Below, piece after piece: positions 1-34,353 of a stretch of 34,353 bases of DNA. The stretch is from an uncultured Mollicutes bacterium (GTDB lineage: Bacteria; Bacillota_I; Bacilli_A; Acholeplasmatales; Anaeroplasmataceae). Made by a program: the position numbers and the translations under genes. How positions within the stretch are numbered: the stretch's first letter is position 1; the number at the start of each line of letters is the position of its first letter. Under the pieces are notes generated by a model. The model did not search any database. It was not told the DNA's origin and saw only the letters and a program-made list of their open reading frames with translations. The stretch lies in contig CAMELE010000022.1 in assembly GCA_945923475.1 (NCBI GenBank), positions 1 through 34,353 of the forward strand. Reading direction: 5' to 3'.

Positions 1-1240
1 CTTCTTTATTTGTACTTAAGCTTGTACCATCACTACTATATTCATTAAAGTATACACCTACTGTATATGTTGAATCATAATTATTTAGCTTACCTGTAAT
101 ATTTATATTATCTGGTAGATATGTATAATTTATATCTTCTTCGCTTATATCTAATATCCTATTTGTACTATTAATCCAATCTTCAGGTAAATTAACATCT
201 ATATCATAACAAAATAATAATTTTTCATCTAAGCCATGACCAATAACGTAATAATAAAGATGATCATATGTTATTCCTTCAATACTACCTTCAAAATAAT
301 TAGTTTGATCTAATTCCTTTGAGCTATATAAAACATTATTTAAATTAGTAAAATCAGTTTGTGCTTCACTACAAACATAAAAGGTAGAATCACTATATTT
401 TTTTTCATAATCAGATAAATAAATCGAATAATTAATTGTAGCAGTTTTTGTATCGCTATCATATATAATACTATTGTTTAATGAATCATATATTCCTTTT
501 GGGTCCGTTATTCCAGAGGTGGTAATCGTATCAGTATAATACACTCGGTTATTACCATTAAAATTTTTCTTACAAGATATATCATATGAATATTGTTCAT
601 TAGGAGAAAGTCCTGTAATTAGATATGTTGATTCACCACCTGTTAGGTCAATAGTTATTGTATCTTCACCATTTTTAAAAATAATTTGAAAATCATTAGG
701 TAAAAGATTATGTATTTCAGCATCTTCTTTTATCATCTTATCAACATTTATAGTTATTGCCGAATAATCCATACCACATTCAATATCAATAAATTTTTCA
801 GGCGTAACAAGCAAGCCAGTTACAGCAACTACCGCAACAACAGCTGTTGTAGCTACAGAGGCAACTGAAGCAGTTGTAGCGGCTACGGTAGATGTGGTTG
901 AAGCGGTCGCAGCAGTGCTTGACATGCTTGAGGCAGAACTAGTACTTGCAGTTGATCCAGAAGATGTACTAACATCTGGTGTAGCATTTTGATTAAGATT
1001 GTTTGCTTGTCGTTGAACATTATCTAATTTTGAATTACTGATTTCACTATCATTACCATATGTGTTAGCACTTTGCGTATCAGCAGAGTTATTAATGTTA
1101 TCCTCATTAAATGAAGTATTCTCAGGTGGTGTAGACGCATTTTCATTCGAATAATATTGTTCGGCAGGAAATGATTGATATTCATTAATCTGATTAGTTT
1201 CTTTTGAGTTGTAAAACTCGTTTGAATCAACTTTTTTCAT
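1..1240 (-). CDS. Membrane-anchored surface protein, N-terminal part (runs off left edge)
   Basis: An open frame starts with ATG at 1238-1240 after a strong GGGAGG ribosome binding site and stays open for about 413 codons to the window edge, so the C-terminus is missing. There is no N-terminal signal peptide. The first ~110 residues are hydrophilic, rich in Asn, Gln, Ser and Glu, then Ser/Thr/Ala-rich. One hydrophobic helix of Ala, Val and Thr follows at about residues 118-150 (ending near VTGLLV). The rest is Tyr/Asn/Asp/Thr-rich and looks beta-stranded, with fibronectin-III-like spacing (for example the LTGGESTYLITGLSPNEQYS stretch). I infer an N-in/C-out protein with a cytoplasmic tail and repeated extracellular beta domains. 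No enzymatic motif is visible and the function is unknown. Confidence 0.75.
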   Translation of the reverse strand, partial: MKKVDSNEFYNSKETNQINEYQSFPAEQYYSNENASTPPENTSFNEDNINNSADTQSANTYGNDSEISNSKLDNVQRQANNLNQNATPDVSTSSGSTASTSSASSMSSTAATASTTSTVAATTASVASVATTAVVAVVAVTGLLVTPEKFIDIECGMDYSAITINVDKMIKEDAEIHNLLPNDFQIIFKNGEDTITIDLTGGESTYLITGLSPNEQYSYDISCKKNFNGNNRVYYTDTITTSGITDPKGIYDSLNNSIIYDSDTKTATINYSIYLSDYEKKYSDSTFYVCSEAQTDFTNLNNVLYSSKELDQTNYFEGSIEGITYDHLYYYVIGHGLDEKLLFCYDIDVNLPEDWINSTNRILDISEEDINYTYLPDNINITGKLNNYDSTYTVGVYFNEYSSDGTSLSTNKE

Positions 1241-1264
1241 AACAAACCTCCCTCTTTTTCTTGA

Positions 1265-1293
1265 ATTATATCCTATTTATATCTCATTTTCAT
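1265..1293 (-). promoter_or_regulatory. Possible sigma-A promoter for the surface protein
   Basis: On the minus strand a perfect TATAAT (1265-1270) is preceded after 17 bases by ATGAAA (1288-1293). It lies about 25 bases upstream of the start codon of the surface-protein gene. The -35 match is only moderate in this AT-rich DNA. Confidence 0.4.
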
Positions 1294-1740
1294 TTTTTTG
1301 TCATAATATTACAAAGTGATCCATTTTTACTCATTTCTAAATAATATAAATATATTTAAGTATGAGCAATAACCCCTGAAACAATCATGACTAGATTATT
1401 ATGATATTGGATTAATAAAGTATTTTTAAACTTTTAATCCATCAACCAAAATGATTCCCTAATTTTACATATAAATAACATATAATATAGAAAATGTCTA
1501 ATACCTATAAATACACTTTTTTGTATTATTAAACACGCAAATTATATCATTAAATATTACAAAGTTCAATAAATAATCACCGATTTAAAAACAAAAATCG
1601 TAAAAAAATTTTAAATTATTGCTTTATTTTACATAAGATACAATAAATAATGTATTTCATATATTATATACATTAAAGCTTAAATAAAAGCCCATTTGTT
1701 CTAATTGATATATATATAACTTTTAGGTCATTACTTAGAT
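1294..1740. other. Intergenic region with no gene seen
   Basis: Roughly 450 bases of very AT-rich DNA between the surface-protein promoter and the spoIVA terminator. No open frame with a ribosome binding site, no RNA fold and no clear repeat were found on either strand. Confidence 0.5.
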
Positions 1741-1766
1741 AAAAAATGTACCGTTTTCGGTACATT
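1741..1766 (-). terminator. Intrinsic terminator of spoIVA
   Basis: A perfect 9-bp stem (AATGTACCG / CGGTACATT) with a 4-base loop is followed on the minus strand by a run of six T. It sits directly after the spoIVA stop codon. Confidence 0.85.
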
Positions 1767-1768
1767 CA

Positions 1769-3220
1769 TTAAAGTACTATAGCTATTAAGCTATTTCTAT
1801 TCGAATTGATTAATTTATTCATGACATCCTTAAGCTTTTCCTTTGATGTTTCTGGAAGTGAGTAAATCTTTTGCTTAATTCCGTCATTAACTATTTCTGA
1901 TATTCTTCTTCCAAATATCTCTTTATCCCAAATATTATCTTGATTATTATCTAATGATTCAATTAATGATTTTGATTGTTCAAGAGAACCTATAATTGGT
2001 GAGAAACTTGATTTTACATCAACCTTTATTAGATGGATTGATGGAGCTATAGCCTCTACCTTTACTCCATAACGCCCTGCTTGCTTAATAACTGTTGGTG
2101 GTAGCATCTTCATATCTACAAGTGATGGAATTGCAACCCCATATCCTGTTTCTTTGCATGATTTAAGTGCACTACCTACCTCTTCATACATCTTCATTGC
2201 GCTATGTCCTTTATATAGGGTCTTAATTAAATCATCCTGACTTACTATTTCCGTATCTGCAAGCTCATTAATTAACATGTGTAAGCATTCATCTTTAAGT
2301 TCAATCTTAATTGTCACATCAGGACCGTCTAAGTCTAATGTAATATCCTTTACATTTTCATTTTCTTTAAGAGACTCGCTTAATTTAGTAACCTCTTTAA
2401 CTTTTTTAAATTCATAAGTCTTTGTATCAATTAAGGTCAAGATATCAGATTTTAATGGGATTTCATCACCAACACAATCTAAATAGCTTGGAAGTGTTAT
2501 ATTAAGTTTTTCAATCGGGAATTCATCTAATGCCCTACTTAATATTTCATTAATATCATCTTCTGTCATTTTAGCAACATTACAGGCATAAACACTTTCG
2601 TTATATTTTAAAGATAGCTCTTCAACTGTTTTTAAAACTGAATCAGTTGTTGGATTTTTTGTATTTAATACAATTACAAATGGTTTTCCAAGTGATTTCA
2701 TCTCTTGGATGATTTCATCTTCAACCTTTTCATAATCTTCTCTTGCAAATTCAGAAAACGATCCATCTGATGTAAGTACAACTGCTAAATTAGAATGATT
2801 TTCCATTATTTTTTGAGTTCCAATTCTAGCAGCATCTTTGAATTCAATTGATTCTTCAAACCAAGGAGTTTTTACAAGTCTTGGTCCATCATCAGATTCA
2901 TAGCCTAAGGCATTTTCCATTACAAAGCCAACTGAATCTACCATTCTTAAATTCATATTAATGTCTCCAATATTAACATTAATAGCTTCTGATGGTACAA
3001 ACTTTGGTTCTACTGTCATTATTTGTTTTCCTGCAGCTGTTTGAGGTAGTTCATCAACTATTTTATTCTTAAGATATTCATCATCTATATACGGTAATAT
3101 CTTTATATTCATAAATTTATTGATAAAAGTTGACTTACCTGACCTAACAGGGCCGACACAAGAAATAAAGAAATCCCCATGAAGTCTTTTTACTATATCA
3201 TTTAGCTTTTCATTATTCAT
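1769..3220 (-). CDS. spoIVA: Stage IV sporulation protein A (spore coat ATPase)
   Basis: 483 residues, close to the ~490 of the family. SpoIVA hydrolyses ATP and polymerises on the forespore outer membrane as the base layer for coat and cortex assembly. The Walker A loop GPVRSGKST is at residues 23-31 and matches the family signature; a Walker B-like RMVDSVGFV lies near residue 93, followed by a GTPase-like fold (FVIVLNTKNP) and the long SpoIVA-specific C-terminal region ending in a hydrophobic tail. Start: ATG at 3220 with an upstream GGAG. It is monocistronic with its own terminator. In other spore formers it is made in the mother cell under sigma-E; a weak sigma-E-like site lies upstream. 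Its presence implies that the organism makes endospores or descends from spore formers. Confidence 0.96.
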   Translation of the reverse strand: MNNEKLNDIVKRLHGDFFISCVGPVRSGKSTFINKFMNIKILPYIDDEYLKNKIVDELPQTAAGKQIMTVEPKFVPSEAINVNIGDINMNLRMVDSVGFVMENALGYESDDGPRLVKTPWFEESIEFKDAARIGTQKIMENHSNLAVVLTSDGSFSEFAREDYEKVEDEIIQEMKSLGKPFVIVLNTKNPTTDSVLKTVEELSLKYNESVYACNVAKMTEDDINEILSRALDEFPIEKLNITLPSYLDCVGDEIPLKSDILTLIDTKTYEFKKVKEVTKLSESLKENENVKDITLDLDGPDVTIKIELKDECLHMLINELADTEIVSQDDLIKTLYKGHSAMKMYEEVGSALKSCKETGYGVAIPSLVDMKMLPPTVIKQAGRYGVKVEAIAPSIHLIKVDVKSSFSPIIGSLEQSKSLIESLDNNQDNIWDKEIFGRRISEIVNDGIKQKIYSLPETSKEKLKDVMNKLINSNRNSLIAIVL

Positions 3221-3244
3221 ATAATCTCCTACTTTCCTTAGTAG

Positions 3245-3272
3245 AATATATGAACAATAAAATGATATTATT
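3245..3272 (-). promoter_or_regulatory. Weak sigma-E-like promoter candidate for spoIVA
   Basis: On the minus strand a CATATATT box (3245-3252), similar to the sigma-E -10 CATACANT, is preceded by AATAATAT (3265-3272) with a 12-base gap. The spacing is slightly short and the region is AT-rich, so this rests mainly on what is known of spoIVA control elsewhere. Confidence 0.25.
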
Positions 3273-3390
3273 CATATAATAAAAGTAATAAATTATTGAA
3301 TAACATTACTTTTTTGTGAAGATATTTCTTTAGGTTACATAAACTATTGTCCAGAAAGGATATTTTGTCGTAAAGCTGCCTTTTTTTGCT

Positions 3391-3420
3391 TTGAAATTTG
3401 CAATATTAAAAAAATATGAT
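3391..3420 (+). promoter_or_regulatory. Sigma-A promoter of a structured RNA gene
   Basis: TTGAAA at 3391-3396, an 18-base spacer and TATGAT at 3415-3420. Transcription should start near 3427-3430, just before the folded RNA described at 3428-3682. Confidence 0.6.
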
Positions 3421-3427
3421 ATCATAT

Positions 3428-3682
3428 AGGTGTAAAGAAATTAAAGCACTTTACCGGGACTTAAATTGAGTTGTTCAAAAGCGAGACTTCGGTTAGCACC
3501 AAACACAAGCAAGAGTAATCTTGTGTCCCATAAATACATCACGGCGTGTTCCCAGTGCTGGTAACCAGACCAGACCTTGCTAACGAAAAGCAAGTCCGGG
3601 CGTGCTTAATGCGTGGTAGCTTAAGTAAATTTTCGTAAATTAAAGATACTTCTTATTATTTTATTAAGAGGTATCTTTTTTT
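3428..3682 (+). ncRNA. Structured non-coding RNA, family not recognised
   Basis: About 255 nt with a promoter upstream and an intrinsic terminator at 3642-3682, and no open frame. Long-range helices pair TTAAAGCAC (3441-3449) with GTGCTTAA (3602-3609), CCGGGACTT (3454-3462) with AAGTCCGG (3592-3599), and TTCGGTTAGCA (3488-3498) with TGCTAACGAA (3578-3587), each with one bulge. Inside lies a perfect hairpin ACACAAG / CTTGTGT (3503-3509 with 3520-3526) and smaller CTGG/CCAG stems. GC content is clearly above the flanks, as expected of a housekeeping RNA. I do not see the SRP GGAA apical motif, RNase P core motifs, a tmRNA tag frame or a T-box sequence. 6S RNA is a possibility by size, but the interior is branched rather than one long hairpin. 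Confidence 0.7.
3642..3682 (+). terminator. Intrinsic terminator of the structured RNA
   Basis: A 13-14-bp stem (AAAGATACTTCTTA with TAAGAGGTATCTTT, one G-U pair) is followed by a run of T at 3676-3682. Confidence 0.85.
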
Positions 3683-3867
3683 ATTGCTATATTCACATAT
3701 AAACCAGCAAATCAATTCATCGTAATTAACCATTTCTCTAATATAATTATAATCTATAAAACATATTAGTATACCGATTTTTTAGTTAAATAAATCATTA
3801 GCCTCTAGTAACATGGCATTAGTTATAATATTATCATTTAAGGTAGGCTCCATATCCTTTTTTATCA

Positions 3868-3894
3868 TAAAAAAAAGATACTCTTGCGAGTATC
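3868..3894 (-). terminator. Intrinsic terminator of rpsU
   Basis: Perfect 7-bp stem GATACTC / GAGTATC (3877-3883 with 3888-3894), loop TTGC, followed on the minus strand by a T run. It lies just after the rpsU stop codon. The 185 bases between it and the structured-RNA terminator hold nothing recognisable. Confidence 0.85.
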
Positions 3895-3901
3895 CAAATT
3901 T

Positions 3902-4078
3902 TTATCTAAATCCTTTTTTACGAGCCTCTTGACGTTTTTGTTTACGAACATCAGATGGTTTTAGATAGTATTGACGTTTTTTAGCTTCTTGAAGGTTGCC
4001 TGATCTTGAAACATCGCGTTTAAAACGACGAAGTGCATCTTCAATAGATTCTTTTTCACGCACAATTGTCTTTGACAT
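3902..4078 (-). CDS. rpsU: 30S ribosomal protein S21
   Basis: 58 residues, the usual S21 length. It reads [20 protein letters not shown] and ends in the basic tail [15 protein letters not shown]21 binds the 30S platform near the anti-Shine-Dalgarno region. Start: ATG at 4076-4078 behind GGAGG; stop TAA at 3902-3904. In many Bacilli rpsU follows mtaB, as here, but an IS66 element now separates the two, so rpsU probably depends on a promoter in the 100 bases between its start and the element or on read-through. Confidence 0.96.
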
Positions 4079-4212
4079 ATTCTAGGCCTCCTTCCGCTTT
4101 AAAATCCTTATATATTATACATAATTTTATTGCCTTTGTAAAGAGCAAATTTATTTTTTTTGTTATTTCCTGTCGTAAGCGGTTACAGTTCAGTCGCAAA
4201 TGATTAAAAAAT

Positions 4213-4266
4213 AAAGCCAAAGGAAAAACTACACTATTATTTTAGTGTATAATCCTTTGGCTTTTA
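4213..4266 (-). terminator. Long stem-loop at the 3' end of the IS66 transposase
   Basis: Perfect outer stem AAAGCCAAAGGA / TCCTTTGGCTTT (4213-4224 with 4253-4264) enclosing an inner TACACTA / TAGTGTA stem. A-rich and T-rich flanks make it a likely terminator in either direction. It overlaps the transposase stop codon. Confidence 0.7.
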
Positions 4267-5739
4267 TGCTAACACAGACTTATTCTCTAATATTTGATTT
4301 ATAGAATCCATAATAGGCTTTTTTCTTTTTATTAGAGTAAGTATAAATGATTTTATTTTACAATGATTACTTGCACCAGTTTCAGATCTAAATTTACCTA
4401 TCTTTTGCTTTATCTTTATACCTCTTTGAGCAGCTTCAGCTATATTATTAGTAAAAGGTATACTAAAGTCTTTGATAAATAATAGAATTTCGTTTTTATC
4501 TTTTCCTTTCATTCTGTTATAAAGTCGTATTTCTTCCTTGTATAACGTTTTTGATTTGCCCTTTAGTTCCTTGCCCCATTGTTCAATTAATTCGTCATAT
4601 CGCTTTATGTATTTATCTACTTTTTCACTGGAAAAGCAGGTGTAGTTTAGGCTAATTAACGCATTACGATAATTATTAATGCCATTTAATAAACTAGATA
4701 AACTATGTGGTGCTTTATGCTTCATACCGCTGAATTCATATGCTCCCTTTAAATATCTTGATATATGGACATTACATTGTGCTTTTTTATTGCTTAAATG
4801 ATCAAATACTCTAGTACCATCTTTCATAATCGTACCTAAATACTTTGGTACTATAGTATTTCCCCATGCTTTTCGACTTTTCGTATCACTTGCTTGAAGT
4901 AAAACGGATTGATTATTACATAAACATAATTGATAATAGTTCATTCCGTTTACCTTCATTGTAGAATCATCAACGTGCATTATATCATTATCTAATAAGT
5001 TATTTTTAATTGATTCAATCTCATTATCAATCGAATCACTAAATTCATTAATCCAATTAACTAACGTTCCTTTGGATAATTTGATTTTCCCATTAGTTGT
5101 AATGCAAATTAAATCTACAATTTTGTCATATGACATATAGCTGTTCGTAGCTAACAAAACACAAAGTCCTTTAATTTTGTTACCATATTGAACTTCGTTT
5201 AATTTATCAATGTTATCTGTGATATTTTCAGTAATAATTATATCAAATGCTAAATCTACAATATATTTTGGACATTTTTTATCTAATGCTTTAATCGCTT
5301 TTTTTATATGCTTAACGTTATCTTTGTCTTTAAGCATTTCTTCCACATCATGTGCTTTTAGTGTATGCGCAATATGATTGACTTGTCCACCAGCTTTTTT
5401 ACCTGTTTTCTTTCTATTGTTTGGAATAATTTTAGTACCATTTGTAGATGAAGGCTTTGAGGAATTAGAAGAGTCTTTATGATTATTATTCTTTAATCTT
5501 TCAATCTCATCTAATAGTTTTTGTATAAGCTGATCTTTTTCAATAATACGCTTCAATAACTCTTTATTTGTGCTAACAAGCTCCTTGTTTGAATCAAGTA
5601 ACTCATTCATCTTAATGCTAGTACTAATAACTACCTTTTCAATATTTTTTAAACGTTTATTTTCTTTAAGAAGTGCTTCATTTTCTAATACTATTTCATC
5701 GTATTCTTTTTCATGTAATTTTGCATAATCTCTAGCCAT
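4264..5739 (-). CDS. IS66-family transposase
   Basis: 491 residues, full length. A coiled coil (about 1-90, Glu/Leu/Lys-rich) leads to the NSSKPSSTNG motif typical of IS66, then a basic KKTGKKAGGQ stretch, the catalytic core with HVDDSTMKVNG (first Asp) and a later FDHL-type segment, and the C-terminal IPFTNNIAEAAQRGIKIKQK motif holding the conserved Asn and Glu before a GKFRSETGA segment. It is a DDE-type cut-and-paste recombinase acting on the 16-bp ends of this element. Start: ATG at 5739 with GGAGG about 8 bases upstream. The frame is intact and codon use resembles the neighbours. It works here without TnpA/TnpB partners, like the single-gene ISBst12 branch of the family. Confidence 0.93.
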   Translation of the reverse strand: MARDYAKLHEKEYDEIVLENEALLKENKRLKNIEKVVISTSIKMNELLDSNKELVSTNKELLKRIIEKDQLIQKLLDEIERLKNNNHKDSSNSSKPSSTNGTKIIPNNRKKTGKKAGGQVNHIAHTLKAHDVEEMLKDKDNVKHIKKAIKALDKKCPKYIVDLAFDIIITENITDNIDKLNEVQYGNKIKGLCVLLATNSYMSYDKIVDLICITTNGKIKLSKGTLVNWINEFSDSIDNEIESIKNNLLDNDIMHVDDSTMKVNGMNYYQLCLCNNQSVLLQASDTKSRKAWGNTIVPKYLGTIMKDGTRVFDHLSNKKAQCNVHISRYLKGAYEFSGMKHKAPHSLSSLLNGINNYRNALISLNYTCFSSEKVDKYIKRYDELIEQWGKELKGKSKTLYKEEIRLYNRMKGKDKNEILLFIKDFSIPFTNNIAEAAQRGIKIKQKIGKFRSETGASNHCKIKSFILTLIKRKKPIMDSINQILENKSVLA

Positions 5740-6002
5740 ATTAGCACCTCCTCTTAATTCAAACTTATTATATTTATATAATACTTGTCTGTCAATAGAA
5801 CAAAAGTACCTGAAAACGTGCGAAAAAATAAGGCATTTTTAAGTCAAAAAAGCCTATTTTACAATGAAAAGATGATACATTATATGCAGTAGGTGTACTA
5901 AAAACTTAAAAGATTACCAATACAGCAGGAAATCACCTAAAAAAAGCTACTTTTTAAGAAGTTATCCACAAAAAAACGAAGTTGATTTTTTAGTAAAAAT
6001 GT

Positions 6003-6048
6003 TAAAAAAAAGTTTGAAAATCAATCTTTTTTTTCAAACTTTTTTAGT
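6003..6048 (-). terminator. Stem-loop guarding the upstream end of the IS66 element
   Basis: AAGTTTGAAAA pairs with TTTTCAAACTT across a short loop, flanked by A runs on the left and T runs on the right, so it can terminate transcription in both directions. It would stop mtaB-operon transcripts from entering the element. Apart from the ribosome binding site of the transposase, 5740-6002 holds nothing else I can identify. Confidence 0.6.
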
Positions 6049-6091
6049 TCTTGTTATTTATTCACGACTGAACTGTAACCGTAAGCGGTTT

Positions 6092-7387
6092 CTAATCATT
6101 TAATTTTGCATAAAAATATTCTCCATCTGTTGATTCTAATGTAACTTCAACATCCTTACCAATCTTTGAAGAATCTAGTGGCATTATTACATGCAAATAA
6201 TTAGATGTATGTCCAATCATGTTTTTTTCATCCTTTAAGGTTTCAACTAAAACTTGAGCTGTTTTTCCAACAAATCTTTCGTAGTATGATTTTTTTAGTT
6301 CCTTTGATAACCCTAAAAGAATATGTGTTCTTTCCTTTTTTATCGAATCCTTCACCTGGGGCATATCGTATGCTTTTGTTCCCTTACGCATTGAATATGG
6401 AAACACATGAAGCTCGGAAAAATTTATTTCTTTAATGAAATCAACACATTCCATGAAGTCCTCATCTTCTTCATATGGAAATCCTACCATAACATCAGTT
6501 GTAATTGAAATATCCGGTCTTACACTTCTAATCTTTTCAATCTTTTCTTTAAAAAAAGCTTTATCATAGCGTCTATTCATTAATTTTAAAATCTTATCTG
6601 ATCCACTTTGAAGTGGTAAATGCATATGATCTGCTATGATATTAGTACTTGACATCAAATCAATTATGTCATCATCAATTTCATTTATTTCTATTGATGA
6701 TAATCTAATTCTTTCAAGCTCAGGAACATTTTTAATAATATCCTTTAATAAATTTGATAATTTATAGTCAGGTCCACAGGTATAATGGCCTGTATGTATG
6801 CCTGCAAGAACAACCTCTTTATAGCCCATAGCCGCAATCTTTTTTAGTTCAGTAATAACTAAATCCTTATCCTTACATCTAACTGGGCCTCTAGCATAAG
6901 GAATAATACAATATGAACAGAAATTTGAACATCCATCCTCAATTTTAACAAATGCACGTGTATGATCAAATTCTACTGCCTCTAGATTTTCATAGTCAAA
7001 TGTTTGTCTAATATTTAAAATGTCGACTGTACGATTATGGTTTTTCTTTTCTAAGGCCTCGTTTACTAAACCGACAGCCTTTGACTTATTACCATTACCA
7101 AGTAATATATCTATCTCTTCCATTTTTTTAGCATCAGGATTGGTTTGAGCAAAGCAACCCATAACACAAATAATAGCATCTGGATTTAATTTTTTAGCAT
7201 GACGAATCATTTTTTTAGATTTTGAATCGGCCATATTTGTTACACTACATGTATTAATTATATATACATCTGCAGGTATATCGTTTGATACAATTTCATA
7301 ACCGTTCTTTTTAAAATCATTCATTAAAGCATTTGATTCATATATATTAACCTTACATCCTAAGGTATAAAATGCTACCGTTTTCAT
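6092..7387 (-). CDS. mtaB: tRNA (t6A37-C2) methylthiotransferase MtaB
   Basis: 431 residues, normal length. MtaB adds a methylthio group to t6A37 in tRNAs decoding ANN codons, using two 4Fe-4S clusters and SAM. The N-terminal UPF0004 domain carries cluster ligands C11 (LGCKVN), C47 (NTCSVTN) and C78 (MGCF). The radical-SAM CxxxCxxC is C153, C157 and C160 (CSNFCSYC), followed by IIPYARG. A C-terminal TRAM domain (about 365-430) ends the protein. Start ATG shares one base with the rsmE stop (TAATG), indicating translational coupling. It is the last gene of the heat-shock transcript; the IS66 element lies five bases past its TAG stop. Confidence 0.95.
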   Translation of the reverse strand: MKTVAFYTLGCKVNIYESNALMNDFKKNGYEIVSNDIPADVYIINTCSVTNMADSKSKKMIRHAKKLNPDAIICVMGCFAQTNPDAKKMEEIDILLGNGNKSKAVGLVNEALEKKNHNRTVDILNIRQTFDYENLEAVEFDHTRAFVKIEDGCSNFCSYCIIPYARGPVRCKDKDLVITELKKIAAMGYKEVVLAGIHTGHYTCGPDYKLSNLLKDIIKNVPELERIRLSSIEINEIDDDIIDLMSSTNIIADHMHLPLQSGSDKILKLMNRRYDKAFFKEKIEKIRSVRPDISITTDVMVGFPYEEDEDFMECVDFIKEINFSELHVFPYSMRKGTKAYDMPQVKDSIKKERTHILLGLSKELKKSYYERFVGKTAQVLVETLKDEKNMIGHTSNYLHVIMPLDSSKIGKDVEVTLESTDGEYFYAKLND

Positions 7388-8121
7388 TATTTCAACTCCA
7401 ATTCGTAGGAAATCGCACTAAGTGCATATAAAGATGCTGTTTCAGTCCTTAATATTCTCTTTCCAAGAGCACATGGCACAAATCCCAAGCCTTCTAAATA
7501 TGAAACCTCATCTAAATCTAGGCCACCCTCCGGTCCAACTACAATACAAACCTTGTCATTTAATTTAATATTTTTAATTAATGCTTTAAGGTTGGACAAT
7601 TGACCCATTTTAGCGGTTTCCTCATATGCTAATATTTTAACATTATATTCACTAAAATCTATTTTTTTTAGATTAGGCTTTATACAAACCTTAGTAATTT
7701 TTTTACGATTTGATTGTTCAGCCGCTTCTTTAGCAATCTTATTCAATCTTATATTTTTTAATTCCTCTTTAGTGTTATCTAATTTAACCACGCTTCGTTT
7801 CATAATCGTAGGAAAAATTGATGTAGCTCCAAGCTCAGTGCCATGCTTGATAATATCTTGAATCTTATCTCCCTTTGGATATCCTTGATAGATATCTACA
7901 GTAAAAGGTAATTCATTATTATTTTCTAAACGTGTTAATCGTTCAAATTTAATCTCTTTTTTATCAAGTACTGTTAAACATGCAATATATTCATCTTCCT
8001 CGTTAGAAACAATAATTTGATCTCCTTGCTTAAATCTCATTACATTTTTAATATGATTAACATCATCCGAAATAATATGATTATTATTTAATTCTTCATT
8101 TGAAATAAAATATTTTTGCAT
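7387..8121 (-). CDS. rsmE: 16S rRNA (uracil1498-N3)-methyltransferase
   Basis: 244 residues, the usual RsmE length. It methylates U1498 of 16S rRNA in the 30S subunit. An N-terminal PUA-like domain (about 1-70) precedes a SPOUT-type knotted domain with the signature GPEGG (about residue 197) and LGKRILRTETA near the C-terminus, which forms the SAM-binding knot. It sits after dnaJ with an 87-base gap that contains a hairpin, and overlaps mtaB by one base. prmA, which often lies between dnaJ and rsmE in Bacilli, is absent here. Confidence 0.95.
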   Translation of the reverse strand: MQKYFISNEELNNNHIISDDVNHIKNVMRFKQGDQIIVSNEEDEYIACLTVLDKKEIKFERLTRLENNNELPFTVDIYQGYPKGDKIQDIIKHGTELGATSIFPTIMKRSVVKLDNTKEELKNIRLNKIAKEAAEQSNRKKITKVCIKPNLKKIDFSEYNVKILAYEETAKMGQLSNLKALIKNIKLNDKVCIVVGPEGGLDLDEVSYLEGLGFVPCALGKRILRTETASLYALSAISYELELK

Positions 8122-8183
8122 ATTTAGATACCTCGCTTTGTGATTATATCATACTTTAAAATAGAATGCTAGTAAATAACAAA

Positions 8184-8205
8184 TAAGGTGGACGAATCCA
8201 CCTTA
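8184..8205 (-). terminator. Hairpin between dnaJ and rsmE
   Basis: Perfect 9-bp stem TAAGGTGGA / TCCACCTTA with a CGAA tetraloop right after the dnaJ stop. The downstream minus-strand tract is only moderately T-rich, so it may act as a partial terminator or as a 3'-end stabiliser that lowers rsmE-mtaB expression relative to the chaperones. Confidence 0.6.
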
Positions 8206-8208
8206 ATA

Positions 8209-9318
8209 TTATTTAAATAGATTTTTAAACTTTTGCCAAGCACTTTCCTTGGTTTTAAGTTCAGTCTTAGATAATTTTGTAAATAGCTCCTTTTGTTCTG
8301 CAGTTAAATTAGTAGGAGTTTGAACATTACAAATGACATATTGATCACCAATATTTCCAGTTTTAGGATCTCTTACACCTTTACCACGAAGACGTAATTT
8401 TACTCCTGACTGAGTTCCAGCAGGGATTTTAATCTTTACAGCTTCACCTACTGTTGGAACGGTTATTTCATCACCAAGTGCGGCTTGGGAGAATGTTAAT
8501 GGAATTGTTAAAATAATATCATTATGATCTCTAACAAATACTGAATGCTTTTCAACATGGAAGGTAATATATAAATCTCCAGCAGGAGCACCATTAGTAC
8601 CAGCTTCACCCTTACCTTCAACCCTTAGAGTCATTCCTTCATCAATACCTGCAGGTACTTTAATTTCAATATCCTTTGTAATACGATAACGGCCTTTACC
8701 ATTACATTTATCACATTTTCTTGTAATCTCTTGACCACGGCCACCACATTTTGGACAAACGCTTTGACTTCTAGCCATACCAAAGATTGTTCTTTGCTCT
8801 ACAAACACATACCCAGACCCATGACATCTTTCACAAGTTTTAATGTCATTTCTTGAATATGCTCCTGTACCAGCACATTGAGGGCATTCCTCTTCAACTG
8901 TTAAACGAATAATCTTTTTACATCCATTAATAGCTTCATCAAATGTGATTGTCATTTGCTTTTCTACATCTGCGCCACGATTATCTCTTGCGGCAGAGCT
9001 TTGACGACCACCACCAAAGAAACTAGAGAAAATATCTTCGAAGCCACCAAAACCAGCTCCACCGAAGCCACCAAATCCAGATCCACCAAAGCCCTGAGTA
9101 GGGTCTTCAAAGCCATATTGATCATATCTTGCCTTCTTTTGAGAATCTGATAATACATCATATGCTTCTTGTACTTCCTTAAACTTTTCTTCAGCATCAG
9201 GTTCTTTACAAACGTCAGGATGGTATTTTTTTGCTAAGCTGCGATATGCTCTTTTTATTTCATCCTCAGTAGCATTTTTACTTACACCAAGAACTTCATA
9301 ATAATCTCTTTTCGCCAT
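8209..9318 (-). CDS. dnaJ: Co-chaperone DnaJ (Hsp40)
   Basis: 369 residues, type I DnaJ. The J domain has HPD at residues 33-35, which stimulates DnaK ATPase. A Gly/Phe-rich linker (about 75-105) follows, then four zinc-binding repeats [24 protein letters not shown] and CDKCNGKG, then the client-binding C-terminal domains. Start ATG at 9318 behind GAGGTG. It is the fourth gene of the hrcA operon and delivers unfolded substrates to DnaK in the cytoplasm. Confidence 0.98.
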
Positions 9319-9344
9319 ATTGACACCTCACTTATATACACGAT

Positions 9345-9371
9345 AAGGGCCTTGATGAAATCTTGGCCCTT
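9345..9371 (-). other. Intercistronic hairpin between dnaK and dnaJ
   Basis: 7-bp stem AAGGGCC / GGCCCTT with a 13-base loop in the 62-base dnaK-dnaJ gap. No T run follows on the minus strand, so it is unlikely to terminate. It may protect the dnaK 3' end after mRNA cleavage, giving more DnaK than DnaJ. Confidence 0.4.
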
Positions 9372-9380
9372 TAATTTATA

Positions 9381-11201
9381 TTAGTTTACATCAGAATAAT
9401 CTGCGTCAACGACATTATCGTCCTTGCCATTACCTGAATCATTGCTTGAACCACCTTGATTTTGTTGTTCAGCATTTTGTTGATATACTCTTGTAGCTAA
9501 ATCCTGAGCTGCTTTTTCAAGAGCTCCCTTCTTAGACTTAATTGCTTCAACATCTTGAGCATCAACTGATTTTTGAAGATCATCGCATAATCCTTCAATA
9601 TTCTTCTTTTCCTCATCAGTAACACCCTTTAATTCATCAAGAGATTTCTTAACTTGGAAAATTAATGTGTTAGCTTCATTGATAGTATCAGCCTTCTCTT
9701 TAGCTTGCTTATCCTTTTCTGCATTTTCTTGAGCCTCACGAACCATTCTATTGATTTCATCTTCAGAAAGAGAACCACTATTTTGAATAGTAATATGTTG
9801 TTCCTTACCAGTACCAAGGTTCTTAGCAGATACATTTACGATACCATTTGAGTCAATATCAAACTTAACCTCAATTTGAGGTACTCCTCTTGGAGCAGCA
9901 GGAATTCCATCTAATTGGAAGCGACCTAAAGTTTTATTATCTGCAGCCATTGGACGCTCACCTTGTAATACATGGATATCTACAGCTGGTTGATTATCTG
10001 CAGCTGTTGAGAATACTTGACTCTTTGAAGTAGGGATTGTAGTATTACGATCAATTAGCTTTGTAAATACACCACCAAGTGTTTCAATACCTAATGAAAG
10101 TGGTGTAACATCTAGTAATAATACATCCTTAACTGTACCAGTTAATACACCAGCTTGAATTGCAGCACCTAAAGCGACTGCTTCATCAGGGTTAACTGAT
10201 TTATTAGGCTCCTTACCTAATTCACGACGAACTAATTCTTGTACTGCAGGAATACGAGTTGAACCACCAACAAGTAATACCTGGTCAATATCCTTTGCAG
10301 TTAACTTAGCATCAGATAATGCACGCTTTACTGGAACTAAGCAACGATCAACTAAATCCTTAGTTAAAGTATCAAACATTTGACGAGTTAATGTCTTTTG
10401 TAAGTGTAAAGGACCAGCAGCACCCATTGAAATAAATGGAAGATTAATTGTTGTAGATGTTGAAGAAGAAAGATCCTTCTTTGCTTGTTCAGATGCATCC
10501 TTTAAACGTTGTAAAGCCATCTTATCAGCCATTAAATCAACGCCATTTTCCTTCTTAAATTCATCAGCTAACCATTTCATAATTGCATTATCAAAGTCAT
10601 CTCCACCAAGATGAGTATCTCCTGATGTAGATAATACTTCAAATGTACCATCTGCAAGATCTAGAATAGAAACATCGAATGTTCCACCACCAAGGTCAAA
10701 TACAAGGACCTTTTGTTCTTTATCAGTCTTATCAATACCATATGCTAAAGATGATGCAGTAGGCTCGTTAATAATACGAATTACCTCAAGACCAGCAATA
10801 CGTCCAGCATCCTTTGTAGCTTGACGCTGTGCGTCATTAAAATAAGCAGGAACTGTAATAACAGCCTTTTCTACCTTTTCACCTAAATAAGCCTCTGCAC
10901 TGGCCTTTAAATTTTGAAGAATCATTGCAGAAATTTCTTGTGGTGTATATTTTTTTCCTTCAATATCAACTGTATAATTTGCTTCACCCATGTGACGCTT
11001 AATTGAATATACAGTATTTGGGTTAGTAACCATTTGACGTTTTGCAGGGTCACCAACGATAATTTCACCATTCTTAAATGCTACTACAGATGGAGTTGTA
11101 CGTCCACCCTCTGCATTAGGAATAACCTTAGCTTGGTCTCCTTCCATAACGCATACACAACTATTTGTTGTACCTAAATCAATACCAATAACTTTTGCCA
11201 T
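9381..11201 (-). CDS. dnaK: Molecular chaperone DnaK (Hsp70)
   Basis: 606 residues, full length. Signature segments are [11 protein letters not shown] at the N-terminus, [16 protein letters not shown] (about 165-180) and [17 protein letters not shown] (about 305-320) in the ATPase domain, then the substrate-binding domain and a helical lid. The Gln/Asn-rich C-terminal tail ends in [13 protein letters not shown], a version of the acidic tail motif. It folds nascent and stress-damaged proteins in ATP cycles with DnaJ and GrpE. Start ATG at 11201 behind AAAGGAG, 23 bases after grpE. Confidence 0.99.
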
Positions 11202-11224
11202 AATATCATTTCTCCTTTAATAAG

Positions 11225-11833
11225 TTATTCTGAAACTTTAACCATTGCTGGTTTAATAATTCTATCTTTATATTTGTATCCAGATTGTAAAACCTCAATA
11301 ACTTGACCTGGCTCTACTCCTTCAACATGCTCCTTAGAAATTGCCTGATGAACATTGGCATCAAAAGCTAAATCCTTTGCGGCAATTTCCTCAAGCCCAT
11401 CCTTTTTAAGTATTTCTTCAATTTGATTAGATATCATTTGAAATCCAATCAAGAAGTTCTTCATTTGAACATCATCAGTTTGCATTGAACAGGCCTTTTT
11501 TAACATATCACAAGGCCCTACTAAATCAGAAACCAAATTTAATGATGCATATTTGCGATCAATTATAGCATTTTCCTCAACTCGCTTACGAACATTAGCT
11601 AAATCAGCTTTAGCTAATAAATATGCTTCTCTATCCTTTTTAGTTTCTTCCTTTAGTTTTTTAATTTCGGCTTCTAGCTCTTCTATTTTAATCTCATGTT
11701 TTGATTTCTTATTTTTCTTCTTTTCACTACCTACGTTAGCCTCAGCTGCGCCATCAGTAGTTTCGAAATCTTGAGTTTTATTAACAGAAGTGCTATTTTC
11801 TTTTATATCTTCTTTAACGTTATTTTCACTCAC
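11225..11833 (-). CDS. grpE: Nucleotide exchange factor GrpE
   Basis: 202 residues. A long acidic and Lys-rich disordered N-terminus leads to a coiled coil (about 45-95), then the GrpE beta-wing domain with the family motif VHQAISKEHVEGVEPGQVIE and GYKYKDRIIKPAMVKVS at the end. It releases ADP from DnaK. The best start is a GTG at 11831-11833, with AGGAAG eight bases upstream; no better ATG exists. The gene begins 11 bases after the hrcA stop, so the two are probably coupled. Confidence 0.96.
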   Translation of the reverse strand: MSENNVKEDIKENSTSVNKTQDFETTDGAAEANVGSEKKKNKKSKHEIKIEELEAEIKKLKEETKKDREAYLLAKADLANVRKRVEENAIIDRKYASLNLVSDLVGPCDMLKKACSMQTDDVQMKNFLIGFQMISNQIEEILKKDGLEEIAAKDLAFDANVHQAISKEHVEGVEPGQVIEVLQSGYKYKDRIIKPAMVKVSE

Positions 11834-11844
11834 TATATCGCTTC

Positions 11845-12861
11845 CTATCTATTATAAAGTTTTCTCATTGATGTTGCTACATATTCAAGAAGTGGGATTA
11901 CTTTACTATATTGCATTCTCATAGGACCTAAACACGCGATAGTTCCATATGCATTATCATCAATATAGTACGGAATCGAAATTGTTGAACACTTTTTCAT
12001 ATTACTAACTAAGTTTTCCTCACCAATATTAACAGTCAATCCAGAACCACAATCCTTTAATACATCAATAACCGAGTTCTGGTCAATCAATTCAAGAATA
12101 TGATTCATACTTTCATGATCATGAAATTCTGGTTGATTAAATATATTGGTTAATCCAGCCTGATAAAATTCACCAGTTTGAAATCTTGAGAATCCCTTAA
12201 TTAAAAATGATAGAACATCATCTCTAAAATCAACAATCTTTCTAATACGAGGCTTCATTGCTTCCTTTGATAATATCTCATTAATCTCGAAAACCGAATG
12301 ATCATAAATCGCATTATCAAACATATCAATTAGCTTTAGTAAATCATCCATATTAAAGCCGTGAGGAATTGTAATCCTTTGAGACTGAACAGCCCCTGCA
12401 TTAGTTACAATCATTAATACAGCATCCTTATTAGAAAGAGGGACGATTTCCATTTTTTTAACCTTAGAATAATTCTCACTAGAACCAAGCATTACACACA
12501 TATAGCCTGTTAGTTTTGAAATAAATTCGACTGCTCTTTTACAGGTTTCTTCTCTTGTGTAATATTTATTATCAAATAATTCATCAATTAATGGATATAT
12601 TGTAGCAATTTCATCATCTCTAGTTACAAGATTATCTACATAATACCTGTAGCCCTTTTGGGATGGTACTCTTCCTGAAGATGTATGAGTCTTTTCAAGA
12701 TAACCATTTTCTTCTAAATCTTGCATATCGTATCTAATAGTTGCGGATGAAAAATCCAAATATGGTTTTTCAGTCAACACCTTTGAGCCAACGGGTTCAT
12801 TAGATTCAACGTATTCTTCTACGATTGCTTTAAGAATTAGCTTTTGTCTGTTTGATAACAT
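11845..12861 (-). CDS. hrcA: Heat-inducible transcription repressor HrcA
   Basis: 338 residues, normal length. The N-terminal winged helix contains LTEKPYLDFSSATIRYDMQDLEENGYLEKTHTSSGRVPS-type family sequence, here recognised by the segments SSATIRYDMQDLEENGYLEK and SGRVPSQKGYRYYVD. A GAF-like effector domain and the family C-terminus follow. HrcA binds CIRCE operators as a dimer and is kept active by GroEL. It is the first gene of the operon and should repress its own transcript through the two CIRCE-like sites upstream. Start ATG at 12861 behind GAGGTG. Confidence 0.97.
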   Translation of the reverse strand: MLSNRQKLILKAIVEEYVESNEPVGSKVLTEKPYLDFSSATIRYDMQDLEENGYLEKTHTSSGRVPSQKGYRYYVDNLVTRDDEIATIYPLIDELFDNKYYTREETCKRAVEFISKLTGYMCVMLGSSENYSKVKKMEIVPLSNKDAVLMIVTNAGAVQSQRITIPHGFNMDDLLKLIDMFDNAIYDHSVFEINEILSKEAMKPRIRKIVDFRDDVLSFLIKGFSRFQTGEFYQAGLTNIFNQPEFHDHESMNHILELIDQNSVIDVLKDCGSGLTVNIGEENLVSNMKKCSTISIPYYIDDNAYGTIACLGPMRMQYSKVIPLLEYVATSMRKLYNR

Positions 12862-12874
12862 CCAATCACCTCAT

Positions 12875-12901
12875 TTAGCACACTTATTCCCTAAGTGCAA
12901 A
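12875..12901. promoter_or_regulatory. CIRCE-like HrcA operator, promoter-distal copy
   Basis: TTAGCACAC, nine bases, AAGTGCAAA. Against the consensus TTAGCACTC-N9-GAGTGCTAA it matches 8 of 9 and 7 of 9 positions. It lies between the -10 box and the hrcA start, over the expected transcription start. Confidence 0.8.
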
Positions 12902-12904
12902 TAA

Positions 12905-12933
12905 ATTATACAACTTATAATTTGCACTGTCAA
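12905..12933 (-). promoter_or_regulatory. Consensus sigma-A promoter of the hrcA-grpE-dnaK-dnaJ operon
   Basis: On the minus strand TTGACA (12928-12933) and TATAAT (12905-12910) are both perfect, with a 17-base spacer. Transcription should start near 12898. Both flanks carry CIRCE-like operators. Confidence 0.92.
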
Positions 12934-12947
12934 CACTTTTGTGCCAA
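12921..12947. promoter_or_regulatory. CIRCE-like HrcA operator, overlapping the -35 box
   Basis: TTTGCACTG, nine bases, TTGTGCCAA. It matches the CIRCE consensus at 7 of 9 and 6 of 9 positions with exact N9 spacing. It is more degenerate than the other copy, starts 46 bp from it and overlaps the -35 hexamer. Confidence 0.65.
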
Positions 12948-12995
12948 AATATATTTATTCTCATATATAAGATATGAAAATTATTTGAATTTATG

Positions 12996-13027
12996 TAAAA
13001 AAATAAAAAGCTGGACCATAATCCAGC
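12996..13027 (-). terminator. Intrinsic terminator of the TVP38/DUF1540 gene
   Basis: 6-bp stem GCTGGA / TCCAGC (13010-13015 with 13022-13027) followed on the minus strand by a long T-rich tract. It separates this gene from the hrcA operon. Confidence 0.8.
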
Positions 13028-13033
13028 AATAAT

Positions 13034-14086
13034 TTATTTAAGTTCAAACGAGTCACATTGGGTTTCACTACGATATTTAGCATTTTTTGAACCAATACTA
13101 ATTTTTTTTGCCTTGCAATAATTATCCTTATTATATATACAATAATTTGCTGAGCACCCTATTTTAACTCCAGCTTCATCATTAAACATTTCCTCAGCCA
13201 TTTCTTCTTTGAACATATTTTCATCGATAGGATTCCTAAATGATTGGCAAAAGGTCCCAAGTTTTGACCTAGAAAACAAGCCTTCAACCTTTATGTGCTT
13301 TTTATGACAATGACAATTCTCATTAAATCCACAATTAGTAGCTAAGCATTTAATTTCTGACATTTTATCATTCCTTTCAGCTATATTGTTTGAAGTTTTT
13401 TTATTTTTATACTTAGATGAAATTAAATGTGCTATTTTCTTATTGTATAAAATTCCAAATAGCGAAATAATTAATTCTACAATAAATACAAAAACTGCTA
13501 ACCTATAATTTCCTTTTATTACGGAAGCTCCAATCAATGTAGACGATAAAATAGAAGGAATTCTTGCAACTGCATTTATTAACAAAAAATCAAATGTACT
13601 AATATCAGTCATCGCGATGAAATATACATATATGTCCTTTGGCAGGCCAGGGATCAAAGTCAAGAAAAAAATCATTGTCTTAAGTCTACTGCTTTCAGTC
13701 AAAATGTTTTTTAGCCATATAGGCTTAAGCTTTTCTATATTTATTTTTAGATTGAGTAGTCGAATTAAATATATTATTATAAAGCTTCCTAACGCAACAC
13801 CAAGTTCCACAATAACAAGTCCTAATACAGGACCAAATATAGCACCCGAAGCTATTTCAAACACCTCACCAGGAAGTAGTGCTATTATAACCTGCAATGC
13901 ATTTAATAATACGAGGATAGTATATCCCCAAAAACCCTTCATTTTTATATATTCAATAAATCTTACTCTTGTTTCATAATCCTTAAGCCTATATATATCA
14001 GGTATAAAATATACAAGAGCAATAATTAGAAAGGAAAAGAAAAAAATCGTTAAAAATAATCTATATTTTTTTATAATATCATCCAA
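13034..14086 (-). CDS. TVP38/TMEM64 (VTT-domain) membrane protein fused to two DUF1540 modules
   Basis: 350 residues. Residues ~1-215 form five or six membrane helices of the VTT/SNARE-associated (TVP38/TMEM64) family, with the re-entrant PGEVFEIASGAIFGPVLGLV segment and the LTLIPGLPKDIYVY motif. Members move lipids or ions across membranes; the substrate here is unknown. Residues ~243-350 hold two DUF1540 Cys modules: the first with CLATNCGFNENCHC and a later TFCQSF, the second with CSANYCIYNKDNYCKAKKI and QCDSF. They look metal-binding. An ATG at 13361-13363 (residue 242) has AAAGGA just upstream and would give a free 109-residue double-DUF1540 protein. The gene overlaps the upstream pseudouridine synthase by 16 bases. 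Confidence 0.85.
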   Translation of the reverse strand: MDDIIKKYRLFLTIFFFSFLIIALVYFIPDIYRLKDYETRVRFIEYIKMKGFWGYTILVLLNALQVIIALLPGEVFEIASGAIFGPVLGLVIVELGVALGSFIIIYLIRLLNLKINIEKLKPIWLKNILTESSRLKTMIFFLTLIPGLPKDIYVYFIAMTDISTFDFLLINAVARIPSILSSTLIGASVIKGNYRLAVFVFIVELIISLFGILYNKKIAHLISSKYKNKKTSNNIAERNDKMSEIKCLATNCGFNENCHCHKKHIKVEGLFSRSKLGTFCQSFRNPIDENMFKEEMAEEMFNDEAGVKIGCSANYCIYNKDNYCKAKKISIGSKNAKYRSETQCDSFELK

Positions 14087-14895
14087 ACTGGAGGCTCTAT
14101 ATTAAAGGTATAATCCTTGTTGTTTAAAGAAAAGCTTAAACTTTGGCATGATAGGTGAAGGCAATCTCCACCACTTCCATATAATACATCTCCAATTAGC
14201 GGATGCCCTATTGATGCCATATGAACTCTAATTTGATGAGTTCTTCCTGTTAATAATTTTATCTCAATTAATGTGCTTTTATCTTTCCTTTTTTTCACAT
14301 TTACTAGCGTTAATGACCTCTTCCCATCATCTGCTATTATTCTTTTAGTCGAATTTAAATCCTTCTTAATTGGTTTATCAATTATCAGTTCATTTTCTAA
14401 GATTATACCTTCAGTCTCTGCATAATATATTTTATGGATGTTATGATGGTTTTTATTCAAAAAAAGTGCAGTTTCTTTATTAAGTGCTATTAATACAAGC
14501 CCAGATGTATCCTTATCTAGTCTTGTAATGATATGAATCGTTTTTAATTTATTATTATTTAATAAATACGTGTACACCGCATTATATATGCTACAAATAG
14601 GTTCTTTTTTAGATGGAATAGTATTTAGACCTGATGGTTTGTTTATAATCATAAAATCATCATTTTCAAATACAATGTTCAAATCATAATTAAATAGTTT
14701 TTCTTCCTTATTAATTATACCTTCAAATTCAATTTTTATTTCATCACCATATGAAACAATTTCATTTAATCGAGAAATTTTTCCATTTATCATAAATCTT
14801 GCATTTTGTCTTTTTAAATATCTAACATATTTTTTAGAGTATTTTTCAAGTAAATATTCCTTCAATATACTAGTTTTTTCACATATAATATCCAT
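14071..14895 (-). CDS. RluA-family rRNA/tRNA pseudouridine synthase
   Basis: 274 residues. An S4-like N-terminal part (about 10-55) precedes the synthase core with RLDKDTSGLVLIA, where the Asp is the catalytic residue, and the family C-terminal motif GRTHQIRVHMASIGHPLIGD. It isomerises uridine to pseudouridine in rRNA or tRNA; which position cannot be told from the sequence. The residue before RLD is Thr instead of the usual His. The downstream TVP38/DUF1540 gene starts inside its last codons, so the two are co-transcribed. Confidence 0.92.
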   Translation of the reverse strand: MDIICEKTSILKEYLLEKYSKKYVRYLKRQNARFMINGKISRLNEIVSYGDEIKIEFEGIINKEEKLFNYDLNIVFENDDFMIINKPSGLNTIPSKKEPICSIYNAVYTYLLNNNKLKTIHIITRLDKDTSGLVLIALNKETALFLNKNHHNIHKIYYAETEGIILENELIIDKPIKKDLNSTKRIIADDGKRSLTLVNVKKRKDKSTLIEIKLLTGRTHQIRVHMASIGHPLIGDVLYGSGGDCLHLSCQSLSFSLNNKDYTFNIEPPVWMIL

Positions 14896-14954
14896 TAATT
14901 CACCTCGAAAATAAAAGAGCTAAATTATCTATTAGCTCCTTTATTATATCATTA

Positions 14955-15830
14955 TTACAATACTTTTGATAGAAATTCTTGAAGACGTTTGGTTTGAGGA
15001 TGGTTAAATATTTCATCAGGAGTACCCTCTTCTCCAATTACTCCCTCACTCATAAATACTACTTTATCTGAGATTTCCTTTGCAAATCCCATCTCATGTG
15101 TAACAATTACAATTGTCATTCCTGTATTTGCAAGCTCCTTTATTACATCAAGGACTTCTTTAACCATTTCAGGGTCAAGAGCTGATGTTGGTTCATCGAA
15201 TAGCATTACATCCGGATTCATCGCCATCGCACGAACAATTGCTAAACGTTGCTTCTGACCTCCAGAAAGTTTTGTAGGCTTAACATTAGCCTTATCAGCC
15301 AAGCCAACCTTTTCTAATAGCTCGTGAGCTATTCTTGTAGCTTCTTCCTTCGAATACTTCTTAGTCATTTCCGGAGCCAATACAATATTTTCTAAGCATG
15401 TCATATTAGGGAATACATTAAAATGCTGGAATACCATTCCCATTTTTTGACGATGAATATTTAAATTCTTATCTATTGTTTTCTTTTGAATTCGATCTGA
15501 TTTTATAGAGGCTGCAATTTTCTTCTTTAATTCTAAATACTGCACATCAGCCTTTAGTGTCTTAGCATCTTTGTCTTTTGTATATTCTTTAAGTAAAGCC
15601 TTTAATGGAGCAGTATCACTTTTGAAAAGAATATCTCCTTCAAATGAAATCTCACCACTGGTTGGAGTTTCAAGTAAGTTTAGGCATCGAAGCAATGTCG
15701 ATTTACCTGATCCTGATGCACCAATTATTGATATAACCTCGCCCTTATGAACTTCGTAGTCAATCCCTTTTAATACATCAAGATTGCCAAAGCTTTTACA
15801 AACATTTTTTATTGAAATTATGGTTTCCAT
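14955..15830 (-). CDS. Amino acid ABC transporter ATP-binding protein
   Basis: 291 residues, of the GlnQ/HisP type. Walker [10 protein letters not shown] (about 36-44), Q-loop [13 protein letters not shown], signature LSGGQKQR, Walker [15 protein letters not shown] and switch His (IVTHEMGFA) are all present. It is about 50 residues longer than GlnQ because of a Lys-rich insertion (about 70-125) between Walker A and the Q-loop. It energises polar amino acid import with the permease encoded just upstream; its ATG overlaps the permease stop by one base (TAATG). Confidence 0.94.
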
Positions 15831-17098
15831 TAGTTAGCCAACCTCTTTTCTAAATACATAATTAAGCGTGATAAGCTAAATGTTACTATAAAGTATATTA
15901 TTGCAATTATGATATATGGTGATAGAGAATCTCCTGTAATACTTGTGATTGTAACCTTAGCTGACATTAATTCTCCAATTGCACTATTAACTGAATATGC
16001 AAGTGACGTTTCCTTAATAATCATTACAAGCTCATTTCCTAAGGATGGTAAGGCATTTTTTAATCCTTGTGGAATAACTATTTTAGATAATACTTGCCAA
16101 TTTGATAAGCCTAGTGCTCTACCTGCCTCAGTTTGACCAACATCTACTGCCTGAATACCAGATCTAAATATTTCAGCTGTATAAGCTGAGCTATTTAAAA
16201 ATAGCGCCAAGATACAAGATATGACTTCGGTAGAGAAAAATGACCCAATGTGAATTCTTGTTGGACCAACAATGCAATATATTAATAGTAATAATAGTAA
16301 TGAAGGTATTCCTCGAATTAATTCAATATATGAGCTACAGATAATTGATAATGGCTTATTTTTAGAAATCTTACCTAAGCATAAAGATGCTCCAAGAACA
16401 AGTGATAAAGCAATAGATATTACAGCAAGTAGAATTGTAATACCTAATCCCTTTGCAAATAATGTCCAATAATCTCTAAATATTGAAAAAATATTTGAAT
16501 TGTATACTGGATAAACAATCATATCCTTTGTAACATTTGTTAAATCCTCGGAAAAATACTTAAAATCAAAACCTCTTCTATGAGGAACTATAACATTTGA
16601 TGTATCAGCCTCTTGTCCATCTGCAACTATTGAAAATCCAATTATACCTGCAAGTTCAGTTGAGGATGTTTCATAATATGTTACTAGATGGTCATTTTCA
16701 GTCATTGCCCCAATATAAACTGTCAAATCCTTAAGTACAGTTTTAACAAAATAAGATTTATCATATCCTTCTGTTACAGTATATGTTGCGCCATTAGAAT
16801 TAGCCCAAAAATATGTCATTTTCAAATCATCATTTGGTTCATAGTACATCTTTATTTTAGTACCTGCCACAACAGAGGTACCAGACTCATACTTTCCTTT
16901 ATAATCCGAACCATCAAATATACTGTAGTATACATTGCCGTAATTAGGGTTACTATTTATTAAATTAATTGTAACTTTAGAGTTATCTACTGCAGCATCA
17001 ACAGTTTTATCACTTTTTTTATTAAAATTATTAATAATAAAGAAGCACATTAAACCTATTATCAGTACAAATGATATTTTCCTAAACGCTTTTTTCAT
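15830..17098 (-). CDS. Amino acid ABC transporter permease with extracellular N-terminal domain
   Basis: 422 residues. Residues ~205-422 are a HisM/GlnP-type permease: five membrane helices, the [14 protein letters not shown] segment, and the EAA loop [20 protein letters not shown] that contacts the ATPase. Unlike ordinary ~220-residue permeases, it starts with a signal-anchor helix (about 8-25) and a ~170-residue, Tyr/Thr/Asp-rich, probably beta-stranded extracellular segment. This is not a fused substrate-binding protein, as no SBP motifs are seen and a separate one is encoded upstream. Start ATG at 17098 behind AAAGGATG. A strong intercistronic hairpin precedes it. Confidence 0.9.
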
Positions 17099-17116
17099 TC
17101 TATCATCCTTTCGTAA

Positions 17117-17150
17117 AAATATAGTTTTACGCCCTTGTAAAACTATATTT
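17117..17150 (-). terminator. Strong intercistronic stem-loop between binding protein and permease
   Basis: Perfect 14-bp inverted repeat AAATATAGTTTTAC / GTAAAACTATATTT with a 6-base loop, followed on the minus strand by TTTTTA, directly upstream of the permease ribosome binding site. It looks like a partial terminator or RNA-stabilising hairpin that keeps binding protein in excess over membrane components. Confidence 0.75.
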
Positions 17151-17201
17151 CATAATTATGCATATATGTATTATTAATTAGGAGGATTCTTCCTCTTCAT
17201 C

Positions 17202-18092
17202 TTATTCTTCAGGAACAAGTTCTTCTGCTTTATCTCCAAGATTTAATTGTAAAGCCTTTGCAGCATCAACCCAACCTGCAAATAAGTTATCTTGTGTAAT
17301 TTTGTCAATAACTGTATCAATTGCATTTTTTAGTGCTGTATTTCCAAGCTTAACCCACGCAAAGTTTCCTTCATATTCTTCTGCATTAAATGCTTCTGGA
17401 ACAATTGCAAGGGAATTATCAAGAACTAATTTTTGCTCCGCTACAGATTTCGCACATGCAAGACCATCAAGTGATCCAGCCTTTAGAGCTGTAATTGCAT
17501 CATCGATATTAGTAGTCTTATTTAATGTGGCATTTGGAATATATGTTTGAACTAAAGTAACTTGAAGTGATCCTGTTTGAGCGCCAATTTTAGTTGTTGA
17601 ATTATTTAAAGACTCTAAAGTTTGATACTTTGATAAATCTGATTTTTTAACGATAACAACCTGTCCACCGTCACCTTCTGACCAGTAACACTTTGTTGGA
17701 GTTGCAGATGCGGCTCTATCAGCTGTATATGAGAATCCGGAAATAGCTACGTCAATTGTACCAGCATCTACAGATGGTAAAATTAAATCAAAGTTCATAG
17801 CCTTAATCTCTAGCTCTAATCCAAATGCTTGAGCTAAAGCTTTAGCAAATGTAACATCAGCACCAACAAATTGATCTTGACCACTCTTTGTTGAATCAAT
17901 AAACTCCATTGGTGCGAAGTCAGTTGACATACCAACAGTTAACTTACCCTTTTGACAAAAACTAATATTTGAAACATCAACAGTACAATCAACTAACTTT
18001 TCAGCATTTGAATCTCCACCACATGAAGCAAGTGCTAACGAACTAGCAGCTGCTAAAATACCTAAACCAACATAATTAATAATTTTTTTCAT
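17202..18092 (-). CDS. Amino acid ABC transporter substrate-binding lipoprotein
   Basis: 296 residues, SBP_bac_3 family. A lipoprotein signal peptide ends in the lipobox LASC, with Cys at about residue 24 and a GGDSN linker. The family segments LTVGMSTDFAPMEFID, FVGADVTFAKALA, LPSVDAGTIDVAISGFSYTADR and the second-lobe KIGAQTGSLQV are clear. It captures a polar amino acid outside the membrane and hands it to the downstream permease/ATPase. Ligand identity cannot be deduced. The stop is followed by an acidic-coding-derived small hairpin (17180-17196) and the large intercistronic stem-loop. The leader upstream carries duplicated attenuator-like elements. Confidence 0.94.
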   Translation of the reverse strand: MKKIINYVGLGILAAASSLALASCGGDSNAEKLVDCTVDVSNISFCQKGKLTVGMSTDFAPMEFIDSTKSGQDQFVGADVTFAKALAQAFGLELEIKAMNFDLILPSVDAGTIDVAISGFSYTADRAASATPTKCYWSEGDGGQVVIVKKSDLSKYQTLESLNNSTTKIGAQTGSLQVTLVQTYIPNATLNKTTNIDDAITALKAGSLDGLACAKSVAEQKLVLDNSLAIVPEAFNAEEYEGNFAWVKLGNTALKNAIDTVIDKITQDNLFAGWVDAAKALQLNLGDKAEELVPEE

Positions 18093-18206
18093 TTTATATA
18101 TTCTCCATTCTTCTATTTCATTTATTTTATTTTGTTTCCTGTACTTTTCTTATACTACACAAAACATTTCGTCGGACTTTCATTCCTAACCTCCAAATTA
18201 AGCAAA

Positions 18207-18236
18207 GAAAAAGGACCAAACTTGATCATTGGTCCT
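18207..18236 (-). terminator. Leader terminator B of the ABC transporter operon
   Basis: Perfect 8-bp stem AGGACCAA / TTGGTCCT (18212-18219 with 18229-18236) followed on the minus strand by five T. Its promoter-side arm can instead pair with ATTGGTC encoded at 18261-18267, giving a competing antiterminator. Confidence 0.8.
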
Positions 18237-18342
18237 CATACAAATTCATTTTTAATGTTAGACCAATAATTATGATAATCACCATTTGGCCCTAACATAA
18301 TTATACTCAAGTTCAAATTATTAAACTATCTTTGCAAATTTA
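18237..18342 (-). promoter_or_regulatory. Leader element B (putative aptamer and switching stem)
   Basis: Contains GCAAAGAT (complement of 18328-18335), a small AGTT/AACT hairpin and TGAGTATAA (complement of 18301-18309), the same order as in element A. Next comes an 11-bp stem formed by ATGTTAG...CCAA and TTGG...CTAACAT (18286-18298 with 18255-18266), then terminator B. The arm TTGGTC is shared between this stem and the antiterminator pairing. No T-box sequence or known riboswitch consensus was recognised. Confidence 0.55.
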
Positions 18343-18347
18343 CCAAT

Positions 18348-18371
18348 AAAAAAGTCTACCCTAGAGTAGAC
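18348..18371 (-). terminator. Leader terminator A of the ABC transporter operon
   Basis: Stem GTCTAC / GTAGAC (18366-18371 with 18354-18359) followed on the minus strand by six T. Its first arm overlaps the 3' strand of the element A base stem (TAGACAG / CTGTCTA), so the two folds exclude each other. Confidence 0.75.
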
Positions 18372-18420
18372 AGTTAAGATTTTATACTCACGAATTTCTT
18401 CGATCTTTGCTGTCTATTGG
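18367..18420 (-). promoter_or_regulatory. Leader element A (putative aptamer)
   Basis: Base stem TAGACAG / CTGTCTA (18410-18416 with 18367-18373) encloses GCAAAGAT (18403-18410), hairpin CGAA-GAAA-TTCG (18391-18402), TGAGTATAA (18382-18390) and AATCTT, which pairs back to AAGAT. It begins right at the transcription start. The 8-mer and the 9-mer recur in element B. Confidence 0.55.
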
Positions 18421-18427
18421 TGTTTTC

Positions 18428-18455
18428 ATTATACATTATTAATATACAATGTCAA
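18428..18455 (-). promoter_or_regulatory. Sigma-A promoter of the ABC transporter operon
   Basis: On the minus strand perfect TTGACA (18450-18455) and TATAAT (18428-18433) are separated by 16 bases. Transcription should begin near 18421, leaving a leader of about 330 nt before the binding-protein gene. Confidence 0.85.
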
Positions 18456-18499
18456 ATGTTTTTTGAAAAATAATTATAAAAAAACGTTTTCAATCTTAT

Positions 18500-18532
18500 T
18501 TAATAGTAAAAAAACTATTAATGTGCTAAAAT
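18500..18532 (+). promoter_or_regulatory. Palindrome and possible -10 box upstream of hslO
   Basis: A perfect 8-bp inverted repeat TTAATAGT / ACTATTAA (18500-18507 with 18514-18521) lies just upstream of TAAAAT (18527-18532). It could be an operator overlapping the hslO promoter; no convincing -35 box was found. Confidence 0.35.
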
Positions 18533-18566
18533 AAGTATGCTATTTTTATACGAGGAGATAATATAT

Positions 18567-19448
18567 ATGGAAAAAAAAGATTATACAGTAAAAGCGTATT
18601 GTTTCAACAATAATGCTAGAATATATGCTTGCGATTCTACTACTTTGTGTGAAGAAGCCCGTAAACTACATGGTACATGGCCAACATCTACTGCCGCACT
18701 TGGAAGAAGCCTAAGTGTAGTTGCGATGATGAGCTTAATGTATAAAATGGGTGAACATCTAACTGTTAAAATTGATGGTGGTGGACCAATTGGCCAAATG
18801 ATTATCGAGGCCTCATACGGAACTGTAAAGGGGTCAATTCACAATCCTGAGGTTTTCTTACAATATAATGATGGACATCTTGCAGTTGGCAAGGGTGTTG
18901 GTACTGATGGTGATATTGTAGTAACTAAAGATTTAAATATGCGTGAGCCATTTACATCTATTGCTAATTTGCAAACTGGTGAAATCGGAGACGATTTTAC
19001 ATATTATTTTGCATCATCTGAACAAATTCCTTCTTCTGTCGGGGTTGGAGTCCTAGTTAATCCTGACAACTCAGTTAGTGCAGCAGGTGGATTTATTCTA
19101 CAGCTAATGCCTGGATGTCCTGAAGAGGTAATCACCAAAATCGAAGAAAGACTTAATAATATTAAACCTGTCTCTCAAATGATTAGCGAAGGATATACTC
19201 CAGAAATGATAATAAATGATGTTTCTGGTGGTGATTATCATATCCTTGAAACTAATCCAATCAAATACGAATGTGATTGTTCTAAGGAAAGATTTGCAAG
19301 AGGTATTGCAACTTTAGGTTACGATGAACTAACAAAAATCATTAATGAAGATGAAAAAGCAGAGGTTTTATGCCACTTCTGCATGAAAAAATATAACTTC
19401 AACAAAAGTGAATTGATTTCAATTAGAGATAATTTTTGCAAAAAATAA
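18567..19448 (+). CDS. hslO: Redox-regulated chaperone Hsp33
   Basis: 293 residues from the ATG at 18567, which has AGGAG at 18553-18557; an in-frame ATG 30 bases earlier lacks a ribosome binding site. Hsp33 is a holdase activated by oxidation. Family segments GHLAVGKGVG, YYFASSEQIPS and GGFILQLMPG are present, and the C-terminal zinc switch holds the four cysteines CDC (about 231-233) and CHFC (about 264-267). It is divergent from the ABC transporter operon and ends in a bidirectional terminator. Confidence 0.96.
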   Translation: MEKKDYTVKAYCFNNNARIYACDSTTLCEEARKLHGTWPTSTAALGRSLSVVAMMSLMYKMGEHLTVKIDGGGPIGQMIIEASYGTVKGSIHNPEVFLQYNDGHLAVGKGVGTDGDIVVTKDLNMREPFTSIANLQTGEIGDDFTYYFASSEQIPSSVGVGVLVNPDNSVSAAGGFILQLMPGCPEEVITKIEERLNNIKPVSQMISEGYTPEMIINDVSGGDYHILETNPIKYECDCSKERFARGIATLGYDELTKIINEDEKAEVLCHFCMKKYNFNKSELISIRDNFCKK

Positions 19449-19454
19449 AAATCG

Positions 19455-19491
19455 AGTGAATATCTAAGAATAAAAAGATATTCACTTTTTT
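19455..19491. terminator. Bidirectional terminator between hslO and the AlkD-like gene
   Basis: Perfect 11-bp stem AGTGAATATCT / AGATATTCACT (19455-19465 with 19476-19486), T run on the plus side and a T-rich tract on the minus side. The TGA stop of the convergent gene (19482-19484) lies inside the stem. Confidence 0.88.
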
Positions 19492-20159
19492 AATTGCATA
19501 ATTTCATCTTTAAATTCTTGATCGATTAAATATGAATCTCTAATTTTTCGAATTGTCATACTTATTAATTGTTTATCTTTTTCTTTTAATAAATATTCAA
19601 AAACTTTATTTTTATATTTTGATGCCGCTCTTGATAAAAACCACGCTACTCCCATTTTCGCGTAGTATGTATTGATGTCTAATCTAGAAATAATATCCAA
19701 GTCATTATCTATATATTTATCATTAATATAATAGCTCATTAGCATTATTGCTACAAATCTAATCTCAAATTCTTTTTTACTATTAACATATTTCATTAAA
19801 TATTCATACATGTCTGCAGGATTCTTTTTAGTAAATTTTAAAGATGAAACAAAGCCATCATGAACTGCCCAGTTATCTATTTTAGGAATAAATCTATCCA
19901 TATAATAGAATTTTTCATCTAATGACATCTTTGCATAGCCAATTGCAAATCCTTCAATCAATGTAATTTCATATGATGAATTATCACATTCTTCTAAAAA
20001 TAGTTTATATGCACCGCTTGCAATTTTCTTTGCTATATCTCTTAATAGCGGAGTTCTTACACCATATATAGGTGAATTTGTCTTAATTAATTTACTATTA
20101 AAGCTACTAAGTTTATTACTAGCGTTCGATGCTATATAATTCTTAATTTGATCAATCAT
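19482..20159 (-). CDS. DNA alkylation repair (AlkD-like) HEAT-repeat protein
   Basis: 225 residues from the ATG at 20157-20159, which has GAGGGG upstream; the longer in-frame reading upstream has no ribosome binding site and a poor sequence. The family features YGVRTPLLRDIAKK, DNWAVHDGFVSS, the helix MGVAWFLSRA and IRDSYL are present, typical of the AlkD/PF08713 HEAT-like glycosylases that remove N3- and N7-alkylated purines. The stop is TGA, the only one in the window, and is followed six codons later by TAG. It appears monocistronic. Confidence 0.88.
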   Translation of the reverse strand: MIDQIKNYIASNASNKLSSFNSKLIKTNSPIYGVRTPLLRDIAKKIASGAYKLFLEECDNSSYEITLIEGFAIGYAKMSLDEKFYYMDRFIPKIDNWAVHDGFVSSLKFTKKNPADMYEYLMKYVNSKKEFEIRFVAIMLMSYYINDKYIDNDLDIISRLDINTYYAKMGVAWFLSRAASKYKNKVFEYLLKEKDKQLISMTIRKIRDSYLIDQEFKDEIMQLKK

Positions 20160-20366
20160 ATTTTCATCCCCTCGTATAAATGAAAAAATGAAGTAAGTGT
20201 TTAGATGCCAAACTCCCATTTGCTTTCTAAAAAACTTAGCTTCATTTTACGAATTGAATAGAATTGAATTATTATTTATTTTAATCTCCCTAATTTACTT
20301 ATCTTTCTTAGAAGACAACATCATTATAGATGAAAAATAAATTCATTTCTATTAATTTTAAGTAAG

Positions 20367-20392
20367 CTGCAACAAAATAAACGTATGTTGCA
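20367..20392 (-). terminator. Weak hairpin after the GH3-like gene
   Basis: TGCAAC / GTTGCA inverted repeat with a 13-base loop, 40 bases past the stop codon of the GH3-like gene, without a clear T run. It may end the four-gene operon. Confidence 0.35.
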
Positions 20393-20429
20393 ACTAAACA
20401 AACTATTTTAATAATTAAATATTAATAAA

Positions 20430-21980
20430 TTACTGTTTTATAAATTTTAAAATATCCTTATCCATCGAATTAACACGCAAAAAGCTGGGATTTATGGACT
20501 TATAATTATTAATTGTTCCCTTAGCAAGTATCTCAAGTTCTAATGGATTAGTACCTAAAATTTTCTTTACTCCAACGTAATCTTCATCGATTTTTAAAAA
20601 AGCTTGCTCAAGTTTATCAAGTAAAATGGCTTTATCCATTTCCTGTTCTAATTCAAGAAAGAGTCTAACAATAGGCTTATTATCTGTATTAGTATCTTTT
20701 ATTGCCATCCAGTCATTTACTCTTATTTGACTTAGCTTGAAAACGTTTGTTATTTCTTCTTCTGTAAACCTAGTAAAACCAGCAATATCAATAATCCACG
20801 GAATTCTATCTAAATATTTAAATCTTGGAATTCTTATACTATCATCATCTGAACCAAGTGCAAGGCATTCATAAATATCACCACAACGATAACGGACAAA
20901 CGCCCCACCATCAAAGCTACTAATTACAAGTTCATATTTTTGATTTACTTCAACCTCATTCATTAGATATGTTTTAGGAACATAGTTTTTTTCAAGCTTA
21001 TTCTTAATTGTATCCTCAAGCTTAATAAACTCATAATAGCAGGCGTTAGGGAAAAAATACAAGCCATCCTTGGACCATGTTTCCATACCAATTAATGAAG
21101 GCTCAGTCCCAGCAAAAATCTCAATAGGTCTTACACCCCACATTTTTTCTAAATCATCCTTGTAGTAGCAATTATCTGTACCAGCCACAACTAAAGCCTT
21201 CAAGTGAAACAAATCCTTAGGTAAAATACCGCGATGATTAAATTTACATTTAAGCTTTGCAACAGCAAGCCTTTTTAGCATATGAGGCTTAAATTTAAAA
21301 ATAGACTCATGCTTCTGCTTATCTTTTGATTTTTGATTTAGCAAGGATAAAGATTTAGAAACTGCATTTACAACACTACCAAGTCCAAAAAAAATCTCTA
21401 CATCACTGTGAATAGCTTGCTTAAAGCCTTCCTTATTTCTTTGTGAAAAGCTCATTTCTGATGCTTTATCAGACGAAGGTAAAAACTTTATATTAGTTAT
21501 GTTGGATAATAGTTTTGGCAAAAGACCTGTTAAATAGGGAAGAGGAGCTAAACCGTAAAGCATTTTATCATTCATTTTAAAGCTATATTTTCCTTTTTTA
21601 GAGCTCGTTGCTAACATCAAGCTAGCAAGAATATTATTTTGAAATGTCTCAAGCATTTCTTGAGAATAAGGAGCTAATTTGATTGGCTTTGTACCGCCCT
21701 CCCAGGTAGTTTGAATCCAAATTTTTGGCTTACTAGGTAAATCATCATCATTTTTGTTCAGCAAAATTTCTGCATAATCTGAATAAGTGGTTAAATTAAT
21801 TTTGCTTCTAAAATTACTAGCATTTACATTACTATCATTTATAATTTCTTTAGCTAAATTTGATTTTAACCAGACATCAATTTGCTTATTCAAGCAATTC
21901 TTTTGAATTTCCATATAATTATCTATCGATAGATCTAAAAATCCACAATACTTATTCCATTGTTTTTTCTTATTAGTCAT
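20430..21980 (-). CDS. GH3-like adenylate-forming enzyme
   Basis: 516 residues. It resembles the GH3 branch of the adenylating-enzyme superfamily: an ATP-binding motif of the TSGTTG type, here TTWEGGTKPIKLAPYS (about residues 90-105), a conserved IEIFAGTEPSLIGMETW segment, FDGGAFVRYRCGDIYEC with the ribose-binding Asp, and a C-terminal domain beginning DIAGFTRFTEEEI. GH3 enzymes activate a carboxylic acid as acyl-AMP and join it to an amino acid or amine; the substrates here are unknown. It is the last gene of a four-gene operon, its ATG overlapping the previous stop by eight bases (ATGACTAA), so translation is coupled. Confidence 0.85.
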   Translation of the reverse strand: MTNKKKQWNKYCGFLDLSIDNYMEIQKNCLNKQIDVWLKSNLAKEIINDSNVNASNFRSKINLTTYSDYAEILLNKNDDDLPSKPKIWIQTTWEGGTKPIKLAPYSQEMLETFQNNILASLMLATSSKKGKYSFKMNDKMLYGLAPLPYLTGLLPKLLSNITNIKFLPSSDKASEMSFSQRNKEGFKQAIHSDVEIFFGLGSVVNAVSKSLSLLNQKSKDKQKHESIFKFKPHMLKRLAVAKLKCKFNHRGILPKDLFHLKALVVAGTDNCYYKDDLEKMWGVRPIEIFAGTEPSLIGMETWSKDGLYFFPNACYYEFIKLEDTIKNKLEKNYVPKTYLMNEVEVNQKYELVISSFDGGAFVRYRCGDIYECLALGSDDDSIRIPRFKYLDRIPWIIDIAGFTRFTEEEITNVFKLSQIRVNDWMAIKDTNTDNKPIVRLFLELEQEMDKAILLDKLEQAFLKIDEDYVGVKKILGTNPLELEILAKGTINNYKSINPSFLRVNSMDKDILKFIKQ

Positions 21981-22515
21981 TATGCTTCCTCCTTTTTAAA
22001 AAAGGGATTAAAAATGGGGTTGTCTTCTTATATTCCGCATAGTTAACAAACGTTAGTGGAAAAATGTAATAATCTTGATATATAATGTAAAATAAATCTC
22101 CTAAAATCATTAATCCATAAAACCATATTCCTATAGGATTATAGGTTAAAACTGACAAGCAAATATAAAGGCCCAAAAACCATAACATCCCCGGGTGTCT
22201 ACAGACTGAATACATTCCTTTTGTGTATGCCAATCTACCCTCACTTTGATAAACGTATGTAGAATCAAACGGAATAGCAAAAAACAAGGTATAAATTAAC
22301 AAAGCCAGAAATAATAAACCACATATTGATGATATAAGAATAATCATTAAATTACTATATTTAAAATATTTTACTGTTGCATATACGGTTGATCCAACTA
22401 ATAAAATAGTACCTAAAAGGAAAAAGGTTTTTAATATTTTCCTTTGCTTATGAATACTATTATAGTCGTACATAAAATATAATATATACGCAATTATTCC
22501 TATAACATACTCCAT
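21973..22515 (-). CDS. Isoprenylcysteine/phospholipid methyltransferase-like membrane protein
   Basis: 180 residues with about five membrane helices. The C-terminal half has the ICMT/PEMT-type pattern GMYSVCRHPGMLWFLGLY, followed after a hairpin of helices by YAEYKKTTPFLIPF, the region that binds SAM in ICMT-like enzymes. These methylate lipophilic substrates within the membrane. The usual 'Y...RHP' core is intact, so activity is plausible. It sits between the McrC-like gene (17-base gap) and the GH3-like gene (8-base overlap), suggesting that the two enzymes act on the same membrane-associated product. Confidence 0.8.
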   Translation of the reverse strand: MEYVIGIIAYILYFMYDYNSIHKQRKILKTFFLLGTILLVGSTVYATVKYFKYSNLMIILISSICGLLFLALLIYTLFFAIPFDSTYVYQSEGRLAYTKGMYSVCRHPGMLWFLGLYICLSVLTYNPIGIWFYGLMILGDLFYIIYQDYYIFPLTFVNYAEYKKTTPFLIPFLKRRKHND

Positions 22516-22532
22516 TATTTTTTACCTTCTTC

Positions 22533-24101
22533 TTATTTGTTTTGATGACATTTATGACAAATTGGACATATAACTCTCATATTTTCGTCTAATTTTGTAA
22601 TGTTACGATAATGCATTATACTCTCACTATCGCTAGAAAATTGAGCATCAAAATCTTCATTAATAAGTCTCTTCACTTCCACAAACTGCTTATAATCCTT
22701 AATTTCTGAATAATAATACTGCTTATTTTTTATTTGACATAAATCTAATCCAATGACGGTTTTACAGCTATTACAAACAAATTTATCATTCTCTTTCTCG
22801 AGTTCATCTCCACAGAAAGGACAAACATTGTGATTATCATCAGAATATATCATCATTTTAAGTAATAATTGTTGTAATCTCCTAAATGAATCAATATTTG
22901 TAATACTAATCATTATTGCATCTTGGATATAATATGGACTACATAATACATATTCGTCTGCATTATAATATTCCTTTATAGCTTCAAAAACCATATTGTT
23001 ATTGTTTCCTGGCTTAATAAAAATAAGAGTTTTATAATGCTTAGTTGCCCAAGCTTCTAATTCTAAAAATCTAATATTATTAATTGATTTACTTTTAACA
23101 GTTAAATTCCAACATTTAAAGCTAAAGTTGATATCTAAATTCTCAAAATTAATTTTTTGATCCTGATTCATTTTAAAATTAAAGTGACCTATAGAAAATA
23201 TTGTCATTACCTCTAAAAAATAAAAATAGCTATCAAAAAATGACTTAATGCTTTCCTCTTTGATTTCATCTTGCTTATCGTCATAATAATCTGATATTCT
23301 TTTATCATTAAAGTAGCATAAAAGCTTATATACCTTATGATAATCCTTATGCATTTTTAAAATATTTGTTTTTCTTACGACAATTTTTTTATTTAAAATA
23401 ACATTTTTATTAATCTTATAGACTGGACGATTAAGTCTAGATTTTAAAATATTATAGATATATTGCATTCGATTTATTGCTCTATCAATAATCCCATAAT
23501 ACTTCTCAAGATTACGAATATATCCTGTATGTAGTTTTCCTAATGCTAGGTAATAATTAATATGATTAAGCCTGTCTAATAAATCAAAATTAAGATTTCG
23601 ATTATTATACATAAATTCCTTGTATATTTTTATATTATCCTTTAAAAAAGCTAGCATAATATTAACTGTATAGGCAAAAATTTGATTTTCATATATTTGA
23701 TAATCATCTTGATTATTTCTTGTTAGCAATTTCCTTGGCTTAATGTTATTATCACTTGTAATGGTTTCCCATAGCTCACTATGAATAGTGGCGTGTGTAA
23801 TTGTTTCATTATTAACAGCTCTAACAGATTCAACTGGCAAAATCTCATCGTTATCTTTTAAATGAATTATTGGCTTAGCAAAGATTCTTTTAATCGCACC
23901 TATTGCATTTAGCATATTCTCGATTGTTTTATCAACCAAATCAAATTCAAAATTTTCAATAATTGTAAACAAATTTACATTATTAACTGTATAATAATCA
24001 AATTCAAAATAATTAATATTATTATATTCACGACAAAATTTTTTAATACCATCGTAGGCAGCTACTAAATCCTTAATTCTTTTATCTTTAAAAGATATCA
24101 T
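22533..24101 (-). CDS. DUF2357/McrC-like protein with C-terminal zinc ribbons
   Basis: 522 residues, partner of the AAA+ gene two bases upstream. The central QIYENQIFAYTVNIMLAFL segment resembles the 'YE N' signature of DUF2357 proteins, which pair with McrB-type ATPases. The N-terminal ~140 residues are beta-rich and the middle is helical. The C-terminus has a CPFC...CNSC zinc ribbon (about 425-445) and a second Cys cluster, CPICHKC, at the very end. I could not find a convincing PD-(D/E)xK nuclease triad, so it may be a nucleic-acid-binding or adaptor subunit rather than a nuclease. Family assignment rests on the signature and on gene order. Confidence 0.65.
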   Translation of the reverse strand: MISFKDKRIKDLVAAYDGIKKFCREYNNINYFEFDYYTVNNVNLFTIIENFEFDLVDKTIENMLNAIGAIKRIFAKPIIHLKDNDEILPVESVRAVNNETITHATIHSELWETITSDNNIKPRKLLTRNNQDDYQIYENQIFAYTVNIMLAFLKDNIKIYKEFMYNNRNLNFDLLDRLNHINYYLALGKLHTGYIRNLEKYYGIIDRAINRMQYIYNILKSRLNRPVYKINKNVILNKKIVVRKTNILKMHKDYHKVYKLLCYFNDKRISDYYDDKQDEIKEESIKSFFDSYFYFLEVMTIFSIGHFNFKMNQDQKINFENLDINFSFKCWNLTVKSKSINNIRFLELEAWATKHYKTLIFIKPGNNNNMVFEAIKEYYNADEYVLCSPYYIQDAIMISITNIDSFRRLQQLLLKMMIYSDDNHNVCPFCGDELEKENDKFVCNSCKTVIGLDLCQIKNKQYYYSEIKDYKQFVEVKRLINEDFDAQFSSDSESIMHYRNITKLDENMRVICPICHKCHQNK

Positions 24102-24103
24102 AA

Positions 24104-26734
24104 TTAATCCTCATTAAGCTTTGAGACAAACTCACTGCACTTATATAGCTTTAATCTATTAAATTGTGCAATTAAAGCATCTTTATTTTCGACACTCTTA
24201 TTCTCTAATTTAGCTACAACCTTACTTAATATAATACGCTCTACAGCATCATTTATCATAGCCTCTCCATTTGTGAAGCATGAGCAATAAATTCTTACAA
24301 AATCCTCAATTTGACGAGCTATACGATTTCCATATGAAATATTATATGGAGCTAATATTTTTTCAACCTCGGAAATGATTTCACATGAATCAATGTCAAA
24401 ACTAAAGTTGTTTTTCGCACTATTCAAAGCTTTGATAAAATCATCGTATGATAAGTATCTCGGACTCTTTACAGGACCATATTCAGATATTTTCTTTGCA
24501 CGCTTGTTAAAATTCATTGTGTTTGCTCTATCATATACCTTATCACTTATTTCAAATGTTGATTCATCGCGATTGGCAGTACCAATAAACCATACATTTT
24601 TAGGAATCTTAAGAGTGTGACCGTGATATAATTTCTGATACTCTTCAATTTTACCATTATTTGTCCTATAAATTGGTGTATTTAAAAGCTTAATTTCTCT
24701 CTTATCCTCCTCATTTTCCATAAGTGATAAGAAATCACTAAAGTAATACTCAATACGGCTAAGATTCATTTCATCTAAAACTATAAAGGTTATTCTTTCT
24801 TCATTTAATGATGCCTTATATAAAGCTTGAGTAAACTTCTTGGGTGTATATGATTTAGAAAACTCATTATAGTATCCTAAAAGCTCATTCTTATCACGCC
24901 AGGATGATTCTACCTCAACAATTTCACAATTTCCCATCAAAGCCTCAAGGAATATTTTAGGTAAGCTTGTTTTTCCTGTACCAGACATACCTTGAAGAAT
25001 TGATAATTTTGTAGCCCCAAGGCCTGCAATAAAAGTAGCGATGTCTTCAACTGTATATGAAAGATGCAGCCTTGAATCTCGAGCATATTCAACAACAAAA
25101 TTTGCAATCATAGAAAGGGAAGGATTAGTAAGCTGATTTGCCTTACATGAAATTAATTCCTTATTATATGACTTAATACTACTATCTATTTCTGTAAATG
25201 CAGGACATGGATCAAATGAATTTAAGTTTTCATTCATTTCTGCCTTATTTTCATATTTTTCGGAAAGATCTAATTCTTTGTTTGCTTGTTCATTATATAT
25301 TTCATTATTATATGTGAGTTTTTTATATGGGTTCGTAATTATTAAAATCATTAATAATACAACTATTACTATAGTCATATAAATAGTTTGACTAGAAACA
25401 GACATAGAATCAATGCTAACGGGAATCTGTATATTGTAGTTTTCAAGAATAGACTTTATCATTGTAGCATTCATTGATTGAATTATTTCATAGTACTTAC
25501 TAAATAAGCCTACCAATAATACAGCTATTGAATTAAATAGTATTGATGAAATAGATAGCTTATAAAACGCCTTATTTCTAGAGAAAAATGCTGATAGGCT
25601 TAGTACAAGAAATGACGAATCAACAATTAAAATGGTCAAAATAATAAACGCCTGTAATCGATATGAAGTTCCTAATTTCATATAGTCAACAAGAATATCA
25701 TAGCCATTTAGACTTAAAGCTAATTCATCATTATAATAAACAGATAGCATATTAAGCTTCAAGCAGATTAGAGGAATAATAGAAAATACAACTGTATATA
25801 TCAAAATTTCAACAATTGGATAGCGTTTTTTTGTGCTAAGCTTTTGATCAGCTTTAAACAATACTGAAAATATAATATAGACTGCAGAAGCAATTATAAA
25901 TAAAATATAGCTTACTGAATATGCATTTCTTTTTGTTAAATTTAAAACAAATGCAGTTATTTGACCGGATAAAAAATAAAATATGAAGAAGATAAAATTA
26001 TACACCACTAATCTTTTAGTCCATCTTATCATATTTACATTTCCATAATTAGAAATAATCTTTGTAAGTAAAATTAAATCATAAATAATTCCTAAAAATA
26101 AAACTATAAATGTGATAAATGCTGGAATATTTAATGTGGATAAGGCTTGAATTGGTAAATAATTTGTCTTATTCTCATAAAAAAATATTGGAATAAAAAA
26201 TGCTATTATGAAGTATATTATAGAAACGGTTGCAATTACAAGAGCCTTTATATTTTGATTATTACCTATCTTTTCTTTTTTAATGTTTCCATCTTCTTTT
26301 TCTTCGTTTCTATATACAAATATATATGCTAAAACATAATATCCAATTAATAATAAGGAAATGATAAAGCCAAACACTAAACAAAATCTACTAAATCCAG
26401 CACCTAAATCAAAAGATGAAAAAATAATTGTCATAGCAAGTGTACTAATTGATGAAGATAAAGCTCCACCTATAATTAGCTTATGGCGCTTTAGAAAAAA
26501 TAGTAAATAAAATATACTATACAAAAGTATGTTTAAGCCAAAAAAAACCACAGCAAAAAAGCTAGCAATTGTTTCTGGATATTCGACAAGGAAATCAACA
26601 CACCACCAAACATTATTAAAGCCAAATCTTGATTCAAAAGGTATCGATAATGCTAATACCTGCAACAAGGAAATAAATAAAAATACAATAGCATAACAAA
26701 TAAATTGTATTTTATTACTAAAAAAACGCCTCAT
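24104..26734 (-). CDS. Membrane-anchored McrB-type AAA+ ATPase
   Basis: 876 residues. Residues 1-480 contain about twelve hydrophobic helices. A charged linker (about 485-550) leads to an AAA+ domain with Walker A GMSGTGKTS (582-590), Walker B IVLDEMN within the McrB-type signature LDEMNLSRIEYYFSDFLSL (about 653-671), and the sensor segment GTANRDESTFEISDKVYDRA (from about 718). McrB proteins are hexameric GTPases or ATPases that drive an McrC partner; here the motor is tethered to the membrane by a polytopic domain. It is the first gene of the operon AAA+, DUF2357-like, methyltransferase, GH3-like, with gaps of 2, 17 and -8 bases. Start ATG at 26734 behind GGGTGG. Confidence 0.88.
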   Translation of the reverse strand: MRRFFSNKIQFICYAIVFLFISLLQVLALSIPFESRFGFNNVWWCVDFLVEYPETIASFFAVVFFGLNILLYSIFYLLFFLKRHKLIIGGALSSSISTLAMTIIFSSFDLGAGFSRFCLVFGFIISLLLIGYYVLAYIFVYRNEEKEDGNIKKEKIGNNQNIKALVIATVSIIYFIIAFFIPIFFYENKTNYLPIQALSTLNIPAFITFIVLFLGIIYDLILLTKIISNYGNVNMIRWTKRLVVYNFIFFIFYFLSGQITAFVLNLTKRNAYSVSYILFIIASAVYIIFSVLFKADQKLSTKKRYPIVEILIYTVVFSIIPLICLKLNMLSVYYNDELALSLNGYDILVDYMKLGTSYRLQAFIILTILIVDSSFLVLSLSAFFSRNKAFYKLSISSILFNSIAVLLVGLFSKYYEIIQSMNATMIKSILENYNIQIPVSIDSMSVSSQTIYMTIVIVVLLMILIITNPYKKLTYNNEIYNEQANKELDLSEKYENKAEMNENLNSFDPCPAFTEIDSSIKSYNKELISCKANQLTNPSLSMIANFVVEYARDSRLHLSYTVEDIATFIAGLGATKLSILQGMSGTGKTSLPKIFLEALMGNCEIVEVESSWRDKNELLGYYNEFSKSYTPKKFTQALYKASLNEERITFIVLDEMNLSRIEYYFSDFLSLMENEEDKREIKLLNTPIYRTNNGKIEEYQKLYHGHTLKIPKNVWFIGTANRDESTFEISDKVYDRANTMNFNKRAKKISEYGPVKSPRYLSYDDFIKALNSAKNNFSFDIDSCEIISEVEKILAPYNISYGNRIARQIEDFVRIYCSCFTNGEAMINDAVERIILSKVVAKLENKSVENKDALIAQFNRLKLYKCSEFVSKLNED

Positions 26735-26789
26735 AAAACCACCCTAATTCTTCTTTTCTTTAATTTTATAATATCATATTTTTACAACA

Positions 26790-26822
26790 GAAAAAAGTAT
26801 GGAAAAATAATTTCATCCATAC
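26790..26822 (-). terminator. Intrinsic terminator after the tocopherol-cyclase-like gene
   Basis: 7-bp stem GTATGGA / TCCATAC (26797-26803 with 26816-26822) followed on the minus strand by six T. It isolates the AAA+ operon from the dehydrogenase/cyclase pair upstream. Confidence 0.82.
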
Positions 26823-26850
26823 CTACTGTTTTTAGGATTTAAAATAATTG

Positions 26851-27648
26851 TTAATCCCACATCCACTCGCATGAAGATAATGAATCATCTTCTTCTAATA
26901 TTTTTTCATCACCAAAAAATAAAGTATATTTACTAGGAACAGCAATATTTTCTTTAATATACCTTGTCATTTGACCTTTAACAGGTGCAGACAAATTATG
27001 CCCCCCAATTTCATCTACTTTTATATCAAGAGAATATTTCCCTTTTTTTAAGCTTATATGACCGGATAAAAGTTCTTTTATTTTAACCCTATTCCAGGTA
27101 CAAAAATAATATTCCTTATCCTTTGTTTTAATAAAGCATAAAACTCCAATAAAATTAATGCCCCATAAAGGTATTGTAGCAATGGCTAGAGTAATTGCTT
27201 GATTAGGCTTTACAGAATTATACCAAATATATTTTTTAGGGAAATTAACACCACTATCCCCTTCAATATAACCATATCCATTTTCAAATGAATAATTAAC
27301 GTTATTATATTCAATATTTCCACTTAATGTATGATACATTGAATAAATATTATGACGACATTCCATAAAAGGAATATGTGTAAATGGTCCCATAACCTTT
27401 TTTCTAAGTGGATGAAGCTCGCCAAGCTTAATACTACCTATAAATGTTAAATTCTCTTGAATAACATTAAAATCAATACGATTATCATTTATAATATTTA
27501 TTTGATCTACATCTAAAATACTATATGATTTATTTGAAGTAATTAGTTGAATTGTTTTACCTTCATTTGAATTAGCAACAATGATAGCAAAGGAAAAGCC
27601 ATTTTCGCTAATAAATTTATAATATTTACCAAAAAATCTATTTTTCAT
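26851..27648 (-). CDS. Tocopherol cyclase-like protein
   Basis: 265 residues. The pattern resembles the tocopherol-cyclase family (PF14249): FFGKYYKFI near the start, ECRHNIYSMYHTLSGNIEYN in the middle, then GYGYIEGDSGVNFPKKYIWY, which matches the family 'GYiEkDwG.sFPk.YiW' region, with Trp replaced by Ser. Bacterial members outside phototrophs have unknown substrates and are predicted lipocalin-like barrels. It lies 37 bases after an iron alcohol dehydrogenase in the same direction and shares its terminator, so the two form an operon. Confidence 0.8.
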   Translation of the reverse strand: MKNRFFGKYYKFISENGFSFAIIVANSNEGKTIQLITSNKSYSILDVDQINIINDNRIDFNVIQENLTFIGSIKLGELHPLRKKVMGPFTHIPFMECRHNIYSMYHTLSGNIEYNNVNYSFENGYGYIEGDSGVNFPKKYIWYNSVKPNQAITLAIATIPLWGINFIGVLCFIKTKDKEYYFCTWNRVKIKELLSGHISLKKGKYSLDIKVDEIGGHNLSAPVKGQMTRYIKENIAVPSKYTLFFGDEKILEEDDSLSSCEWMWD

Positions 27649-27685
27649 AATCTCAGCCTTCTTTTTAATCTAGATTGTATTAAAT

Positions 27686-28867
27686 CTATTCATTAGCACT
27701 TCTATAGATATTTAACATATCCTCCTCATAAAGAACCTTAGCAGATCCTCTATGGCCACCGGTGGCTCTACTACATGATTTAGCAAGAGAAATCATCTGC
27801 TCTTCTGTTAGATTTATTCCTAATTCTTTAAAATTTGTTGGCATGTTAATTTCACGATAAAAATGCTCTACTGCCTCAATTCCCTTGAGTGCAATTTCTA
27901 AGTCATTACCTTTATCCTCAACATTCATTACATTAATAGCAAATTTTTTAAATCTTGGAAGGCAATTCCTATAAACATACCTTGCCCAGCTTGGCCAAAT
28001 AGCAGCTAATCCAGCACCATGAGCAACATCAAACATACCACTTAGTTCATGCTCAAGGGCATGTGATGCAAAATCATTTCCGCCATTACCACAACCAGTA
28101 AGGCCATTGTGTGATAGGCTTGATGCCCACATTATTTCAGCTCTTGCATCATAGTTTTTAGGATCATCCTTTAATATTAGAGCGTTTTTCATCACTGTTT
28201 TCATTAATCCTTCTGCAATAGCATCTGTTAATTCCATATTTTTTCCAGCTGTAAAATAGCGTTCTTGTGTATGCATCATTATATCGACACATCCACATGC
28301 TGTTTGATAATCAGGCAAAGTCAATGTTAACGTAGGATCCATGATAGCAAATTTAGGACGACATAAATCACTATTGCAGCCTCTTTTTTCTTTCGTTTTA
28401 TCATTAGTTATAACTGAACTATCACTCATTTCACTACCTGCCGCCGCAATAGTTACAACACAACCAATCGGCATAGATGCTAAAGGCTTCCTTGTATGTG
28501 CATAAAAATCCCAAACATCACCATCATTTTTCATTCCATATGCAATTGCTTTGGCCGAATCAATGACACTTCCACCACCAACAGCTAAAATAAAATCAAC
28601 ATTCTCTTCTTTACATAAATCTATTCCTTTATATACTAATGACAATCTAGGGTTAGGCACAACTCCTCCTAACAAAACATAGTTTATACAATTGTCATCT
28701 AAAATGCCTTTAACCTTGTCTAATAGCCCACTCTTGATAACACTATTTTGACCATAATGAACAAGTACCTTTTTAGCGTTATTTCTATTTAAAAGTTCTC
28801 CCAGTTTAGATAAGCTATCCTTACCGAAGCAGACCTCAGTTGGTGCAAAGTAATCAAAATCAAACAT
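27686..28867 (-). CDS. Iron-containing alcohol dehydrogenase (BdhA/YqhD type)
   Basis: 393 residues, normal length for butanol dehydrogenase-like enzymes. The NAD(P)-binding GGGSVIDSAKAIA, metal-ligand segments DIMMHTQERYF, ASHALEHELS and FDVAHGAGLAAIWPSW (one Asp and three His), and the C-terminal TGGHRGSAKVL are present. It should reduce aldehydes to alcohols with NADPH or NADH, for example to recycle cofactor in fermentation. A good sigma-A promoter lies upstream. Start ATG at 28867 behind AAAGGGG. Confidence 0.94.
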   Translation of the reverse strand: MFDFDYFAPTEVCFGKDSLSKLGELLNRNNAKKVLVHYGQNSVIKSGLLDKVKGILDDNCINYVLLGGVVPNPRLSLVYKGIDLCKEENVDFILAVGGGSVIDSAKAIAYGMKNDGDVWDFYAHTRKPLASMPIGCVVTIAAAGSEMSDSSVITNDKTKEKRGCNSDLCRPKFAIMDPTLTLTLPDYQTACGCVDIMMHTQERYFTAGKNMELTDAIAEGLMKTVMKNALILKDDPKNYDARAEIMWASSLSHNGLTGCGNGGNDFASHALEHELSGMFDVAHGAGLAAIWPSWARYVYRNCLPRFKKFAINVMNVEDKGNDLEIALKGIEAVEHFYREINMPTNFKELGINLTEEQMISLAKSCSRATGGHRGSAKVLYEEDMLNIYRSANE

Positions 28868-28907
28868 AAAATTATTCCCCTTTTCTGAACTCTTAGTATC
28901 TGTCTAT

Positions 28908-28936
28908 ATTTTAGCTAAATAATGGTTTAGTTTCAA
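28908..28936 (-). promoter_or_regulatory. Sigma-A promoter of the alcohol dehydrogenase gene
   Basis: On the minus strand TTGAAA (28931-28936), a 17-base spacer and TAAAAT (28908-28913), about 40 bases upstream of the start codon. Confidence 0.65.
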
Positions 28937-28970
28937 CTATTTATATATATTTCAAATATAAATTTTTTTA

Positions 28971-29000
28971 TTTACATCAATAAAAATTTAATGATAAAAT
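28971..29000 (+). promoter_or_regulatory. Possible promoter of the small-gene pair
   Basis: TTTACA (28971-28976), an 18-base spacer and TAAAAT (28995-29000), about 70 bases before the first small gene. Confidence 0.45.
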
Positions 29001-29077
29001 ATTTAAGGAAGATTATCATCTACAATAATATGTCAAAGCATATATTTAGTGTATAACTCTAGAAAAGGAGGAATACT

Positions 29078-29308
29078 ATGAAGCGTGTTTTAAGTGCATG
29101 TTTATATGAAACAATTCATTTTATTTTAGATGAAAGGTTCTCAAAAGATGAAGCTTTATCTAAAGTTTATAATGAACTTCAAAACTATAAGGAACAATTC
29201 AAAGATAAAATTCAAATTTTATCTGAAGAAAAATTAAACGATGGTAGTGTTATACTATTCATAAGAAAAATTGTTTCTGGATATCCAATTGGTGATTATT
29301 TTGAGTAA
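29078..29308 (+). CDS. Small conserved-looking protein, 76 residues
   Basis: 76 residues, with a perfect AAAGGAGG ribosome binding site six bases before the ATG, so it is almost certainly translated. The predicted fold is helix-helix-strand-strand: an N-terminal helix (KRVLSACLYETIHFIL), an amphipathic helix rich in Glu and Lys, then a beta hairpin around NDGSVILFIRKIVSGYPIGDYFE. No signal peptide or membrane helix. I do not recognise the family. The following 49-residue frame begins inside its last codons. Confidence 0.75.
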   Translation: MKRVLSACLYETIHFILDERFSKDEALSKVYNELQNYKEQFKDKIQILSEEKLNDGSVILFIRKIVSGYPIGDYFE

Positions 29309-29450
29309 GGATATACAAGTAATTAGTAATAAAGATATAAGTGAATTAAAAGAAAAGATTAAAAACATCTACAACAATACTGGTATAATTCATGTTGTAG
29401 TAAAGCCCAAAAAGAAACATCCCATTTTTGCGGAATCAAATAAGAAATAA
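29301..29450 (+). CDS. Small basic protein, 49 residues, TTG start overlapping the previous gene
   Basis: The frame begins with TTG at 29301-29303, overlapping the stop of the preceding gene (TTGAGTAA), and runs 49 codons to TAA at 29448-29450. It starts SKDIQVISNKDISELKEKIK and continues with a strand-like GIIHVVVKPKKKHP, ending Lys-rich. The amphipathic pattern and overlap suggest a real, translationally coupled protein. The non-ATG start and small size leave doubt. A weak hairpin with a T run (about 29457-29480) may end transcription. Confidence 0.55.
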   Translation: MSKDIQVISNKDISELKEKIKNIYNNTGIIHVVVKPKKKHPIFAESNKK

Positions 29451-29495
29451 GAAACAATGCCTAATTATGAGGTTTTTTCATAAAAGGTCTTAGTT

Positions 29496-30251
29496 TTATT
29501 TCCTTTTTGCTATTATCATAAATCTATGCTCAGTAGACTCAATATATCCATCATCTTTTAATCGTTTTTCTAGCACTTCAAACTTATCTAGATTATCCTT
29601 AACACTAAAATTAATAAATTCCCATTGGATTATTTTTGCAAAAAATGCAATAGCACCTAAATCAAAAAACTTTATTTTAGGGTAATACTCATTCTTAAAA
29701 ACAATTTCAAATCCTTCATCCTCAAGACTTTTAACCGTTTGATCTAGTGTCATTTTAGGAAATTGAATTTTATGATTCGAGTCAAAAAATGTTGCTAAGT
29801 CATTATTGTTATATGCACCAACCTGCTGAGTAATAAATATACCATTTTCTTTTAGTACTCTTTTAACCTCAGATGGTGAAAATGATTCATGATGATTTAA
29901 AACTATATCATAAAAATCAGTTGGAACATTTATCAATATATCATCCTGTTCGATTGGATAAATCTTAATTCCTAACGGAGCCAGTATTTCTTGGCATAGC
30001 TTAATATTAGGTTTATATGCCTCTGTTACAGATGTTTTTTCATATGGATGCTTAAAGCTTAATAGAAGTTCTCCTCCGCCAGTTCCCATATCTAATATAT
30101 TGTCACTATCTTTAAGATACTCTTTAACAAACGTATTAAAATTCCAAGGGAGTTTCTCTGAACTCCACCTTCCTTTTAAATATGAAAAGTCCCACCCTTT
30201 AAACGCATGTGCTTCTTCATCTAATAAATATTTTATTGTTTCTTCTTTCAT
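29496..30251 (-). CDS. Class I SAM-dependent methyltransferase with attenuator leader
   Basis: 251 residues. Motif I DMGTGGGELLLSF (about 53-65) is clear, with an acidic motif II (TSVTEAYKP), VLNHHESFSPSEVKRVLKENG in the post-II region, and an aromatic N-terminal segment (HAFKGWDFSYLKGRW) typical of this uncharacterised Firmicute family. The substrate is unknown. The upstream region encodes a 15-residue leader peptide with alternative stems, one of which can cover this gene's ribosome binding site (TAAGGAGC at 30261-30268). That is the layout of antibiotic-inducible rRNA methyltransferase genes, so a ribosomal or drug substrate is worth considering. Confidence 0.85.
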   Translation of the reverse strand: MKEETIKYLLDEEAHAFKGWDFSYLKGRWSSEKLPWNFNTFVKEYLKDSDNILDMGTGGGELLLSFKHPYEKTSVTEAYKPNIKLCQEILAPLGIKIYPIEQDDILINVPTDFYDIVLNHHESFSPSEVKRVLKENGIFITQQVGAYNNNDLATFFDSNHKIQFPKMTLDQTVKSLEDEGFEIVFKNEYYPKIKFFDLGAIAFFAKIIQWEFINFSVKDNLDKFEVLEKRLKDDGYIESTEHRFMIIAKRK

Positions 30252-30260
30252 TTTAATTAT

Positions 30261-30354
30261 GCTCCTTATTTTAAATATATTATCTTTTTTGCATTTTAAG
30301 GTGCATAAGCTAACTACATATAACTCGATGCACTAGTTAGCATTTACATGCACC
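30261..30354 (-). promoter_or_regulatory. Alternative stems upstream of the methyltransferase (translational attenuator)
   Basis: Two exclusive folds are visible on the minus strand. Stem 1 pairs ACTCGGTGCA with TGCATCGAGT (10 bp, one G-U). Stem 2 pairs the 3' half of the leader frame, GGTGCAT...GCTAACTA (30354 to 30334), with TAGTTAGC...TGCACC (30316 to 30300). In addition GCACCTTA (30304 to 30297) can pair with TAAGGAGC (30268 to 30261), the methyltransferase ribosome binding site, with one mismatch. Stem 2 would free that site; stem 1 would leave it covered. Confidence 0.6.
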
Positions 30355-30380
30355 GAGTAGTTACCTCGTTTATCAATCAT
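30333..30380 (-). CDS. Leader peptide of the methyltransferase
   Basis: A 15-residue frame, MIDKRGNYSVHVNAN, from ATG at 30378-30380 to TAG at 30333-30335, preceded by AAGGAGAG at seven bases, a better ribosome binding site than that of many genes here. Its coding sequence forms one arm of both alternative stems before the methyltransferase. By analogy with erm, cat and cfr leaders, a ribosome paused on it would change which stem forms. The sequence does not match a leader I know. Confidence 0.65.
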   Translation of the reverse strand: MIDKRGNYSVHVNAN

Positions 30381-30402
30381 ATTAATCTCTCCTTTTTGTT
30401 TC

Positions 30403-30411
30403 ATTATAACA
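30403..30411 (-). promoter_or_regulatory. Extended -10 promoter for leader peptide and methyltransferase
   Basis: On the minus strand TGTTATAAT, an extended -10 element, lies 10 bases before the leader ribosome binding site. TTGACT further upstream is only 12 bases away from it and too close for a normal -35. Confidence 0.6.
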
Positions 30412-30459
30412 AATATTTCTAGTCAAATAAATATTATCCAATCATTTAAACGATAAAAT

Positions 30460-30488
30460 TTTACAAATCTAATAATATATGATATAGT
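30460..30488 (+). promoter_or_regulatory. Sigma-A promoter of yccF
   Basis: TTTACA (30460-30465), a 17-base spacer and TATAGT (30483-30488), followed by AAAGGAGG and the yccF start. Confidence 0.6.
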
Positions 30489-30514
30489 TTAACAAAGGAG
30501 GAAAAGATTTACAT

Positions 30515-30871
30515 ATGAAAACAATTGCAAATATTATTTGGTTTTTGTTCATAGGACTTTGGTCTGCAATCGGCTTTGTTTTAGAAGGAGTTTTATTTTG
30601 TATTACAATTATTGGTATTCCATTTGGAAAACAATTGTTTAAATTCGCACATCTTGTGCTAACTCCATTTGGAAAAACTGTTGATTCTAATTTTGGAGCA
30701 CACCCAATTGCTAATGTTATTTGGATTTTATTAGGTGGATTAATCAACTGTATTGCCTACTATTTTATAGGCGTAATTTTGTGCATTACAATTATAGGTA
30801 TTCCACTAGGAAAGCAAGCATTTAAAATGGGTAAATTAGTTCTAGCTCCATTTGGTGCAAAAGTCAATTAA
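30515..30871 (+). CDS. yccF: YccF-domain inner membrane protein
   Basis: 118 residues made of two tandem YccF repeats. Each has a NxIW...GG/GL helix, a hydrophobic hairpin and the motif CITIIGIP(F/L)GKQ(L/A)FK followed by L(T/A)PFG. Two pairs of membrane segments are expected. The molecular function of the family is not known. Start ATG at 30515 with AAAGGAGG 17 bases upstream, so spacing is longer than usual. It ends in a bidirectional terminator. Confidence 0.92.
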   Translation: MKTIANIIWFLFIGLWSAIGFVLEGVLFCITIIGIPFGKQLFKFAHLVLTPFGKTVDSNFGAHPIANVIWILLGGLINCIAYYFIGVILCITIIGIPLGKQAFKMGKLVLAPFGAKVN

Positions 30872-30875
30872 AAAT

Positions 30876-30900
30876 AAAAAGTCGAGAAATCGACTTTTTT
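30876..30900. terminator. Bidirectional terminator between yccF and a membrane-protein gene
   Basis: Perfect stem AAAAAGTCGA / TCGACTTTTT (30876-30885 with 30890-30899) closed by a GAAA tetraloop, with T runs in both reading directions. Confidence 0.9.
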
Positions 30901-30902
30901 CT

Positions 30903-31235
30903 TTACATAAATATAAATACGTTAGTAATTAGAATTTGAATAATTATTGCCCCAAATAACAGGGTATCAGACACTAAAAGCCATTTAAGAAACGGTTTAT
31001 TAGGAAAAATCAAAATATACACTATATATACAGCTATAGCTGGCAAGCATATTAGCAATTCAATAAACCATGGATATAAAACAAACATTTCTAAATCAGT
31101 CCCGAATCCCCAGCCAGTTTGTATTTGTTCAACAATTGTAATGATTGTGAAAAATAAATGAGCTAAATTACCAATTGCACAACCAATAAATGCTAATGCA
31201 CCTAATGCTGTTTTTAAATCTTTTTTATTATCCAT
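30903..31235 (-). CDS. Small integral membrane protein, function unknown
   Basis: 110 residues with three to four hydrophobic helices (about 8-35, 50-75, 85-108) and a short charged N-terminus, MDNKKDLKT. No recognisable motif. The family was not identified. Convergent with yccF and sharing its terminator. The ribosome binding site is weak. Confidence 0.65.
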   Translation of the reverse strand: MDNKKDLKTALGALAFIGCAIGNLAHLFFTIITIVEQIQTGWGFGTDLEMFVLYPWFIELLICLPAIAVYIVYILIFPNKPFLKWLLVSDTLLFGAIIIQILITNVFIFM

Positions 31236-31349
31236 ATACTGCTTGTATTATTAAATTAGTAAGAATTGTACTAAGATAATAATACTTTCTCCTCGTATAA
31301 TATATTTGTATTAATTATTTAATGATGTTAATACATAAACATCTATTTA

Positions 31350-31371
31350 ATATTCAAGTGATATTGAATAT
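31350..31371. repeat. Inverted repeat left of the IS110 element
   Basis: ATATTCAA / TTGAATAT with a 6-base gap. It may lie at or near the left end of the IS110 element or belong to the original flank. The rest of 31236-31390 shows nothing else. Confidence 0.35.
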
Positions 31372-31394
31372 ATGTTATTATTTCTTTGATAACA

Positions 31395-31558
31395 CTGTAG
31401 ACTATTATGTGTCTCCTTACAGCTTGACTGGTTAAGAAAGGAAATAGCTACAGTTTTAAATTCTATATGGTTATGAGTATGTTACAACACGAAAGTGATT
31501 GGTTCATCAATAACGAGGTAACGTGGATTAGAAATTGTAGGTAGCACCAGTGTTAATC
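31395..31558 (+). ncRNA. Probable IS110 bridge-RNA region
   Basis: The non-coding stretch before an IS110-family transposase is where known elements of the IS621 type encode their bridge RNA. Here it folds well: a hairpin CTGTAGAC...GTC...TACAG (31395-31422), then a closing stem CTACA / TGTAG (31448-31452 with 31536-31540) extended by AATTCTA / TAGAAATT, enclosing GTTAC / GTAAC (31481-31485 with 31518-31522), a CAC-GAAA-GTG tetraloop hairpin (31488-31497) and ATTG / CAAT (31498-31511). Guide loops cannot be assigned without knowing target and donor sites. The call rests on position and fold. Confidence 0.55.
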
Positions 31559-31576
31559 ATGAAAGGACAAGATATT

Positions 31577-32755
31577 ATGATCTATGTAGGCATAGACGCT
31601 GCCTCACAAAAACACGACTTTTTCATTCAAAGAGATACAGGTGAAGTATTCTCTAAGAAAGCAATCACTATCAAAAATGATATTGAAGGATTAAAAAAAC
31701 TCCACAATTCTATTAATGATTTTGTGGAGTCAACTAAAGATTCAAATGTGCGTATATGATTAGAATCAACAGGACATTACTGTAAGAACATTCTTCTATA
31801 TTTGATTAAAGAAGGCTACCAGGTTTCTTTAATCAATCCTATTTTAACCAGTATGGATATAAAGGCATCTTCAGTTCGTAAAACTAAAAACGATAAATTA
31901 GATGCCGAAGCCATCTGTAGATTCCTAGATAAGAATCGTTTTGACTTCAAACCCTATACATTATTATCATATCACATTGACGCTTTAAAATCACTAACAA
32001 GACAAAGATTTACAATTGTTAAGCAACAAACTCAACAAAAATTAATCTTTCAAAGGCTAGTAAATGTGATATTTCCTGAGTTTTTAAGCCTATTTTCATC
32101 AGATTATACTGAATCTGTATTAAATATCTTATACGCATATCCAACACCTAAAAAGATGGCTAGAGCACATGAATCAAGTATTGATAAGATATTACACCAT
32201 AGATGAAATGTTAGTGCATCTAAAATAATTGAAACCGCCAAATCATCAATTGGACAATCTGAAGATTATCTTGGTTTCGAACTTCAACACACAATTGATA
32301 TGATTCGTTTCTACCAATCTCAAATTGAAATGTATAATAAACAAATTGAAGTTGAATTAAATGAAACAGAATATGGTAAAATTATAACTTCAATTCCAGG
32401 AGTTGGTATCATTACAGGTGCAATGATTATATCTGAAATAGGTGATATTAATAATTTTACATCACCAGATCAATTATTAGCATTCGCTGGTTTAGATCCA
32501 AGTGTCTACCAATCTGGTGAATTTGAAGCATCACATACTAAAATAACAAAACGTGGTTCTAAATATTTAAGATGGGCTTTTCACCAAGTTTCATCTGGTA
32601 TTTGGAAATGGGATAAAACATTTAAGGATTATTATCTTAAAAAGATTAATGAAGGTAAACATCATTTCGTAGCAATTGGTCATATAGACAAAAAGCTAAT
32701 TAGAGTTATCTTTTCTCTTTTAAAGAATAAGCAATCTTTCATTCCACAAAAATAG
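31577..32755 (+). pseudogene. IS110-family transposase frame with two in-frame UGA codons
   Basis: A single reading frame of 392 codons from ATG at 31577 (AAAGGA nine bases upstream) to TAG at 32753-32755, interrupted only by TGA at codons 61 (31757-31759) and 210 (32204-32206). The DEDD RuvC-like domain has YVGIDAASQKHD (first Asp), LESTGHY (Glu) and KNDKLDAEAICRFL (Asp pair). The C-terminal Tnp domain has ITSIPGVGIITGAMIISEIG, the LLAFAGLDPSVYQSGEF segment with the catalytic-type Ser, and TKRGSKYLRWA. Length is normal for the family. Both TGA codons fall where the family usually has Gly. It is either a recently broken gene, or one read with UGA suppression. Confidence 0.85.
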
Positions 32756-32789
32756 CCATATAAAATTTTCAAAGATCTAGATTTTTCAC

Positions 32790-32826
32790 ATCCTCGTTTT
32801 TAAAAATCTTAAAACCGAGGATTTTT
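32790..32826 (+). terminator. Terminator after the IS110 transposase
   Basis: Stem ATCCTCG-TTTT with AAAAC-CGAGGAT (32790-32800 with 32811-32822), one bulge, followed by TTTTT. 32827-32940 shows no further feature. Confidence 0.75.
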
Positions 32827-32940
32827 ATGCTTGATACAAATAAATCTTAAATATTTTTTCAAATGTAAACATATTATATTATCTCCCGTTAATTCTTTTT
32901 TTGACTATTTTACATTAAATCAAGACATTATACAACTTAA

Positions 32941-33390
32941 TTAAAACTTAGATTTTACATAATCATATTTAATACTTGTCCCAACAATAACATCCTCTAT
33001 TCTTTCAATAATTAACCAATCATCCATATTGCTTTGATGTTCAAAGTCTAATGGCTCAATAGATTCCACACTATTAAATTCAATTAAGCAAAGGCACTTC
33101 TGATGCCATCTTTCCTTTTGCTTATATGTTAGTTTTAATTTACCATTGTTTTCTTCAATAGTCTTAGTTATTTCCTCATCCGATAGTTTTACATAATTTT
33201 GTACATCAATTACTACAGCTTTTTCAGAAATTTTTTTGTCCCTTTTTGCATAAAATATAGAGTCTCATTTTAAAAACTCTACTATGTGGTATTTTTCTTC
33301 CGGCCGACCTTTGATAACCATTGTTTTAGTACCATCTAAAATTTTTAATAACTCTTTTGATTTGTCATCACAATAAACTAAATGTACCAT
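32941..33390 (-). pseudogene. ASCH-like protein gene with an in-frame UGA
   Basis: 150 codons from ATG at 33388-33390 (GGGAGG upstream) to TAA at 32941-32943, open except for TGA at codon 42 (33265-33267). It begins MVHLVYCDDKSKELLKILDG and continues TKTMVIKGR, as in ASCH-like proteins of Firmicutes, with YKQKERWHQKCLCLIEF and NMDDWLIIERIEDVIVGTS in the C-terminal half. The family is thought to bind RNA or modified nucleotides. The UGA precedes DSIFYAK, where relatives as I remember them have Gly-Asp (as in VGDELYF). Everything else, including ribosome binding site and length, looks intact. It may be a fresh pseudogene or a UGA-decoded gene. Confidence 0.75.
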
Positions 33391-33643
33391 ACTATCCTCC
33401 CTCATTTTTTAAATATGCATAGTTTATATTGTATTATTTTTAAAGTTTTTATAGCTAAAATATGCTTACATAAATTAGGCTTATTCTATTATTCATTTAA
33501 AATAAACATAATTACACTAGATATAATCTTAATTTATATAGTTTTCATTATACCATAGCAAAATTATACTGTAAAATCTTTAATTAAACTTATAATCTTA
33601 TTAGAATTGAAAGTAACAATAAGACGCTTAGTATTGATTACTC

Positions 33644-33665
33644 TATTATGAACATGTTCCATAAT
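33644..33665. promoter_or_regulatory. Palindrome upstream of the TetR-type gene
   Basis: GAACATGTTC (33650-33659) lies inside a longer imperfect repeat ATTATG...CATAAT, 10 bases before the -35 box. A TetR dimer could bind here and control its own gene. The rest of 33391-33643 holds nothing else I recognise. Confidence 0.45.
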
Positions 33666-33675
33666 TTTCTCAATA

Positions 33676-33704
33676 TTGACAATATTTTTTTTAAAATATA
33701 TAAT
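33676..33704 (+). promoter_or_regulatory. Consensus sigma-A promoter of the TetR-type gene
   Basis: Perfect TTGACA (33676-33681) and TATAAT (33699-33704) with a 17-base spacer. Expected start near 33711, followed by AGGAGG and the ATG at 33742. Confidence 0.88.
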
Positions 33705-33741
33705 TATTCTAACAAATCACTAATATTGCTAGGAGGTAAAT

Positions 33742-34248
33742 ATGCCTGAGTTTAAGAGTAATAAAAAAGCATTTGATTCTCAAGTAAAGATTTATAAAGG
33801 ATTAAGACAAATTTTACTTAGAAAGCCATTATCTGAGGTTACTGTGTCTGACATTAAGGCTGAATGTAATATTTCTAGATCAACATTTTATCGGAATTAT
33901 AAAAATATATTAGATATTTTAGATGTTACATTTGATTACTATTACCATAGATATTTAAATAACAGAGTTAATGCAAGTAATCAATTAAAATATTTTTTTG
34001 AATATTGGGTTAATCATAGAGATTTAGTATATATTATGACTAATCAATGTGGATATGTACTTAAGAATATAATTATAAAATATGCAGATATTTATGCAAG
34101 TAATATATTCTTTATTGATATTAAATTTGCTTTATTTACCACGGTTTTATCTAGATGGTCAGAAAGAAAAAAAGAAACTCCAGAGGAGATGTATGAGATT
34201 TTCTCAAAAATATTAGATAATAAATGCATAGATTATTTATTAAAATAA
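33742..34248 (+). CDS. TetR/AcrR-family transcriptional regulator
   Basis: 168 residues. The N-terminal helix-turn-helix (about 14-60) has ILLRKPLSEVTVSDIKAECN followed by ISRSTFYRNYKNILDIL, typical of TetR proteins. The C-terminal ~105 residues are helical with several aromatic residues (YYYHRYLNN, YFFEYWVNHR) and would form the ligand pocket and dimer face, slightly shorter than average. Ligand and target genes are unknown; the palindrome upstream suggests autoregulation. Start ATG behind AGGAGG. Confidence 0.88.
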   Translation: MPEFKSNKKAFDSQVKIYKGLRQILLRKPLSEVTVSDIKAECNISRSTFYRNYKNILDILDVTFDYYYHRYLNNRVNASNQLKYFFEYWVNHRDLVYIMTNQCGYVLKNIIIKYADIYASNIFFIDIKFALFTTVLSRWSERKKETPEEMYEIFSKILDNKCIDYLLK

Positions 34249-34288
34249 AGAAAGCGATATACCAAAATAAGAGGTTAGATATGATGTT

Positions 34289-34326
34289 CACCATTTTGAG
34301 GGGTTACATAACCCCTTGTTTTGGTG
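34289..34326 (+). other. Stem-loop after the TetR-type gene
   Basis: CACCA / TGGTG and AGGGGTT / AACCCCT (34299-34305 with 34310-34316) form one hairpin with a symmetric internal loop. No long T run follows, so it is either a weak terminator or the leader of a gene beyond the window edge. AGGGGTTTAGGGG-like sequence recurs at the very end of the window. Confidence 0.5.
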
Positions 34327-34353
34327 TTGAGTATTCAAAGGGGTTTAGGGGGA

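Follow-up and report, generated by a model that had tools for sequence, protein, structure and literature searches.

The window analysed here is a 34,353-nucleotide stretch of DNA from an uncultured Mollicutes bacterium of the Anaeroplasmataceae. Read directly from the sequence, its minus strand carries a leader that extends from a promoter (18428-18455) down to the binding-protein gene (17202-18092) of an ABC transporter, with the following features in and around it.

18537-19448, plus strand: hslO (Hsp33), the divergent neighbour (PF01430; tblastn)
18428-18455, minus strand: sigma-70-type promoter, TTGACA (18450-18455), 16-nt spacer, TATAAT (18428-18433), from direct sequence
18342-18421, minus strand: 5' hairpin region at the P1 position, ACCAATA/TATTGGT, enclosing copy 1 and terminator 1 (folding)
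18410-18416 and 18367-18373, minus strand: base stem of copy 1, TAGACAG/CTGTCTA
18382-18410, minus strand: copy 1, GCAAAGAT-hairpin-TGAGTATAA, limited to the 5' half of the motif
18348-18371, minus strand: terminator 1, GTCTAC-TCTAGG-GTAGAC followed by T6, -8.1 kcal/mol (folding)
18252-18338, minus strand: copy 2, the complete conserved element and candidate aptamer (covariance model R1, 83.8 bits)
18310-18327, minus strand: hairpin P2, AGTTTA/TGAACT
18296-18304, minus strand: strand ATAATTATG, 5' side of P3, invariant in alignments A1 and A2
18286-18295, minus strand: P4 5' arm, TTAGGGCCAA, pairing with 18258-18266
18266-18274, minus strand: strand CATAATTAT, 3' side of P3, invariant in alignments A1 and A2
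18258-18266, minus strand: P4 3' arm, TTGGTCTAA, doubling as antiterminator strand
about 18208-18237, minus strand: terminator 2, GGACCAA...TTTGGTCC followed by T5, -11.9 kcal/mol
18127-18183, minus strand: short leader ORF, MKVRRNVLCSIRKVQETK, with the tandem Arg codons CGA CGA
17202-18092, minus strand: substrate-binding lipoprotein of a basic-amino-acid ABC transporter (PF00497)
15830-17098, minus strand: ABC transporter permease (PF00528; TIGR01726 above cut-off)
14955-15830, minus strand: ABC transporter ATPase (PF00005; GlnQ/ArtP-like)

The best NCBIfam model for the binding protein is TIGR01096 (Lys/Arg/Orn), with a score below the cut-off, so that a basic amino acid is only the probable substrate of the window transporter. 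The nearest solved chains are 4i62, 4h5f, and 4ymx, presumably all arginine-binding proteins. The Thermotoga maritima arginine-binding protein group (PMC4022495) lies slightly further away. An AlphaFold prediction of the binding protein alone gave a pLDDT of 33. Also on the minus strand of the window, 13034-14086 encodes a DedA-like membrane protein that has a VTT domain and, at its C-terminus, two DUF1540 stretches.

The original prediction, made from the letters alone, described a consensus promoter followed by two tandem copies of a motif around unlike hairpins, each copy with an intrinsic terminator of its own and an alternative pairing. The sequence bears out each of these parts. On the minus strand, GCAAAGAT lies at 18403-18410 and 18328-18335, and TGAGTATAA at 18382-18390 and 18301-18309, around hairpins that differ between the copies (CGAAGAAATTCG; AGTTTAATAATTTGAACT). 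The promoter has the expected hexamers and spacer, both terminators are present by sequence and energy, and the pairings TAGACAG/CTGTCTA and ATTGGTC/GACCAAT both exist. In the 2.45-Mb genome, the pattern GCAAAGATN{4,30}TGAGTATAA matches only at copies 1 and 2, and its reversed form has no match. A degenerate third AGTATAA near 18150, which had been suggested to be a remnant, has neither AAAGAT nor a hairpin and falls inside the Arg-codon ORF; it is taken as a chance occurrence.

The core of copy 2 extends further than had been noticed, through ATAATTATG, CATAATTAT, and helix P4, and the full order of the element is AAAGAT, hairpin P2, TTGANNATAATTATG, CATAATTAT, helix P4, and terminator. Copy 1 consists of AAAGAT-hairpin-TGAGTATA, with neither the ATAATTATG/CATAATTAT pair nor P4, and scores 18.4 bits (E 0.12) in model R1 against 83.8 bits for copy 2. 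It is present only in the window genome and its sister G002, where it is degenerate, with about six substitutions, whereas the core of copy 2 in G002 has two single-base insertions and no substitutions. The stem of terminator 1 is retained in G002 and its loop altered. Copy 1 occupies the place of hairpin P1 in other leaders, which in genus g5 is a plain hairpin (GTATCTAT...ATAGATAC), and it is read here as a partial duplication. Folding gives the copy 1 element with its base stem -12.7 kcal/mol and terminator 1 -8.1 kcal/mol. The 5' arm of terminator 1 overlaps the CTGTCTA strand. The base stem would form earlier than the terminator and compete with it, and default read-through would be expected in this model. 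The proposed tandem arrangement is therefore only partly supported, and the equivalence of its two aptamers is not, copy 2 alone being complete and copy 1 changing faster. What is supported of the suggested attenuator is a conserved, structured leader with termination control and a link to an amino acid, which the gene context suggests to be arginine.

A cmscan of the whole window against Rfam 15 found no family at gathering score, including the lysine, glycine, and glutamine riboswitches, and thus gave no confident match of the kind that would have removed the novelty. At relaxed thresholds, the leader gave chance matches only, far under the gathering scores.

The element is conserved in relatives. 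A 16-letter pattern built from both motifs matched in 25 of 100 genomes, a set made up of the window genome and its relatives, and all matches except L153, which is coding, are nearly identical between and beyond the searched letters. The shared sequence, GCAAAGATAGTTTA..TAAACTTGAGTATAATTATG....CATAATTAT, has 42 invariant columns in 23 leaders, far above the 16 letters used in the search, and the TTGACA/TATAAT arrangement immediately 5' of the element recurs in the relatives compared. Within the family of the window, covariance model R1 detects the element in 28 of 55 genomes; one further weak match there is coding and was dropped. Elsewhere in the order, R1 finds no element among 160 genomes, a single weak match being coding. 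Among 395 genomes sampled from the class, the element also turns up in four members of a second family, f9, which belongs to another order (4 of the 15 genomes of that family). The f9 leaders are true homologues with diverged P2 and P4 (AAAAGATAGGATTTATTCCTTGATTATAATTATG..TTAGCTT..CATAATTATAAGCTAG). Their copies score 58-65 bits in a second covariance model, R2, with which no families beyond these two were found. A core-only pattern matched six times in 324 genomes, always in true members, and its reversed form not at all. In total, the element is present in 32 Bacilli genomes, a narrow range that takes in two families, with several hundred genomes of the class searched.

Several other matches were rejected. 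A scan of genome contigs for GCAAAGATN{4,30}GAGTATAA returned more than 100 matches from many phyla, which are chance occurrences by inspection and fall to none with a longer core. The one match on viral contigs lies within coding sequence and is missing part of the core; a stricter pattern had no match on these contigs. The weak model matches L205, L206, L207, and L242 and the pattern match L250 are either coding or without the core.

The helices of the element change in sequence and keep their pairing, as the original prediction had required of a real aptamer along with conservation of both motifs. In most members of the window's family the P2 stem reads AGTTTA/TAAACT, and in f9 it reads AGGA/TCCT or GGGA/TCCT, so that AGTT/AACT is replaced by AGGA/TCCT between families through compensating changes. 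P4, which also shows compensating changes, links the bases just 3' of ATAATTATG with those just 3' of CATAATTAT. Counting covariation on a MAFFT alignment is uninformative, as P3 never varies and P2 and P4 fall out of register, and arms were instead swapped between leaders. Across 32 leaders, the mean duplex energy of native P4 is -12.5 kcal/mol, compared with -7.3 kcal/mol (sd 0.49) for swapped arms, and none of 1000 shuffles reached the native value. Because kinship among the leaders inflates such tests, the comparison was repeated with one leader from each of six genera; here the native P4 pairing is the best of 720 permutations, as is the native pairing between the P4 3' arm and the terminator 5' arm.

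Both pairings persist although the sequences are wholly different between genera. A single strand that stays complementary to two partners, an upstream arm and a terminator, despite such turnover is the mark of a terminator/antiterminator switch. The P4 3' arm can pair with the P4 5' arm or, alternatively, with the 5' arm of the terminator, and in the window the alternative partner of the 5' arm of terminator 2 is this same strand; these are the mutually exclusive helices expected of a riboswitch. The strands ATAATTATG and CATAATTAT are complementary as well as invariant and may form an early hairpin, as in prefix folding, or a pseudoknot with P4. Since this invariant pairing offers no covariation, the pseudoknot is put forward as a model. 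The core folded alone has a modest z-score of -1.44.

The genes behind the element point to arginine. The element is present in every one of the 24 family genomes that have a strong match to argG (Fisher p 9e-12, ignoring kinship), and in 23 of them the element, a T-box, and argG follow one another at one locus; in the remaining genome (G072), the contig stops after the element. Two operons read further consist of argG-argH-argC-argJ, with argB added in one of them (genes named by family models in L254 and by translations in L255). Rfam T-box matches occur at all eight loci scanned at a relaxed threshold, four of them above gathering score, and in the relatives they sit downstream of the element and outside it. 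The position of the specifier is mostly CGC, CGU, or CGA after GAA, which in a T-box corresponds to arginine. In f9, the binding proteins are equally close to glutamine and arginine proteins. Overall, the element is a conserved structured RNA in the 5' leaders of metabolically related genes, another feature expected of a riboswitch.

Four family genomes have the element without argG, namely three with a basic-amino-acid transporter (the window genome, G002, and G008) and G012, with an apparent relic. In G002, the contig stops after the element and the transporter sits on another contig. In G012 (L172/L259), hslO and the element are followed by an unrelated HAD-like hydrolase; an arg operon and T-box seem to have been cleanly lost here, with the element remaining as a relic. 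The T-box covariance model has no match in the window, where the Arg-codon ORF, which has a ribosome site, follows terminator 2 and precedes the transporter gene. Counterparts of this ORF are MRVRRCVMCDMKRFLENKQKK in G002 (L260, C151) and MEGRRFFNI in G008 (L176/L247). The ORF may be a second sensor, at the level of tRNA-Arg, in place of the T-box; no terminator was identified downstream of it in the window.

In 21 of 28 family loci, the window among them, the gene that diverges from the element is hslO. At this hslO-flanked site, genera g5 and g2 have arginine biosynthesis and g1, the genus of the window, has the importer. The regulatory RNA thus stayed while its cargo changed from biosynthesis to uptake, the transporter having replaced the operon in the window genome and its sister. 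The exchanged cargoes share one end product, arginine, and no other observation speaks as strongly for it as the ligand.

Copy 2 is probably a cis-acting transcription-termination OFF riboswitch of an undescribed class, with L-arginine as its most likely ligand on the basis of gene context. When arginine is scarce, the P4 3' arm would pair with the terminator 5' arm to form an antiterminator, and the operon would be transcribed. When arginine is plentiful, it would bind directly to the invariant core (AAAGAT, TTGANN, ATAATTATG, and CATAATTAT around P2) and stabilize P4, which would probably form a pseudoknot with ATAATTATG and CATAATTAT. The stabilized P4 would free the terminator, so that transcription stops and uptake or synthesis is shut down. 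The OFF direction is suggested by analogy, from the nature of the controlled genes. In the window, the riboswitch would govern the basic-amino-acid importer. In relatives, it would govern arginine biosynthesis in series with the Arg T-box, an arrangement in which free arginine and then the charging of tRNA-Arg would be read successively on one transcript.

Other explanations account for parts of these data. The leader could be a site at which an arginine-responsive RNA-binding protein chooses between terminator and antiterminator in the manner of TRAP, HutP, or LicT. Very strong conservation around a small variable hairpin is also typical of protein sites, and another arginine regulator could have taken over in this family, since ArgR (PF01316) is found in 0 of its 55 genomes by a search that is positive in 9 of 14 control genomes. 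The leader does not, however, present a single repeat or compact hairpin; its conserved letters flank P2 and P4, as in ligand-binding aptamers, and no candidate regulator gene is common to the neighbourhoods of the elements read, which makes a protein site unlikely. A riboswitch for ornithine, citrulline, lysine, glutamine, or another nitrogen signal is likewise improbable. A pathway intermediate or nitrogen signal would suit the same genes, and the relatives of the binding protein include Lys/Arg/Orn as well as glutamine types, but what argG, argH, argC, and argJ jointly, or an importer, have in common behind the element is the end product arginine, and the specifiers of the accompanying T-boxes are mainly Arg codons.

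Ordinary attenuation, in which the Arg T-box or an Arg-codon leader peptide regulates and the element is an RNA stabilizer or constitutive terminator, draws on the presence of a T-box or Arg-codon ORF downstream of the element in family loci with intact cargo. A second Arg sensor of this kind could explain part of the regulation. Yet the element comes with a terminator of its own and with an alternative pairing that is conserved, and the f9 loci have neither a T-box nor an evident leader peptide, so that this account is very doubtful. It is most improbable of all that the leader acts as a DNA operator. Although ATAATTATG and CATAATTAT do make an invariant inverted repeat, their spacing varies from 12 to 22 bases among relatives, which is unsuited to a rigid dimer site, and they lie downstream of the promoter in an element with compensating changes in P2 and P4.

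The preferred reading, an arginine-responsive riboswitch, would place the element in a known functional kind, but it belongs to no catalogued class. Artificial aptamers show that RNA binds arginine well. The validated classes of amino-acid riboswitches comprise only those for glycine, lysine, and glutamine, and a 2022 review raises the question of why their number is so small (PMC9971707). Like these leader RNAs, which often act by termination, it would respond directly to an amino acid and regulate the synthesis or transport of that amino acid, but it has no Rfam match, differs in conserved letters and layout, and is linked to arginine genes. It resembles a T-box leader (RF00230) as an attenuator in the leader of amino-acid genes, but is a separate unit with its own terminator and lacks both a specifier loop and a TGGNACCGCG antiterminator bulge. 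Tandem riboswitches (PMC9481103) similarly have two sensors and two terminators within a single leader RNA, whereas here the element precedes a T-box and, in the window, the full copy follows a partial one. The outcome would match that of repression by ArgR/AhrC, with arginine turning off biosynthesis and uptake; that mechanism, unlike this one, is protein-DNA, and ArgR is absent from the family as noted above.

No arginine riboswitch or argG-linked RNA motif was found in a search of the literature to August 2026 that covered mainly open-access journal papers. That the element represents the first natural class of L-arginine riboswitch, placed in series with a tRNA-Arg T-box and retained as synthesis gave way to an importer upon loss of the pathway, seems slightly favoured. 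If so, arginine would be only the fourth amino acid known to be sensed directly by a riboswitch, through a compact RNA of roughly 90 nt, and the element and T-box in one leader would make a natural two-input arginine circuit. The hslO locus offers a clean case of a regulatory RNA retained while the genes downstream were exchanged.

Two minor features of the relatives may be added. In genus g5 (L154-L172), the hairpin 5' of the element has a strongly conserved loop, about TTTTGGRCCGGTTCCTTA, and the f9 leaders are without this hairpin. The argG T-boxes of L158, L167, L168, and L198 carry the specifier UGA (GAA-UGA) instead of CGC, CGU, or CGA, which U-G wobble with tRNA-Arg(ICG) would explain.
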